A stretch of 64,000 nucleotides of DNA from Haemophilus influenzae (lineage in GTDB: Bacteria; Pseudomonadota; Gammaproteobacteria; Enterobacterales; Pasteurellaceae). The stretch lies in contig NZ_LS483411.1 of the NCBI RefSeq assembly GCF_900475755.1, positions 620,001-684,000 on the forward strand, read 5' to 3'. The position numbers and the translations under genes were made by a program. A model generated the notes under the pieces. It did not search any database. It had not been told where the DNA came from and saw only the letters and a list, made by a program, of their open reading frames with translations. Positions 1 to 64,000 of this stretch are shown here, piece by piece; positions within the stretch are counted from its first letter, which is position 1; each line of letters opens with the position of its first letter.

Positions 1-252
1 AGTGAACGTGGTTTTGCTAGACTTTATGACAAAATTAACGGTGTGCGAGCCACCAACTTATCTGCTGAGCAATTGAATGTTACGGACGCAAGCGAAAAAA
101 TCATTAATACAAAGTTAGTGAGTAGCTTAGATGTTGAAAAACTTGTTTCTGTTGCAGTTTGTGATGCAGGTAACGGTTGCGAAGAACAACAATTCGGCGA
201 TAAAGGTAATAATACTAAAGTGAGTGTTGGAGAGTTAGAAGCTGAACAATAA
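1..252 (+). CDS. hxuA: HxuA heme:hemopexin-binding protein, C-terminal fragment
   Basis: The frame is open from the first base, so this is the last 83 residues of a longer gene cut by the window edge. It ends in an acidic tail with two cysteines seven residues apart ([10 protein letters not shown]). HxuA is a large secreted two-partner-secretion protein that captures heme-loaded hemopexin, and I recall a cysteine pair near its C-terminus. Identification also rests on the neighbour: in H. influenzae hxuA is followed by folB, as here. A terminator follows at once, so it is the last gene of the hxuCBA operon. An internal GTG at 43 is not a start. With so little sequence the name depends partly on context. 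Confidence 0.75.
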
Positions 253-284
253 CTATTCAGAACACAAGGTAAAAGTGTAAAGCC

Positions 285-327
285 AATCTGACAGGCACCA
301 ATTAAATTGCATGCCTGTCAGATTTAT
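285..327 (+). terminator. Rho-independent terminator after hxuA
   Basis: A perfect 13-bp inverted repeat (arms 285-297 and 312-324, left arm AATCTGACAGGCA) encloses a 14-nt loop and is followed by a short T-rich stretch. It sits 33 bp past the hxuA stop and before the convergent folB. Confidence 0.75.
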
Positions 328-347
328 TAATAGCCACTATCGCTACA

Positions 348-704
348 TTATTTTAAACATCCACGTATAACCAATACGCCAACATTTCGAGCTTGCGCGA
401 CGGCTTTTGGTTTACTCAGTTTAATTTTTAATCCTTGAAGTTGATAACGTGACTCAAGCAAATCCGCCACTTCATAAGCCACTCGCTCAATCAGCAAGAA
501 AGGTTTACTTTCCACATAATCAATTATCACTTGGCTCACTTCAGCATAATTTAAACAATATGCAACATCATCCGTTTCTGCCGCTTGTTTACAATCCCAA
601 GCCATTTCCAAATCAAACACAAGTTTTTGTTTTATTTGCTGTTCCCAATCATATACACCGATTTGTGCAAAAACAGTCAATTCTTCAATAAAAATACGAT
701 CCAT
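348..704 (-). CDS. folB: Dihydroneopterin aldolase FolB
   Basis: Folate pathway enzyme that cleaves 7,8-dihydroneopterin to 6-hydroxymethyl-dihydropterin and glycolaldehyde in the cytoplasm. The 118-residue product begins MDRIFIEELTVFAQIG and keeps the family landmarks: Glu21, Tyr53 in LNYAEVS, Glu73 in LLIERVA and the catalytic-type Lys98 in LSKPKAV. Length fits the family (about 120). I start at the ATG at 704, behind a clear AGAGGAAA ribosome site; the frame runs 27 codons further upstream but that part is not conserved-looking. It is transcribed divergently from plsY across an 82-bp gap that must hold both promoters. Confidence 0.93.
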   Translation of the reverse strand: MDRIFIEELTVFAQIGVYDWEQQIKQKLVFDLEMAWDCKQAAETDDVAYCLNYAEVSQVIIDYVESKPFLLIERVAYEVADLLESRYQLQGLKIKLSKPKAVAQARNVGVLVIRGCLK

Positions 705-786
705 AAGGTTTCCTCTAAAATTATTGTAGGCGTATGCTATCAATTTTGGGTAGAATAACGAACAGTTTTTCTTGCTGGAGTGCAAA

Positions 787-1386
787 ATGAGCCTTTTCGC
801 CCTTTTTTATATGCTTTTTGCCTATCTTTTAGGCTCTATTTCCAGTGCGATTTTAATTTGTCGCCTTACTGGATTGCCTGATCCTCGTCAAAATGGTTCA
901 CACAATCCTGGTGCGACGAATGTATTACGTATTGGAAATCGTAAGTCTGCCTTGGCGGTGCTTATTTTTGATATGTTAAAAGGGATGATTCCTGTATGGG
1001 CAGGTTATTATTTAGGTTTAACCCAATTTGAATTAGGGATGGTCGCACTTGGTGCTTGTTTAGGGCATATTTTCCCCATTTTTTTTCAATTTAAAGGTGG
1101 CAAAGGTGTTGCAACTGCCTTTGGAGCAATCGCACCAATTTCTTGGGCTGTTGCAGGTTCAATGTTTGGTACGTGGATCTTTGTTTTTCTTATTAGTGGC
1201 TATTCTTCATTAAGTGCGGTACTTACGGCGTTACTCGTGCCTTTTTATGTGTGGTGGTTTAAACCAGAATTTACTTTTCCTGTTGCCTTGGTATGTTGCC
1301 TATTAATTTATCGTCATCACGATAACATTCAACGCTTATGGCGTGGTCAAGAAGATAAAGTTTGGGCTAAATTTAAAAAGAAATAA
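787..1386 (+). CDS. plsY: Acyl-phosphate:glycerol-3-phosphate acyltransferase PlsY
   Basis: Inner-membrane enzyme that acylates position 1 of glycerol-3-phosphate from acyl-phosphate, the first step of phospholipid synthesis. The 199-residue protein is a multi-pass membrane protein with the three PlsY signatures: an early Ser- and Arg-rich loop ending [10 protein letters not shown], the glycine-rich [11 protein letters not shown] near residue 100, and RHHDNIQRL near the C-terminus. The start is the ATG at 787 behind CTGGAG; an in-frame ATG at 772 lacks a ribosome site. A USS lies between it and narQ, with only 40 bp separating the two, so cotranscription is possible. Confidence 0.94.
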
Positions 1387-1426
1387 AAATTCTACCGCAC
1401 TTTTTTAATTTCCACTGGAGTTTTCT

Positions 1427-3130
1427 GTGCATACCAAGCGTTCTGTTTCCACTCGTATTGCTAAATATTTATTTATTATTTTAATTGTTGCTGGCGTGAT
1501 TAGTTCTCTGAGTTTAGCGATTATAAGTAGTAATAAATATGATGCGAAAGCTATTAATATTTCTGGTTCATTACGAATGCAAAGTTATCGTTTGCTTTAC
1601 GAAATGCGGACACAACCAGAAAGTATAGAAAATAATTTGCGTCGTTATCAGGTTAGCTTACATTCTTCTGCATTACTGGAAACGCAAAATCAATTTTTTA
1701 CACCTAAAGCAGTGAAATTATCTTATCAAACCATTTTGCGACGTTGGGCGATAATGGAAAAATATGCACGTCAGTATGATGTGAAAAATTATAGTGAACA
1801 GCTCACAGATTATGTTGCAGATGTTGATCATTTTGTGTTTGAGCTACAACGTTTCAGTGAGCAAAAATGGATTTTGGGCGTATCGGTGCTTTTTTTCGCT
1901 ATGTTGTTAATTTTAGCTATGGTGTCTTATGTGATTTGGTACACACAGCGAGAAGTTGTGAAACCTTTGCATTTAATGACAAAAGCCAGTATGCAAGTGC
2001 AAATGCGTCAATTCAATCATATTCCGCTTGACACAAGGAAACAAAACGAACTTGGCACGCTGGCACGTGTATTTACACAAATGTCCACAGAACTAGGACA
2101 ACTTTATTCACGTTTAGAAGAAGCTGTAAACGAAAAAACGCAAAAGTTACGCCAAACTAACCGCACTTTAAGCACACTTTATCAAAGTGCTCAACTTCTG
2201 AATACAAACACAATTAACGATAAAATTTTAAATCAAGTTTTGAATTACATTTTTATTAGCGAGCATTTGAACTTCGTTAAAGTGGAAGTGATGGGAGCTG
2301 AGCATTGGGATATTACATTGGGTGAGCGAGAAACCGATAGTGCATTACAAATCGAACCCCTTTCTGTGGATAACGAAGAATTAGGTGTACTCTCTTGGCA
2401 AGCGGGACTACCTTGTCCAGATCCCCGCATTATGCAAAATTTAGCGCAAATGCTTGCTCGTGCGCTTTATTTCCATAAAAATTTACGCCAGAAAGAACAG
2501 CTTTTATTAATGGAAGAACGCTCAATTATTGCGCGAGAATTGCACGATTCCTTGGCACAAGTCTTATCATTTTTACAAATTCAACTTACTTTGCTCAAAC
2601 ATAACCTGAAGAAAGAAGACGAACAATCAAAAGAAAAGAGTTTGGCAATTATTGCCGATTTTGAACAAGCCCTTTCTGGTGGTTACGCACAGTTACGCGA
2701 GCTTTTAGCCACTTTCCGTTTAACCATACAAGAAGCGAATTTACAACTCGCTTTAGAACAGGTAATTAATTCTTTACGCACTCAAACTTCAATGCAAATG
2801 AATGTAAAAAGTCAATTACCCTCACAAAGTTTAAATCCTCAACAGTTAGTGCATATACTTCAAATTGTGCGTGAGGCAACAACCAATGCAATCAAACATT
2901 CTCAAGGCACAGCAATTGAAATAAGTGCAAGAATTAATGCAGAAGGCGAATATGAAATTTTAGTTGAAGATGATGGGGTTGGCATTCCAACTCTTGAAGA
3001 ACCAGAAGGGCATTACGGCTTGAATATTATGGCGGAACGCTGTCGTCAGCTTAATGCACAATTGCATATTCATCGCCGTGAACAAGGCGGCACGCAAGTC
3101 AAGATTACCTTGCCGCATACATTATTTTAG
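1427..3130 (+). CDS. narQ: Nitrate/nitrite sensor histidine kinase NarQ
   Basis: Membrane sensor kinase that detects nitrate or nitrite in the periplasm and phosphorylates its response regulator (NarP in H. influenzae, not in this window). The 567 residues run: first membrane helix (about 14-34), periplasmic sensor with the P-box-like SGSLRMQSYR (about 46-55), second helix (about 148-172), HAMP linker, a central region, a HisKA_3 dimerisation domain with the phosphorylated His at residue 373 (ARELHDSLAQ), and an ATPase domain with Asn487 (N box) and DDGVGIP (G1 box). Translation starts at GTG 1427 behind CTGGAG. The gene is followed after 9 bp by murB. Confidence 0.92.
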   Translation: MHTKRSVSTRIAKYLFIILIVAGVISSLSLAIISSNKYDAKAINISGSLRMQSYRLLYEMRTQPESIENNLRRYQVSLHSSALLETQNQFFTPKAVKLSYQTILRRWAIMEKYARQYDVKNYSEQLTDYVADVDHFVFELQRFSEQKWILGVSVLFFAMLLILAMVSYVIWYTQREVVKPLHLMTKASMQVQMRQFNHIPLDTRKQNELGTLARVFTQMSTELGQLYSRLEEAVNEKTQKLRQTNRTLSTLYQSAQLLNTNTINDKILNQVLNYIFISEHLNFVKVEVMGAEHWDITLGERETDSALQIEPLSVDNEELGVLSWQAGLPCPDPRIMQNLAQMLARALYFHKNLRQKEQLLLMEERSIIARELHDSLAQVLSFLQIQLTLLKHNLKKEDEQSKEKSLAIIADFEQALSGGYAQLRELLATFRLTIQEANLQLALEQVINSLRTQTSMQMNVKSQLPSQSLNPQQLVHILQIVREATTNAIKHSQGTAIEISARINAEGEYEILVEDDGVGIPTLEEPEGHYGLNIMAERCRQLNAQLHIHRREQGGTQVKITLPHTLF

Positions 3131-3139
3131 GACATCAAA

Positions 3140-4165
3140 ATGCAAAATTTACAGCCTTTTCATACTTTCCATATTCAGTCTAATGCTCGTGAAATTATTG
3201 AAGCACATAGTATCGAACAACTACAACAAGTGTGGGCGCATTCTAAATCAGAAAATTTACCCGTACTTTTTTTAGGTCAAGGCAGTAATGTTCTGTTTCT
3301 GGATGATTTTAATGGCGTGGTGGTTTTAAATCGTTTAATGGGGATTACGCACGAACAAAATGCACATTTTCACTATCTTCACGTCAATGGTGGGGAAAAT
3401 TGGCATAAATTGGTGGAATGGTCTATTAATAATGGTATTTATGGCTTAGAAAATCTGGCTTTAATTCCTGGCTGTGCAGGATCTGCGCCTATTCAAAATA
3501 TCGGTGCTTATGGCGTTGAATTTAAAGATGTGTGCGATTATGTGGATGTACTTAATTTAAACACGAATGAAACCTTTAGACTCGACACAGAACAATGTGA
3601 ATTTGGTTATCGTGAAAGTACTTTTAAACATCGTTATCAGCAAGGTTACGTGATTACAGCGGTTGGATTAAAGCTTAAAAAAGATTGGCAGCCTATTCTA
3701 AAATATGGTTCGCTTGTAGCGTTCGATCCAAAAACTGTCACGGCTAAACAAATTTTTGATGAAGTCTGTCATATCCGTCAAAGTAAATTACCTGATCCAA
3801 ATGAAACGGGTAATGCAGGGAGTTTCTTTAAAAATCCAGTTGTCAGTTCAGAACATTTTGAGGAAATCAAAAAACATCACAAAAATCTACCGCACTTTCC
3901 ACAAGCAGATGGCTCAGTGAAATTAGCGGCAGGCTGGCTGATTGATCAATGTAATCTTAAAGGTTTTCAAATAGGAGGGGCTGCGGTTCATAAAAAACAA
4001 GCATTAGTGTTAATTAACAAAAGTGGGGCAACAGGACAAGACGTAGTCAAACTTGCCCATCACGTTCGCCAAACTGTTGCAGAAAAATTCGGTGTATATT
4101 TGCAACCTGAAGTAAGATTTATCAGTGCAACTGGCGAAGTAAATAGCGAGCAAACTATCGCATAA
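3140..4165 (+). CDS. murB: UDP-N-acetylenolpyruvoylglucosamine reductase MurB
   Basis: FAD enzyme that reduces UDP-GlcNAc-enolpyruvate to UDP-MurNAc, the second committed step of peptidoglycan precursor synthesis. The 341 residues match the type I (E. coli-like) enzyme in length. FAD-binding signatures are GQGSNVL and [17 protein letters not shown]; catalytic-type residues are the Arg in GYRESTFK, the Ser in [10 protein letters not shown] and the Glu in LQPEVRF near the C-terminus. It starts 9 bp after narQ behind AGGAC, suggesting cotranscription with that functionally unrelated gene. A USS lies inside the coding region at 3889-3897. Confidence 0.95.
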
Positions 4166-4188
4166 TTTTATAAACTAAGGATAACACT

Positions 4189-4500
4189 ATGAACTTTAAA
4201 GAAATTTTAGAAACCTTGCCCAACATCGATCATCTAATGGGTTTAAATGTGATGAATGGAGAAACTATTATCCATAACATTCCTGCGATACAAGGTAAAT
4301 TAGGATCGCTTCGCCTTTATAATGCGTTGGCTGAAAAATTTAACGGGAAATTAAACCGAACTTCCGCACAACAAGGTGTTGAATGGTTTGCAGAACACGT
4401 CGAAGATGCAAAAGCGAATCCAGGCAAACATCCAAACATTGATTTACTATTTAAAGTGGTTGATGAAAATCTTAATTTAACCCTCATTCCACTTTGCTAA
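4189..4500 (+). CDS. Small conserved hypothetical protein (possibly DUF2322)
   Basis: A 103-residue, probably cytoplasmic protein that I cannot assign a function. It has no signal peptide or membrane segment and one cysteine, the last residue. AAGGATAAC precedes the ATG at good spacing, so it looks expressed. It lies 23 bp after murB and 137 bp before rpoH and may be the last gene of a narQ-murB unit. My best guess at a family is the uncharacterised DUF2322 group, from memory of similar small proteins. An imperfect dyad (4549-4575) follows it but lacks a T-tract. Confidence 0.75.
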   Translation: MNFKEILETLPNIDHLMGLNVMNGETIIHNIPAIQGKLGSLRLYNALAEKFNGKLNRTSAQQGVEWFAEHVEDAKANPGKHPNIDLLFKVVDENLNLTLIPLC

Positions 4501-4637
4501 TTAATCAGAGTTATTTAGAATAATTGAACTTTTGATTGATAAACCCTGTCTTATTAACAAATTGGTTCAATAAGATAGCTTATTGTGCTATAACTAAGTA
4601 CATTGATTGGCAAAAGCCAAAATAAAGAAGGGAAACG

Positions 4638-5483
4638 ATGGATAAAGAAACACAAATGATGTTAGTTCCTCAAGGCAGTATCGAAGGTTATATTCGTGCG
4701 GCAAATGAATATCCGATGCTGACCGCAGAGGAAGAAAAGGAATTGGCAGAACGTTTGTATTATCACGAGGATTTAGATGCTGCGAAAAAACTCATTTTGT
4801 CGCATCTTCGTTTCGTGATCCATGTTGCACGTGGCTATTCTGGCTATGGCTTGCCTCAAGCGGATTTAATCCAAGAAGGCAATATCGGGTTAATGAAAGC
4901 GGTAAAACGTTTTAACCCTGAAGTTGGTGTACGTTTGGTGTCATTCGCCGTACATTGGATTAAAGCGGAAATCCACGAATATGTGCTTCGTAACTGGCGT
5001 ATCGTAAAAGTAGCGACCACGAAGGCTCAACGTAAATTATTTTTCAACCTACGCAAAACTAAACAACGTTTAGGTTGGTTCAATGAAAATGAAGTTGATA
5101 TGGTGGCAAATGAATTGGGTGTTTCCAAAGAAGATGTGATCGAAATGGAATCGCGTATGAGCGGTGCCGATGTAGGTTTTGATTTACCCACTGATGATGC
5201 AGAAACAGAGACTTACTCTCCATCCCTTTATTTGGAAGATAAAAGTTCTAATTTCGCTGCAGAGCTTGAAAATGAAAACTTTGAAAGCCAAGCCACTGAG
5301 CAACTAAGCACGGCATTACAAAGTTTGGATGCGCGCAGCCAAGATATTATCAAAGCTCGTTGGTTAGATGATAACAAAGCAACATTACACGACTTAGCAG
5401 CAAAATATAATGTCTCTGCGGAACGTATCCGTCAATTAGAAACCAATGCACTGAAAAAATTAAAAAGTGCGGTCAATTTTTAA
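4638..5483 (+). CDS. rpoH: Heat-shock sigma factor RpoH (sigma-32)
   Basis: Alternative sigma factor directing RNA polymerase to heat-shock promoters. The 281 residues show region 1.2/2 starting with [17 protein letters not shown], region 2.3-2.4 ([20 protein letters not shown]), the diagnostic RpoH box around [13 protein letters not shown] (about residues 130-145), and region 4.2 near the end ([17 protein letters not shown]). Length agrees with E. coli RpoH (284). The ATG at 4638 follows GAAGGGA. A 137-bp gap upstream should hold its promoter; I could not assign a sigma class by eye. A USS lies over the last codons (5465-5473). Confidence 0.96.
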
Positions 5484-5500
5484 ATAATTTATAAAAAGAA

Positions 5501-5524
5501 AACCTGCTGATTAGCAGGTTTTTT
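5501..5524. terminator. Bidirectional terminator between rpoH and dusC
   Basis: An 8-bp stem (AACCTGCT/AGCAGGTT, loop GATT) is followed by TTTTTT on the plus strand and by a T-rich run (TTTTCTTTTT) on the minus strand. It separates the convergent rpoH and dusC and overlaps the dusC stop codon. Confidence 0.85.
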
Positions 5525-6455
5525 ATTTATCATTTAAACGTAATTTCAAATCTTCAGCAGTTTGGCAAGTCTTAATCTTATCAAACACTTTGTTCGCCTC
5601 ATCATATTCCTTATTCAAATAACGTAACCATTGTTTAATTCGTGCCACATGGTAAAAACCGCTGCCATATTCATTTTCAACATTCGCATATTTTTGCAAG
5701 ATTTTTTGAATCTCACGCCAAGGCATTTTTTCTGTATTTGATTTCAGAACATGACTTAAATTCGGAATATTCAACGCACCTCGTCCCACCATTAAATCCT
5801 GACAACCTGTTTGAGATAAGCAATCTTGCCCATCTTGCCAATGCCAAATTTCTCCGTTAGCAATAACAGGAATGGATAAATGCTCTCGAACTTTACCAAT
5901 TTTTTTCCAATTAATTCGATCAGCACGATAACCATCAGATTTTGTGCGTCCATGAACTGTAATTTCGGTTGCTCCCCCTTGCTCTACCGCATCAGCGATT
6001 TCAAAAGCTTGAGAAATATTATCCCAGCCTAACCGCACTTTTACACTAACGGGGAATTCACTTGGCACGGCTTGGCGTAAGGCTTGAGTGGCACGATAAA
6101 TCAATTCAGGCTGTTTCAATAATGCCGCACCACCATTACTGCCATTTACAGTTTTAGAGGGGCAACCACAATTTAAATCAATGCCATGAGAGCCAAGTTC
6201 TATCGCACGAATCGCATTTTCAGCAAGGCATTCTGGATGCTGCCCTAGCAACTGCACTCGCACAGGCGTGCCAGAAGAAGTAAAGCCCTGATTTTTTAAT
6301 TCAGGGCATAAACGATAAAATACTTTTTCAGGGAGAAGTTGATCAACTACACGAACAAATTCTGTTATACATAAATCGTAGTCATTCACTTCAGTGAGAA
6401 GTTGGCGTACAAAGGGATCAAGAACCCCTTGCATAGGCGCAAGAATAACACGCAC
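5523..6455 (-). CDS. dusC: tRNA-dihydrouridine(16) synthase DusC
   Basis: Flavoenzyme that reduces uridine 16 in the D-loop of tRNAs, using FMN and NADPH. The 310-residue TIM-barrel protein starts with the FMN-binding [10 protein letters not shown] and carries the catalytic Cys98 in NCGCPSK; it also has [10 protein letters not shown], the phosphate-binding NGEIW and MVGRGAL. These features fit the DusC branch (E. coli 315 residues) better than DusA or DusB. The start is a GTG at 6455 that shares one base with the djlA stop (TAGTG), so the pair is translationally coupled. Confidence 0.88.
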
Positions 6456-7321
6456 TATTTCCAGCCTTTTGCTTTACAAATTAAATCGTAAGCAGCTTGA
6501 ATCTGTTGCGTTTTTTCTTTTGCCATTTCCATCATTTCTGGCGGTAAACCTTTCGCCACGAGTTTATCTGGATGGTGTTCATTCATTAAACGACGATAAG
6601 CGCGTTTTACTACTTGTTGCTCGTCGGACTCAGTCACACCCAATACTTTATAGGCATCATTTAAAGTTGGGCCAGAAGCATGTTGGTAACCACCACTATT
6701 TTGTTGCTGATATTGGTAGCCACCTTGATATGCACCTTGTTGATATTGCTGATAGAAACCGCCTTGAGTAAAAGCTCGAGCAGCCATTTCCATTGCAATC
6801 ATTTGTTCAAATTGCATACGAGAAAGACCAAGTTCTTCAGCAATCACATAAAGCACTTCTTTCTCATTTTCGTGAAGTTCTGAATCGGCAAAAGCCGCTT
6901 GAACTTGCACTTGTAAGAACATTCGCAATAAATCAGTACGTTGCCCACAACCAATGCGAAATTCACGGATCACTTGACGAATTGGGAAATCAGATTCTTT
7001 ACCACGACGAAACGCATCCTGTGCTAATTTACGCCCTGCATCATCTAGTTTAAGCTGAATCATTAATTGATTAGCTAATTGGATATCTTCTTCTGTTACA
7101 CGCCCTTTCGATTTGCTTAAATGCCCTAGCACTGCAAAGGTGGTTTGCATAAACAAGTCTTGACGCGTTGTTTTCTTTTTAAAGAAACTAGAACTTACCG
7201 AACCAAGTTCATACAATTTTTTATCTGCGATGGAGCCTAAGATTAGCCCAGCAATCGCACCAAAAAATCCACCAACTTTCCAACCTAAAAATACGCCTAT
7301 AATTTTTCCAATAAAATTCAT
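6455..7321 (-). CDS. djlA: Membrane-anchored DnaJ-like co-chaperone DjlA
   Basis: Type III J-domain protein that stimulates DnaK from the cytoplasmic face of the inner membrane. The 288 residues have a single N-terminal Gly-rich membrane segment (about 4-31), a TerB-like helical domain (about 50-185), a short Gln/Tyr/Gly-rich linker (about 190-220) and a C-terminal J domain with HPD at residues 250-252. Domain order and length match E. coli DjlA (271). It is the first gene of a two-gene unit with dusC. The 78 bp upstream, before pyrE, contain a USS. Confidence 0.92.
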
Positions 7322-7399
7322 TCTTTCCTCTGTTAAGTCAAAGTGCGGTTATTTTTATAATGTTATTTATAATGATAACAAAAATTTATTTCTCAAGTT

Positions 7400-8041
7400 T
7401 TATACGCCAAATTCGGCACGATAAGCACGCATTTCTGGCAAATGGCTACTGTATCGCGGATCTTGTTCAATAAATTGCATCAAATCATCTAAATCAATAA
7501 TTGATAACACTTGGCATTGATAATCACGTTCTACTTCTTGAATTGCTGAAAGCTCGCCTTTTCCTCGTTCCTTACGGTTTAAGGCGATTAATACTGCCGC
7601 AAGCTCTGCCTGATTTGCACTGATTAATTCCATAGATTCACGAATTGCAGTACCAGCCGTAATCACGTCATCCACAAGCAAAATTTTTCCTTGCAATGGA
7701 CTACCAATTAAATTGCCGCCCTCTCCGTGATCTTTCACTTCTTTGCGATTAAAACACACGGGTTTATCAATACCATAACGATTAAATAACGCCACCGAAA
7801 CTGAAGTGCCAATTGGAATACCTTTGTAAGCCGGGCCAAAAACAACATCAAAATCTACCGCACTTGCCTGAATTGCCGCAGCATAAAACTCGCCTAAACG
7901 CGCTAAATCTGCCCCCGTATTAAACAAACCTGCATTGAAAAAATACGGACTTTTACGCCCCGATTTCAAAGTAAACTCGCCGAATTTCAATACATTTCGG
8001 CTTAAAGCAAATTCGATAAAATCGCGTTTATATTGTTCCAT
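7400..8041 (-). CDS. pyrE: Orotate phosphoribosyltransferase PyrE
   Basis: Transfers phosphoribosyl from PRPP to orotate to make OMP in pyrimidine synthesis. The 213-residue length equals that of E. coli PyrE. The PRPP-binding signature is [16 protein letters not shown], and [13 protein letters not shown] forms the flexible catalytic loop with Lys and His. It follows rph after only 23 bp, preserving the enteric rph-pyrE order but without room for the E. coli intercistronic attenuator. Downstream, 7361-7380 holds a weak dyad that might terminate the unit. Confidence 0.95.
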
Positions 8042-8064
8042 TTTTTAATCCCTATAAACTATGT

Positions 8065-8781
8065 TTATAAGCCTAACGCTTCGCGTTGAGCGATGAAAAT
8101 TTGATTACAGCCTTGTTTCGCTAAATCTAATAATGTTAATAATTCTTCATGGCTAAATGGCTCGCCTTCTGCGGTGCCTTGTACCTCAATCATGCGACCA
8201 TCTTCCATCATCACAACATTCATATCAGTTTCTGCTGCAGAATCTTCCACATATTCCAAATCACAAACGGCTTGCCCCTCAACAATCCCTACAGAAATCG
8301 CCGAAACTAGACCTTTAATTGGGTTAGTTTTTAACGTGCCATTCTCAATTAAACCGTTGATCGCATCACATAATGCGATAGCAGCACCAGTAATGGATGC
8401 GGTACGTGTGCCGCCATCTGCTTGAATAACATCGCAATCTAAAGTAATCGCACGTTCGCCAAGTGCTTTGAGATCCACCATCGCACGCAAAGAGCGAGCA
8501 ATTAAGCGTTGAATTTCCATTGTGCGTCCGCCTTGTTTACCTTTAGCCGCTTCACGTTGCATACGACTATGTGTTGAACGTGGCAACATTCCATATTCAG
8601 CCGTGACCCAGCCTTGTCCTTGTCCTTTTAAGAAACGTGGTACAGCATCTTCCACTGTTGCAGTACAAAGCACTTTGGTGTCCCCAAATTCAACAAGCAC
8701 GGAACCTTCAGCGTGCTTGGTGTAATTACGGGTAATTTTAATTTGGCGGAGTTGATTATTTTCTCGATTATTTGGACGCAT
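8065..8781 (-). CDS. rph: Ribonuclease PH
   Basis: Phosphate-dependent 3'-5' exoribonuclease that trims tRNA precursors as a hexamer. The 238 residues include the RNase PH core: [12 protein letters not shown], the arginine-rich [32 protein letters not shown] segment, the phosphate-contacting [10 protein letters not shown] and DYVEDS-like [16 protein letters not shown]. Length is the full bacterial size, unlike the frameshifted rph of E. coli K-12 MG1655. It is the upstream gene of a two-gene unit with pyrE, and is preceded by a hairpin with a T-run (8821-8841). Confidence 0.95.
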
Positions 8782-8820
8782 AATTATTCCTTGATATGGT
8801 TTCTAACGATGTAATAAAAA

Positions 8821-8841
8821 AGCGTACTATTCTAGCACGCT
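8821..8841 (-). terminator. Hairpin with T-run in the rph leader region
   Basis: Read on the minus strand, AGCGTGCT and AGTACGCT pair with one mismatch around a 5-nt loop, followed by six T. It lies 40 bp upstream of rph and downstream of the tRNA-Ala terminator. It could be a second tRNA terminator or an rph-pyrE leader attenuator; the sequence does not decide between them. Confidence 0.55.
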
Positions 8842-8893
8842 TTGATTTTTATTTTTGTTAAAATTCACTAAGATATTGATTATTGATAATAAA

Positions 8894-8920
8894 AAAGCAA
8901 GGTAAGTAACCTTGCTTTAT
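8894..8920 (-). terminator. Terminator of the tRNA-Ala gene
   Basis: A perfect 10-bp stem (arms 8894-8903 and 8909-8918) with a 5-nt loop, followed on the minus strand by TTT and an AT-rich tail. It begins 8 bp past the tRNA 3' end. Confidence 0.85.
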
Positions 8921-8925
8921 TAATT

Positions 8926-9002
<77 letters not shown>

Positions 9003-9016
9003 TAAAAGACAGCAAT

Positions 9017-9045
9017 ATGATAAAATTTGACTATGTGGCTGTCAA
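9017..9045 (-). promoter_or_regulatory. Sigma-70 promoter of tRNA-Ala
   Basis: On the minus strand, -35 TTGACA (9040-9045) and -10 TATCAT (9017-9022) are separated by exactly 17 bp. The -10 ends 15 bp before the mature tRNA 5' end. Confidence 0.75.
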
Positions 9046-9081
9046 TACGATTTTATTATGTGTTTGTTATCCGATTAAATA

Positions 9082-10524
9082 TTAAGCGTTTTGTGCATTA
9101 ATAAAATCAATTGCGCGCTGAATACGTGTAAGTACACGATCTCTGCCGATACCGACTAGGGTAACATCCATTGATGGAGATTGACCAGAGCCTGTCACAG
9201 CAACACGTAATGGCATGCCAACTTTGCCCATTCCTACTTCTAATTCAGCAGCCGTTTGCTCAATCGCTTCGTGAGTAGAATGTAAATCCCAGCTAGAAAG
9301 TGCGGTTAATTTTTCTTTTATTTTTGTAAGCGCTTCAACAGCATTGCCTTTGAAATGTTTTTTCGCTGCAGGTTCATCAAAGGTTTCAAACTCTTCAAAG
9401 AAATAGCGGCTTGAGCTAGCCATTTCTTTTAAGGTTTTGCAGCGTTCCGCAAGCATAGAGACAATTTCAGTTAATGCAGGACCATTGGTTGTATCAATGC
9501 CTTGATCTTTGTAATGCCATTCAAGATGTTTAACCACATATTCTGGCGGTAATTCACGGATATAATGTTGATTCAACCATTGTAATTTTTCAGTGTTGAA
9601 TGCACTAGCTGATTTGCTAACGTGATCTAATTCAAAATAATTGATCATTTCTTCGCGACTGAAAATTTCTTGGTCGCCATGTCCCCAGCCTAAACGCACA
9701 AGATAGTTGATTAAAGCTTCTGGTAAGTAACCATCATCACGATATTGCATTACGCTCACTGCACCATGTCGTTTAGAGAGTTTTTGACCATCATCTCCAT
9801 TAATCATGGAAACGTGCGCATAGGTTGGAATTGGGGCTCCAATGGCTTTTAAAATGTTAATTTGACGTGGCGTGTTGTTGATATGATCTTCGCCACGGAC
9901 AACGTGTGTGATACCCATATCCCAGTCATCTACAACCACGCAGAAGTTATAAGTTGGCGAACCGTCTGTGCGACGAATAATAAGATCATCAAGTTCACTG
10001 TTGCTGATTTCAATGCGACCACGTACGGCATCATCAAATACTACCGAGCCTTCAGTTGGATTTTTGAAACGTACAACGTGAGGTTCATCTGGAGAGCGGA
10101 TGTGATCGTGTAAGCAGTGGCGGTCATAACGTGGTTTTTCTTTATTTTGTTCTTGAGTATGACGAAGTTCTTCTAAGCGATCTTTAGTACAATAGCAACG
10201 ATATGCTAAGCCTTGTTCAATCATTTCATCGATCACTTGGTTGTAACGATCAAAGCGTTTAGTTTGGTAATAAGGGCCATGCTCCCACGGAAGATTTAAC
10301 CATTCCATTCCTTCAATAATTGCAGCTGTTGCTTCTGGTGTTGAACGCTCTAAATCTGTGTCTTCAATTCGTAATACAAATTCGCCGTTATTATGTTTTG
10401 CGTATAACCAGGAATAAAGTGCGGTACGTGCGCCACCTACATGTAAATAACCTGTAGGGCTAGGAGCAAAACGAGTACGCACTTTTACATTTGGATCTAA
10501 ATTAAAAGGAGCATCTAGTTTCAT
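9082..10524 (-). CDS. gltX: Glutamyl-tRNA synthetase GltX
   Basis: Class I aminoacyl-tRNA synthetase charging tRNA-Glu. The 480 residues carry the HIGH-type signature in [17 protein letters not shown] near the N-terminus, and the KMSKS-type signature [14 protein letters not shown] near residue 255. The zinc-binding-like CYC segment ([13 protein letters not shown]) is present, as in E. coli GltX. Length is close to the E. coli protein (471). The ATG at 10524 follows GATAGGTTATAAAA, a weak ribosome site. It has a separate promoter region shared back to back with the tRNA-Val operon. Two USS lie within the gene. Confidence 0.96.
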
Positions 10525-10648
10525 TTTTATAACCTATCTTCAATAAAATATTAGTCGTTATTCTACTACGACTTGTTTGACTTCTAAATAAAAAAGCGGA
10601 TTTTATGCTTATTTTTACGACAATTAAACAAAATTTAGTAAAAAGGTA

Positions 10649-10676
10649 TTGACTGAAAATGCATTCTCCCTATAAT
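10649..10676 (+). promoter_or_regulatory. Strong sigma-70 promoter of the tRNA-Val cluster
   Basis: -35 TTGACT (10649-10654) and a perfect -10 TATAAT (10671-10676) with a 16-bp spacer, 18 bp before the first tRNA. One promoter appears to serve all four tRNAs because no terminator separates them. Confidence 0.85.
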
Positions 10677-10694
10677 GCCAACCCACAACATTAA

Positions 10695-10770
10695 GGGCGA
10701 TTAGCTCAGTTGGGAGAGCACCTCCCTTACAAGGAGGGGGTCACTGGTTCGAGACCGGTATCGCCCACCA
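10695..10770 (+). tRNA. tRNA-Val (anticodon TAC), copy 1
   Basis: A 76-nt cloverleaf starting GGGCGATTAGCTCAG and ending in encoded CCA. The anticodon stem CCTCC/GGAGG encloses CTTACAA, giving anticodon TAC. It is the first of four copies that are identical over the mature tRNA. Confidence 0.97.
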
Positions 10771-10813
10771 CTTCTCTAAAAAGTGTTCTTAATGTTACTA
10801 AGTTTGACCAAGC

Positions 10814-10889
10814 GGGCGATTAGCTCAGTTGGGAGAGCACCTCCCTTACAAGGAGGGGGTCACTGGTTCGAGACCGGTATCGCCCACCA
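10814..10889 (+). tRNA. tRNA-Val (anticodon TAC), copy 2
   Basis: Identical in sequence to the copy at 10695-10770, including the encoded CCA. The 43-bp spacer before it is unrelated to the other spacers apart from a short CACTT after CCA. Confidence 0.97.
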
Positions 10890-10947
10890 CTTTTCTAAAG
10901 TGTCCTTTCCGCTCAAACTTTCCCTTTATATTTAAACGCTTTCTAGT

Positions 10948-11023
10948 GGGCGATTAGCTCAGTTGGGAGAGCACCTCCCTTACAAGGAGGGGGTCACTGG
11001 TTCGAGACCGGTATCGCCCACCA
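10948..11023 (+). tRNA. tRNA-Val (anticodon TAC), copy 3
   Basis: Identical mature sequence to the other three copies. The preceding spacer is 58 bp. Confidence 0.97.
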
Positions 11024-11074
11024 CTTAAAAGTGTTTAAATAAACCGAAAATTTAGGGTTTTCCTTAATATTATC

Positions 11075-11150
11075 GGGCGATTAGCTCAGTTGGGAGAGCA
11101 CCTCCCTTACAAGGAGGGGGTCACTGGTTCGAGACCGGTATCGCCCACCA
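11075..11150 (+). tRNA. tRNA-Val (anticodon TAC), copy 4
   Basis: Last of the four identical copies, after a 51-bp spacer. Only a weak AT-rich dyad (about 11161-11178) follows, so I do not call a firm terminator. Confidence 0.97.
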
Positions 11151-11271
11151 CTTTATTTTCAAATTATCTAAATAATTTTCTTTTCCCGTTCAATCTATTA
11201 CGTTTACGTGATAAAGTATTCAGATATTGTCATGTCTTATTTTAGTCTGTTATGCATCATAGGGAAAATTT

Positions 11272-12945
11272 ATGATCGCTTATATTTTCTTAGCTTTATT
11301 CACGATTGCGGCAGTGATTTTTATCATAAACTCCCATTATCGTTGGACTTATTTCTTTGCTATCGCACTCTTTTCTTTTTTATTTGGCGGTATGCTTATG
11401 GTTTCCGGTCAATGGCAACGTGCTTTAAATTTTTCATCTGTGCTTTTTGTGGTACTGATGTTATTTCACCGTTTAAAAATTCATTATTACAAACAACCTT
11501 TGCTAATTTCAGATTTCTTTCTTGTGGTGGATTGGCGAAATTGGGAAACTTTAATTCATTATAAAGGTGCATTGTTTGACGTTATTGGGCTACTTGCGTT
11601 ATTAGGTTATGCGATTTTTGGTTTCAATGATGTCGAGTCTTTAGGGGTATTAGGTAACAGCATTGGAGCGTTATTGTTTATCCTTAGCTTTAGTTTGATG
11701 TGGCATTATTCTAAAAAGCCAAGTGCGGTGCAAGTTTGGTTAGATTCTTTGCCTGATGATGGTCGTGATGTGTTTTTAAATTTACCAATGTCTTGCCGCG
11801 GTATTTTTTTCAAAGTGCCAAGTTTTGATGGCAATAGCCAAAATTTTATTGAAAAAATGACCGCACTTTCATCTGAAACAAACAACCTATCTGAAACAAA
11901 CAACCTATCTGAAACAAAACCCGATATTGTTGTAACATTAATGGAATCCACGCTGAACCCTCATCAATTTGCTTTTAGTCAGCAATCTATTCCACCACTT
12001 TCCATGTTTGAGCCTCAAAATGATACGGTATTTACTTCGCCATTGCGTGTACATACTTTTGCTGGCGCAACCTGGAAATCAGAATTTGCTTTTTTAGCCG
12101 GTGTGCCTTCGACTGATTTTGGTACGTTAGCAAGTGGCGTTTTTTATTCTGTTGTACCGCACTTGCAATCAGGTTTAGTGAAAAATCTAAAAGCACAAGG
12201 ATATTTTTGTGTTGCCTTGTCGCCTTTTACAAAAGGTAATTACAATGCGAAATCCGCTTATGATCATTTCGGTTTTGATTTGATGTTACAGCCGCAAGAT
12301 CTTGGTTATCCTGCACCTATTAGTAAAAATCTTTGGGATATTAGTAGTGAAGAAATGATGAAGTACACCCGAATGATTTTGGAAAAGCAGTATCCTGCGT
12401 TAGAAAATGTAGATCAACCGATGTTTGTTTATGTATTGACTATGCGTGAACATGGTCCATATGAATTAGGTATGGAAAATAAATTTAACCTTCAAATGCC
12501 TAATTTAGGGGCTAAAAGTATTTCTGCATTGAATGACTATACTCAACGTATTGTCGCATTGAATGATGCGATTGAAGGAATGAATAACTATTTACATGAA
12601 CGTAAAAAGCCTTTTGTTCTAGGTTATTTCGGTGATCACCAAGTGGCATTTGATAATGTTATCCCACCGAAGAAAGGGGATTATGCACAGCCCGATTATG
12701 TGACTCAATTTGTTGTAAGAAGTAATTGTGCGAGTCAATTTAAACAAGAACAACGTTTTTTAGATCTCGCTTTTGTTGGAGGTGTTTTGATGAATGTAGC
12801 TGGATTATCAGCAGAAGATGAATTTATGAAAGCGAATATGGCAATGTGCAAATTAAGTAATGGAAAATTAGAAGATTCTTCTGATATTCAGCTACTCAAT
12901 GATTATCGCCATTATTTATATCAAACATTGGCGATTGCCCGATAA
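11272..12945 (+). CDS. lpt6: LPS inner-core phosphoethanolamine transferase
   Basis: A 557-residue membrane enzyme of the sulfatase/alkaline-phosphatase fold. About five N-terminal membrane helices (residues 1-165) precede a periplasmic catalytic domain (about 210-545). Metal-site and nucleophile residues typical of phosphoethanolamine transferases are visible: Glu225 in LMEST, nucleophile Thr267 in GATWKSE, and Asp455-His456 in GDHQ. I recall the Rd homologue (HI0275) being linked to phosphoethanolamine on heptose II as Lpt6; the exact acceptor position is inference. The ATG at 11272 follows AGGGA. An in-frame 18-bp repeat (11872-11918) and a USS lie in the linker between the domains. Confidence 0.82.
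   Translation: MIAYIFLALFTIAAVIFIINSHYRWTYFFAIALFSFLFGGMLMVSGQWQRALNFSSVLFVVLMLFHRLKIHYYKQPLLISDFFLVVDWRNWETLIHYKGALFDVIGLLALLGYAIFGFNDVESLGVLGNSIGALLFILSFSLMWHYSKKPSAVQVWLDSLPDDGRDVFLNLPMSCRGIFFKVPSFDGNSQNFIEKMTALSSETNNLSETNNLSETKPDIVVTLMESTLNPHQFAFSQQSIPPLSMFEPQNDTVFTSPLRVHTFAGATWKSEFAFLAGVPSTDFGTLASGVFYSVVPHLQSGLVKNLKAQGYFCVALSPFTKGNYNAKSAYDHFGFDLMLQPQDLGYPAPISKNLWDISSEEMMKYTRMILEKQYPALENVDQPMFVYVLTMREHGPYELGMENKFNLQMPNLGAKSISALNDYTQRIVALNDAIEGMNNYLHERKKPFVLGYFGDHQVAFDNVIPPKKGDYAQPDYVTQFVVRSNCASQFKQEQRFLDLAFVGGVLMNVAGLSAEDEFMKANMAMCKLSNGKLEDSSDIQLLNDYRHYLYQTLAIAR
11872..11918 (+). repeat. In-frame 18-bp tandem repeat, about 2.6 copies
   Basis: Two complete 18-bp units (11872-11889 and 11890-11907) and an 11-bp partial unit encode SETNNL SETNNL SET in the linker of the transferase gene. 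The units are identical. Copy changes would add or remove six residues without shifting the frame. Confidence 0.9.
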
Positions 12946-12952
12946 TTTTCTT

Positions 12953-12976
12953 AGATCGAGCATTATTGCTCGATCT
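12953..12976. terminator. Hairpin between the convergent lpt6 and yihY
   Basis: A perfect 10-bp stem (12953-12962 / 12967-12976, arm AGATCGAGCA) with a 4-nt loop spans the yihY stop codon. Neither side has a strong T-tract, so it may be a weak shared terminator or simply protect the 3' ends. Confidence 0.5.
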
Positions 12977-13772
12977 GCTCGCCAATTTCATCCAAGGTTG
13001 AAGCTAATTGCGCACCAACTAATACCACAAGCCAACTTATTTGAATCCACAATAACATAATTGGTAAAGTTGCCATTGCACCGTAAATTAATTGATAAGA
13101 GGGAAAAGTAACGATATACCAAGTAAATGCTTGTTTACCAAGAGTGAAAAAAACCGCGGCAAGAAATGCACCGTAAGCTGAATGCTTAATTTTCACTTTT
13201 TTATTCGGTACAACCGTATAAATAAGCGTAAAAATAAACCAAGTAAATAAAAAAGGCACAAAACTGAGCAATTTTAAGCCTAATGATAAATGTTCCGATT
13301 GCTCAAACATTATTTTAATATACGAACTAATCCCAATGCTCACGCCAATAATAAGTGGGCCAAGTGTCAAAATCATCCAATAAATCGCAAAAGAAGAAAG
13401 CGGAGAGCGAGATTGACTATTGTGCCAAATACTATTTAGTGTTCGGTCGATATTATTAATCAACATCAAGGCTACCGCAATCAAGCTAATAATACCAACA
13501 GCACTCATTTTTTTGGAATTTAAGACAAATTGATCGATATATTCGCCCACCATATCACTCGCTGATGGCGCAAAATTAGTGAAAATCATTTCTTTCAATT
13601 CTCCCGTCACTTCATTGAATACAGGAAAAGCAGAGAAAATAGAAAAAATAACCATAACCAAAGGAACCATTGCTAACATTGTGCTATAAGTCAATGCGCC
13701 AGCTACTTGATTAAGTTTATTTTCTGAAAAACGTTTCCAAAAGAGCAGGCTAAATTGTTTCAATGAAATCAT
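12963..13772 (-). CDS. yihY: YihY/BrkB-family inner-membrane protein
   Basis: A 269-residue polytopic membrane protein with about six hydrophobic segments and the family's conserved N-terminal [15 protein letters not shown] and the later [12 protein letters not shown]. Function is not established; the family was once misnamed ribonuclease BN. The start is the ATG at 13772, overlapping the ychJ stop as ATGA, with GGGGGA just upstream; an in-frame TTG at 13790 is unlikely. It is the last gene of a yiiM-ychJ-yihY set in which the cistrons overlap or nearly touch. Confidence 0.88.
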
Positions 13773-14254
13773 AAAAATCCCCCACAGCAATGTTTAAATT
13801 TTTTACTCGAACCACATACACAAGGTTGTTTCATTGTAGGCAAGGATACTGTCGGATCAACAAAATACCAACGATCTTTAATTTTCACAAAAATTGACCG
13901 TTCTTGATGGGCTTGCTCACATTCATCGCCTTGAAAAATCGCTTTAAATTCCACCGCACTTTGAGTTTTTGTAAGGCTTTCTGTTTTTAGAATTTCTAAT
14001 CCTAGCCACACGGTGTTGTCCGCCCATTCTTGCAATAACCTAGGCTCTAATAAAGTTTGTTGGCTTGGCACAGTTGTTACAACAATATAGGGAATATTTT
14101 TTAACACATAAGCCGTATAACGTGAACGCATAAGTTGCTCTGCCGTTTCGGGAAATGCTTGTTTTAAATGAAATTTTCCACAACAATCCGCATAATGATG
14201 ACCAGATTGACAAGGACAATTTTCTAAAGAAAGTGCGGTTGAAATTTCTGACAT
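13769..14254 (-). CDS. ychJ: YchJ family protein with two SEC-C zinc motifs
   Basis: A 161-residue cytoplasmic protein. The N-terminus has [13 protein letters not shown] and the C-terminus [13 protein letters not shown], both SEC-C type zinc-binding motifs, flanking an NTF2-like middle domain; this layout and the length match the UPF0225/YchJ family (E. coli 152). Function is unknown. Its stop overlaps the yihY start, and its own start lies 2 bp after the yiiM stop, so the three are almost certainly cotranscribed. A USS sits near the start (about 14230). Confidence 0.9.
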
Positions 14255-14256
14255 AT

Positions 14257-14919
14257 TTATCTCTGTTGTTTGAATTTCGATACTTGCGATCGAATTGAGC
14301 GTTTAAAGGCTTCAGCTAATACTTCAATATCTAATGCTGCTTCTAGTTCAGCTTCATTTTCGGGTGAGGATAACAAGCGATTTAAATGACGAATTGTTAT
14401 TTGCGGATAAGGACGGGAGAGTAATTTTAGTTCATCGTTTTGCTTAATTATTCCTGTTTCAATAATACGAACATACCATCCACTAAGCCCCGTTTGATAA
14501 ATAATATCACGTGTATTTTCGTTTTCTGTATTTTTTGATAAACGTTCGCAAGGTTTGCGTGGCTGGGATACTTCTAAAATGGTTGAACCGATTTGATAAC
14601 GATCGCCAATACACACATTGTCTTCATTCAAGCCTGACACGACAAAATTTTCTCCGTATGTCGCAGTATCCATATAAGAAAAATCTTTATTTAATAAAGC
14701 ATTTAATTTATTAAAAGAATCTACCGACATAAAAAAGAGAGCTTTATCTACACCACCGTGATGTTTTTTCAAACCCACATCGTTTCCTTCCGCACCAAGA
14801 GAATGAATTTTTACCGATGGCACAACTTTTTTACGAATCGCGCTTTCGTATTGGCTTCCATCTGAAAAGGTTAGGGTTTGAACTTCCCCTACTTTTATAA
14901 CTAAAATTTTTGCATTCAT
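14257..14919 (-). CDS. yiiM: YiiM-like MOSC-domain protein
   Basis: A 220-residue MOSC-domain protein. Features are the conserved [20 protein letters not shown] segment, GENFVVSGL, and the likely cofactor-binding Cys in [10 protein letters not shown]. coli YiiM (224 residues) is a molybdenum-cofactor protein that reduces toxic N-hydroxylated bases such as 6-hydroxylaminopurine; the same role here is inferred from family membership. It is the first gene of the yiiM-ychJ-yihY set, and the 237 bp upstream, shared with divergent udp, contain a USS. Confidence 0.87.
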
Positions 14920-15156
14920 TTTATTTTTCGCTTGTTCTAGAAAAAATTTACGTGGAATTATAACCGAAAACGTTTAACTTTTTGACCGCACTTCTTTTTT
15001 TACTTATTATTAGTTATCAGAAAAATGAAAGAAAAATAATGAAAATGTTTGAAAAAGAAAACAAAATTTTCTAAAAATGTTTTATTTCTTTTCTTTACAA
15101 TAAGATTTTTCCTAAGGGCGAAATCATCACGTTCAATGATAATAAGGAGATTTATT

Positions 15157-15915
15157 ATGTCAGACGTATTTCACTTAAACCTCACTAAAGCACAACTTAA
15201 AGGCGCAACACTCGCTATTGTTCCAGGCGATCCTGCGCGCAGTGAGCGTATTGCGAAACAACTTGATAACCCAGAGTTTCTTGCAAGCACGCGTGAATTT
15301 ACATCGTGGTTAGGTTATGTCAATGGTCAGCCTATTGTTGTATGTTCTACGGGTATTGGTGGCCCTTCAACATCAATTTGTGTGGAAGAACTGGCTCAAC
15401 TTGGTGTACGTACTTTCTTACGTATTGGTACAACGGGTGCAATTCAACCGCACATTAATGTAGGCGATGTTCTTATCACAACCGCTTCTGTTCGCTTAGA
15501 TGGCGCAAGCTGTCATTTCGTACCTTTAGAATATCCCGCTGTGGCAAACTTTGAATGTACAACCGCACTTTATAATGCAGCGAAAGCAAAAGGTATCGAG
15601 CCTTATGTGGGTATAACCGCTTCATCTGATACATTCTATCCTGGTCAAGAACGTTATGATACCTATAGCGGTAAAGTATATCGTGATTACCAAGGGCTAC
15701 TTAAACAATGGCAAGATTTGAATGTAATGAACTACGAAATGGAATCCTCAACATTGTTCACTATGTGTAGTGCATTGGGTTTACGTGCAGGAATGGTTGC
15801 AGGCGTGATTGTAAACCGTACTCAACAAGAAATTCCAAATGAAGCAACAATAAAGCAAACGGAAGAAAAAGCTGTGTCTGTTGTGATCGCAGCTGCACAA
15901 GCGTTGTTAAGTTAA
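15157..15915 (+). CDS. udp: Uridine phosphorylase Udp
   Basis: Cleaves uridine with phosphate to uracil and ribose-1-phosphate in pyrimidine salvage. The 252-residue product begins [13 protein letters not shown] and has the phosphate-binding [10 protein letters not shown], the core [10 protein letters not shown] and the substrate-binding [13 protein letters not shown]. The start is the ATG at 15157 behind a strong AAGGAG; the frame is open back to 15049 but that extension is not Udp-like. A long dyad terminator follows. Salvage should matter in this species, which I recall as lacking the early de novo pyrimidine steps. Confidence 0.95.
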
Positions 15916-15952
15916 ATTAATATTTATTTGAAGCAATAAAACCTTATTTTAT

Positions 15953-16003
15953 TCTGCACCTTAATTAGATTTATTTTCTAACGAAGTAAGGTGCAGATTT
16001 TTT
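15953..16003 (+). terminator. Terminator after udp
   Basis: An 11-bp perfect outer stem (15953-15963 / 15987-15997, left arm TCTGCACCTTA) encloses an AT-rich stretch that can pair further, followed by TTTTTT. The same 11-nt left-arm sequence recurs in the dyad at 24103-24154. Confidence 0.75.
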
Positions 16004-16139
16004 ATTAACAAACTGCGATCTTCTGATCAATTTAATCAAAGTAGTCTATTTGCTCGTTGGCATTAAAACCTAAACTTGATATAAGTTCTAAATAAACTAT
16101 TTCTAAAGGCTAAATAACCTGAAATATTGATGACTAAAA

Positions 16140-17456
16140 TTAGATTTCTGTTAAATCTACATTTTTAGTCTCTTTTGAGGCTAATAATGCCAAGAGAGTC
16201 ATTAATACATTGATTGCTAAATAAATCCCTACGCCCATTACACCAAATGACGCATTAATTTTTAAAGAAATCATCGCCGCAATTGTTGCACCAATAATTG
16301 ATGCCAAATTATAGGCGAGAGATGCGCCTGAATAACGCACTTCCGTTGGGAACAATTCTGGTAATAACGCTGCCATTGGACCAAATGTCATTCCCATAAT
16401 CGCCATACCAATCACTAAAAATGCAAATACGCTAACTGGTGTGCCATTTTCTAAGAATAACGGCATTGCTAAACCAAGCACACCGATAGCAATAGTTACC
16501 CAAATTAACCATTTACGACGACCGATTTTATCGGCATAAACACCAGAAATACTAATAAAAATACCAAATACAATCGCACTAATTAATAACAAGCCAGTAA
16601 ATGTATTTGCTGGGATACCTAAGCCAAGCGCATAACCTGCTTCAGAAAGCTTTGGCGCGGTTCGAGAATATGCCTGTGCAAAAGCCGTCATAATGTAAAA
16701 CAGAGAATAAGTTGCCACCATAATAAATGTACCAATGATCATTGGTTTTAAGTGTTTGGTAAACACAACACTCACTGGTGCATTCAATTTTTTGCCTTTT
16801 TGCTCTGCTTCCACAAATACGTGGCTTTCGTGCAAAGTTAAGCGAACATATAAACCAACTGCAACTAATAAAATGGAAGAGACAAACGGAATACGCCACG
16901 CCCATTCAACAAGTGCATTATGACCAAGTAAATAGCTAACTAAGAAGAACGTTCCATTAGCGACAAATAAACCAATTGGTGCGCCTAATTGAGGGAAAGT
17001 ACCGTACCAAGCTCGTTTTCCTTCTGGTGCATTTTCTGTTGCGACTAACGCTGCACCGCCCCATTCGCCACCGAGTCCAATACCTTGACCAACACGGCAT
17101 ACGCAAAGCAAAATCGGCGCCCAAATACCAATTTGAGCATAGTTAGGAAGTAAACCAATTACTACCGTTGAACCACCCATTAAAACAAGGGAGGCAACCA
17201 AGGTTTTTTTACGACCAATTTTATCGCCGAAGTGACCAAATAATGCAGAACCAATAGGGCGCGCAAAAAATGCAAGTGCAAGCGTAGAAAGAGAAAGTAA
17301 GTCATTAGAAAGCGGATCATCGCTTTGGAAGAATTGCGTATTAAAAACTAATACAGCGGCAGCCGCATAGATATAATAATCAAAAAATTCGATTGCTGTA
17401 CCGACCATCGAGGCTAACGCCACTTTCATCGGATTATTGCGAAGTTGTGTAGACAT
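16140..17456 (-). CDS. MHS-family (metabolite:H+ symporter) MFS transporter
   Basis: A 438-residue protein with about 12 membrane helices. The N-terminal GTAIEFFDYYIY, the loop GHFGDKIGRKKTLV and the RVGQGIGLGGEWGGAAL signature place it in the metabolite:H+ symporter branch with ProP, KgtP and YhjE. Overall it looks most like E. coli YhjE (440 residues). It lacks the C-terminal coiled coil of ProP, so osmoprotectant transport is unlikely; the substrate cannot be read from sequence. AGGAAAACACA precedes the ATG. It stands alone between udp and the men genes. Confidence 0.85.
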   Translation of the reverse strand: MSTQLRNNPMKVALASMVGTAIEFFDYYIYAAAAVLVFNTQFFQSDDPLSNDLLSLSTLALAFFARPIGSALFGHFGDKIGRKKTLVASLVLMGGSTVVIGLLPNYAQIGIWAPILLCVCRVGQGIGLGGEWGGAALVATENAPEGKRAWYGTFPQLGAPIGLFVANGTFFLVSYLLGHNALVEWAWRIPFVSSILLVAVGLYVRLTLHESHVFVEAEQKGKKLNAPVSVVFTKHLKPMIIGTFIMVATYSLFYIMTAFAQAYSRTAPKLSEAGYALGLGIPANTFTGLLLISAIVFGIFISISGVYADKIGRRKWLIWVTIAIGVLGLAMPLFLENGTPVSVFAFLVIGMAIMGMTFGPMAALLPELFPTEVRYSGASLAYNLASIIGATIAAMISLKINASFGVMGVGIYLAINVLMTLLALLASKETKNVDLTEI

Positions 17457-17511
17457 TGTGTTTTCCTAGAAGTTTATTATAAAAAGAAATGGATAAATCC
17501 TAGCATTTTAA

Positions 17512-18255
17512 CTAAGGTCTAGCAATTTTTAATATGCAATTTTCTATTTTTTTAGAGAAATATTTTGAATTTTCTAAATGTGAGTTATGCCCAGTACAGG
17601 GAATTGTCACTAAATTAATTTGATTTTCTTTCGCAATAGTTTGAAATTTATGATCTCGTTCGCCACAAAAATAAAAAAATGGCAAAGAACTTAACCGCAC
17701 TTTTTCACTAAAATCAGGTTGCTTGGATAGACTTGTCGCCAACAACATTTTGCCAATATTTTCCCCACAATTTGATTTTCGTTTTTCAACCAACTGTAAT
17801 CTTTCTTCTGCAGTCAAATAGGAAAACACAGGTTGTTGATACCAATCATTTAACACATTTTCTGGCGATTCTTGTACAAAACGTTGCGACCAAGCAAAAT
17901 CTTGCTGGAAACGAGCCTGTTTTTCTTCGTCGGTTTTTAAACCTAGATTCGCCCCTTCTAAAATAACGCCTTGCAAATTAGATCGTTCCACCTGAGCTTG
18001 CATCGCATAATACAAAGCGATCCGTCCACCTAGAGAATACCCAACAAGAAAATAGGGTTCATTTTTTACCGCACTTTTAATTTGCTGAGATAAATACTCC
18101 GCCGTTTCTTCAAAATTTGTAACTTCAACGCCTTTGGCTTGTCCATGAAAAGGCAAATCTAGCGGAATACAATTAAAGTGCGGTAAATTTTTAATGACTT
18201 TTTGCCAGTCGTTTTTTGTACCAAGAAGTCCGTGAAGAAAAATGATGTTTATCAT
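17512..18255 (-). CDS. menH: 2-succinyl-6-hydroxy-2,4-cyclohexadiene-1-carboxylate synthase MenH
   Basis: Alpha/beta-hydrolase-fold lyase of menaquinone synthesis that removes pyruvate from the MenD product SEPHCHC. The 247-residue form begins MINIIFLHGLLGTKNDW. The triad is visible as Ser in GYSLGGRIA, Asp in CGERDHKF and His in CTGHNSHLEN. E. coli MenH is 252 residues. I start at the ATG at 18255 by homology, although no Shine-Dalgarno sequence is evident there; the frame is open to 18327 but that part overlaps menD and a hairpin. It is third in the order menF-menD-menH. Confidence 0.88.
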   Translation of the reverse strand: MINIIFLHGLLGTKNDWQKVIKNLPHFNCIPLDLPFHGQAKGVEVTNFEETAEYLSQQIKSAVKNEPYFLVGYSLGGRIALYYAMQAQVERSNLQGVILEGANLGLKTDEEKQARFQQDFAWSQRFVQESPENVLNDWYQQPVFSYLTAEERLQLVEKRKSNCGENIGKMLLATSLSKQPDFSEKVRLSSLPFFYFCGERDHKFQTIAKENQINLVTIPCTGHNSHLENSKYFSKKIENCILKIARP

Positions 18256-18287
18256 TGGAGGGATTATTGATAGAAATAATAAAATAT

Positions 18288-18306
18288 GGCGGGACCAAAG
18301 CCCGCC
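18288..18306 (-). repeat. GC-rich hairpin between menD and menH
   Basis: A perfect 6-bp GC stem (GGCGGG/CCCGCC) with a 7-nt loop sits in the 61-bp menD-menH gap and is followed on the minus strand by an AT-rich stretch without a clean T-run. It resembles the short GGTGGGCTT...GCCCACC-type palindromes I recall scattered in Haemophilus intergenic regions. It could stabilise menD mRNA or partly terminate before menH. Confidence 0.5.
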
Positions 18307-18316
18307 TACAGAATAC

Positions 18317-20023
18317 TTAAGCACCAATCACGGCGTGACTAATTTGCTCGATTAAGCGTTTATACAAACTACTACCATCACTCGGATTGGTTTTAATTTC
18401 AATTAACGTTGCCTTGCGACGACTATAAGCCTGTTTAACAACGGAATTAAGATCTGCCCAAGTATAAGGATGAGCGTATTTGAGATCGAACATTGTCGCG
18501 ATTTGAGAAAAATCGCCATTATGCGGTAATCGATAGAACTGATCTTTGACTTGTTCATCCACAGGTAACATATCAAAAATCGCGCCACCATTATTATTGA
18601 TCACAAAGATTACTGTTGGTTGCGTAACGTTTTTGAATAATGCGAAAGAATTTAGATCATATAAAGTGGACGTATCGCCAATCACCGCAACAACAGGTTT
18701 ATTTGAACCTATACCAATTCCAGCTGCCGTAGCCAACAAACCATCAATTCCACTCGCGCCACGATTGGTATAAACAGGATAACTTTCTGGTAATTGCGTT
18801 AGCGCATCAACCAGACGAACAAGTAAACTATTACCTAAAAATAAAACACCGTTATAAGGTAAAAGTGTTGGTAAACGTAATGCGAACGAGGCTTCCGTTA
18901 AATTTCCGCCTACTTGCTGTTCAATAAAGGTCGCACAGAACTTAGATAAAGCTAATGGCTCAAGCAACCAAGGCTTTTGGCGTAAAGGAGGATGCGCACG
19001 CAACCAATGATGTGCTTTAGCATTAAATCTTGTCAGCGAATGATGATAAGGATCTAATGCCTTACCGCTTTGTTCAACCAACCAAAATTCCCCTTTAAAC
19101 GCCTGTAAGAATTGATTAATGCGTTTACTAATAAAGCGTGCGCCAAATTGAATCACAATATCAGCTTGCAGAAGTTTTTCACGAACAGTTTGGCTTGCCA
19201 GCCAAATATCTTCATAAGGCGTCGTTGGAACAACACCAGATTGAATATCCGTCAGTAACACCCAGCCCATAGCACTTGCCCAAGAGTTAATGCCCATCGC
19301 TTGTTCTGCAGGTAATTGACCAACCACAACAACACCACGTTTGGTACGCCAATGATCCCAGTTTTCATGCATTAATACTTCGTTCTGTTGAGCTTCCACA
19401 TTCATCCAAGGCTTAGTTTGAATTAACCAGCGTTGTAATGGCTGCAGCCAACTATGGGAATCTACAGCCTCATCAGTTGCATCATAAAGTGGCTCGGCAA
19501 ATGGCACATTAATATGAACAACGCCACCTTGTTGTTTTTGTTGGAAGGCAGCCTGTTCAAGTAGAGAAATTAACCACTGCGCAGAATAATCAGCTTTCGG
19601 TTTAGGTAAATTAACATTTGCAACCGGATACTGACCAAACATATTTTGTTGCAAAATAGCCTGATTTGCACCGCACTCCCAAAGCTCTGGTGGACGATCA
19701 GCAGTTAAAACAAATAAATTCACACCCGTTTGGCGAGCTTCAATAATGGCAGGATAAAGATTTGCTGTTGCAGTACCTGATGTAACAATAATTGCGACAG
19801 GGGATTGAGTTGCCTTAGCAATACCCAAAGCAAAAAAACCTAAACCACGTTCATCAAAATGCGTATGACAAGTGACTGAACCCGCATTTTGCAAACGTAC
19901 AGCTTCAAGAGTTAAAGGTGTCGAACGCGAACCTGGCGCGATACAAACGTGAGAAACGCCTTGACGCACCAAGGTTTCTAAAATCACTTTCGACCAACAA
20001 CGATTAAACACGCTTACCGACAT
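18317..20023 (-). CDS. menD: SEPHCHC synthase MenD
   Basis: Thiamine-diphosphate enzyme that joins isochorismate and 2-oxoglutarate-derived succinic semialdehyde in menaquinone synthesis. The 568 residues begin MSVSVFNRCW, aligning with the E. coli start, and show CIAPGSRSTPLTLEA, the early Glu-containing THFDERGLGFFALG, and the ThDP/metal motif GDTSTLYDLNSFAL near the C-terminus. An in-frame ATG six codons upstream overlaps the menF stop as ATGA, but GGAG is spaced correctly for the ATG at 20023. The overlap shows tight coupling with menF. Confidence 0.93.
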   Translation of the reverse strand: MSVSVFNRCWSKVILETLVRQGVSHVCIAPGSRSTPLTLEAVRLQNAGSVTCHTHFDERGLGFFALGIAKATQSPVAIIVTSGTATANLYPAIIEARQTGVNLFVLTADRPPELWECGANQAILQQNMFGQYPVANVNLPKPKADYSAQWLISLLEQAAFQQKQQGGVVHINVPFAEPLYDATDEAVDSHSWLQPLQRWLIQTKPWMNVEAQQNEVLMHENWDHWRTKRGVVVVGQLPAEQAMGINSWASAMGWVLLTDIQSGVVPTTPYEDIWLASQTVREKLLQADIVIQFGARFISKRINQFLQAFKGEFWLVEQSGKALDPYHHSLTRFNAKAHHWLRAHPPLRQKPWLLEPLALSKFCATFIEQQVGGNLTEASFALRLPTLLPYNGVLFLGNSLLVRLVDALTQLPESYPVYTNRGASGIDGLLATAAGIGIGSNKPVVAVIGDTSTLYDLNSFALFKNVTQPTVIFVINNNGGAIFDMLPVDEQVKDQFYRLPHNGDFSQIATMFDLKYAHPYTWADLNSVVKQAYSRRKATLIEIKTNPSDGSSLYKRLIEQISHAVIGA

Positions 20024-20037
20024 TTTTTTCTCCGTTA

Positions 20038-21309
20038 TCATTTTTCTTCTGCAAACAAGGAAATCAACCCTGCTGCTTTACGTTCAATTTCTTTCCACTC
20101 TTCCAATGGCTGCGAGCCTGCCACAATGCCTGCGCCAGCAAATACACGAATACGATGAGCTTCAATAAAGGCAGAACGAATCGCCACACAAAACTCGGAA
20201 CCAACATAGCTCATCACACCCAATGTTCCCGCATACCAGCCTCGATCAAAGGTTTCAATTTCTGACAAAATCATTTTGGCTTGTTGCTGTGGCAAACCAG
20301 ATACTGCAGCTGTAGGATGAATCGCTTTTAATATATTTACATCCGCATAATGTGCGGTCAAATTTGCACGAATTTTACGAATCAAATGTTGTACTTTACG
20401 TAACGGCTTCAATTCAACATTGCTTACATCAAAACTTTCTACTTGCTGACGTAAATTCTGCGAAATATCTTCTACGACCAACCAATTTTCTTTTAAATTT
20501 TTCTCGTCATTTAACAACCAATTGGCTTGAGATTGCGTTTCTTCCTCACTTTCAGAAACCGATGCTGTCCCCGCCAAAGCTTCAGTTAGCAACAAGTTAT
20601 ACTCACGAGCAAATAGGCGTTCTGGCGTAGAACCAACAAAAACCGAATAAGGATTTTCAGCCCACAAAAAATGATAACAACCTTGATTTTGTTTTTCGCT
20701 TTCAGCTAAAAAATCGTACGCATTAATCGCTTGCTTTAAATGAAAAGTGGTTTCATTGGCTAATACAATTTTTGTCAGTTCCCCACTTTTAATTTCTACC
20801 AAAGCCTGATTTACCCAATCGCACCAAGTTCTTTCGTTAGCTCGAAGCTCTGTATGCAAAGGAATTTGTTTTGGCAAAGCAGAAAGTGCGGTGATATTTT
20901 CAAAAGTTTTTAGGTGGGCTAAAGTATCATTCGCACTTTGCTCATCTTTCACAAAAAATGATACCAATGCACCTTTCTCATCCTGTTCAACAAGAATTTT
21001 TGGCAATACAAATTGTGCGATACCTTGAAATTGCAAACCACCTACCAGTGGGAAACCACTTTCTTCAATAAACTCTTGCACTAAATTTAATTGTGAAAAT
21101 GACTGCACTTCGCCAAGCGCAGCCAATGCTTTTTCTTCATCACGAAAATGTAAATAAAATTGTGGATACGCAGATTGACTTTTCAGCCAAGCCAATAAAT
21201 CGACCTTGTCCAGTTTCACCTGAAAACGGACAAGTTCATTCGTTGATTGCTGTAAATATGCGTGAATTTTCGATTTTAACTCGCCTATTGCCTGCGCTAA
21301 ATAACTCAT
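20038..21309 (-). CDS. menF: Menaquinone-specific isochorismate synthase MenF
   Basis: Converts chorismate to isochorismate, the entry to menaquinone. It has a C-terminal chorismate-binding domain with LTKIVLANE (the catalytic Lys), the EALAGTASV motif, HPTAAVSGLPQQQA and FAGAGIVAGSQP. With the ATG at 21309 it is 423 residues; a GTG at 21330 would give 430. Neither start has a convincing ribosome site, so the N-terminus is uncertain. It is the first gene of the menF-menD-menH unit, which serves anaerobic respiration. It diverges from alaA. Confidence 0.91.
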   Translation of the reverse strand: MSYLAQAIGELKSKIHAYLQQSTNELVRFQVKLDKVDLLAWLKSQSAYPQFYLHFRDEEKALAALGEVQSFSQLNLVQEFIEESGFPLVGGLQFQGIAQFVLPKILVEQDEKGALVSFFVKDEQSANDTLAHLKTFENITALSALPKQIPLHTELRANERTWCDWVNQALVEIKSGELTKIVLANETTFHLKQAINAYDFLAESEKQNQGCYHFLWAENPYSVFVGSTPERLFAREYNLLLTEALAGTASVSESEEETQSQANWLLNDEKNLKENWLVVEDISQNLRQQVESFDVSNVELKPLRKVQHLIRKIRANLTAHYADVNILKAIHPTAAVSGLPQQQAKMILSEIETFDRGWYAGTLGVMSYVGSEFCVAIRSAFIEAHRIRVFAGAGIVAGSQPLEEWKEIERKAAGLISLFAEEK

Positions 21310-21465
21310 TAGATTTTGTTTTAAATACACAAAAAATTAGCCGTATTCTACCGCAGATTGTTAATGACAAAAAATTTTTTTACAAAATCTTTTCAATATT
21401 GAAAATTCAGCGTAAATTAACCGCACTTTTCTCGAAAAATTTATTAGAAACAAAAGGATTTCACT

Positions 21466-22680
21466 ATGCGATTATTCCCAAAATCCGACAAATTAGAACA
21501 CGTATGTTATGACATTCGTGGGCCAGTGCATAAAGAAGCACTACGCTTAGAAGAAGAAGGCAATAAAATTTTAAAACTTAATATCGGCAACCCCGCCCCT
21601 TTCGGCTTTGAAGCACCCGATGAAATTTTAGTAGACGTGCTACGTAATTTGCCATCGGCTCAAGGCTACTGCGATTCAAAAGGTTTATATTCTGCTCGTA
21701 AAGCCATTGTTCAATATTATCAATCAAAAGGTATTCACGGTGCGACCGTCAATGATGTGTATATTGGTAACGGCGTATCTGAGCTTATCACAATGGCAAT
21801 GCAAGCATTACTTAATGATGGCGATGAAGTGCTTGTGCCGATGCCTGATTATCCGCTTTGGACTGCAGCGGTAACCCTTTCTGGCGGTAAAGCTGTTCAT
21901 TATCTTTGTGATGAAGAAGCAAATTGGTTCCCAGCTATTGATGATATTAAAGCGAAAGTGAATGCTAAAACTAAAGCCATTGTTATCATCAATCCAAACA
22001 ATCCAACTGGCGCAGTGTATAGCAAAGAATTATTACAAGAAATTGTGGAAATCGCGCGCCAAAATAATTTGATTATCTTCGCAGACGAAATCTATGACAA
22101 AATTTTATACGATGGCGCAATACATCATCACATTGCCGCACTTGCCCCTGATTTATTAACCGTTACGCTGAATGGGTTATCAAAAGCTTATCGAGTTGCA
22201 GGCTTCCGCCAAGGTTGGATGATTTTAAACGGCCCAAAACATAATGCGAAGGGTTATATTGAAGGCTTGGATATGCTGGCATCAATGCGCTTATGTGCTA
22301 ACGTACCAATGCAACATGCAATTCAAACCGCACTTGGTGGCTATCAAAGTATTAATGAATTTATTTTACCGGGCGGCCGATTACTTGAGCAACGAAACAA
22401 AGCCTATGATCTTATTACTCAAATACCCGGCATTACTTGCGTAAAACCAATGGGGGCGATGTATATGTTCCCGAAAATTGATGTGAAAAAATTCAATATT
22501 CACAGTGATGAAAAAATGGTGCTTGATTTACTCCGCAAAGAAAAAGTGTTACTTGTGCACGGTAAAGGATTTAATTGGCATTCGCCAGATCACTTCCGTG
22601 TTGTTACTCTTCCTTATGTAAATCAACTTGAGGAAGCCATTACAAAATTAGCAAGATTTTTGTCTGATTACCGTCAATAA
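21466..22680 (+). CDS. alaA: Glutamate-pyruvate (alanine) aminotransferase AlaA
   Basis: PLP-dependent class I/II aminotransferase making alanine from pyruvate and glutamate. The 404 residues match E. coli AlaA (405). The substrate and PLP signatures include NIGNPAPFGFEAP, the Asn/Asp region IINPNNPTGAVYS and FADEIYDKI, and the Schiff-base lysine Lys240 in LSKAYRVAGFRQGW. AAAGGATTTCACT precedes the ATG. A USS lies just upstream (about 21419) and another inside the gene. It is followed by a good terminator and then mtr. Confidence 0.92.
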   Translation: MRLFPKSDKLEHVCYDIRGPVHKEALRLEEEGNKILKLNIGNPAPFGFEAPDEILVDVLRNLPSAQGYCDSKGLYSARKAIVQYYQSKGIHGATVNDVYIGNGVSELITMAMQALLNDGDEVLVPMPDYPLWTAAVTLSGGKAVHYLCDEEANWFPAIDDIKAKVNAKTKAIVIINPNNPTGAVYSKELLQEIVEIARQNNLIIFADEIYDKILYDGAIHHHIAALAPDLLTVTLNGLSKAYRVAGFRQGWMILNGPKHNAKGYIEGLDMLASMRLCANVPMQHAIQTALGGYQSINEFILPGGRLLEQRNKAYDLITQIPGITCVKPMGAMYMFPKIDVKKFNIHSDEKMVLDLLRKEKVLLVHGKGFNWHSPDHFRVVTLPYVNQLEEAITKLARFLSDYRQ

Positions 22681-22701
22681 TGAATGCTTTGACAACATTA
22701 C

Positions 22702-22727
22702 AAAGGGGACTGAATGTCCCCTTTTTA
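22702..22727 (+). terminator. Terminator after alaA
   Basis: A 9-bp stem (AAAGGGGAC 22702-22710 with GTCCCCTTT 22716-22724) and a 5-nt loop, followed directly by TT. It lies 21 bp after the alaA stop. Confidence 0.88.
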
Positions 22728-22741
22728 TCGATATAAATATA

Positions 22742-22776
22742 TTGCACTTTCCTTTTGCACTACTATAATAGTGCAA
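22742..22776 (+). promoter_or_regulatory. mtr promoter with overlapping TrpR-like operator
   Basis: -35 TTGCAC (22742-22747) and -10 TATAAT (22764-22769) are 16 bp apart. A perfect 8-bp inverted repeat, TTGCACTA (22755-22762) and TAGTGCAA (22769-22776), straddles the -10. Compared with the E. coli TrpR consensus (GTACTAGTTAACTAGTAC), the central 18 bp match at 12 positions, including both ACTA/TAGT half-site cores. Because mtr is a TrpR target in E. coli, this is a good candidate TrpR operator. Confidence 0.6.
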
Positions 22777-22796
22777 ATTTATTTTAGAGGCATTTT

Positions 22797-24053
22797 ATGA
22801 CACAACAAAGATCCCCTTCTCTCTTAGGCGGTGCGATGATCATCGCTGGTACAGCTATTGGTGCAGGCATGCTGGCTAACCCAACTTCAACGGCTGGTGT
22901 ATGGTTTATTGGTTCGATTCTCGCTTTAATTTATACTTGGTTTTGTATGACGACATCAGGATTAATGATCCTAGAAGCTAATCTGCATTATCCAACAGGT
23001 TCAAGTTTTGACACCATCGTTAAAGATTTATTAGGAAAAAGTTGGAATATTACCAACGGCCTTTCTGTTGCTTTCGTCTTATATGTTTTGACTTATGCCT
23101 ACATAACCTCAGGCGGAGGCATTACACAAAATCTGCTAAACCAGGCATTCAGTTCTGCTGAAAGTACGGTGGATATTGGAAGAACTTCAGGATCTTTAAT
23201 TTTCTGCCTTATCCTTGCAGCCTTCGTGTGGCTTTCAACCAAAGCGGTGGACCGTTTCACAACTGTGTTAATTGTCGGGATGGTGGTCGCTTTTTTCCTT
23301 TCTACCATTGGTTTATTAAGCTCTGTAAAAACAGAAGTTTTATTCAATACAGTCTCTCAAAGCGAACAAACATATTTACCTTATTTATTGACCGCACTTC
23401 CAGTTTGTCTCGTGTCCTTTGGTTTCCACGGGAATGTTCCAAGTCTCGTCAAATATTACGATCGTGATGGTCGTCGTGTGATGAAATCGATCTTTATTGG
23501 TACGGGCTTAGCATTAGTGATTTACATCTTATGGCAGCTTGCTGTGCAAGGTAATTTACCACGCACTGAATTTGCCCCAGTCATTGAAAAAGGCGGCGAT
23601 GTTTCTGCATTATTAGAGGCTTTACATAAATATATTGAAGTAGAATACCTTGCCGTCGTATTAAATTTCTTTGCTTATATGGCAATTTCTACGTCATTCT
23701 TAGGTGTAACTTTAGGCTTATTTGACTATATCGCCGATCTGTTTAAATTTGACGATAGCTTATTAGGCAGAACAAAAACAACACTTGTTACTTTTTTACC
23801 GCCATTATTGCTAAGCCTGCAATTTCCTTATGGATTTGTGATTGCCATTGGTTACGCTGGATTGGCGGCAACAATTTGGGCTGCAATTGTCCCCGCACTT
23901 CTTGCCAAAGCAAGTCGCCAAAAATTCCCAAATGCGACTTATAAAGTGTACGGAGGAAGTTTTATGATTGGGTTTATAATGTTATTTGGCATATTAAATA
24001 TTGTGGCGCAAATTGGGGCAAACTTAGGTTGGTTTGCAAGTTTTACTGGGTAA
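22797..24053 (+). CDS. mtr: Tryptophan-specific permease Mtr
   Basis: Proton-coupled tryptophan transporter of the aromatic amino acid permease family in the inner membrane. The 418 residues have about 11 helices and match my recollection of E. coli Mtr through most of their length: SPSLLGG near the N-terminus, SGLMILEANLHYPTGSSFDTI, LYVLTYAYI, FHGNVPSLVKYY, SFLGVTLGLFDYIADLF and GYAGLAATIWAAIVPALLA. That similarity favours Mtr over TyrP or TnaB. TTTTAGAGG precedes the ATG. Regulation by TrpR is suggested by the dyad over its promoter. Confidence 0.9.
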   Translation: MTQQRSPSLLGGAMIIAGTAIGAGMLANPTSTAGVWFIGSILALIYTWFCMTTSGLMILEANLHYPTGSSFDTIVKDLLGKSWNITNGLSVAFVLYVLTYAYITSGGGITQNLLNQAFSSAESTVDIGRTSGSLIFCLILAAFVWLSTKAVDRFTTVLIVGMVVAFFLSTIGLLSSVKTEVLFNTVSQSEQTYLPYLLTALPVCLVSFGFHGNVPSLVKYYDRDGRRVMKSIFIGTGLALVIYILWQLAVQGNLPRTEFAPVIEKGGDVSALLEALHKYIEVEYLAVVLNFFAYMAISTSFLGVTLGLFDYIADLFKFDDSLLGRTKTTLVTFLPPLLLSLQFPYGFVIAIGYAGLAATIWAAIVPALLAKASRQKFPNATYKVYGGSFMIGFIMLFGILNIVAQIGANLGWFASFTG

Positions 24054-24102
24054 GTTTTAAAGAATGGATTTAAATTTTCAAGATATTTAAATGATTAAAT
24101 AG

Positions 24103-24154
24103 TGATCTGCACCTTATAGGTGGGTTATGTAGTCCAACTAATTCATGCAGATCA
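24103..24154. terminator. Long-loop dyad between mtr and sdaA
   Basis: A 9-bp perfect stem (TGATCTGCA 24103-24111 / TGCAGATCA 24146-24154) closes a 34-nt loop that can pair imperfectly. It lies between convergent genes, but the T-run is poor on both strands. Its left arm shares TCTGCACCTTA with the udp terminator. Confidence 0.45.
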
Positions 24155-24178
24155 GCCCCTTAATTATTTTACTTTTTA

Positions 24179-25546
24179 TTAGTTACAAACAATCTTCACT
24201 GCCAGTCCGCCTTGCGATGTTTCGCGATACTTAGCGTTCATATCTTTGCCTGTTTCGTACATTGTTTCAATCACTTTATCCAAGCTTACTCTTGGATTAG
24301 TGGTACGGCGTAAAGCCATACGTGATGCATTGATTGCTTTAACTGAAGCAATCGCATTGCGTTCGATGCAAGGTACTTGAACTTGACCGCCGACAGGGTC
24401 GCAAGTTAATCCTAAATTATGCTCCATTGCAATTTCAGCTGCGATGCACACTTGTAGTGGATTGCCACCCAGAATTTCAGCAAGTCCTGCAGCCGCCATT
24501 GAACAAGCTACACCGACTTCACCTTGACAACCCACTTCTGCGCCAGAAATCGAAGCGTTCATTTTATAAAGTGAACCAATCATACCTGCTGCTAATAAAT
24601 AGCGTTCAATGATTTCAGGTGTTAATGGCGAGATAAATTTTTCGTAGTAAGCTAATACTGCTGGAATAATCCCACACGCACCGTTAGTTGGAGCTGTGAC
24701 TACACGTCCACCCGCTGCATTTTCTTCATTGACAGCAAGCGCAAACATATTGACCCAGTCGATCACACGCATTGGATCGTTAGATAAATTCGTATTAGCT
24801 TGCAACATACGATAAAGTGAAGCCGCACGACGTGGTACTTTTAATGGGCCGGGTAAAATACCCTCTGTGTGAATGCCGTGTTCAATACAAGCCTGCATCG
24901 TTTTCCAAACATTCTCTAGATGAGCACTGACAGCCTCTTTGCCATTCAATGCGATTTCATTTTCCAACATCACAGTGGAAAGCATTAAACCGTTATCACT
25001 GCAATGTTTCAAAATATCTTCGGCATTTTTGTAAGGATAAGGCACTTGGACTGTGGTTTTTTCTTCTTTGCCAAAATGGGCTTCATCGACAATAAAACCA
25101 CCACCAATCGAATAATAGGTTTGGCGATAAAGTTCTGTGCGATTTTCATCAAGAGCGGTAATTGTCATGCCATTTTCGTGCAATTTTAAAAAAGTGCGGT
25201 GGAAAATGAGATTATTTTCAAAATCAAATTTTACCGTTTTTTGATCAATATTAATGGGTAAAAGCGCAGTTTGTTTCACTTTCTCGATGAAACCTGAAAT
25301 CATATCGATGTCCACATTATGTGGTAAATAACCCGCTAATCCCATAATGATGGCGATATCTGTACTGTGACCTCTCCCTGTCATCGAAAGAGAACCATAC
25401 ACATCCACATGAATTTCAGCTGTTTGTTCAAACTGATTTCGTTTAATTAAGTCGTCTATAAATTGTTTACCCGCTTTCATCGGACCGACCGTGTGGGAAC
25501 TGGATGGCCCAATTCCCACTTTAAACATATCAAATACGCTAATCAT
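24179..25546 (-). CDS. sdaA: L-serine ammonia-lyase (L-serine deaminase)
   Basis: Iron-sulfur enzyme converting L-serine to pyruvate and ammonia. The 455-residue single-chain form has the N-terminal beta domain ([21 protein letters not shown]) and the catalytic domain with the conserved cysteines of the 4Fe-4S site in [27 protein letters not shown] and [19 protein letters not shown]. coli SdaA is 454 residues. It follows the serine transporter gene by 34 bp, forming a serine uptake and degradation operon. Confidence 0.95.
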
Positions 25547-25580
25547 AAATTTCTCAAAATTCGTTAAAAATTAAAAGCGA

Positions 25581-26819
25581 TTATAATAATCCATAAACAA
25601 CTGCAGAAATAGCAATTAGTCCCATAATTGTTACAAATACATTACTGAAATGTCCGCTGTAGCGTTTCATTGCTGGGATTTTGCGAATCGCATACATTGG
25701 CATAATGAATAAAATCATCGCAATGATTGGGCCGCCAAGAGATTCAATTAAGCCTAAGATACTTGGATTAATAATCGCAACGCCCCATAAGGTTAATAAG
25801 AAGAAAAGTGCGGTCGCATAATTGAGTTTTTTACGATTTACAGATTCGCCTTTCATTTTCAAATATAAGCCTTCTAATCCTTCACGTGCCCCCATATAGT
25901 GACCGAAGAATGAACTTGTAATTGCTAAGAATGCAACAAGCGGGCCAAAATAAGAGATATATGGATTATCAAATTTATTTGCTAAGAAAGACAAGATACT
26001 AATATTCTGTTCTTTTGCTGCCACTAATTCTTCAGGTGTTAGTGTTAATACACAGCTAAATACGAAGAACATTACGAAGAATAATAAAATCGTTGAAGCG
26101 CCTTTTTCTGTATGGCTGATATGGCGTTCTGCGCCCTCAAACGTTTTGTATTCACGGAATTGTGAGCAAGTGAACGATGAAGTCGCTGGCGAATGGTTAA
26201 ATGAAAATACTAATACGGGAATGGTTAGCCATAAAGTGGTTAAGAAACCACCTGCTGTTGGAAATTCATATAATACGGCACTATTCCATTCAGGAATTAA
26301 GTAAATAGAAAGAACAAATAAAATTAAGACTAACGGGTAAACAAGCCATTCTGTGATTTTTAACATCACTTTTTCATTAAATAACATCACGGAAATCAAT
26401 ACCGCAATTAATACAAAAGAGAGAATAACTCGATTTGGTGATGCCATACCAAGTTGATTTACAATGAAAGAATCTACGGTGTTCGTGATACCGTTACCGT
26501 AAATTAACAGAATAGGGAAAATTGCGAAAAAATAAAGTAAGGTAATAAGTTTACCAGCGGTTTTACCAAAGTGTTCTTCCACTACTTCAGTAATATCGCT
26601 GCCAGGCTTTTTAGATGAAAGCACAAAATAAGCTAAGCCACGATGAGCAAAATAAGTCATGGGCCCGACGATAATTGCCATTAAAACTAACGGCCAAAAT
26701 CCACCCATCCCTGCGTTAATCGGCAAGAACAATACGCCCGCGCCAACCGCCGTACCGAAAAGGTTTAACATCCACGTTGCATCAAATTTGTTCCATTTGA
26801 GTTTTTCTGTTGATTTCAT
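25581..26819 (-). CDS. sdaC: Serine:H+ symporter SdaC
   Basis: Inner-membrane serine transporter of the hydroxy/aromatic amino acid permease family, with about 11 helices in 412 residues. Landmarks are [19 protein letters not shown] at the first helix, [23 protein letters not shown], and [12 protein letters not shown] in the middle. The ATG at 26819 follows TTTGGAGC at proper spacing; an in-frame TTG four codons earlier is unlikely. It is the first gene of the sdaC-sdaA operon, so imported serine can be deaminated to pyruvate for energy. Confidence 0.93.
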
Positions 26820-26996
26820 AGTTTGCTCCAAAGCATAAATTACTTAAATTTGTCAATTTGTAGAGCAAAATCCGCTCCAACTAAATTTGAGTATTATGTT
26901 ATGCCGATAAATAGAGAATCTCAAAGAGAAAATTCTAAAATTGTGATCAAGTTAAAATTTTTTTATAAAAAGTGCGGTAATTTTCAGCGACAAAAA

Positions 26997-27021
26997 AATC
27001 GGTGCGATGACGACACCGATT
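26997..27021 (-). terminator. Terminator of the copper operon
   Basis: A perfect 8-bp stem (AATCGGTG/CACCGATT) around a 9-nt loop, followed on the minus strand by TTTTT. It lies 20 bp past the copA stop. A pair of inverted USS (about 26970 and 27047) flanks it. Confidence 0.8.
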
Positions 27022-27041
27022 GCGTATAAAAATAAATGAAA

Positions 27042-29210
27042 TTAGAACCGCACTTTTTTCAATCTTAAGGCGTTCATCAATACGGAAATTGAGCTCAACG
27101 CCATAGCAGCACCAGCGATTATAGGGCTAAGAAAACCGAAAGCGGCAAGGGGTATGCCGAGAATATTGTAAATCAAAGCAAAAAATAGATTTTGTTTGAT
27201 ATTTTTCAAGGTTGCTCTTGCAATAAAAAGCGCATCCACAAGTTGATTCACCGAATGTTGCATAAGCGTTGCAGAGGCTGTTTGTTCTGCAATATCTGAA
27301 CCTGATTTCATCGCAAAACTGACGTTTGCAGAAGCTAAAGCAGGCGCATCATTTATTCCATCGCCTACCATTGCGACAATATGACCTAGATCTTTCAGCT
27401 TTTGGATTTGTTCCGCCTTATCTCTAGGACTGAGTCCACCAAAGGCTTTCTTAATGCCGAGCTGTTTTGCTATGTAATCAACGACAGATTGTTGATCACC
27501 ACTCATAATTACGACATCAATATTTTGCTGTTGTAAGCGTTGAATGGCGTGCAAGCTATCGTTTTTTAAAGTATCCGTCAGTGCAAATGCACCGATGGGT
27601 TCATCATTTATGGATACTGCGACAATGCTCGCAATTTGCCAAATATCCTCTAAATTTTTAGGCAAGATTAAACCGCAATAATCAGGTTTACCGACTTTTA
27701 TTGTTCCCACTTGTTCTAATTCGGCTTGAATGCCTTGACCCACTTCCATCTTTGAAAAAAGTGCGGTGGGAATTTCTAACATTTTTTGTTCTGCTGCTTG
27801 CACAATAGCTTTTGCAATTGGGTGGTTAGCTTGTCGTTCAACTGCTGCTGCAAAACGATACAAATCGTCTTCAGAATACACCGCACTTTGTGGCTGCCAT
27901 AAAGCAGAGATTTCAAGCTCTCCTTTTGTTAATGTGCCAGTTTTATCAAGTACAACGGTATCCACGTGGGCGGTTTCCTCCATTGCAGCCGCATCTTTAA
28001 ACCATACGCCAGCATTGACTGCTTTACCTAAACCAACCATTATGGCTGCTGGTGTGGCTAATCCCAAGGCACAAGGGCAAGCAATCACAAGCACGGATAC
28101 CGCGTGAATTAGTGAAGACACACTATCATTCGTCAGAATATAAGTGAGTGCGAAAGTAACAAGTGAAATCACTAAAACGACAGGCACAAACACGGAAGCA
28201 ACTTTGTCAGCAAATCGTGCGATTGGCGCTTTTGATCCTTGTGCATCTGATAATGCATTCATCATATCGCCAAGTAAGGTTTGGCTACCAAGCTGATTTG
28301 CTCGATAGATAATAGAACCTTCTGTTACCATCGCCCCCGCTAATACTTTTCCACCTTTCTGTTTTTCTTCTGGACGAGATTCGCCCGTTAAATGGCTTTC
28401 ATCACACCATCCATTTCCACTTTCAATTATGCCGTCTGCCGCAATACGTTCGCCTTGATTCGCACGAATGATTTCGCCGATATTGACTTGGTCAAGAGCA
28501 ATTTCACTCCATTTTTCATTACGTAAAACAGTGACTTTTTTCGGTGTCAGTTGCAAGAGCATACTCAAGCTATTTAAGCTATGCTTTTTAGTGCGATCTT
28601 CAAGAAATTTTCCAAGACTGACAAAACCAATTACCATTACAGAAGCTTCAAAATACACATGCCCCATTGCATGATCGGCGTGGTAAAACAACATGAAAGC
28701 AGAATAAAGATAAATAGTGAGCGTTCCTGTGCTGACCAGTACATCCATATTGGCAAGTCCACCACGAATACTACCGATTGCTCCGCGATAAAATGGAATG
28801 GCTAACCAAAGTTGCACAATGCTTGCTAATGCAAATTGCCAAATCGGCGGTAACATCAAGTGATGTGAGCCACTCATCATGCCAAGCATACCAATCAGAA
28901 ATGGAATATTGATTATCCAAAGTATGATTAATCGCCAAGGGATTGATGTATTTTCTTCTATTGGTAATTCATTGGCTTGTTTGATATGAGCAGAAAAACC
29001 TGTTTTATGGATAATCTCGATAATTTGAGTTTCGCTTGCTTGCGTAGCGTCAAATACAACTTGTGCTTCTTCGACGGCAAAATTCACTCCCGCTTGTTGC
29101 ACAAATGGTTTTTTATTTAAAACTTTTTCAATGCGATTGGCACAAGATTGGCAGGTCATCCCACCAATCTGAATTGAAATTTTTTTACTCTGTGGCGTCA
29201 AATCCAGCAT
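27042..29210 (-). CDS. copA: Copper-exporting P-type ATPase CopA
   Basis: P1B-type ATPase that pumps Cu(I) out of the cytoplasm. The 722 residues have one N-terminal metal-binding domain with GGMTCQSCANRIEK, the membrane CPCALGLATP motif, the phosphorylation site DKTGTLTKG, the HP motif in NHPIAKAIVQ and the hinge GDGINDAPAL. Having one metal-binding domain instead of the two in E. coli fits with separate CopZ chaperones being encoded next to it. I use the ATG at 29210, which overlaps the end of copZ by 26 bp; the frame could start at a TTG 15 bp earlier. Confidence 0.94.
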   Translation of the reverse strand: MLDLTPQSKKISIQIGGMTCQSCANRIEKVLNKKPFVQQAGVNFAVEEAQVVFDATQASETQIIEIIHKTGFSAHIKQANELPIEENTSIPWRLIILWIINIPFLIGMLGMMSGSHHLMLPPIWQFALASIVQLWLAIPFYRGAIGSIRGGLANMDVLVSTGTLTIYLYSAFMLFYHADHAMGHVYFEASVMVIGFVSLGKFLEDRTKKHSLNSLSMLLQLTPKKVTVLRNEKWSEIALDQVNIGEIIRANQGERIAADGIIESGNGWCDESHLTGESRPEEKQKGGKVLAGAMVTEGSIIYRANQLGSQTLLGDMMNALSDAQGSKAPIARFADKVASVFVPVVLVISLVTFALTYILTNDSVSSLIHAVSVLVIACPCALGLATPAAIMVGLGKAVNAGVWFKDAAAMEETAHVDTVVLDKTGTLTKGELEISALWQPQSAVYSEDDLYRFAAAVERQANHPIAKAIVQAAEQKMLEIPTALFSKMEVGQGIQAELEQVGTIKVGKPDYCGLILPKNLEDIWQIASIVAVSINDEPIGAFALTDTLKNDSLHAIQRLQQQNIDVVIMSGDQQSVVDYIAKQLGIKKAFGGLSPRDKAEQIQKLKDLGHIVAMVGDGINDAPALASANVSFAMKSGSDIAEQTASATLMQHSVNQLVDALFIARATLKNIKQNLFFALIYNILGIPLAAFGFLSPIIAGAAMALSSISVLMNALRLKKVRF

Positions 29211-29391
29211 CTTCAATGACCTCAATCAGCTGTGCAACATTGACTCGATTTTCATCAAAAGTAATATTTACTTTACCCTCTAATTGCACATCAGCAGATT
29301 GTACACCATCTAATTCAGTTAAAACTTGAGTAAGACTTTTTACGCAACAGCCGCAATGTATGCCTTTTATGTTTAATGTGATAGTTTTCAT
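29185..29391 (-). CDS. copZ: Copper chaperone CopZ, copA-proximal copy
   Basis: A 68-residue heavy-metal-associated domain protein that would bind Cu(I) through a C-x-x-C-type site and pass it to CopA. The metal site reads GIHCGCCVK, so three cysteines are close together instead of the usual pair. AGGAG lies before the ATG. Its last 26 bp overlap the copA start, so the two are coupled. It is identical in protein and DNA to the copy at 29465-29671. Confidence 0.92.
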   Translation of the reverse strand: MKTITLNIKGIHCGCCVKSLTQVLTELDGVQSADVQLEGKVNITFDENRVNVAQLIEVIEDAGFDATE

Positions 29392-29421
29392 TTTTACTCC
29401 TTGTTAGTTGTTTTATTGATG

Positions 29422-29464
29422 AATGCGATTGGCAGGCCATCCCACCAATCTGAATTGAAATTTT
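29422..29464 (-). pseudogene. Remnant of the copA 5' end left by the duplication
   Basis: Between the two copZ genes lies a second copy of copA codons for the start of its metal-binding domain. One T is missing from the T-run and 11 bp are deleted, so the reading frame is broken and it runs into non-copA sequence before the next copZ. It is a by-product of the tandem duplication, not a gene. Confidence 0.85.
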
Positions 29465-29671
29465 TTACTCTGTGGCGTCAAATCCAGCATCTTCAATGAC
29501 CTCAATCAGCTGTGCAACATTGACTCGATTTTCATCAAAAGTAATATTTACTTTACCCTCTAATTGCACATCAGCAGATTGTACACCATCTAATTCAGTT
29601 AAAACTTGAGTAAGACTTTTTACGCAACAGCCGCAATGTATGCCTTTTATGTTTAATGTGATAGTTTTCAT
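29465..29671 (-). CDS. copZ: Copper chaperone CopZ, promoter-proximal copy
   Basis: Second identical 68-residue CopZ, first gene of the copper operon and 36 bp from the regulated promoter. It has the same GIHCGCCVK metal site and the same AGGAG ribosome site as the other copy. Complete identity of the two DNA copies indicates a recent duplication or ongoing gene conversion. Two copies would raise the chaperone:pump ratio. Confidence 0.92.
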   Translation of the reverse strand: MKTITLNIKGIHCGCCVKSLTQVLTELDGVQSADVQLEGKVNITFDENRVNVAQLIEVIEDAGFDATE

Positions 29672-29706
29672 TTTTACTCCTTGTTAGTTGTTTTATTGAT
29701 GGTTAA

Positions 29707-29737
29707 ACTATAAACCTTTACATAAGGTTAAGGTCAA
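29707..29737 (-). promoter_or_regulatory. CueR-type promoter of copZ-copZ-copA
   Basis: On the minus strand, -35 TTGACC (29732-29737) and -10 TATAGT (29707-29712) are separated by 19 bp, the elongated spacer typical of MerR-family targets. A 6-bp inverted repeat (AACCTT 29713-29718, AAGGTT 29724-29729) fills the spacer. The divergent cueR gene starts 10 bp beyond the -35. Confidence 0.85.
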
Positions 29738-29747
29738 GAAGTTTTTT

Positions 29748-30134
29748 ATGAATATTAGTGAAGCCGCAAAATTAGTAGGTTTATCTACAAAACAAATCCG
29801 TGATTATGAAAAAATAGGGTTAATTAAACCCGCTGTTCGCAGTTTGTCAGGCTATCGAAATTATGGAGAAAGTGATTTAGAAAGGTTGCATTTTATTCGA
29901 CACTCACGCAATGTTGGGTTTTCGTTACATCAAATCGCACAATTATTAGCACTACAAGATAATCCTAAGCGTAGCTGCCGAGAAGTGAAAGTGCTAACTG
30001 CTCAACATATTGCGACATTAAATCAACAAATAGAACAGTTACAAAAAATGGTACAAAAATTGCAGCACTGGCACGACAGTTGTCAGGGCAATGACAACCC
30101 TGAATGTTTAATTTTGAATGGCTTGAACGGATAA
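29748..30134 (+). CDS. cueR: MerR-family copper regulator CueR
   Basis: Copper-sensing activator of the divergent copZ-copA operon. The 128 residues have the MerR winged helix-turn-helix (MNISEAAKLVGLSTKQIRDYEKIGL) followed by a long dimerisation helix, and a C-terminal metal-binding loop with two cysteines eight apart (CQGNDNPEC), as in Cu(I)-sensing CueR. Another single Cys lies in the middle (RSCREVK). The adjacent promoter has the 19-bp spacer such activators need. Confidence 0.88.
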   Translation: MNISEAAKLVGLSTKQIRDYEKIGLIKPAVRSLSGYRNYGESDLERLHFIRHSRNVGFSLHQIAQLLALQDNPKRSCREVKVLTAQHIATLNQQIEQLQKMVQKLQHWHDSCQGNDNPECLILNGLNG

Positions 30135-30147
30135 GTGAAAAGTGCGG

Positions 30148-30465
30148 TTAATATTCCCAGTTTTCTGGATCGACACCTAATTCACGCATAAGCACTTTGG
30201 CATCTTCAGGGATTTCATCATTACGCTCTTTCATTAAATCTGCATCGGTGGGTAAAGGTTGTCCTGTGAATGCGTGTAAGAATGCTTCACAAAGCAATTC
30301 ACTGTTAGTTGCGTGACGTAAACTTTTTAATTGGCGGCGAGTGCGTTCATTCGTCAAAATTTCCAGTACTTTAATGGGAATAGATACTGTAATTTTTTTT
30401 ACTTGCTCACTTTTTTTGCCGTGTTCTGCATAAGGGCTGATATATTTTCCGTCCCAATTCGCCAT
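30148..30465 (-). CDS. metJ: Methionine repressor MetJ
   Basis: Ribbon-helix-helix repressor that uses S-adenosylmethionine as corepressor to shut down methionine biosynthesis genes. Its 105 residues equal E. coli MetJ. The DNA-contacting strand is [15 protein letters not shown], followed by [30 protein letters not shown]. It is a single gene convergent with cueR. A possible met-box array lies upstream (30533-30556), fitting autoregulation. Confidence 0.96.
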
Positions 30466-30532
30466 AATTTCCCTTAAGTGCTTATTGATAACCTTACAAA
30501 TTGTCCGTATTCTAATTAAAAATCAAATAAAT

Positions 30533-30556
30533 AACAATCTAGACGGCTAAACTTCC
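30533..30556 (-). promoter_or_regulatory. Candidate met-box operator upstream of metJ
   Basis: Three adjacent 8-mers compare with the MetJ consensus AGACGTCT: the central AGACGGCT (30541-30548) matches 7 of 8, while its neighbours match 4 and 5. MetJ binds tandem 8-mers cooperatively, so a strong central box with weak neighbours is plausible. It lies 68-91 bp upstream of metJ. Confidence 0.4.
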
Positions 30557-30712
30557 AAAATAAGTTCTTAAAAAAAGTGCGGTAATTTTTTATATTAAAT
30601 GCTAATAAAAGCTAGACAGCGTAGGGTTTTAGTGGTAATTTACGCGCCATTCAAAGGGTGCAAGCCCACCATTCGAATAATCAATTCTTATTAATTCCAA
30701 CATTTATTCATT
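30557..30712 (+). other. Probable rho leader region
   Basis: The 156 bp before rho hold a USS (about 30576), a small hairpin (GCGTA 30619-30623 / TACGC 30641-30645) and a GGTG...CACC palindrome near 30657. In E. coli, rho is autoregulated by termination in a leader of similar position; I cannot show that here. No clear promoter or strong ribosome site is visible before the rho ATG. Confidence 0.35.
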
Positions 30713-31975
30713 ATGCATTTAACAGAACTTAAAAATACGCCTGTTTCTGATCTTGTGAAACTCGGCGAGGAGCAAATGGGCTTAGAAAATTTAGCTCGTT
30801 TGCGTAAACAAGATATTGTCTTTGCAATCTTAAAACAGCACGCCAAAAGTGGCGAAGATATTTTCGGCGGTGGTGTGTTAGAAATTTTACCAGATGGTTT
30901 TGGTTTCCTTCGTTCTGCCGACAGTTCCTACCTTGCAGGCCCTGATGATATCTATGTTTCCCCAAGTCAAATTCGCCGTTTTAATCTTCAAACTGGTGAT
31001 AAAATCGAAGGTAAAATTCGTCCACCAAAAGAAGGCGAACGCTATTTTGCACTTTTAAAAGTTGATCAAGTTAATGATGACAAACCTGAAGTTTCTCGTA
31101 GCAAAATCTTATTTGAAAACTTAACGCCATTACATGCTAACTCTCGTTTAAGAATGGAGAGAGGCAATGGCTCAACAGAAGATTTAACTGCCCGTATTTT
31201 GGATTTAGCCTCGCCAATTGGTAAAGGCCAACGTGGGTTAATCGTAGCACCACCAAAAGCGGGTAAAACAATGTTGTTGCAAAATATTGCGCAAAGTATC
31301 ACGCATAATTACCCCGATGTGGAACTTATCGTATTATTGATTGATGAACGCCCAGAAGAAGTGACAGAAATGCAACGTTCAGTAAAAGGCGAAGTCATTG
31401 CTTCTACTTTTGATGAACCCGCAACTCGTCACGTTCAAGTGGCAGAAATGGTAATCGAAAAAGCGAAACGTTCTGTAGAGCATAAAAAAGATGTGGTCAT
31501 TTTGCTTGATTCTATTACTCGTTTAGCGCGCGCTTACAATACAGTCACTCCAGCTTCAGGTAAAATTTTGTCTGGTGGTGTGGATGCTAATGCGTTGCAT
31601 CGTCCAAAACGTTTCTTTGGAGCTGCACGTAATGTGGAAGAAGGCGGCAGTTTAACGATTATTGCAACAGCACTAGTTGATACGGGTTCGAAAATGGATG
31701 AAGTAATTTTTGAGGAATTTAAAGGTACGGGTAATATGGAATTGCACCTTTCTCGTAAAATTGCAGAAAGACGCGTATTCCCAGCCATTGACTTTAAACG
31801 CTCTGGTACTCGTAAAGAAGACTTACTCACAACAGCGGACGAATTACAAAAAATGTGGATTCTTCGTAAGATTCTTAATCCAATGGATGAAGTGGATGCA
31901 ATGGAATTCTTGATTGATAAGCTGATGATGGCGAAAACCAACGAAGAGTTTTTTGAAGTGATGAAACGTTCGTAA
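30713..31975 (+). CDS. rho: Transcription termination factor Rho
   Basis: Hexameric RNA-dependent ATPase that ends transcription. The 420 residues (E. coli 419) start [19 protein letters not shown] and show the RNA-binding OSB-fold segment [22 protein letters not shown], the Walker A loop [11 protein letters not shown], Walker B in [16 protein letters not shown], and the Q/R-loop regions [10 protein letters not shown] and [19 protein letters not shown]. It is transcribed alone and ends in a terminator with an adjacent USS. Confidence 0.97.
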
Positions 31976-32000
31976 AAGCAACCGCACTTTTATGAAGAAC

Positions 32001-32030
32001 AAGGGGAAAATATTATGTTTTCCCTTTTTT
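32001..32030 (+). terminator. Terminator after rho
   Basis: AAGGGGAAAA (32001-32010) pairs with TTTTCCC and following T residues around a 7-nt loop, and ends in a T6 run. It abuts the end of the convergent pilD. Confidence 0.85.
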
Positions 32031-32721
32031 AATATCCGTAATATTTGACGAAATAAATGATGACAGCTGATAAGTTCATAAAAGGGGCAAAAGGTATAAA
32101 TTCTTTTTTCTTTTTATGAATAAGCGAAAAACATATTCCAAGCACTGAGGCTAATAATAAAAAGTGCGGTAAGGTTTCTAAACGAATAAAACTTCCTAAT
32201 GCCATTGCTAGCCAATAATCTCCCCGTCCAAAGGCTTCTTTTCTGTAATAACATTTTGCAATCCAATAGATTGCGTAGAAAACAATAAAAAAACTAGCCG
32301 CACTTTTTATGCTTTCAGATAACGTTAGCAATGAAAAGTTATTGTCTGCTCCAAATAATCCTAGAGTAAGTAACCATAAACAGGGTGTCGTAGAAATAAG
32401 TTGATAGTGCCAATCAAGATAACTGATTGTCCAAAGAATAATAAGTGTGAGTCCGATCCATACAGTAAAAATAGAATCTTTGAAGGCAATTTGTAAAAAT
32501 ATAAATCCAACTCCAACACTTAAAAAATACCTCAAAATATGACCGCACTTTTTTTGTTGAATAGAGGCAAAGTGCGGTTGAAATGGAGAACGGTTTTGTG
32601 GAAATAATTCAACGTAAGTCGCATAAATCTCTTGCTGCAAATGCGTAATAAAACCAGATAGGTAGAACCACAATGCGATCCCTAAGATACCGCCTAATAA
32701 AAACATTATGAAATAAATCAT
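32029..32721 (-). CDS. pilD: Type IV prepilin peptidase PilD
   Basis: Membrane aspartic protease that removes the leader of prepilins such as PilA. The 230-residue, about seven-helix protein keeps both catalytic aspartates, in SYLDWHYQLIS and in the GxGD motif (GRGDYWLAMALGS). It lacks the two CxxC pairs of the N-terminal cytoplasmic loop of typical PilD, so N-methylation ability and zinc binding are doubtful. Its ATG overlaps the pilC stop as ATGA. It contains three perfect USS and one near-perfect one. Confidence 0.9.
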   Translation of the reverse strand: MIYFIMFLLGGILGIALWFYLSGFITHLQQEIYATYVELFPQNRSPFQPHFASIQQKKCGHILRYFLSVGVGFIFLQIAFKDSIFTVWIGLTLIILWTISYLDWHYQLISTTPCLWLLTLGLFGADNNFSLLTLSESIKSAASFFIVFYAIYWIAKCYYRKEAFGRGDYWLAMALGSFIRLETLPHFLLLASVLGICFSLIHKKKKEFIPFAPFMNLSAVIIYFVKYYGY

Positions 32722-33938
32722 TGAATAACAGAACCCATATTAAAGATAGGTAAATACATTCCCATCATAATAATTCCAATCAGGCTTCCGATGATTACCA
32801 TCATTAATGGTTCTAGCATTTGTGAGAGGAAGTCAATTTGATGATTAAGTTTTTCTTGGTAATTATCCGCGATATGCTCTAGCATCAAAGCGAGTTTTCC
32901 GCTTTGCTCGCCAATTTGTAGCATTTGTTGTGCTTCCATCGGGAAAAGATCGCTACTTACGCTATTAGAAAACGCATAGCCTTGAGAAACCCATTGCAAA
33001 ATTGACCGCACTTCTTTATCTAATACCATATCGTTTACAAGCGTTTTCTTGGTTTGCCAAGTTTGTGTGCGAGGAAGAAAACTGTCTAGTGCCTGATTAA
33101 GCGGTACGCCAGCCTGCAACATAATTTGTAAACTTTGACTAAAGTTCACTAAACGTGAAAGCTTTTGAATTGTGCCAAAAATAGGCGTGATAGAAATAAG
33201 TTGATTTTTCTTTTGATGAAACCAAGTCTGGCGTTTTAGATAGAAGTAATAAAATAGAAAAAAACTAAAAGCGAAAAATAGCAAAATGCCAATATTTTGC
33301 TTAAGAAAATTAGATATTGAGAGCAATATTGCGGTTATTGTTGGTAACTCAGCATTATTGCCACTGTACATTTCAGCAAATTGAGGCACGATAAAAAGCA
33401 GTAATGCGAGTGTCAATAATAGAGAAATTCCCAATACCATTGAGGGATATAACATAATTTTCTGTAATTTACGTTGCAATGCTAAAGATTGGCTACGATG
33501 CGTGGCTATTTTTTTACAAACAACGGAAAGTTTTCCCGTCATTTCTCCCACTTGAATCAGTTGAATTTCTTGTTGAGTAAGATATTTCCCTTGTTGTTCA
33601 ATGGCTTGTGAGAATGCTAAACCAGATTCAATAGATTGAAGTAGTCGTTCAAGCCATTCATTGAGCATAATTTGAGTACAATTTTGTTGCAAAATTTGCA
33701 GACTGTTTTTTAACGGAATAGCGGACTGTAGCAACGTGGCTAATTGATTGAGTAATTCACTAATTTCTGAATTTTTGGGCTTTGCCCCAAATTGCCAGTT
33801 TTGTTGTAATTTGATGTGAGTAAGCCCGCGGCTTATTAATTGAAAGTGTGCTTGTTGTTTTGTATCCGCAATAATTGAGCCTTTTTGTTCCTGATTTAAT
33901 GCGTTACTAGCTTGATAATAAAAGAGTTTTTTAGTCAT
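32718..33938 (-). CDS. pilC: Type IV pilus inner-membrane platform protein PilC
   Basis: GspF-type platform protein that couples the PilB motor to pilin assembly. The 406 residues comprise two homologous cytoplasmic helical domains and three membrane segments (about 170-190, 215-235 and 375-395). Family features are IQVGEMTGKLSVV in the first domain and LQIGEQSGKLALMLEHIA in the second, followed by EPLMMVIIGSLIGIIMMGMYLPIF. It overlaps both neighbours by 4 bp. Role: natural DNA uptake and pilus biogenesis. Confidence 0.92.
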   Translation of the reverse strand: MTKKLFYYQASNALNQEQKGSIIADTKQQAHFQLISRGLTHIKLQQNWQFGAKPKNSEISELLNQLATLLQSAIPLKNSLQILQQNCTQIMLNEWLERLLQSIESGLAFSQAIEQQGKYLTQQEIQLIQVGEMTGKLSVVCKKIATHRSQSLALQRKLQKIMLYPSMVLGISLLLTLALLLFIVPQFAEMYSGNNAELPTITAILLSISNFLKQNIGILLFFAFSFFLFYYFYLKRQTWFHQKKNQLISITPIFGTIQKLSRLVNFSQSLQIMLQAGVPLNQALDSFLPRTQTWQTKKTLVNDMVLDKEVRSILQWVSQGYAFSNSVSSDLFPMEAQQMLQIGEQSGKLALMLEHIADNYQEKLNHQIDFLSQMLEPLMMVIIGSLIGIIMMGMYLPIFNMGSVIQ

Positions 33939-35329
33939 GAGTTTTTACCTAGCACACGTTCAAGTTCTTTATTATCCGTCATTCCTTGATTAACTTTTTC
34001 TAAACCACTCGCATGTAAATTTTTAAAATCCGTTTGATAGCCATTCTGCTGCCAATGTAGAAATTGATACACGCCGATTCGACCTTGATAACCTTGATTG
34101 CAATCACAAGAATTTATTAAATTTCCACCGCACTTTGGACAGATTTTTCGTACAAGACGTTGCGCAATAACGAGCAGTAAGCTGTTTTCAATTTCATACT
34201 GTTGAATACCAAGTTGTTGTAATCGAGAAATGGCAGATATCGCATCATTGGTATGTAAAGTTGAGAGTACTAAATGCCCGGTTTGGGCGGCACGTAGTGC
34301 AATCATTGCACTTTCTTCATCGCGAATTTCGCCTAGCATAATAATATCGGGATCTTGGCGTAAGAAAGTGCGCAATAGACGGCTAAAATCTAATCCAATC
34401 TGTGGGTTAATTTGGCTTTGAATAATGCCATCCAGCTCAATTTCAATGGGATCTTCAGCAGTCATAATATGTTTATCAGGCGTATTTAGCCACTGAAGTG
34501 CGGTGTAAAGTGAGATACTTTTTCCACTTCCTGTTGGACCAGTGACTAAAATTAATCCTTGTGGCTGGCTAAGTGCGCGTTGAAATGCTTGTTGCTGATT
34601 TTCGGTCATACCTAATTCAGAAAAGCTAAGTTCTACTGGTTTATTTTGTTGCGCTCGCAACACGATTTTTTCGCCCCAATGGGTTGGTAAGGTTGAAAGA
34701 CGAAAATCAAGAATATCGGAAAAAGTCGTTTTAAATTGAAATCGCCCATCTTGTGGAAGTCGATTTTCACTAATATCTAATTTAGCCAGTAATTTTAAGC
34801 GTGAAATAATACGATTGGCGAATATTTTGCTTATTAAGGGTTGTGGTTGTAAAACACCATCAATTCTAAACCGCACTTGAAACTGATCAGCCAAGGTTTC
34901 TAAATGAATATCAGAGGCATTTTTTTGTAAGGCAGATTCAAAAATCTGATTAAGTAAGCGGATAACAGGTTCATCATCTTCTTGTTCAAAATGGGTTTCT
35001 TGATGTTGATAGAATTTAACTTGTTCTTCCACTTGCATTTGGCGCGGAGTAAGTTGTTGTAACAGTTCTTTGAGTTGGCTGCTTTCTAACAAAATTGGTT
35101 CGACAGGTTTTCCCGTTATAAACGCAATGGTTTCACAGGCGGAAAGATTAGAAAGGGAATCGACACCTAACCAAAGACGATTATTTTCTTCTTTGAGTGG
35201 TAACGCAAAATAACGTAAGAGCAGAGACTGTTGTTGCTGATTACGTTCCCATAAATCTGGCGAGATCGTAAATACCTCGCCATTTTGAGCAATTACACGC
35301 TGAGTATGAAGTAAAGCATAGCTCGTCAT
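33935..35329 (-). CDS. pilB: Type IV pilus assembly ATPase PilB
   Basis: Secretion-superfamily ATPase that powers pilus extension. The 464 residues have an N-terminal adaptor domain and the motor domain: NASDIHLE, Walker [11 protein letters not shown], Walker B-like [15 protein letters not shown], the His box [12 protein letters not shown] and a C-terminal zinc tetracysteine CPKCGGN...CDC. I start at the ATG at 35329, overlapping the pilA stop as ATGA; the longer open frame upstream is inside pilA. It contains several USS. Confidence 0.92.
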
Positions 35330-35775
35330 TGTGTGACACTTCCGCAAAAATTTGCAGGAAATAAAGAGGCATCCGTTCCTTTGCAGGTTGTTGTCCAAGT
35401 TACACCTGCTGCAGCATTACCTGTAGCTTGCAAAATATATTCTATATTTGCCAATGTGCCATTCCCTTTTACTGTAATGCCACCTGATTGAGTGATAACT
35501 GAGGCTACATAGCCTTTTGCTGTCTTTATATCCGCTGCAATACCATTTTTTCCCCCTGTACAGCTTGTTGTTTCATTTGTGCTATATACACATAATTCCA
35601 CATCAGCCTTATAAGGCGCAGACGCTTGCAGTAATTCGGATACCGCAGCTTTTTTGGTATAATTTTGATAAGAAGGAATTGCGATGGTGGCTAAAATAGC
35701 AATAATTGCAATCACAATCATTAGCTCGATTAATGTAAAACCTTTTTTCAAGGTTTGCTGTGTTGTTAGTTTCAT
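35326..35775 (-). CDS. pilA: Type IV pilin PilA
   Basis: Major type IV pilin, needed for pili and DNA uptake. The 149-residue prepilin has a 12-residue positive leader ending in Gly, then [21 protein letters not shown] with the invariant Glu5 of the mature protein. The globular part has four cysteines, including a C-terminal pair in WTTTCKG...NFCGS, which probably forms the D-region disulfide. AAAAGGAAAATGAATG-type sequence precedes the start. Expression should depend on CRP and Sxy through the CRP-S site at 35855-35876. Confidence 0.96.
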
Positions 35776-35854
35776 TCATTTTCCTTTTATTAAGCCTTTG
35801 TTGGCAACGACATTGTGAAAAGGAAAAATTTGTTTGTAAAATTGACCGCACTTT

Positions 35855-35876
35855 TTCTGCGATCCTGATCGCAAAA
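35855..35876. promoter_or_regulatory. Competence regulatory CRP-S site
   Basis: The core TGCGATCCTGATCGCA (35858-35873) is a perfect palindrome apart from its centre and has the TGCGA/TCGCA ends that define Sxy-dependent CRP-S sites, flanked by T and A runs. It lies about 80 bp upstream of pilA and 14 bp upstream of the divergent ampD start. Confidence 0.93.
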
Positions 35877-35889
35877 AAAGGAAAAATGT

Positions 35890-36444
35890 ATGCGAAAAAT
35901 AAAAGATATTGAGAAAGGATTGCTGACCGATTGTCGGCAAATTCCATCTCCGCATTTTGATAAACGCCCAGATTTACAAGATATTTCACTTCTGGTGATC
36001 CATTACATTAGCTTACCGCCAGAACAATTTGGTGGCGGATATGTGGATGATTTTTTTCAAGGGAAATTAGATCCTAAGATTCATCCTTATTTTGAAGAAA
36101 TTCATCAAATGCGTGTTTCTGCCCATTGTTTGATTGAACGAAATGGGCGAATTACGCAATATGTCAATTTTAATGATCGCGCTTGGCACGCAGGCGTATC
36201 GAATTTTCAAGGACGAGAAAAATGCAATGATTTTGCCATTGGAATTGAGTTGGAGGGGAGTAATGAACAGCCTTTTACCGACGATCAATATTTTTCATTG
36301 CAAGAACTTACCAATGTAATAATGAAAAGTTACCCGAAGATTACGAAAGCTCGAATTGTTGGACATTGCGATATTTCGCCGAAACGTAAGATCGATCCTG
36401 GTCAATATTTTGATTGGGAACGTTATTTATCCAGTGTGAAATAA
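35890..36444 (+). CDS. ampD: 1,6-anhydro-N-acetylmuramyl-L-alanine amidase AmpD
   Basis: Cytoplasmic zinc amidase that removes peptides from anhydro-muropeptides during cell-wall recycling. The 184 residues have the N-acetylmuramoyl-L-alanine amidase_2 fold: first zinc ligand His in LLVIHYISLPP, the substrate-side FNDRAWHAG, and the late ligands in GHCDISPKRKIDPG. E. coli AmpD is 183 residues. AAGGAAA precedes the ATG at 35890. The CRP-S site of pilA lies in its immediate upstream region. Confidence 0.94.
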   Translation: MRKIKDIEKGLLTDCRQIPSPHFDKRPDLQDISLLVIHYISLPPEQFGGGYVDDFFQGKLDPKIHPYFEEIHQMRVSAHCLIERNGRITQYVNFNDRAWHAGVSNFQGREKCNDFAIGIELEGSNEQPFTDDQYFSLQELTNVIMKSYPKITKARIVGHCDISPKRKIDPGQYFDWERYLSSVK

Positions 36445-36610
36445 TCTGTATAAAAATTAAACATCAAATTTTGGGTATTCTGTGTATTCTAAATGCATTC
36501 ATTCTTTTACTTCTAACCAGTTGAATTAAAAGGAATAAATTTAAAGCTGAAATTTTATTAAAAAAGTTAATTTGAGTTATACAACATTACAGATTTTCTC
36601 AACCACAATT

Positions 36611-36864
36611 TTATCCACAGAAATATTGAATAACTCAAAGAGATGGTAAAAAGATCTTTTGTGAATAAAACCATTTTAAAAATTGTATTTTTTTACCGCA
36701 TTTTCTTCCATTTTTGTATGTAAAAAGTGCGGTTTATTTTTATTTAAGATCTTTTGGTTACAAATAACCCGATTTATTTTGAAGTTTGATGTGATAAGGA
36801 TCTTTGCCCTCTTTTTACGAGATCAATTCACAATCAAAAATCCATTATTCACAAGTTATCCACA
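36611..36864. other. DnaA-box and GATC cluster in the ampD-corC gap
   Basis: The 631-bp gap between ampD and corC has no plausible gene. It contains four DnaA boxes fitting TTATNCACA exactly: TTATCCACA at 36611-36619, TTATTCACA on the minus strand at 36660-36668, TTATTCACA at 36845-36853 and TTATCCACA at 36856-36864. Four GATC sites (36653, 36748, 36799, 36831) lie among them, three within GATCTTT motifs like the E. coli oriC 13-mers. The DNA is very AT-rich. I recall the Rd origin being elsewhere (near gidA), so this may be a DnaA-titrating or DnaA-reactivating locus, or a second origin-like site. Two USS also occur in the gap. Confidence 0.7.
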
Positions 36865-37075
36865 ACATAGATACTTTTCGTCATATAAACAAAATAAGAA
36901 TATTTTGTTGTCTAGAATTTTCCCCTCTCCGTAAAAATTGTGTATTTTTAACCGCACTTTAGGTTTAAACCCAATGTACGGTTATTTTTATTGATTTTCG
37001 TCTTTTCGATTTTTGCGATTTTTTCCAAAATATGATACTTTTTCGCCGTCAATAAGACATCAAACACAAATCAAT

Positions 37076-37975
37076 ATGAACGACGAACAGCAAAATTCAA
37101 ACCAATCTGAAAATACAAAAAAACCTTTTTTCCAATCTTTATTTGGTCGCTTTTTTCAAGGCGAATTAAAAAATCGTGAAGAACTTGTGGAAGTGATTCG
37201 CGATTCAGAACAAAATGATTTAATTGATCAAAATACGCGTGAAATGATTGAAGGCGTGATGGAAATTGCGGAACTTCGTGTTCGCGATATTATGATTCCT
37301 CGTTCACAAATTATTTTTATTGAAGATCAACAAGATTTAAATACTTGTTTAAACACAATTATTGAATCCGCTCATTCTCGTTTTCCTGTGATTGCCGATG
37401 CGGATGATCGCGATAATATCGTGGGGATTTTGCACGCAAAAGAGTTATTAAAATTTTTACGTGAAGATGCGGAAGTCTTTGATTTATCTTCATTATTGCG
37501 CCCCGTCGTGATTGTGCCAGAAAGCAAAAGAGTGGATCGTATGTTGAAAGATTTCCGCTCAGAGCGTTTTCATATGGCCATTGTGGTGGATGAATTTGGT
37601 GCGGTATCAGGTCTTGTTACTATTGAAGATATTTTGGAACAAATTGTTGGCGATATTGAAGATGAATTTGATGAAGAAGAAGTCGCGGATATTCGTCAGC
37701 TTTCTCGTCATACTTATGCGGTGCGTGCGCTCACAGATATTGATGATTTCAATGGACAATTTAATACGGATTTTGATGATGAAGAAGTGGATACCATTGG
37801 CGGTCTGATTATGCAGACTTTTGGTTATTTACCAAAACGTGGGGAAGAAATTATTTTGAAAAATCTTCAATTTAAAGTGACTTCTGCAGATAGTCGTCGA
37901 TTAATTCAACTTCGAGTCACAGTGCCAGATGAACATTTGGCAGAAATGAATAATGTAGATGAAAAATCTGAATAG
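37076..37975 (+). CDS. corC: CorC/YbeX family CBS-domain protein
   Basis: A 299-residue cytoplasmic protein with an acidic N-terminal extension, tandem CBS domains (about 70-195, with [11 protein letters not shown] and [23 protein letters not shown]) and a C-terminal CorC_HlyC domain ending near VTVPDE. This is the domain order of E. coli CorC (292), linked to magnesium/cobalt efflux. The frame is open from 37013, but the ATG at 37076 is the conserved start; no strong ribosome site is visible. It precedes lnt, as in enterics. Confidence 0.9.
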
Positions 37976-37997
37976 GATTTTATTATCAATTAAATTT

Positions 37998-39527
37998 ATG
38001 AATAAATATTTTACTTATCTTATTGCGATTATATCAGGTTTACTCGGCGTTTTTGCCTTTTCGCCATTTGATTATTGGCCTTTAGCCTATGTTTCTTTAC
38101 TCGGTTTACTTTATGTCGCTAAAAATCCTAAAAAATCCACCGCACTTTTATCCACTTTCTTGTGGGCGATGGGATTTTTCTGCTTTGGAGTAAGTTGGCT
38201 TAATGTCAGCATTCATCAATTTGGTGGTGCGTCTTTAGGGGTAAGTTATTTCCTTGTCGGTTTACTTGCGGCTTATCTTGCGCTATACCCGATGCTGTTT
38301 ACCTATTTGGTTCAGCGTTTCAAAGTGCAAAGTGCGGTAATTTTTGCCGTGATTTGGACATTGACAGAATTTTTACGTGGTTGGATTTTCACTGGTTTTC
38401 CTTGGCTTCAATTTGGTTATACACAAATTGACAGCCCATTTTATGGCATTGCCCCTATTTTTGGCGTAACAGGATTAACGTTCTTTACTGTTTGGGCAAG
38501 TGCGGTCATTTTTAATCTCGTTTCCTCTTTGTTTAAAACGAAAAACCTTAAATTAGTTTTAGCGAATGCTTTGTTATTGATCATCGTGGGGGGATTGAGT
38601 GCTTATTCATCCCGAATTCACTTTGTAAAATCTGTTGAAGATAAGGCAATTTCAGTCACGCTTGCGCAAGGTAATATTGAACAAAATCTTAAATGGGATC
38701 CTAATTATTTCTATTCTACTTTGGCGATTTATCAAAAATTAATCACAGAAAATCTTGGTAAAACCGATTTAATTATTTTGCCTGAATCAGCCTTGCCAAC
38801 CCTTGAAAATGCGATTACGCCATTTTTTGAGGGATTAGAGCATGCGGCTAAAGAAACGAAAACGGAGATTATGATTGGAACGGTATTCCAAGATACAAAA
38901 TCTGGTAAGTTATTAAATTCAATTATGACTGCAGGAAACCCAGATTTTCCTTATCAACCAGATACGCCAAATCGTTATAATAAACATCATCTTGTGCCTT
39001 TCGGGGAATATGTTCCGCTAGAAAGTATTTTGCGACCACTTAATTCAGTGTTTAATTTACCAATGTCAGCATTTCAAAGTGGGGAGGCTGTTCAGCCCTC
39101 TTTAATCGCCAAAAAACGTGCTTTTTCGCCAGCAATTTGTTATGAAATTATTTTCGGCGAGCAAGTGCGACAAAATTTGAAACAAGATACGGATTATTTG
39201 CTCACGTTATCTAATGATGCGTGGTTTGGCGATTCTATCGGGCCTTGGCAACATTTACAGATGGCAAGAATGCGCGCTTTAGAGTTAGGCAAACCGCTTA
39301 TTCGTGCAACGAATACGGGGATTTCAGTTTTTGTTGATGCGCAAGGTAAGGTATTAGCGCAGGCACCACAATTTATTGAAACAACTTTGACTTATAAAAT
39401 TGCACCTACAGAAGGCAAAACCCCTTATTCTGTATTAGGAAATATGCCTTTGTATGCTTTGTCTTTATTGTTTTTACTCTTACATAGTATGATGGCGTTT
39501 ATTCGTCGTAAGATGAATATCCGATAA
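37998..39527 (+). CDS. lnt: Apolipoprotein N-acyltransferase Lnt
   Basis: Inner-membrane enzyme adding the third acyl chain to the N-terminal cysteine of lipoproteins. The 509 residues have about six N-terminal membrane helices, then a periplasmic nitrilase-fold domain with the catalytic Glu in LPESALPT, Lys in YNKHHLVPFGEYVP and Cys in AICYEIIFGE, and a last helix at the C-terminus. E. coli Lnt is 512 residues. I use the ATG at 37998, 22 bp past corC; an upstream in-frame ATG (37959) would overlap corC. Confidence 0.94.
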   Translation: MNKYFTYLIAIISGLLGVFAFSPFDYWPLAYVSLLGLLYVAKNPKKSTALLSTFLWAMGFFCFGVSWLNVSIHQFGGASLGVSYFLVGLLAAYLALYPMLFTYLVQRFKVQSAVIFAVIWTLTEFLRGWIFTGFPWLQFGYTQIDSPFYGIAPIFGVTGLTFFTVWASAVIFNLVSSLFKTKNLKLVLANALLLIIVGGLSAYSSRIHFVKSVEDKAISVTLAQGNIEQNLKWDPNYFYSTLAIYQKLITENLGKTDLIILPESALPTLENAITPFFEGLEHAAKETKTEIMIGTVFQDTKSGKLLNSIMTAGNPDFPYQPDTPNRYNKHHLVPFGEYVPLESILRPLNSVFNLPMSAFQSGEAVQPSLIAKKRAFSPAICYEIIFGEQVRQNLKQDTDYLLTLSNDAWFGDSIGPWQHLQMARMRALELGKPLIRATNTGISVFVDAQGKVLAQAPQFIETTLTYKIAPTEGKTPYSVLGNMPLYALSLLFLLLHSMMAFIRRKMNIR

Positions 39528-39576
39528 AAAAACCAGTTAAAATGACCGCACTTTTTCACTCATATAAATAAACATT

Positions 39577-40314
39577 ATGCGCATACCAAGAATTTATCAT
39601 CCAATATCCCTTGAAAATCAAACTCAATGTCAGCTTTCAGAAGACGCGGCAAATCACGTTGCTCGAGTGTTAAGAATGACAGAAGGCGAACAGCTTGAAC
39701 TCTTTGATGGTTCTAATCATATTTATCCAGTAAAAATTATTGAGTCAAATAAAAAGTCCGTAAAAGTAGAGATTTTGGGGCGTGAGCTTGCGGATAAAGA
39801 ATCCCATTTAAAAATCCATTTGGGGCAAGTAATTTCTCGCGGAGAACGAATGGAATTTACTATTCAAAAATCTGTAGAATTGGGGATAAATGTGATTACG
39901 CCATTATGGTCAGAACGCTGTGGTGTAAAACTTGATGCAGAGCGAATGGATAAAAAAATCCAACAATGGCAAAAAATTGCGATTGCAGCTTGCGAACAGT
40001 GCGGTCGTAATAGCGTGCCAGAAATTCGTCCATTGATGAAATTGCAAGATTGGTGTGCAGAAAATGATGGTGCATTGAAATTGAATTTACATCCACGTGC
40101 GCACTATTCTATTAAAACCTTACCAACTATTCCATCTGAGGGTGTTCGTTTATTAATTGGCTCGGAAGGTGGATTATCTGCACAAGAAATTGCACAAACT
40201 GAACAGCAAGGATTTACAGAAATTTTATTAGGAAAACGTGTTTTACGTACTGAAACTGCATCACTTGCAGCGATAACTGCATTACAAATTTGTTTTGGGG
40301 ATTTAGGCGAATGA
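39577..40314 (+). CDS. rsmE: 16S rRNA (uracil1498-N3)-methyltransferase RsmE
   Basis: SPOUT-class methyltransferase acting on 16S rRNA U1498. The 245 residues start MRIPRIYHP, have a PUA-like N-terminal domain with [11 protein letters not shown], and a C-terminal trefoil knot with [14 protein letters not shown] and [16 protein letters not shown] for SAM binding. Length fits E. coli RsmE (243). Its stop overlaps the yqgE start, so it heads an rsmE-yqgE-ruvX set. A USS lies upstream, at about 39543. Confidence 0.94.
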
Positions 40315-40871
40315 TGGAATTACAAGGAAAATTTTTGATCGCAATGCCACATTTAGACGATTATTTTAATCGCACGGTAGTATTTATGTGTGAGCATAAT
40401 GAACAGGGTTCAATGGGTTTGGTAATTAATCAGCCGACAGATTTAAGCATTGCGGAACTTTATTCAAAACTCAATTTTATGATGAAAAATGACCGCACTT
40501 TTGGTAACGAAATGGTGGTCGCAGGCGGGCCTGTGCATACAGAAAGAGGGTTTATTTTACATAAGAATACGCTTAATGCCTTTCAGCATACTTATAAAGT
40601 CACAGAGGAACTTTCAATGACAACCTCCGCTGATGTAGTGGAAACGCTCGGTTCAACTTTTGCACCTGAAAAATATCTTGTTGCACTAGGATGTTCAAGC
40701 TGGGGGGCAGGTCAGTTAGAAAAAGAAATAAGCGATAATGCGTGGTTGGTGGCGTCATCTAAGGATCAAATTTTATTTGATATGCCCTATGAAGATCGTT
40801 ATATGGCGGCTAATCAGTTACTTGGTATTCATCCTTATAATTTTGCCTTAGCGCAAGTGGGGCATAGTTAA
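40311..40871 (+). CDS. yqgE: YqgE/AlgH family protein (UPF0301)
   Basis: A 186-residue cytoplasmic protein of unknown biochemical role, matching E. coli YqgE (187). Family features are [25 protein letters not shown] at the N-terminus and [10 protein letters not shown], then [15 protein letters not shown]. Two consecutive ATG codons exist; the first (40311) overlaps the rsmE stop as ATGA. Its stop shares one base with the ruvX start (TAATG). Conserved linkage with ruvX suggests shared regulation only. Confidence 0.9.
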
Positions 40872-41290
40872 TGGGAATTACTGCTCTAGCTTTTGATTTT
40901 GGCACTAAAAGTATTGGTTGTGCCATAGGGCAAAGTATTACAGGTACAGCACAAGCCTTGCCAGCTTTTAAAGCACAAGATGGCATTCCAAATTGGGAAG
41001 CGATCGAAAAATGCTTGAAAGAATGGAAGCCAGATGTTGTTATTGTTGGTCTTCCTTTAAATATGGACGGAACAGAACAAAATTTGACTTTGCTGGCTCG
41101 TAAATTTGCAAATCGTTTACAAGGTCGTTTTGGGGTTAATGTCCATTTACAAGATGAACGACTAACCACCACGCAAGCTCGTAGTGAGATTTTTGAACGT
41201 GGTGGTTTTAAAGCATTAAAAAAAGGCAAAGTCGATGGTATTTCAGCCTGTTTAATTTTAGAGAGCTGGTTTGAATGCACTGAATATTAA
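40871..41290 (+). CDS. ruvX: YqgF/RuvX, pre-16S rRNA nuclease, RNase H-like fold
   Basis: A 139-residue RNase H-fold nuclease; the E. coli protein YqgF (138) is implicated in 5' end maturation of 16S rRNA, and was first proposed as a Holliday junction resolvase. Active-site-type acidic residues lie in [22 protein letters not shown] and [12 protein letters not shown]. The ATG overlaps the yqgE stop by one base. It is the last gene of the rsmE-yqgE-ruvX set and converges with rdgC. Confidence 0.92.
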
Positions 41291-41339
41291 ATTTACATTG
41301 CCAAAATAAACCTAATTTTAGAATGATTAAAGTGCGATT

Positions 41340-42248
41340 TTATAATCTCGTTTTTTCGCCACCAAATTCATCTAATAAATTTTCGGTGAGTTTGGCTAGA
41401 ATACCAGTCATCAGTACAAAATCTGCATCGAAACGCTGTGTAAAATCTTCTTTCAGAATATCATCATTTTTTTCACGTATACTATCTGCAAATTTTAAAC
41501 GTTTGATTGTGCAATCTTCGTTAAAAACGAAAGTTAAGGTGTCTTCCCATTCTAAAGCTAATTTACTTACTACTTTTTTACCATCTTGCAGAAGTGCGAG
41601 AATTTCTTCATTTTCTAAGGGTTGTTTTTTACAACGAATAACGCTGTCTTCCTGACTGCCGCGAAGCTCGGCTTCTTCTAATGCAAGTAACCAATGCGGT
41701 AAGCTATCTTGAAGGATCCAATTGGTTAAAATCGTGCTGGGTTCATTAGCAAAGGCTAAAGGCACGACAGGAAGCGAGCCTAGGGATTTACGCAGTAATG
41801 CAAGTGCATCTTCTGCGCGTTTACTCGATGCGGCATCAATATGAATAAGATTATTTTCCGTATCAATCCACAGTGCCGTATGCTGATTTTTACTAAATGC
41901 ACGAGGTAATAAACTCATCACAACATCATCTTTTAATGTCTGTTTTTCTACCTTTTTAAGTTTGCGATTTTCTTTTTGTTCGAGGCTTTCAATGCGTTCA
42001 TCAAGTTCACGTTTGACCACATTTGCCGGCAAGATTTTTTCTTCTTTTTTGGCAATTAATAGAATTTGTTTTCCTACAGAAAAATAGAGTAAATCAGTGC
42101 CTCGTAATGGAGCAGACCAGCCAAATTTACTTTGATCTTGAGCACCGCAAGGATGAAATTGACAATCTTCCAGTTGAGTTTGTAGCTGTGCAAGATCCCA
42201 ATCTAGCGGTTTAGTCAGTCTATAAGTCATTAAATTTTTGAACCACAT
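41340..42248 (-). CDS. rdgC: Recombination-associated protein RdgC
   Basis: Nucleoid-associated DNA-binding protein that forms a dimeric ring around double-stranded DNA and limits RecA activity. The 302-residue product (E. coli 303) begins MWFKNLMTYRLTKPLDWD, with CGAQDQSKFGWSAPLRG early, EQKENRKLKKVEKQTLKDDVV-type charged stretches in the middle, and a C-terminal segment ending LLDEFGGEKTRL. The ATG at 42248 follows GGAAG. It is transcribed divergently from proC. Confidence 0.94.
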   Translation of the reverse strand: MWFKNLMTYRLTKPLDWDLAQLQTQLEDCQFHPCGAQDQSKFGWSAPLRGTDLLYFSVGKQILLIAKKEEKILPANVVKRELDERIESLEQKENRKLKKVEKQTLKDDVVMSLLPRAFSKNQHTALWIDTENNLIHIDAASSKRAEDALALLRKSLGSLPVVPLAFANEPSTILTNWILQDSLPHWLLALEEAELRGSQEDSVIRCKKQPLENEEILALLQDGKKVVSKLALEWEDTLTFVFNEDCTIKRLKFADSIREKNDDILKEDFTQRFDADFVLMTGILAKLTENLLDEFGGEKTRL

Positions 42249-42313
42249 CGTAACACTTCCTTCAATATAGGGTAGAATATGCAGCATTATAGCCCATAAA
42301 AGTAGGAAAAACG

Positions 42314-43129
42314 ATGCAACACAAATTGATTGCCTTTATTGGCGGCGGTAATATGGCACAGGCTATTATTCTTGGTTTATTGAAACAAGGTTATCCTGCC
42401 GAGCAAATTATTGTGAATGATCCGAATGAGGAAAAAAGAGCATTTTTTGCCAATCTTGGCGTGACAACTTCTGAAAATAATGTGGAAAGCGTAATCAAAG
42501 CGGAAGTTGTATTGCTTGCGGTAAAACCTCAAATGATGGCTGAAGTTTGTTCGCCACTAAGTGCGGTGGATTTTTCCGATAAATTATTAATTTCCATTGC
42601 TGCGGGGATTTCAACTGAACGCTTGAACGCATTAATTCCAAGTGCGAACGCAGTAGTGCGTGTTATGCCAAATACGCCTGCATTAGTGGGCGAAGGTATG
42701 GCAGGTTTATTTGCACCGAAAAATACGAGCGAAAATCACCGCACTTTTGCACAAGATTTGTTGGGGGCAGTGGGAAGAACGGTTTGGGTGGATGATGAAA
42801 CTCAAATGCACGCAGTAACTACCGCTTCAGGAAGTAGCCCAGCTTATTTCTTTTTGATGCTGGAAGCGATGCAGCAAGCCTTAATTAAAATGAATATTGA
42901 TGAAAAAACTGCGCGTGAATTAGTGCAGCAATCAATGCTCGGTGCAGCAAAAATGGTAACAGAAAATCCGCAAATTACACTTTCAACTTTGCGTGAAAAT
43001 GTCACCTCGAAAGGTGGCACCACTGCGGCGGCGTTAGCCGTATTTGACGCACAACATTTTAATCAAATAATAGAGCAAGCTATGCAGGCTTGTTTATCTC
43101 GTTCACAAGAAATGGAAACCTTATTCTGA
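42314..43129 (+). CDS. proC: Pyrroline-5-carboxylate reductase ProC
   Basis: Last step of proline synthesis, NAD(P)H reduction of pyrroline-5-carboxylate. The 271 residues have the Rossmann motif [31 protein letters not shown] in the middle and the C-terminal substrate/dimer segment [20 protein letters not shown]. coli ProC is 269 residues. GTAGGAAAAACG precedes the ATG. Its stop overlaps the start of the following transporter gene (TGATG), implying cotranscription. Confidence 0.95.
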
Positions 43130-44295
43130 TGCAACTTCGTCCTTTTTATTGGCTCGCACTGAGCTTTCTAGGTTACTACTGCGCTTATGGCGTATTTTTG
43201 CCGTTCTTCCCAGCTTGGTTAAAATCACAACAATATGGCGAAGAAATGATTGGTTTAGTTATCGGCAGTGCTTATATTTTCCGATTTGCGGGCGGATTAT
43301 TTTTTTCATCGCTGATTAAAAAAGCCAATCATATTATTAATTCCTTACGCCTATTGGCGTTAGCATCGGCCATTATTATGGCGGCAATGAGTTTAGTTGC
43401 ACATAATTTTTGGTTGTTATTTATTGCTATTGGTTTATATGCCTCTGTGAATTCAGCAGGAATGCCAATTGGGGATTCATTGGCATCCACTTGGCAACGC
43501 CAAATCGGCTTAGATTACGGCAAAGTACGTTTAATTGGCTCTGCTGCCTTTATCCTTGGCGTAGTAGTGTTTGGTGGCATGATTGGCTGGGTTGGCGAGC
43601 AAAATATCGTGTGGATTTTAACCGCACTTTTATCTTTCTATACCATCATTCAGCTTTTAAAACCGACCATTCCCCCAAAAGATGAAATACCTGAAGGCAG
43701 CGATCAAAATCATATTGGTTTTATTGCTTTACTGAAAAATCCAATGACATTGCGAGTAATGATTGCAGTAGGACTCATTCAAGGCTCTCATGCGGCTTAT
43801 TATGTTTATAGCACGATTTATTGGACAAGTATTGGGATCTCCATTTCTCAAACTAGCTTACTTTGGGGCATTGGCGTATTAGCAGAAATTGTATTATTTT
43901 TCTTCTCTCGTCGCTTATTTCAAAATATTTCTATCAGCGTGCTGCTTTATATTTCTGCGATTGCGTGCGTTGGACGCTGGGCTGTAATGGGATATATTGA
44001 AGATTTTTGGTTGATATTCTTATTGCAACTTATGCATAGTTTGACTTATGCCGTGTGCCATTATGCGATTGTTCGCTATATCACTACGCAACCGCAAAGC
44101 CATATTGCGAAATTACAAGGTTTGTATAATGGTTTATCCAATGGCGTGTTAATTGCCATTTTTACCGCGATTGCGGGAATGATTTATCCAACGTCGCCAG
44201 CGATGACATTTGTATTGATGAGTATCATCGCGGCTGCTGCATTTTTTGTGATTCCACGCAAGTTAAATGCCTTTTTGATTGTTCAGCATAAATAG
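43129..44295 (+). CDS. HcaT-like MFS transporter
   Basis: A 388-residue, 12-helix major-facilitator protein resembling E. coli HcaT (3-phenylpropionate transporter, 379) across its length: [12 protein letters not shown], a [14 protein letters not shown] motif, [29 protein letters not shown] and [18 protein letters not shown]. The substrate is uncertain, because H. influenzae is not known to degrade phenylpropionate. It starts at the ATG sharing one base with the proC stop. The frame opens earlier, inside proC. Confidence 0.84.
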
Positions 44296-44324
44296 GACGC
44301 ATCGCTTCCTTGTAGAAAAGTAAT

Positions 44325-45218
44325 ATGAAAAATCTTGCGTTTATTGATTTGTTTCTTAATGAATATTGGATTGAAAAAGGGCTTTCAGAAAATACCGTTC
44401 AATCTTATCGTTTGGATTTAACCGCACTTTGTGATTGGTTGGATAAAAATGACTTGTCTTTGGAAACTTTAGATGCTGTTGATTTGCAAGGTTTTCTAGG
44501 AGAGCGTTTAGAGAAAGGTTACAAAGCCACTAGCACCGCGCGAATGTTAAGTGCAATGCGTAAACTTTTCCAATATTTATATCGGGAAAAATACCGAGTG
44601 GATGATCCAAGTGCGGTGCTAAGTTCGCCTAAATTACCCAGTCGCTTGCCAAAATATTTAACTGAGCAACAAGTGTCAGATTTGCTCAATACGCCAGATG
44701 TGGACGTGCCTTTGGAGTTACGAGATAAAGCAATGTTAGAGTTGCTTTATGCAACGGGGCTTCGTGTGACGGAGTTAGTTTCGCTTACAATTGAAAACAT
44801 GAGCGTACAACAAGGCGTGGTGCGCGTGATTGGTAAAGGGAACAAGGAACGTATTGTGCCAATGGGGGAAGAAGCTGCCTATTGGGTTCGTCAATTTATA
44901 CTTTATGGTCGTCCTGTTCTCTTAAATGGGCAGAGTTCTGATGTTGTGTTTCCAAGTCAGCGCGCACAGCAAATGACTCGTCAAACTTTCTGGCATCGTG
45001 TAAAACATTATGCCATTCTCGCAGATATTGATGCTGATGCACTTTCCCCTCACGTTCTTCGCCATGCTTTTGCCACCCATTTAGTGAATCACGGTGCGGA
45101 TTTACGTGTGGTGCAAATGTTGCTAGGGCATACAGATTTATCCACAACACAGATTTATACTCATGTGGCAAAAGAGAGATTGAAACGATTACATGAAAGA
45201 TTTCATCCTAGAGGATAA
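44325..45218 (+). CDS. xerD: Site-specific tyrosine recombinase XerD
   Basis: Partner of XerC in resolving chromosome dimers at dif. The 297 residues have an N-terminal SAM-like domain (about 1-90) and the catalytic domain with Arg147 in ATGLRVTELVSL, the conserved Lys in VIGKGNKERIVP, HVLRHAFATHLVNHG (His-x-x-Arg), the later His in LLGHTDLSTTQIYTHV and nucleophile Tyr278. Length and the N-terminal EYWIEKGLSENTVQSY favour XerD over XerC. Confidence 0.94.
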   Translation: MKNLAFIDLFLNEYWIEKGLSENTVQSYRLDLTALCDWLDKNDLSLETLDAVDLQGFLGERLEKGYKATSTARMLSAMRKLFQYLYREKYRVDDPSAVLSSPKLPSRLPKYLTEQQVSDLLNTPDVDVPLELRDKAMLELLYATGLRVTELVSLTIENMSVQQGVVRVIGKGNKERIVPMGEEAAYWVRQFILYGRPVLLNGQSSDVVFPSQRAQQMTRQTFWHRVKHYAILADIDADALSPHVLRHAFATHLVNHGADLRVVQMLLGHTDLSTTQIYTHVAKERLKRLHERFHPRG

Positions 45219-45278
45219 TTTCGGGGTAAATTTTTATAGTTTTAAAGATTGATTGTGAATTTCTTATTGATTAATTAA

Positions 45279-45294
45279 TTTGACACACATCACA
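45279..45294 (+). promoter_or_regulatory. Candidate CRP (or FNR) site upstream of the small exported protein gene
   Basis: TTTGACACACATCACA matches the CRP consensus TGTGA-N6-TCACA at 9 of 10 fixed positions and lies in AT-rich flanks about 100 bp before the ATG at 45391. Read one base in, TTGAC-ACAC-ATCAC also matches the FNR consensus at 8 of 10 positions, so the factor is ambiguous. Confidence 0.4.
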
Positions 45295-45390
45295 AATTTT
45301 GAATAAAAAATTAGACAGCTCAAGCATATTTTGCTATCTTGCAAAAAATTTCGACATTTATTCTATCGAAAAGTAATTTTGGATTCTAAA

Positions 45391-45678
45391 ATGAAAAAAA
45401 TAACGCTTTTTTTTACTGCACTTTTATGCTTATTTTCAACTTCTGTTTTAGCCGAATCTAATTTAATACCTAAACAATGTGAGCAATTATTTAAAGAAAC
45501 AGAAAATTTGATTGCCCAAGCAGAAAAACAACCTGGAACCCACATTCAAGTAAATAAAATCAAAAGTAAACTAAACCAAAGCAAACAACAAATTCTTCAA
45601 ATGGAATTAGCGACTCAGTTAAAAAGTTGTGAAGTGGGTTTAGCAAAATTAAGTAATTTGAAAAGTTATAGTGAGTAA
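45391..45678 (+). CDS. Small exported protein, possibly DUF5339 family
   Basis: A 95-residue protein with a classical Sec signal peptide (MKKITLFFTALLCLFSTSVLA, probable cleavage after Ala21), leaving a 74-residue, Lys/Gln-rich, largely helical periplasmic domain. It has two cysteines in the mature part (PKQCEQLF and KSCEVGL), which may form a disulfide. I do not recognise a function; the family guess is from memory of similar short Haemophilus proteins. The frame is open to 45331, but the signal peptide fixes the start. It ends in a strong terminator. Confidence 0.75.
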   Translation: MKKITLFFTALLCLFSTSVLAESNLIPKQCEQLFKETENLIAQAEKQPGTHIQVNKIKSKLNQSKQQILQMELATQLKSCEVGLAKLSNLKSYSE

Positions 45679-45681
45679 TTA

Positions 45682-45714
45682 AAAAAGCCTTGTTGAATAC
45701 AATAAGGCTTTTTT
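45682..45714. terminator. Bidirectional terminator between the exported protein gene and ruvB
   Basis: AAAAAGCCTT (45682-45691) pairs with AAGGCTTTTT around an AT-rich loop, with a T-run on the plus strand and T residues on the minus strand. It separates convergent genes. Confidence 0.85.
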
Positions 45715-45729
45715 AGTAGTTAAATTTAT

Positions 45730-46737
45730 CTAGTCTGATAATTTCTGCAGACCGAAATGGCGATAAGTTTTCGATGTTGCAATACGTCCACGTGGCGTTC
45801 TTTGTAAAAACCCCTGTTGAATCAAATAAGGCTCTAAAACATCTTCAATGGTATCACGTTCTTCGCCAATTGCAGCAGCAAGATTATCCAGCCCCACAGG
45901 TCCACCATCAAAACGCTCAATAACTGCAGACAACAATTTTCTATCTAAATAATCAAATCCAGCATCATCTACATCCAACATTGAAAGTGCTTGTTTTGCC
46001 ACATTTACCGAAATTACTCCCCCATTGCGTACATCTGCATAATCACGCACACGTCGTAATAAACGGTTTGCAATTCGAGGCGTGCCTCGTGAACGACGAG
46101 CCACCTCGAAAGCGGCCTGCTGTTCTAATTCAAGATTTAAACAGTCCGCACTTCTTGCCACGATAGAGGTTAAATCTTCTACAGAATAGAATTCCAAACG
46201 TTGCACAATACCAAAACGATCACGCAATGGCGAAGTCAAAGAACCCGCTCTAGTGGTCGCACCAACCAAAGTAAAAGGTGGCAAATCTAATTTAATAGAA
46301 CGAGCAGCTGGCCCTTCGCCAATCATAATATCTAATTGATAGTCTTCCATTGCTGGATAAAGGACTTCTTCAATCGCAGGGGAAAGTCGATGGATTTCAT
46401 CAATAAATAATACATCGTGCGGTTCAAGATTAGTTAGCATTGCAGCCAAATCGCCCGCTTTTTCTAATACTGGCCCCGATGTCGTACGAATATTGACGCC
46501 CATTTCATTTGCCACAATATTAGCAAGGGTTGTTTTTCCCAAACCGGGAGGGCCAAAAATCAACAAATGATCTAAGGCATCTTGACGGAGTTTGGCAGCC
46601 TTGATGAAAATATCCATTTGCTCGCGTACTTGCGGCTGCCCAACATAATCTGCTAATAGTTTAGGGCGAATAGCGCGGTCAATAACATCTTCATCAACCT
46701 TAGCTTGCCCGCTAATAATTCTATCTGCTTCAATCAT
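45730..46737 (-). CDS. ruvB: Holliday junction branch-migration helicase RuvB
   Basis: AAA+ hexameric motor that drives branch migration with RuvA. The 335 residues contain Walker [17 protein letters not shown], Walker [13 protein letters not shown], sensor 1 region [21 protein letters not shown], the arginine-finger region and the C-terminal winged helix ending with [20 protein letters not shown]. coli RuvB is 336. It lies 7 bp after ruvA, in the usual ruvAB pair. Confidence 0.97.
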
Positions 46738-46744
46738 ATCTTTC

Positions 46745-47359
46745 CTACAGTGCGGCTTTTAACGCTTCGCGGATAACTTGTTCACTGGTTAATTCTGGCT
46801 TAGCAACTCGTTTCACCATTTTTTCTGCTTCTGAAGGTTTATAACCTAAAGCAATCAAGGCTGAAATAGCTTCATCAGATGAATTTTCTACACTCGGTTC
46901 AATAGATGGAACTGACCGAATATGGGTACTTTCTACAAAGAAATCACTTTGTTTTACACCTTTAAATTTACCTTTCAGTTCAACTAACAAACGTTCAGCA
47001 GTTTTTTTGCCAACCCCTGGGATTTTAGTGAGTTTAGAAAGTTCTTCTCTCTCTATCGCATAGGCAAATTGTTCGACCGACATGGCGGATAAAATCGCTA
47101 AGGCTAATTTAGGCCCCACCCCATTTGTTTTAATTAATTCACGAAATAAAGTGCGGTCTGTTTTTTGGGCAAATCCAAAGAGTAAGTGAGCATCTTCCCG
47201 AACAACAAAATGGGTGAATAAAGTCGTTTCTTGACCAATTTCTGGTAAATCATAGAAACTCGTCATAGGCAAAAGCAATTCATAGCCTACGCCTTGCACA
47301 TTAAGTAAAATTTCTGGAGGTTGTTTTTCTAAAAGAATGCCTTGTAAGCGACCGATCAT
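46745..47359 (-). CDS. ruvA: Holliday junction DNA-binding protein RuvA
   Basis: Tetrameric junction-binding partner of RuvB. The 204 residues (E. coli 203) have an OB-fold N-terminus ([19 protein letters not shown]), two helix-hairpin-helix motifs ([17 protein letters not shown] and [20 protein letters not shown]), a flexible linker and a C-terminal RuvB-contacting domain ([18 protein letters not shown]). It is followed closely by ruvB and preceded by ruvC, with a terminator-like hairpin between ruvC and ruvA. Confidence 0.97.
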
Positions 47360-47403
47360 AATTCTTCCGAATGATAAAAAATTTAACGCATAGAATAAAA
47401 TAA

Positions 47404-47424
47404 AACTGGACGAACATCCAGTTA
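47404..47424 (-). terminator. Terminator-like hairpin at the end of ruvC
   Basis: A 7-bp stem AACTGGA/TCCAGTT with a 6-nt loop overlaps the ruvC stop codon and is followed on the minus strand by a T-rich tail. It would separate ruvC from the ruvAB transcript or make read-through partial. Confidence 0.65.
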
Positions 47425-47994
47425 AATTTTTAATCTAAAGCGTCCTCGGCTATATCTGGTCTTTAAAAGTGCGGTCATTTTTTCTTGCGTTTCTGTCATT
47501 TTCACAGAATTGGCAATATGTAAAGAATGTTGAATAGAATGTGCGTGTGTAATCGCGATAGCCAAGGCATCCGCAGCATCGGCTTGAGGTTTATCTGATA
47601 ACTTCAAAATACGAGTTATCATTTCTTGCACTTGCACTTTATCAGCGGAACCAATGCCCACAACCGTTTGTTTTACTAAACGTGCGGCATATTCAAAAAC
47701 AGGTAAATCATGATTTACTGCCGCCACAATCGCCGTACCTCGAGCCTGCCCTAGTTTTAAAGCTGAATCCGCATTCTTCGCCATAAACACTTGTTCAATC
47801 GCAAACATATCAGGTTGAAATTGCGTGATAATTTCAGCCACTCCAGCATAAATCCGTTTCAATCGGGTGGGTAAATCTTCAACTTGAGTGCGAATTGCAC
47901 CACTGCCGAGATATTCCAAATGTCTTCCTGTTTGACGAATCACACCATAACCCGTTACGCGAGAGCCAGGGTCAATACCTAAAATAATGCTCAT
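47422..47994 (-). CDS. ruvC: Holliday junction resolvase RuvC
   Basis: Endonuclease that cuts Holliday junctions symmetrically. The 190 residues have the catalytic acidic residues of the RNase H fold: Asp7 in [13 protein letters not shown], Glu in [23 protein letters not shown], and the pair in [16 protein letters not shown]. coli RuvC is 173; the extra length is a basic C-terminal tail. Upstream, 46 bp separate it from yebC, with a terminator between; synteny yebC-ruvC-ruvA-ruvB is as in enterics. Confidence 0.96.
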
Positions 47995-48006
47995 AATTTC
48001 TATAAA

Positions 48007-48034
48007 AAATGGGTAATTAAATTACCCATTTATT
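48007..48034 (-). terminator. Terminator between yebC and ruvC
   Basis: A perfect 11-bp stem (AAATGGGTAAT/ATTACCCATTT) with a 3-nt loop is followed on the minus strand by a T-run, 7 bp past the yebC stop. It would uncouple ruvC from yebC. Confidence 0.8.
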
Positions 48035-48040
48035 GCATCA

Positions 48041-48781
48041 TTAAAGTTGAGATGCCACTTCGTCACTGATTTCACCGTTGTGATATACGTTTTGTACGTC
48101 ATCACAATCTTCCAACATATCAATTAAACGAAGTAATTTTGGTGCGGTTTCGATATCAAGATCAACGGTTGTTGATGGAATCATCGTTACTTCAGCTTCT
48201 TGAACTTTAAAGCCAGCTGCTTCAATGCCATCACGCACTGAACCCAAATCTTCCCAAGCAGTATAGATTTCAAATGAACCATCATCTTGTGGTTGAATAT
48301 CATCAGCACCCGCTTCGATAGCCGCTTCAGTTAAGGCATCTTCGTCCGCTTCTGCGATTAAGATTAAACCTTTTTTGCTGAATAAGTAGCCTACAGAGCC
48401 TTCAGTTCCTAAGTTACCACCACATTTGGTAAAACTTGGGCGAACCTGTGAAATGGTGCGGTTTGCATTATCACTTAAACATTCAACCATAACTGCTGTA
48501 CCGCCTGGGCCATAACCTTCATAGATTTTGGTTTCCATATTGGTGTCATCGCCACCACCTACGCCACGATCAATAGCTCGGTTGATAGTATCGCGCGTCA
48601 TATTGTTGCTAAGTGCTTTATCTACTGCTGTACGTAAACGCGGGTTAGCACTCACATCACCACCACCAATTTTAGCTGCGGTAACAAGTTCACGAATTAA
48701 TTTAGTAAAAATTTTACCGCGTTGTGCATCTTGTGCTGCTTTGCGGTGTTTAATATTAGCCCACTTACTATGGCCTGCCAT
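48041..48781 (-). CDS. yebC: YebC/PmpR family regulator
   Basis: A 246-residue cytoplasmic protein, the same length as E. coli YebC. Landmarks are the N-terminal [19 protein letters not shown], the [11 protein letters not shown] segment, [20 protein letters not shown] and an acidic C-terminal domain ending [20 protein letters not shown]. The family includes DNA-binding regulators and, more recently, factors that relieve ribosome stalling; which role applies here is not visible. An unusual CTAG-rich palindrome lies 55-76 bp upstream. Confidence 0.93.
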
Positions 48782-48835
48782 GTTGTTTTCCTTCTGTTTT
48801 GATCTTATTGATCTTGATTTAATTAAACGTTTTGA

Positions 48836-48861
48836 CCTAGGCTAGGTATAGCCTAGGCTAG
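48836..48861. promoter_or_regulatory. CTAG-rich palindrome upstream of yebC
   Basis: A perfect 9-bp inverted repeat, CCTAGGCTA (48836-48844) and TAGCCTAGG (48849-48857), with a 4-bp spacer. Four CTAG tetramers fall within 25 bp (48837, 48842, 48853, 48858). It lacks a T-tract on either strand, so it looks more like an operator than a terminator. Function is unknown. Confidence 0.5.
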
Positions 48862-48869
48862 TAAAAGTG

Positions 48870-48886
48870 TTACCCCGTTGGGGTAA
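48870..48886 (-). terminator. Hairpin downstream of nudB
   Basis: TTACCCC and GGGGTAA pair perfectly around a 3-nt loop, 55 bp past the nudB stop. Only an interrupted T-run follows on the minus strand, so termination efficiency is uncertain. Confidence 0.5.
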
Positions 48887-48940
48887 ATATAGCTTTTCCC
48901 AAAAGAGAACCGCTATTACCATAATTAGCTGTGAGTATAC

Positions 48941-49390
48941 TTACCTACGGGGATTAAAAAGATATTTTTTAATAGCTTCCGCATTATTCTGGGATTTCGT
49001 CATTTCTACTGCTTTTTTCGCCGATACCCAGCAAAAATCTAAATGCTCACTCAATACTGGAATAAATTCTTTTTCCACCTCACACAAAAACCAATGTTCT
49101 TTGCAGTGAGTGATATTCGGTGCGTATTTATATCGGAAATGTGGAAAAATTTCAAATTCTATGCTCTCTTTGCAATCGAAAAGTGCGGTGGAATTTTCCG
49201 AAATTTCTAACCGCACTTCTTCCCATAGCTCACGAATTGCTGTGTTTTTTGGTGTTTCACCACTTTCAATGGTACCAGTAACAGACTGCCAAAAATCAGG
49301 ATCATCTTGGCGTTGGAGCATTAAAACTCGGTTTGTATTTGTAGCGTAAATTACAACGAGAACAGATTGATTATTTTTGTATTGCATCAT
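48941..49390 (-). CDS. nudB: Dihydroneopterin triphosphate diphosphatase NudB
   Basis: Nudix hydrolase that removes pyrophosphate from dihydroneopterin triphosphate in folate synthesis. The 149-residue product has the Nudix box spread over SVTGTIESGETPKNTAIRELWEEVRLEI and the NudB-like VLMLQRQDDPDFWQSV. E. coli NudB is 150. Two adjacent ATGs (49390 and 49387) are possible; no ribosome site is clear because an inverted pair of USS-like sequences fills the space before it. It follows aspS by 48 bp and may be cotranscribed with it. FolB of the same pathway is encoded at 348-704. Confidence 0.9.
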   Translation of the reverse strand: MMQYKNNQSVLVVIYATNTNRVLMLQRQDDPDFWQSVTGTIESGETPKNTAIRELWEEVRLEISENSTALFDCKESIEFEIFPHFRYKYAPNITHCKEHWFLCEVEKEFIPVLSEHLDFCWVSAKKAVEMTKSQNNAEAIKKYLFNPRR

Positions 49391-49438
49391 TAAAAATGCG
49401 GTCAAATCTGACCGCACTTCATTCCTAATATTTCAAAC

Positions 49439-51205
49439 TTATTCTGCTTTAACGACAGAAATTGCCAACTCTTCCAATGCTTGCGGATTCGCAAAGCTAG
49501 GCGCTTCTGTCATCAAGCACGCTGCCGCAGTAGTTTTAGGGAAAGCAATCACATCGCGGATATTTTCAGTGCCAGTTAAAAGCATAGTTAAACGGTCTAA
49601 ACCAAATGCTAAACCTGCGTGTGGTGGTGTGCCAAATTTTAACGCATCTAATAAAAAACCGAATTTTTCACGTTGTTCTTGTTCGTTAATGCCAAGAATA
49701 CGGAATACAGTTTGTTGCATTTTCGGATCGAAAATACGTACTGAACCGCCACCTACTTCATAGCCATTGATTACCATATCGTAAGCATTTGCTACCGCAC
49801 TTGTTGGATCGGCTTCTAATTGCTCTGGGCTAAAATCTTTTGGCGACGTAAATGGATGGTGCATTGCGGCAAGATTGCCTTCATCATCACGTTCAAACAT
49901 TGGGAAATCAATCACCCAAAGTGGTTGCCATTCGTCTAAACGAGTTAAACCTAAATCGCGACCTAATTTCAAACGCAATGCACCCATTGCATCCGTCGTA
50001 GTTTGCCATTTGTCTGCGCCAAAGAATAAAATATCGCCAGTTTGAGCATTGACACGTTCTGCTAATGATTTCCATACCTCTTCATTTAAGAATTTCGCAA
50101 TCGGGCTTTGTACGCCTTCAAGGCCTGCATTGATATCATTTACTTTCGCCCAAGCCAAACCTTTTGCACCGTAAATACCAACAAATTGTGTATATTCATC
50201 AATTTGTTTACGCGTAATTTCATTGCCATTCGGTACACGGATTACAGCCACACGACCATTTGGATCATTCGCTGGGGCTTGGAATACTTTGAAATCTACA
50301 TCTTTGACAATATCTTCTACATCCACCATTTCTAATGGGTTACGCAAATCTGGCTTATCAGAACCAAAACGACGCATTGCTTCTTGCCAAGTCATCACTG
50401 GGAACTTACCTAAATCTACACCAATGGTATCAAGCCATAAGCCGTGTACCATACGTTCCATAATTTCACGTACTTCTGGCGCAGTTAAGAAAGAGGTTTC
50501 CACATCGATTTGAGTAAATTCAGGCTGACGATCTGCACGTAAATCTTCATCACGGAAACATTTTACGATTTGATAATAACGGTCAAAACCAGACATCATC
50601 AAAAGCTGTTTAAAAAGCTGTGGAGATTGTGGCAACGCATAAAATTTGCCTTTATGTACACGGCTTGGCACTAAATAGTCACGCGCACCTTCAGGCGTTG
50701 CTTTGGTAAGCATTGGGGTTTCAATATCAAGGAAACCATTGTCATCCATGAAACGACGTACAAAACTGGTAATTTTCGCACGGGTTTTCAAACGTTGAGC
50801 CATTTCAGGGCGACGTAAATCTAAATAACGGTATTTTAAACGTTGCTCTTCAGTATTGTTTTGGTTAAAGTCGAGAGGCAACACATCAGAAGCATTGTAA
50901 ACACGCAATTCTTTCACTAACACTTCCACTTCGCCCGTTGCCATATTTTTGTTGATTTGGTTTTCAGGACGTGCGATCACTTCACCCTTAATTTGGATAC
51001 AAAATTCGTTACGTAAACTCGCAGCCGCTGTCAATGCTTCTTGATATTTCGGATCAAAACAAACTTGCACAACGCCATCACGATCACGCATATCAATAAA
51101 AATCAAGCCACCTAAATCACGACGGCGATGAACCCAACCGCTTAATGTTACGTCTTGTCCGATATTGTTACGGTTTAATGCTCCGCAATAATGTGTACGC
51201 ATCAT
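49439..51205 (-). CDS. aspS: Aspartyl-tRNA synthetase AspS
   Basis: Class IIb aminoacyl-tRNA synthetase. The 588 residues (E. coli 590) begin [17 protein letters not shown], have an N-terminal OB-fold anticodon-binding domain ([22 protein letters not shown]), motif 2 ([20 protein letters not shown]) and motif 3 ([13 protein letters not shown]), with the large bacterial insertion between. Two adjacent ATGs begin the frame. Synteny with nudB, yebC and ruvC resembles enteric bacteria. Confidence 0.97.
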
Positions 51206-51423
51206 TTCAAAATCCTTTGTACTCTTTTAATTATGCTCAAAAATCTGCCACAATTATAGCGGAAAACCAAGAGAGATAAAAAGGTTATTTATGCTGACAA
51301 ATCAATCAAAAAAGCAAAGAAAAGTAATAAATGTTCAAAATAAAGGCTTTTTTGTGCCATATCATCAGATTTTTTGTTATATTATGTGGCTTGTTGAGAT
51401 TAAATTACGTTAAGGATAACCAC

Positions 51424-51942
51424 ATGTTATTTATCAATATTACTTTTGCCTGTATTTTAGCGATCCGTTTTTACAGTCTGTCTATTTCAATTCGTCATGA
51501 AAAAGCACTCATTGCAAAGGGTGCAATACAGTATGGTAAACGCAATTCCACACTGTTGTCCATTGCCCATGTTGTATTTTATTTTGCGGCGATCATTGAG
51601 GCTAATAACCAAAACCTGTCATTTAATAGCACTTCACAAATAGGGTTAGCGATTTTAATTTTTGCTATTGCAATGCTATTTTATGTGATTTATGAGCTAA
51701 AAGAGATTTGGACAGTAAAACTTTACATTTTACCGGAACATCACATTAACCGCTCTTTCTTGTTTAAATATGTACGTCACCCGAATTATTTCTTAAACAT
51801 TATTCCCGAGTTAATTGGTTTATCGCTTTTCTGCCAAGCAAAATATACCGCATTGATTGGATTACCCATTTATTTGCTTATCCTAGGCGTGCGTATTAAA
51901 CAAGAAGAAAGTGCCATGGCGCATTTATTTCCTAAATCATAA
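51424..51942 (+). CDS. Isoprenylcysteine carboxyl methyltransferase-like membrane protein
   Basis: A 172-residue membrane protein with about four or five helices. The segment KYVRHPNYFLNIIPEL resembles the RHPxY core of the ICMT/phospholipid methyltransferase group, which binds SAM. Its substrate in bacteria is unknown. AAGGATAAC precedes the ATG at 51424; the open frame upstream (from 51331) is not family-like. It lies 53 bp before cmoA. Confidence 0.75.
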   Translation: MLFINITFACILAIRFYSLSISIRHEKALIAKGAIQYGKRNSTLLSIAHVVFYFAAIIEANNQNLSFNSTSQIGLAILIFAIAMLFYVIYELKEIWTVKLYILPEHHINRSFLFKYVRHPNYFLNIIPELIGLSLFCQAKYTALIGLPIYLLILGVRIKQEESAMAHLFPKS

Positions 51943-51989
51943 TTTATTAAATTTCTTCTAAAATAATGCCCCTTTCTCTCTGCCTTTAA

Positions 51990-52721
<732 letters not shown>

Positions 52722-52769
52722 AACAACAGCGATTTAATCTTCTTACTTGCATACAGCAATTGAAATGAT

Positions 52770-52801
52770 TAGTATATACTTATTAAATACATAGTATATA
52801 C
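52770..52801 (+). promoter_or_regulatory. Paired palindromic operator of vapBC
   Basis: Two identical 10-mers TAGTATATAC (52770-52779 and 52792-52801) lie 22 bp apart, two helical turns. Each contains the perfect palindrome GTATATAC. They sit directly before the AGGAGG ribosome site of vapB, the expected place for autorepression by a VapBC complex. Confidence 0.7.
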
Positions 52802-52813
52802 AGGAGGGTAAAT

Positions 52814-53050
52814 ATGCTTGCTAAAGTGTTTCAAAGTGGTAACAGCCAAGCTGTTCGGATCCCGATGGACTTTCGTTTTGATGTCGATACCGTAGAAATT
52901 TTCCGAAAGGAAAATGGGGATGTGGTATTACGCCCAGTTTCTAAAAAAACAGATGATTTTCTTGCGTTATTTGAAGGATTTGATGAGACCTTTATTCAAG
53001 CACTTGAAGCGCGTGATGATTTACCGCCTCAGGAGCGAGAAAATTTATGA
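52814..53050 (+). CDS. vapB: Antitoxin VapB (AbrB/SpoVT-type)
   Basis: A 78-residue antitoxin with an N-terminal swapped-hairpin DNA-binding domain (AKVFQSGNSQAVRIPMDFRFD, VVLRPVSKK) and an acidic C-terminal tail that should wrap the toxin. A strong AGGAGG lies before the ATG. The last 4 bp overlap the vapC start (ATGA). I recall the Rd homologue as VapB-1 (HI0321). Confidence 0.93.
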   Translation: MLAKVFQSGNSQAVRIPMDFRFDVDTVEIFRKENGDVVLRPVSKKTDDFLALFEGFDETFIQALEARDDLPPQERENL

Positions 53051-53451
53051 TTTATATGTTAGACACCAATATCATTATTTATTTAATGAAAAATCGCCCC
53101 AAAATTGTTGCCGAACGAGTATCACAATTATTGCCTAATGATCGCTTAGTTATCAGCTTTATTACTTATGCTGAACTTATTAAAGGCGCCTTTAGTAGTC
53201 AAAATTATGAGCAATCAATACGAGCAATAGAATTACTTACTGAACGAGTAAATGTACTATATCCCAATGAACAAATCTGTTTACATTATGGCAAATGGGC
53301 AAATACACTCAAAAAACAAGGGAGACCTATCGGAAATAATGATCTATGGATTGCTTGTCACGCATTGAGTTTAAATGCTGTTCTTATTACACATAATGTA
53401 AAAGAATTTCAGCGTATTACAGATCTTCAGTGGCAAGATTGGACAAAATAG
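53047..53451 (+). CDS. vapC: PIN-domain ribonuclease toxin VapC
   Basis: A 134-residue PIN-domain ribonuclease that stops translation when free of VapB. Acidic active-site residues are visible: Asp6 in YMLDTNIIIYLM, Glu in ITYAELIKGA and Asp in NNDLWIACHAL. Many VapC proteins cut initiator tRNA-fMet, but the target cannot be read here. It overlaps vapB by 4 bp, ensuring coupled synthesis. All catalytic residues look intact, so the toxin is probably active. Confidence 0.94.
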   Translation: MIYMLDTNIIIYLMKNRPKIVAERVSQLLPNDRLVISFITYAELIKGAFSSQNYEQSIRAIELLTERVNVLYPNEQICLHYGKWANTLKKQGRPIGNNDLWIACHALSLNAVLITHNVKEFQRITDLQWQDWTK

Positions 53452-53517
53452 ATAATTCTGATTTTTTATTTTACTTATGACATAATCTGTTTAACTCAAC
53501 TAAAAAAGGACAAACCG

Positions 53518-53925
53518 ATGCAAATTTTACACACTATGTTACGCGTGGGTGATTTAGATCGTTCAATCAAATTTTATCAAGATGTTTTAGGTATGCGTTT
53601 ATTACGCACCAGTGAAAACCCTGAATACAAATATACACTGGCTTTTTTAGGTTACGAAGATGGCGAAAGTGCGGCAGAAATTGAATTAACATACAACTGG
53701 GGTGTAGATAAATATGAACACGGCACAGCATATGGACATATCGCTATCGGCGTAGATGATATTTATGCGACTTGTGAAGCTGTTCGTGCAAGCGGTGGTA
53801 ACGTTACTCGCGAAGCTGGGCCAGTTAAAGGTGGCTCAACCGTCATTGCTTTTGTTGAAGATCCAGATGGTTATAAAATTGAATTTATCGAAAACAAAAG
53901 TACTAAATCTGGTTTAGGCAACTAA
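53518..53925 (+). CDS. gloA: Lactoylglutathione lyase (glyoxalase I) GloA
   Basis: Isomerises the methylglyoxal-glutathione hemithioacetal to S-lactoylglutathione. The 135 residues match the E. coli enzyme in length, and all four nickel ligands are at the same positions: His5, Glu56, His74 and Glu122. GGACAAACCG lies before the ATG. A USS overlaps the stop codon and a terminator follows. Confidence 0.96.
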
Positions 53926-53952
53926 AGTGCGGTCAATTTTTATTGTATTTTT

Positions 53953-53985
53953 AATAACGTAGGGATTCCTACGTTATTTTATTTT
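53953..53985 (+). terminator. Terminator after gloA
   Basis: A perfect 11-bp stem (AATAACGTAGG 53953-53963 / CCTACGTTATT 53968-53978) with loop GATT and a T-rich tail. It lies between gloA and rnt. Confidence 0.9.
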
Positions 53986-53998
53986 TAAGAGATAGATT

Positions 53999-54688
53999 AT
54001 GTCCGATTCTCAAGAAATCCCTTATCACAACCAATTAAAAAATCGCTTTCGTGGCTATTTCCCCGTCATTATTGATGTTGAAACTGCAGGTTTTGATGCA
54101 AAAAAAGATGCGTTACTCGAACTAGCCGCCATCACATTAAAAATGGATGAAAACGGTTATTTGCATCCTGATCAGAAATGCCATTTTCATATCGAGCCTT
54201 TTGAAGGAGCAAATATTAATCCTGAGTCCTTGAAATTTAATGGCATTGATATTCACAATCCATTACGTGGTGCAGTATCTGAACTTGATGCAATCACGGG
54301 GTTATTTCAAATGGTGCGTCGAGGACAAAAAGATACGGATTGCCAACGTTCTATCATTGTGGCGCACAATGCTGCTTTTGACCAAAGTTTTGTGATGGCT
54401 GCTGCTGAACGTACCGGCGTAAAGCGTAATCCCTTCCACCCTTTTGGCATGTTTGACACGGCAAGTTTAGCAGGCTTAATGTTTGGTCAAACTGTTCTTG
54501 TTAAAGCCTGTCTTGCTGCTAAAATCCCCTTTGATGGGAAACAAGCCCATTCAGCGCTATATGATACCGAACGCACGGCGGAATTATTCTGTTATATGGT
54601 CAATCATTTAAAAGATTTAGGTGGCTTTCCCCATATTTCTCAAATAGATGAAACAGAAAACACAGCAGAAAATCAGACCGCACTTTAA
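53999..54688 (+). CDS. rnt: Ribonuclease T
   Basis: DEDD-family 3'-5' exoribonuclease that removes terminal residues from tRNAs and other stable RNAs. The 229 residues (E. coli 215) contain Exo [12 protein letters not shown] (Asp and Glu), Exo II in [14 protein letters not shown] and Exo III in [14 protein letters not shown]. The C-terminal extension is acidic. The final residues TAL and the stop lie within a USS. The his-type leader starts 74 bp downstream. Confidence 0.95.
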
Positions 54689-54705
54689 AAAAACTAAAAA
54701 AGTGG

Positions 54706-54734
54706 TTGCAATCGTTTGATTTTTCCAGTAGTTT
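54706..54734 (+). promoter_or_regulatory. Probable promoter of the histidine-attenuated transporter
   Basis: -35 TTGCAA (54706-54711) and -10 TAGTTT (54729-54734) with a 17-bp spacer, 28 bp before the leader peptide start. The boxes are imperfect, so this is a best guess. Confidence 0.45.
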
Positions 54735-54762
54735 AAAAGCAATTCTTATTTGGAGATAAAAA

Positions 54763-54807
54763 ATGAACATTATCCGTCGTCACCATCATCACCATTCAAC
54801 TGAATAA
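54763..54807 (+). CDS. His-type attenuator leader peptide
   Basis: A 14-codon reading frame encodes MNIIRRHHHHHSTE, with five consecutive His codons, and is preceded by a good TGGAGA ribosome site. The design matches the hisL leader peptide of enteric his operons, where ribosome stalling at His codons signals shortage of charged tRNA-His. It is not followed by hisG but by a transporter gene. Confidence 0.93.
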   Translation: MNIIRRHHHHHSTE

Positions 54808-54826
54808 TCTTTCAGGTTTTTGGTGT

Positions 54827-54903
54827 GCTTGGAAGATTTCTTCCGAGCTGACTGGATAATAAAAATCTTACCCCTCGGAAGGCTACTTTCGAGGGGTTTT
54901 GTT
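54827..54903 (+). promoter_or_regulatory. Transcription attenuator with alternative hairpins
   Basis: Three mutually exclusive pairings can be read. Pause hairpin: GCTTGGAAG (54827-54835) with CTTCCGAGC (54840-54848), one G-T pair. Antiterminator: CTTCCGAG (54840-54847) with CTCGGAAG (54874-54881), perfect. Terminator: CCCCTCG (54871-54877) with CGAGGGG (54890-54896), followed by TTTTGTTTT. A ribosome stalled on the His codons would block the pause hairpin, favour the antiterminator and let transcription enter the transporter gene. Confidence 0.92.
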
Positions 54904-55001
54904 TTATTTATGATATAGGAGGCATTAATTTAGCGTTATTATTTATTCAATAAAAATTTTAAAGTAAAGTATTTATCATTTAATTTACAAGGAAAAACAC
55001 A

Positions 55002-56354
55002 ATGTTATCAAACCCCGTTGTTATCTCGATCATCGTTTTGCTGGCACTTAGTTTGCTACGCATCAACGTTATTATCGCACTGGTGATTGCTGCACTTACC
55101 GCAGGATTTATCGGTGATTTAGGTTTAACTAAAACCATCGAAACCTTTACAGGTGGCTTAGGTGGCGGTGCTGAAGTCGCGATGAACTATGCAATGCTTG
55201 GTGCGTTCGCTATTGCTATTTCTAAATCAGGTATTACCGATTTAATCGCTTATAAAATCATCACAAAAATGAATAAAACACCAACTGCTGGCAATTTAAC
55301 TTGGTTCAAATATTTCATTTTTGCGGTGTTGGCATTGTTTGCCATATCTTCTCAAAACTTACTTCCAGTGCATATTGCCTTTATTCCAATCGTTGTACCA
55401 CCGCTGCTTTCAATCTTTAACCGTTTAAAAATTGATCGCCGTGCAGTAGCTTGCGTACTTACATTTGGTTTAACTGCTACCTATATGTTATTACCAGTGG
55501 GCTTTGGAAAAATCTTTATCGAAAGTATTTTAGTTAAAAACATTAATCAAGTAGGTGCGACCTTAGGTTTACAAACAAATGTAGCACAAGTTTCTTTAGC
55601 AATGTTGTTACCTGTTATTGGAATGATTTTAGGCTTACTCACAGCCGTATTTATTACCTACCGTAAACCACGTGAATACAATATCAATGTTGAAGAACCA
55701 ACAACTAAAGATATTGAAGCCCACATTGCTAATATTAAACCAAAACAAATTGTTGCAAGTTTAATCGCAATTGTCGCAACCTTCGCAACACAATTAGTCA
55801 CAAGTTCAACTATCATTGGCGGTTTAATTGGCTTAATTATTTTCGTACTATGTGGCATTTTCAAACTAAAAGAGAGCAACGATATTTTTCAACAAGGCTT
55901 ACGCTTAATGGCAATGATTGGCTTTGTAATGATTGCTGCTTCAGGTTTTGCAAATGTGATTAATGCCACCACTGGCGTAACAGATTTAGTACAAAGCCTA
56001 AGTTCTGGTGTTGTGCAAAATAAAGGTGTTGCCGCATTATTAATGCTTGTCGTTGGTTTATTAATTACAATGGGTATTGGCTCATCATTCTCTACAGTAC
56101 CGATTATTACATCAATTTACGTACCTCTCTGTTTATCTTTTGGTTTTTCTCCATTAGCGACAATTTCTATTGTGGGCGTAGCCGCGGCTTTAGGAGATGC
56201 AGGTTCGCCCGCATCAGACTCAACATTAGGCCCAACATCTGGCTTGAATATGGATGGCAAACACGATCACATTTGGGATTCTGTTGTACCTACCTTTATT
56301 CACTATAATATTCCATTATTGGTATTCGGCTGGATTGCAGCAATGTATCTTTAA
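55002..56354 (+). CDS. Na+/H+ antiporter-family transporter, probable histidine transporter (YuiF-like)
   Basis: A 450-residue membrane protein with about 11-12 helices, of the NhaC/ArsB-like ion transporter group (repeated long hydrophobic segments, GSSFSTVPIITSIYVPLC and GDAGSPASDSTLGPTSGLNMDGKHDHIWDS near the C-terminus). The His attenuator upstream means expression rises when charged tRNA-His is scarce, so histidine import is the simplest role. I recall comparative-genomics work proposing YuiF-type proteins as histidine transporters; that is not verified here. AAGGAAAAACACA precedes the ATG. It ends in a terminator that merges with the priC ribosome site. Confidence 0.85.
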   Translation: MLSNPVVISIIVLLALSLLRINVIIALVIAALTAGFIGDLGLTKTIETFTGGLGGGAEVAMNYAMLGAFAIAISKSGITDLIAYKIITKMNKTPTAGNLTWFKYFIFAVLALFAISSQNLLPVHIAFIPIVVPPLLSIFNRLKIDRRAVACVLTFGLTATYMLLPVGFGKIFIESILVKNINQVGATLGLQTNVAQVSLAMLLPVIGMILGLLTAVFITYRKPREYNINVEEPTTKDIEAHIANIKPKQIVASLIAIVATFATQLVTSSTIIGGLIGLIIFVLCGIFKLKESNDIFQQGLRLMAMIGFVMIAASGFANVINATTGVTDLVQSLSSGVVQNKGVAALLMLVVGLLITMGIGSSFSTVPIITSIYVPLCLSFGFSPLATISIVGVAAALGDAGSPASDSTLGPTSGLNMDGKHDHIWDSVVPTFIHYNIPLLVFGWIAAMYL

Positions 56355-56361
56355 CGATTAT

Positions 56362-56386
56362 AATCCCCCACTTGGGGGATTTTTTT
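56362..56386 (+). terminator. Terminator of the transporter gene, containing the priC ribosome site
   Basis: AATCCCCC (56362-56369) pairs with GGGGGATT (56374-56381) around a 4-nt loop, followed by T residues to 56386. The priC ATG begins at the next base, so the GGGGGA ribosome site of priC lies in the 3' arm. Confidence 0.88.
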
Positions 56387-56971
56387 ATGACTGTTAAACA
56401 ACTTATCCAACGCTTAGATCAAAAAGTTCAACAACTTTATCAGAGCAACTTGCTGCAAGAAGAAAAAATCTTCGCCAAATTTGACCGCACTTTATTTAGT
56501 GAAAACGGACAAACTGTTGCCTTTTATCTAAAGGAAATTAATCAAACCCTTGATAAAATAAAATCCCTACAATCAGAAAATCCTGATCATTACATCTTCA
56601 TTACCAAACGCTTACTTGCCCAATGTACTGCGCTATCAGAAGCACTCACGCATAAAAATAAGCCTTTTATCATTAATACGAACCTCACTCCGCAGCCGCA
56701 AAAAAAATCTCAACATAACATTCATAAATTACCGCCAAGAGAACGCCTAGAAAAATATTACGAGGCACGAGAGCAGTTGAATAATCTTTATCGACAACAT
56801 AAAGATTTAGCACAAGCTGAAAAAAATAATGATGAAAAAATACGTTATGCTCAACTTGCAGAAGTTTATAAAAAACGCCAGCAAAAATGCCAAGAGGCAA
56901 TCGATCTTTTAGAAGAATATTTGGTGTTTAAAGAAGAATTAGAAAACCGTGAAAATACGGAAAATAGATGA
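56387..56971 (+). CDS. priC: Primosomal replication protein PriC (N'')
   Basis: Single-strand DNA-binding protein that helps reload the DnaB helicase at stalled forks. The 194-residue, highly charged, mostly helical protein starts MTVKQLIQRLDQKVQQLYQS; the YYEAREQLNNLYRQ and RQQKCQEAIDLLEEYL segments match the PriC pattern. E. coli PriC is 175 residues. Identification is by overall pattern and is moderate. The ATG at 56387 directly follows a terminator T-run. Confidence 0.8.
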   Translation: MTVKQLIQRLDQKVQQLYQSNLLQEEKIFAKFDRTLFSENGQTVAFYLKEINQTLDKIKSLQSENPDHYIFITKRLLAQCTALSEALTHKNKPFIINTNLTPQPQKKSQHNIHKLPPRERLEKYYEAREQLNNLYRQHKDLAQAEKNNDEKIRYAQLAEVYKKRQQKCQEAIDLLEEYLVFKEELENRENTENR

Positions 56972-57021
56972 TGAGAAATAAAAAACTAATTCTTCCGAAT
57001 TAGTTAGCTCGTAAAAATTGA

Positions 57022-57111
57022 TGGCGGAGGAATAGGGATTCGAACCCTAGGAGGGCGTAAACCCTCGCCGGTTTTCAAGACCGGTGCCTTCAACCACTCG
57101 ACCATTCCTCC
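57022..57111 (-). tRNA. tRNA-Ser (anticodon TGA)
   Basis: A 90-nt class II tRNA with encoded CCA. On the minus strand it starts GGAGGAATGGTCGAGTGG. The anticodon stem CCGGT/ACCGG encloses CTTGAAA, giving anticodon TGA, and a long variable arm (GCGAGGGTTTACGCCCTC) follows. It lies near the apparent synteny break with strain Rd. Confidence 0.96.
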
Positions 57112-57129
57112 GTGATTTAATGCGCGTGA

Positions 57130-57158
57130 ATAATACGTTCTCTAATAAAAACCGTCAA
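57130..57158 (-). promoter_or_regulatory. Sigma-70 promoter of tRNA-Ser
   Basis: On the minus strand, -35 TTGACG (57153-57158) and -10 TATTAT (57130-57135) are 17 bp apart, and the -10 ends 18 bp before the mature tRNA. Confidence 0.72.
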
Positions 57159-57216
57159 GTAGAAATAATCATATTTATTCTAAATGATTATTTTTACTAC
57201 AGCTTATAAAATAAAA

Positions 57217-57248
57217 AGAATTGACGTAATTTTGGTTACGCCAATTCT
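57217..57248 (-). terminator. Terminator of rne
   Basis: A 13-bp stem with one mismatch (57217-57229 / 57236-57248) and a 6-nt loop, followed on the minus strand by TTTTTATTTTAT. It lies 15 bp past the rne stop. A second AT-rich dyad (57163-57193) lies beyond it. Confidence 0.8.
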
Positions 57249-57262
57249 ATTTTTATTTTTGA

Positions 57263-60067
57263 TTATTCTGCTTTTGCACGAGTAGGTTCAGAATAAACGT
57301 GGCTAATTGCACAATGATGTCCCGCCGCACCTTTTCCATAGAAATAATAACGAGAATCCTGCCAAGCTCTAATTGGGAAAGCCTCTGGCATTTCATCACT
57401 CGCTTTCGCCAAAGTCATCTCAGCTTTAGTATGAATCACCGAAGAAATAGTACCTAAACGTCCATTAAATTCATAAGTGCGGACAAATTTTGATACGTTC
57501 TCGACCGTTTCAGGTTCATTTACATTAATTGCTGGCTCGATAGATTCAACAACTTCTTGAGGTTTATATGAATTTAAACGCTCTAAAGATTCTTGCACCT
57601 TTTTCTGTACCGATTCATTAGCTGGTTGAGTAATAAAATCTAATGCAGGTTTTACATCAAGGGATTTTTCTTCAACGACAATTCCCATTGCTGGCGTGAT
57701 AAACCCTTTTTTAGTTTTCTCTTGCTCAAGCAATTCATCGACAGATAAGAAATGATTTTCTTTTGGCAGATTTACCGTTGAATAATCAATCCAAGCCTTG
57801 CCACTTGCCAATTCAGGTGAAGCCACCGCAGCAAATAATGGCATTGGCGATTTTGGCTCTTGATTACGGCGACGACGCTGATTATTCGCTGTACGCAAAT
57901 GACGTGGAGTACGACGCTGACGCTCTTGATGTTCAGAACGTTGGTTCTGATGAACGGGTTTTTCATCATTTTGAACCGTAATTACATCCATTTCTGACAT
58001 TTTTTCAGTCGTGTTCAAATTATTTTCAACAACTGTTTCATTATCTTCAACGCGCACGCGTTTACGTAAATCACGACGTTGGCGACGTTGAGTTACAGGC
58101 TCAGTTCTTTCTTCTTTAGCCTCAAAAACAGGTGTAGAATTTACCGCACTTTCAGCGATACTTTCTTCCACTAAGTTACGGCGTGGACGGCGTTGATTAC
58201 GCTCACGGACATTGCGAACCTGTTCTTCGGTTCTTTCCGCCTCGTTATTTTCAGAACGTGGACGACGAGAAGTGCGACGATCCTGTGAACGGCGTTGATT
58301 ACGATTAGGATTGCGTGAAGTGCGGTTATTTTTCGGTTTGTTTTCTTCAGATTTAGCAGCAAATAAACCTTTAATCTTCGCAATAATTTTGGCTAACAAA
58401 GAGGGTTCATTTGATTTACGCTCAACTGGCGTTGGCGCAGCTTCTGAAATAGAAAGCGCCACTGCTGCACTTTCAACCGCAGGCTGTTCAATAACAGCTG
58501 TTGTTTCTATATTACGAGAAACCAGTGATTCTTCAGTATTTTCATCTTTCTCACAGTGAATTTTCGCTAAGTTATAGCTTAATTCATTTACTTCTTCGCC
58601 ATCACGTAAACGGAAAACACTAAAGTGCGGTGTTTCCATTGCTTCATTTGGGGCAACAATAATATCGACATTATGACGCTTTTCAATATTGCTGATTGCT
58701 TTGCGTTTTTCATTAAGAAGATAAGAGGCAATTTGTACTGGCACAATGGTATGAACTTGTTTTGTGTTTTCTTTTAACGCTTCTTCTTCCAGCAAACGCA
58801 AAATAGATAAAGAAAGAGATTCATTATCACGCACTTTGCCTGTGCCTTGACAACGAGGGCAAATATGGTGCGAAGACTCGCCCAATGATGGGCTTAAACG
58901 CTGACGTGACATTTCCAACAAGCCGAAACGAGAAATTCGGCTAATTTGAATACGGGCGCGATCTGGACGAACCGCATCACGAATACGATTTTCTACTTCA
59001 CGTTGATGGCGGATTGGTGTCATATCAATGAAATCGATAACAACTAAACCACCTAAGTCACGTAAACGTAATTGACGCGCGATTTCATCTGCCGCTTCAA
59101 GGTTGGTATTTAATGCCGTTTCTTCAATATCGCCACCACGAGTAGAGCGCGCAGAGTTAATGTCAATCGCGGTTAATGCTTCAGTTACATCAATAACGAT
59201 TGAACCACCAGAAGGTAAACGCACTTCACGTTGGAATGCGGATTCAATTTGAGATTCAATTTGATAGTGGCTGAAAAGTGGTACTTCGCCTTGATAAAGT
59301 TTCACGCGATTGATGAAATCAGGACGCACAAGTTTGATATGTTCTTTCGCTTTCTCAAAAATTTTTGGGCTATCAATAAGGATCTCACCAATATCACGAC
59401 GCAAATAATCACGAATAGCACGTACAATCACATCGCTTTCTTGATGAATTAAGAATGGAGCTGGACGGCTTTGTGAAGCTTGTTTGATCGCTTCCCAATG
59501 ATGTAATAATACTTTTAAATCCCATTGTAATTCTTCTGGCGATTTTCCCACACCAGCAGTACGGACGATTAAGCCTACACCGTCAGGCACATCTAATGAA
59601 CTTAATGCCTCTTTTAGTTCAGTACGTTCATCGCCCTCAATACGGCGAGAAATTCCTCCTGCCCGTGGATTATTCGGCATAAACACCAAATAACTACCGG
59701 CAAGAGAAACAAAAGTAGTTAAGGCTGCACCTTTGTTTCCTCTTTCTTCTTTATTAACTTGAACGATAACTTCCTGTCCTTCAGTCAAAATATCGCGAAT
59801 ATTCGGACGACCTTGAAAAACATAATCATCAGGAAAATATTCACGGGCAATTTCTTTTAAAGGTAAAAAACCGTGACGTTCTGCACCATAATCTACAAAA
59901 GCCGCTTCTAAGCTTGGCTCAACGCGAGTAATTTTTCCTTTGTAGATATTCGCTTTTTTTTGTTCGTGTCCTGGACTTTCAATGTCCAAGTCAAAAAGGC
60001 GTTGTCCATCGACAAGCGCGACACGCAACTCTTCTTTTTGAGTTGCATTGATTAACATTCTTTTCAT
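57263..60067 (-). CDS. rne: Ribonuclease E
   Basis: Essential endoribonuclease and degradosome scaffold. The 934 residues start [22 protein letters not shown] at the ATG at 60067. The catalytic half has the S1 domain, 5'-sensor and DNase I-like domain with [15 protein letters not shown] and [14 protein letters not shown] (catalytic Asp residues) and the zinc link CPRCQGTG. The C-terminal half has an amphipathic membrane-anchor-like helix ([16 protein letters not shown], about 535-555), Arg-rich RNA-binding stretches and a final [15 protein letters not shown] like the PNPase-binding tail of E. coli. The scaffold region is shorter than in E. coli (1061). Confidence 0.96.
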
Positions 60068-60073
60068 TGTCAA

Positions 60074-60300
60074 TTCTCTTATTAAATATTTAAAAAAAAC
60101 TCAAAATAAACCGCACTTTGCTTCGTTATCGACCTCGTGTTTCTCGCGCCAGTCAATCTCACGACTGTATGTTGCTGGGTGCATTGATAACGTTATTAAG
60201 CATAAATATTTGCTTGATAAAACAACGCGATATTCCGCACGCGTTGCAAACGGCTGATTTATTTTAAGAAAAATGTTGATTATCAATGTCTTATGCCAAT
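60074..60300 (-). ncRNA. rne 5' leader, probable autoregulatory element
   Basis: The 421-bp gap between rne and rluC has no gene. The rne side is more GC-rich than the rest and structured: on the minus strand CAGTC and GACTG pair around 8 nt, and other stems are possible. The position and size match the 5' untranslated element through which RNase E controls its own mRNA in enterics (Rfam calls it rne5). The boundaries are my estimate. The remaining part near rluC is AT-rich and should hold both promoters. Confidence 0.5.
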
Positions 60301-60488
60301 TGCTGCATTGAGTTTTCACCAACAAAACTTATCCTTTTTTACGCAAATTATTAGGCGCAAAAAGAGGGTCTATTATCCATAGAAAACGATTAATTAGCAA
60401 GGCGAATTTGCGTTCATAGAGTGACGTTCATATTACGTTTATAGTGCCTTTATGATATGATTTGCAGCGATTTTCAAAAGGAAAAAAA

Positions 60489-61457
60489 ATGACAAAACAA
60501 AATGAAAAAATCATTAATTCATCCGTAAAAATGCTGACAATTAGTGAAGATGAAAGTGGGCAACGAATTGATAATTATTTATTAGCAAAACTCAAAGGTG
60601 TACCCAAAAGTTTAATTTATCGCATTGTGCGTAAAGGCGAAGTGCGAGTAAACAAAGGCAGAATTAAACCAGAATATAAACTGCAAACAGGCGATGTTGT
60701 ACGCATTCCACCTGTGCGTGTCGCAGAAAAAAATGATGTGCCGATTTCAAAAAATCTCAATAAAGTTGCCGCACTTGAAAACCAAATTTTGTTTGAAGAT
60801 GATTGCTTGATTATTTTAAATAAACCCTCAGGAATCGCGGTGCACGGCGGAAGTGGTTTAAATTTTGGTGTGATTGAAGCCTTACGAGCATTACGCCCAG
60901 AAGCACGCTTTTTAGAACTGGTTCATCGTTTAGATCGCGATACATCAGGCATTTTATTAATTGCCAAAAAACGTTCAGCATTACGCAATTTGCACGAACA
61001 ACTTCGCGTCAAAACCGTTCAAAAAGATTATTTAGCGTTAGTACGTGGGCAATGGCAATCCCATATAAAAGTTATTCAAGCCCCTCTTTTGAAAAATGAA
61101 TTATCTAGCGGAGAGCGCATTGTGCGTGTCAGCGAGCAAGGAAAACCATCTGAAACTCGCTTTAGTATTGAAGAACGCTATATAAATGCTACGCTTGTGA
61201 AGGCTTCACCAGTCACAGGGCGAACCCATCAAATTCGTGTGCATACACAATATGCAGGACATCCTATTGCATTAGATGATAAATACGGCGATAAAGATTT
61301 TGATAAACAAATGAATGAATTAGGATTAAATCGTTTGTTTTTGCACGCTTTTTCAATTCGGTTTGAACACCCTAAAAATGGCGAAACACTACGTTTCAAT
61401 GCGTCACTAGATCATCAAATGAAAGCAATTTTGCAAAAGTTGCGGGAAAGCAAATAG
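60489..61457 (+). CDS. rluC: 23S rRNA pseudouridine synthase RluC
   Basis: Makes pseudouridine at positions 955, 2504 and 2580 of 23S rRNA (E. coli numbering). The 322 residues have an N-terminal S4 RNA-binding domain (GQRIDNYLLAKLKGVPKSLIYRIVRKG) and the catalytic HRLDRDTSGILLIAKK with its Asp, plus GRTHQIRVH. E. coli RluC is 319. The ATG at 60489 follows AAAAGGA; the frame opens earlier without a ribosome site. Divergent from rne, as in E. coli. Confidence 0.94.
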   Translation: MTKQNEKIINSSVKMLTISEDESGQRIDNYLLAKLKGVPKSLIYRIVRKGEVRVNKGRIKPEYKLQTGDVVRIPPVRVAEKNDVPISKNLNKVAALENQILFEDDCLIILNKPSGIAVHGGSGLNFGVIEALRALRPEARFLELVHRLDRDTSGILLIAKKRSALRNLHEQLRVKTVQKDYLALVRGQWQSHIKVIQAPLLKNELSSGERIVRVSEQGKPSETRFSIEERYINATLVKASPVTGRTHQIRVHTQYAGHPIALDDKYGDKDFDKQMNELGLNRLFLHAFSIRFEHPKNGETLRFNASLDHQMKAILQKLRESK

Positions 61458-61547
61458 ACAATATTTCTGTTTATTGCTACACTTACACACGGAGACAACT
61501 CGTTTCTATCAACAAATTTCATAATAACGACAACAAAGGATAGCAAA

Positions 61548-61823
61548 ATGGCAAAAGGACAATCTTTACAAGATCCTTATTTAAATGCGCTTCGTCGTGA
61601 ACGCATTCCTGTATCAATCTACCTTGTAAACGGAATCAAACTTCAAGGTCAAATTGAATCATTCGATCAATTCGTGATTTTATTAAAAAACACCGTGAAT
61701 CAAATGGTATATAAACACGCAATTTCAACGGTTGTGCCTGCTCGTTCAGTTTCCCATCACAATAACAATCATCATACTGCTCCAACAGAAGCAGTTGAAA
61801 ACGTGGAAACTCAAGCAGAGTAA
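61548..61823 (+). CDS. hfq: RNA chaperone Hfq
   Basis: Hexameric Sm-like protein that pairs small RNAs with mRNAs. The 91 residues begin [29 protein letters not shown] and have the Sm motifs [10 protein letters not shown] and [13 protein letters not shown]. The C-terminal tail is short and His-rich ([10 protein letters not shown]), compared with the longer E. coli tail (102 residues total). AAAGGATAGCAA precedes the ATG. A USS-based terminator follows. Confidence 0.97.
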
Positions 61824-61857
61824 TCACAATACCATTAATGGATAATTAATATTTATT

Positions 61858-61902
61858 AAGTGCGGTTGAAAATTCTCAGGAAATTTCAACCGCACTTTTT
61901 TT
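61858..61902 (+). terminator. Terminator built from inverted USS
   Basis: AAGTGCGGTTGAAA (61858-61871) pairs perfectly with TTTCAACCGCACTT (61884-61897), followed by T residues. Both arms are full uptake signal sequences, a known Haemophilus arrangement. It separates hfq from the convergent tyrR. Confidence 0.9.
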
Positions 61903-61919
61903 CATCTCAAATGTGAAAA

Positions 61920-62876
61920 CTACTTTCCAATTCCATATTGTTTCAATTTATTCGCAATGGCAGTATGGGAAACGCCTAAACGTTGAGCCAATTTTCTCGT
62001 GCTTGGATATTCTGCATAAAATAATTTTAGGACTTGTGCTTCATAGAAACCAATAATTTCATCTAAGGTTTTATTTTCAAATTCATCCAAAGAAATCACC
62101 GCACTTTGTGGCAGAGCAAGATTTAAACTTTCGATAGTTAAATGATTATCTTGTACTAACGAACAAGCACGATAAAGAGTGTTATAAAGCTCACGAACAT
62201 TCCCTTTCCAATCATATTTCTGTAAATAAAGAAGAAAATCTTTATCGAAAGTTGGTTTTGCAATTTTTAATTCTTCACTGATTTCCTGTAAAAAACCTTG
62301 TGCCAGTGGCTCAATATCAGCCATGCGATCTCGTAATGCAGGCACATTAATAGTGAGAACATTTAAGCGATGAAACAAATCAGCACGAACTTTACCTTGC
62401 TCAACAAGCAAATGAAGTGGAACCTGTGATGTGCAAATCACTCGCACATTTGCATAATGCTCTTTTTCTTCGCCTACTCGACGGAAAGATCCATCCGTTA
62501 AAAAACGTAATAATTTAGCCTGTAAACCCAATGAAAGTTCTGCGATGCCATCTAGTAATACAGTTCCCTCATTTGCGTACTCAAAAAAACCAATGGTTTC
62601 ACTGTCTCCGACTTTTCGACCAAACATTTCACTTTCCGCATCTTCATCAGGCAAACCAGCACAGTTTACTGCGATAAATTTTTTATCGCGACGCAAACTC
62701 TGATAATGGCAGGCTTTCGCTAACAAATCTTTTCCACTCCCCGTTTCGCCTTGAATTAACAAAGGCGCATCAAACATAGCAAAACGTTTCGCGTTTTCTA
62801 CCGCACTTTTCATCGCTTCACTTTGTACAATAAAACACTCGAAAGGTTTTTGAGGATTAAATTTAGAAATCGGCAT
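61920..62876 (-). CDS. tyrR: Aromatic amino acid regulator TyrR, short form
   Basis: Represses genes for aromatic amino acid synthesis and transport. The 318 residues comprise the AAA+ domain (Walker A GETGSGKDLLAKACH, Walker B-region GTVLLDGIAELSL) and a C-terminal helix-turn-helix (TRKLAQRLGVSHTAIANKLKQYG). It lacks the N-terminal ACT-PAS activation module of E. coli TyrR (513 residues), so it should be a repressor only; this short form is what I recall for H. influenzae. A perfect TyrR box overlaps its own promoter. Confidence 0.94.
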   Translation of the reverse strand: MPISKFNPQKPFECFIVQSEAMKSAVENAKRFAMFDAPLLIQGETGSGKDLLAKACHYQSLRRDKKFIAVNCAGLPDEDAESEMFGRKVGDSETIGFFEYANEGTVLLDGIAELSLGLQAKLLRFLTDGSFRRVGEEKEHYANVRVICTSQVPLHLLVEQGKVRADLFHRLNVLTINVPALRDRMADIEPLAQGFLQEISEELKIAKPTFDKDFLLYLQKYDWKGNVRELYNTLYRACSLVQDNHLTIESLNLALPQSAVISLDEFENKTLDEIIGFYEAQVLKLFYAEYPSTRKLAQRLGVSHTAIANKLKQYGIGK

Positions 62877-62908
62877 ATTCAGGGAATGGAAATAATTAAG
62901 ATATGGCT

Positions 62909-62949
62909 ATGATAATTTCTTTACAACAAAGTGTAAATATTATTTTACA
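62909..62949 (-). promoter_or_regulatory. tyrR promoter with overlapping TyrR box
   Basis: On the minus strand, -35 TTTACA (62932-62937) and -10 TATCAT (62909-62914) are 17 bp apart. TGTAAA-N6-TTTACA (62932-62949) is a perfect TyrR consensus box that includes the -35, so TyrR bound there would block its own promoter. Confidence 0.85.
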
Positions 62950-62990
62950 TAAGGTAAAAATGCGACCATTTTTGACCGCACTTTATATCG

Positions 62991-64000
62991 CTAAGGTTTT
63001 AACATTTTTTCAGCTTCACGAACACGAACAAGGAATTGTTTCCGTTCAGCTGAAGTCATACCACTGCTAGTACCGGGTAATTTAACAGTAAGAGGATTCA
63101 CTGCTCGACCGTTAATATGAAATTCATAATGTAAATGCGGCCCCGTAGAAATCCCCGTATTACCAGAAAGTGCAATACGTTCGCCTTTTTTAACTGTTTG
63201 CCCTGCTTTTACTAGGGATTTGCTCAAATGCATATAAACAGTTTGATATTCACGCCCGTGACGTAACATAACATAACGTCCTGCACCGCCAGCCTGATAA
63301 GCAACTTTTTCAACTGTGCCATCTGCTGGTGCAATAACTGGTGTGCCTTGAGAAACGGAGAAATCCACACCTTTATGCGGACGAATACGTCCTGTTACTG
63401 GATGACGACGATTTGGATTAAAAGGGGAGGAAACGCGTGCTTGGCGTTGCAATGGATAACGAGCAAAACCTTTGCCTAAGGTTTCTCCTTGCTGATTATA
63501 ATAACGACCATTTGCAGCTTGCACAGCATAATAATTTTTACCACCAGATGAAATACGTAACGCCTCAACATTACCTTGACCAGTGAGTTTATCGCCTAAA
63601 TATTCACGAGAAACTAAAATGGCAAATTGAGTTCCTTTTTTTAGTTTTCGTAAACTCACTTGCCATTGTAAGGCGTTACTAAGTTGGCTAATTTGTCGCG
63701 TATCAAGACCTTGTTCTCTTAAACTACTATTTAAAGAATTTTGAATCTCGCCTTTTAATACTTCTTTTCGCCAAATACTTTTCTTTTCAATAACTTGGCG
63801 TTTAAATTTCCCATCTTCGAGACGTTCATAAATACGTTCTTCTTTTTCAGAAACCAGCCAATTTAAATATTCCAAGTTATCATTTTTATTTAAAATCCAG
63901 TAAAATTGCTGACCTGCTTTTAAGTGGGCTAATTCGGGATCAAGCTTAATCAACGGTTGTACTGATGAATCATCTAAACCAGATAAAACTAAAACATCTT
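62991..64000 (-). CDS. M23-family murein endopeptidase, partial
   Basis: The 3' part (336 residues) of a peptidoglycan DD-endopeptidase gene of the MepM/YebA type; the frame stays open to the window edge. It has an OapA/LysM-like middle region and a C-terminal LytM domain with zinc ligands in RPHKGVDFS (His and Asp), the His of YMHLS and HLHYEF. Such enzymes open cross-links so the wall can grow. I recall this as HI0409 in Rd. The signal peptide or membrane anchor lies beyond the window. Confidence 0.9.

Follow-up and report, generated by a model that had tools for sequence, protein, structure and literature searches.

A histidine attenuator preceding a predicted histidine importer gene in Haemophilus influenzae and other Pasteurellaceae

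Results and discussion

Organisation of the locus

The window analysed here is a stretch of 64,000 nucleotides of the Haemophilus influenzae genome (contig NZ_LS483411.1, positions 620,001 to 684,000), in which a gene for a YuiF/NhaC-type transporter lies between the genes for ribonuclease T and a PriC-like primosomal protein and is preceded by a complete histidine attenuator (Table 1). Because of the matching names of HI0325 and HI0326 in PMC3877243, we take the gene to be HI0325 of H. influenzae. A terminator-like site follows it and the gene therefore looks monocistronic. A hydropathy scan of the protein returned 25 overlapping segments, which do not fix the helix count, put at twelve in the initial annotation; a search of solved structures gave no relevant match, and similarity at the DNA level was sought in Escherichia coli genomes and none was found.

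Two features on the upstream side lie apart from the attenuator. At its 3' end (54677-54685) the ribonuclease T gene reads ACCGCACTT, the core of the Haemophilus DNA uptake signal in reverse-complement orientation. Further upstream an overlapping pair of ORFs (52814-53451) resembles a toxin-antitoxin module, with a VapB-like antitoxin at 59.9 bits (cut-off 60) next to a PIN-domain protein at 71.5 bits. On the other side of the attenuator, the transporter gene starts 97 nt past the end of the Rfam match and the interval between leader and transporter contains no ORF of at least 60 aa. In relatives, the interval from the terminator to the transporter gene holds a possible second small ORF whose ribosome-binding site is good, for example MQRHHHYLFDNQKF and MRHLTLNQFSFMRPF (stretch compared at loci L037, L043, L046, L048, L050, L054, L056, L058, L062, L063, L065, L068, L070, L071, L074 and L075); in the window the corresponding stretch (54905-55001) keeps an AGGAGG with no ATG after it.

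Table 1. Features of the attenuator-transporter locus (positions within the window; percentages are cells paired)
Feature	Position	Strand	Details
Ribonuclease T gene	53999..54688	+	upstream neighbour
Complete histidine attenuator	54763-54907	+	leader peptide, pause hairpin, alternative antitermination helices, terminator
Leader peptide ORF MNIIRRHHHHHSTE	54763..54807	+	five consecutive His codons
Outer helix	54769..54860	+	54769-54775/54854-54860; encloses A:B and C:D; missing from the Rfam model
A:B pause hairpin	54781..54825	+	54781-54785/54821-54825 and 54800-54804/54811-54815; 86.9% and 98.2% (45 leaders)
Rfam RF00514 His_leader match	54783..54904	+	84.1 bits, cut-off 49, E 6.8e-12
B:C antitermination helix	54808..54836	+	9 bp; 54808-54816/54828-54836; 100% (45 leaders)
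C:D hairpin, termination state	54828..54847	+	54828-54836/54839-54847; 94.6%
D:E antiterminator	54840..54881	+	perfect 8 bp; 54840-54847/54874-54881; 98.1%
E:F intrinsic terminator	54870..54907	+	12 bp, loop of 4, T-rich tail; 96.5%
YuiF/NhaC-type transporter gene	55002..56354	+	450 aa; PF13726 104.8 bits, PF03553 278 bits
PriC-like primosomal protein gene	56387..56971	+	downstream neighbour, past terminator-like site 56362-56381

Structure of the attenuator

The leader ORF has a GGAG ribosome-binding site ahead of its ATG, and its run of five CAY codons (54781-54795) is unique within the window, absent from all 100 shuffles, and the sole such run found in a scan of the whole genome (1,834,484 bases). 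The region 54763-54907 folds at -58.4 kcal/mol (z = -8.24), and none of 200 shuffles was equally stable; within it, the terminator helix proper (54870-54897) has 12 pairs and a stability of -21.7 kcal/mol and is followed by TTTTGTTTT. Helices A:B, C:D and E:F make up the termination state, while B:C, which is the alternative to the C:D hairpin, and D:E make up the antitermination state. This is the six-segment design, A to F, of the classical attenuator, and B:C completes the set here. The initial annotation of this DNA had read a leader peptide, a pause hairpin, an 8-bp antiterminator and a terminator with a T-run, and had named as the regulated gene a Na+/H+ antiporter-family protein and not hisG; all four elements lie where it placed them, and the ORF downstream of them carries both antiporter-family Pfam domains. 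B:C and the outer helix are parts that it had not named.

Membership of family RF00514 is supported by a covariance score above the cut-off, a His-run ORF with a ribosome-binding site, and mutually exclusive helices that are conserved. A his-operon leader in the strict sense has hisG directly downstream, in place of which the transporter gene is found here. A promoter scan detected no promoter-like site immediately 5' of the leader, and the region contained 5 such sites against a shuffled mean of 7.7. The leader is predicted to control read-through into the transporter gene.

Conservation of the alternative structures

Over 45 distinct leaders, standard pairs account for 94.7% of termination-state cells and 99.1% of antitermination-state cells, and when one arm is shifted by 1 to 3 columns pairing is at most 60.8% and 66.4%, respectively. 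The case for attenuation is built on this retention of pairing in two incompatible states, as attenuation predicts. Covariation proper is limited. Two-sided changes occur at 6 pairs of the termination state, a number equalled or exceeded in 15 of 500 shuffles and compared with 7 when the structure is slid by -1, and at 2 pairs of the antitermination state, a number that 116 of 500 shuffles match or exceed. Counted as cells, two-sided changes number 13 and 14 for the two states, and these counts and the covariation scores are above all 500 shuffles; the termination structure slid by -1 has 18 such cells, compared with 13 unslid. The initial annotation had proposed a covariation check across Pasteurellaceae leaders; in those compared here, pairing is upheld in both states and two-sided covariation is limited.

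The outer helix was assessed over 71 distinct rows, comprising transporter leaders, hisG leaders and E. coli; leader L165 was left out, its C:D hairpin being unmatched by the pattern. The two arms of one leader score 18.9 on average in their best pairing with each other, and 2000 re-pairings of arms between leaders never gave more than 15.3. Taken row by row, 45 of the 71 reach the 95th percentile of shuffled arms, and some rows pair best elsewhere. The E. coli row was misplaced by the pattern, and the helix is visible there by eye (GCGTTCA with TGAACGC). Across the family the outer helix is kept while its sequence changes. It probably stabilises the termination state.

Predicted substrate of the transporter

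A relative of the transporter was found in Staphylococcus aureus by tblastn against plasmid records (46% match), and direct alignment shows it to be full length, with 46.2% identity over 448 residues (367 bits). The S. aureus gene is followed by a PaaI thioesterase gene and has Na+/H+ antiporter subunit genes near it, an arrangement that fits SAUSA300_0846-0847; we assigned it as 0846 through this thioesterase neighbour, as PMC10817146 pairs 0846 with 0847, and it is the apparent orthologue of the H. influenzae gene. Among the compared proteins of the H. influenzae genome that match the Na_H_antiporter family, the transporter is the closest to this S. aureus protein, the three others (L331, L333 and L334) reaching no more than 27.7 bits. 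In S. aureus, loss of 0846 almost abolished uptake of labelled histidine and complementation restored it (PMC10817146). The import reading thus does not rest on the attenuator alone, because the relation to 0846 is independent of the leader. The role in histidine import that the initial annotation had assigned to an 'antiporter' accordingly gains the support of a full-length relation to a proven histidine transporter, and a gene annotated merely as an antiporter receives a predicted substrate. For the Haemophilus protein itself, substrate, direction of transport and any coupling ion are predictions from sequence.

The Pfam name, and the designation of HI0325 as a 'sodium:proton antiporter' in PMC3877243, would suit an ordinary Na+/H+ or K+/H+ antiporter that is linked to histidine through pH or buffering and does not import it. 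A preprint, as discussed in PMC10817146, moreover attributes K+:H+ antiport to this S. aureus protein, and histidine may therefore not be the transporter's only activity. We consider antiport in place of histidine import improbable, however, given the near loss of histidine uptake in the 0846 mutant and its recovery on complementation, the normal growth at pH 4.5 of S. aureus mutants in five other antiporter genes (PMC10817146), and the presence of a histidine attenuator, which suits an importer.

Distribution of the leader and of histidine biosynthesis

HisG, IGPD (hisB) and histidinol dehydrogenase, the three families of histidine biosynthesis covered by our search, were not found in the genome to which the window belongs, which is a single contig with an estimated completeness of 100%; each was found in 13 of 14 control genomes. 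The organism is therefore apparently a histidine auxotroph, and its only histidine attenuator, the single His_leader match in the genome, apparently serves transport. The initial annotation had not seen this loss. Isolates of H. influenzae type f that have no his genes did not grow without histidine (PMC3928620).

Across 140 Pasteurellaceae genomes, we found His_leader in 133, the transporter in 139 and hisG in 104, the last being missing from 36. After one weak match (G098) was set aside, 138 transporter loci were used, and 57 of these have a His-run ORF upstream of the transporter. A covariance model made from the 45 distinct leaders returned the same 57 loci at 96 to 165 bits; these scores are not independent since the model was built from the leaders themselves, and the informative quantity is the gap to the other loci, where the best match is 23.1 bits at the 81 leaderless loci and 32.5 bits anywhere else (on the other strand at a leader locus). 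Leader and hisG occur together at 32 loci, leader without hisG at 25, hisG without leader at 71 and neither at 10. On a quick tree of 136 transporters, from which L167 and L168 were omitted as genes split over frames or contigs, leader state requires 7 changes and hisG state 17. An association between the leader and loss of hisG was considered and is not claimed: the raw counts look strong, with the leader at 25 of 35 transporter loci in genomes lacking hisG and at 32 of 103 in genomes that keep it, but an independent-pairs test on the tree could draw on just 4 pairs and gave a median p of 1.

In the order as a whole, 179 of 295 genomes have a match to the transporter, 24 within the family and 155 outside it. 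Neither His_leader nor our model matched at the 26 of the 155 outside-family orthologue loci that were searched (11 families), and the E. coli his leader was detected alongside; a His-run scan at outside-family orthologues found only frames within, downstream of or opposite to genes. As 81 of 138 transporters in the family and all 26 of those searched outside it are leaderless, the transporter can evidently do without the leader.

Constraint on the leader

When seven hisG-less Haemophilus genomes are compared pairwise, the leader shows a mean identity of 0.976, against 0.782 for the spacer and 0.692 for the third codon positions of the transporter gene, and it is the most conserved of the three in 21 of 21 pairs. 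Ten hisG-less genomes of the H. parainfluenzae type give 0.986, 0.936 and 0.819, the leader exceeding third positions in all 45 pairs and the spacer in 39 of them, and three genomes of the Aggregatibacter type give 0.845, 0.794 and 0.632 (codon-aligned). These pair counts are not independent tests, as pairs share ancestry, and loss of hisG is undated relative to the divergences. Constraint on the leader is not special to hisG-less genomes, for in the Rodentibacter type, which has kept hisG, the values are 0.865, 0.551 and 0.560 (12 of 13 leader-bearing genomes, with L042 left out).

The apparent loss of histidine biosynthesis from the H. influenzae genome might suggest that the attenuator is a non-working relic of biosynthetic regulation that has itself been lost. 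Three same-genus genomes that have hisG (G062-G064) speak against this, as each has two leaders, MNFICTYHHHHT with a long C:D loop at hisG and MNIIRRHHHHHSTE at the transporter; the transporter leader is therefore a locus of its own and no left-over hisG leader. In genera with at least one transporter leader, moreover, the leader is present in 25 of 25 hisG-less genomes compared with 32 of 41 that bear hisG, and its sequence is constrained where hisG is missing. A relic is accordingly very improbable. Least credible of all is that the hairpins, lying between the ribonuclease T and transporter genes on the same strand, mainly serve the ribonuclease T gene, as its terminator or as a processed small RNA, with no control over the transporter, since a plain terminator needs neither a His-rich ORF nor two conserved alternative helices.

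Other targets of the attenuator

In eight genomes of five genera, leaders above the Rfam cut-off precede a gene for a peptide-binding protein (SBP_bac_5) that matches DppA best in NCBIfam (G084, G032, G049, G050, G095, G090, G093 and G086; loci L181, L183, L184, L185, L187, L367, L368 and L369). The six of these genes scanned against NCBIfam score 704 to 801 bits, below the DppA cut-off of 1005, and 'DppA-like' is therefore the furthest permissible name. One of the eight genomes (G084) has no hisG, and in another (G093) the DppA-like gene is broken into several frames. The presence of attenuators before these genes suggests histidine-controlled peptide scavenging, and with it a wider histidine-scavenging regulon.

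Leaders were also observed before hisC in three genomes (G052, G051 and G054, above the NCBIfam cut-off), before a hisC-looking aminotransferase gene in two (G053 and G092, Pfam only) and before hisD in one (G005), at loci L030, L194, L195, L019, L191 and L186. In four further cases (G089, G090, G093 and G094; L188, L189, L192 and L193) unrelated genes follow a His leader. That at L189 belongs to the RhuM family, as does that at L192 by its similar start, and L193 is a GNAT acetyltransferase; no family was found for the remainder. These genes are possibly insertions just 3' of the attenuator.

Proposed mechanism

We judge it highly likely that this is a histidine attenuator of the canonical, ribosome-mediated kind and that the transporter under its control imports histidine. 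When histidyl-tRNA is ample, the ribosome would pass the His codons and reach the stop codon, A:B, C:D and E:F would form, and with E:F in place transcription would end ahead of the transporter gene. When histidine is short, the ribosome would stall at the His run and leave B:C and D:E to pair; with D:E paired there would be no terminator, the transporter would be made and histidine would be brought in. With biosynthesis apparently gone, the switch would thus govern histidine supply through uptake alone.

With less assurance, we favour a broader interpretation, in which the Pasteurellaceae attenuator is a scavenging switch independent of biosynthesis, which was placed on the importer within the family, has been maintained by selection while the his operon was lost repeatedly, and acts on DppA-like peptide-binding proteins in several lineages as well.

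Relation to known systems

The leader shares with RF00514 and the hisL leader of E. coli a His-rich leader peptide, a pause hairpin and mutually exclusive antiterminator and terminator; the hisL region of E. coli K-12 scores 131.6 bits with the Rfam model and 65.6 bits with the model built from our leaders. Unlike hisL, the Haemophilus leader precedes a transporter gene and not hisG, no hisG having been found in the Haemophilus genome. In a study of attenuators in proteobacteria, Vitreschak et al. are said to have predicted in 2004, from attenuators, that yuiF orthologues are histidine transporters. PMC9413887 cites that study.

The closest parallel on the side of the protein is SAUSA300_0846 of S. 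aureus, a YuiF-type histidine permease also called NhaC3, which is alike over its full length and for which transport has been demonstrated (PMC10817146), but whose predicted control is by the repressor HisR, in contrast to the attenuation predicted in Haemophilus. Histidine-responsive control of YuiF is likewise described in Firmicutes, where yuiF is under a T-box in the auxotrophs Alloiococcus and Dolosigranulum and under HisR in the Bacillales (PMC9413887); sensing there is by T-box or repressor, whereas in Haemophilus it would be by a stalled ribosome. Within the family, Arrc19 of Actinobacillus pleuropneumoniae is a further His leader from this bacterial family, detected as RNA by RT-PCR and Northern blot, which differs in lying before hisG and was examined there for presence, not for a response to histidine (PMC4986893). 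Histidine transporters, which the accessible text does not name, are also counted among RNA-controlled uptake genes in PMC3766115.

The doubt that the initial annotation had expressed about novelty was well founded, as histidine attenuators, the mechanism by which they act and histidine-responsive control of YuiF-type genes are all of kinds already known. Our literature search, drawn mostly from passages of papers and with the 2004 prediction outside its scope, found no description of histidine attenuation at this gene in the Pasteurellaceae, and no experimental proof for the Haemophilus transporter or its leader. Within those limits, what seems new is the persistence of a constrained leader in hisG-less genomes, together with attenuators before DppA-like genes.

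Conclusion

The locus offers what appears to be a clean case of textbook biosynthetic control outliving its pathway. The predicted substrate matters in a group in which histidine auxotrophy occurs, as growth tests of H. influenzae type f showed (PMC3928620), and in which 36 of 140 genomes lack hisG. If the attenuator is indeed a scavenging switch, histidine-starved cells would turn on import of the free amino acid and perhaps also of peptides that contain it.
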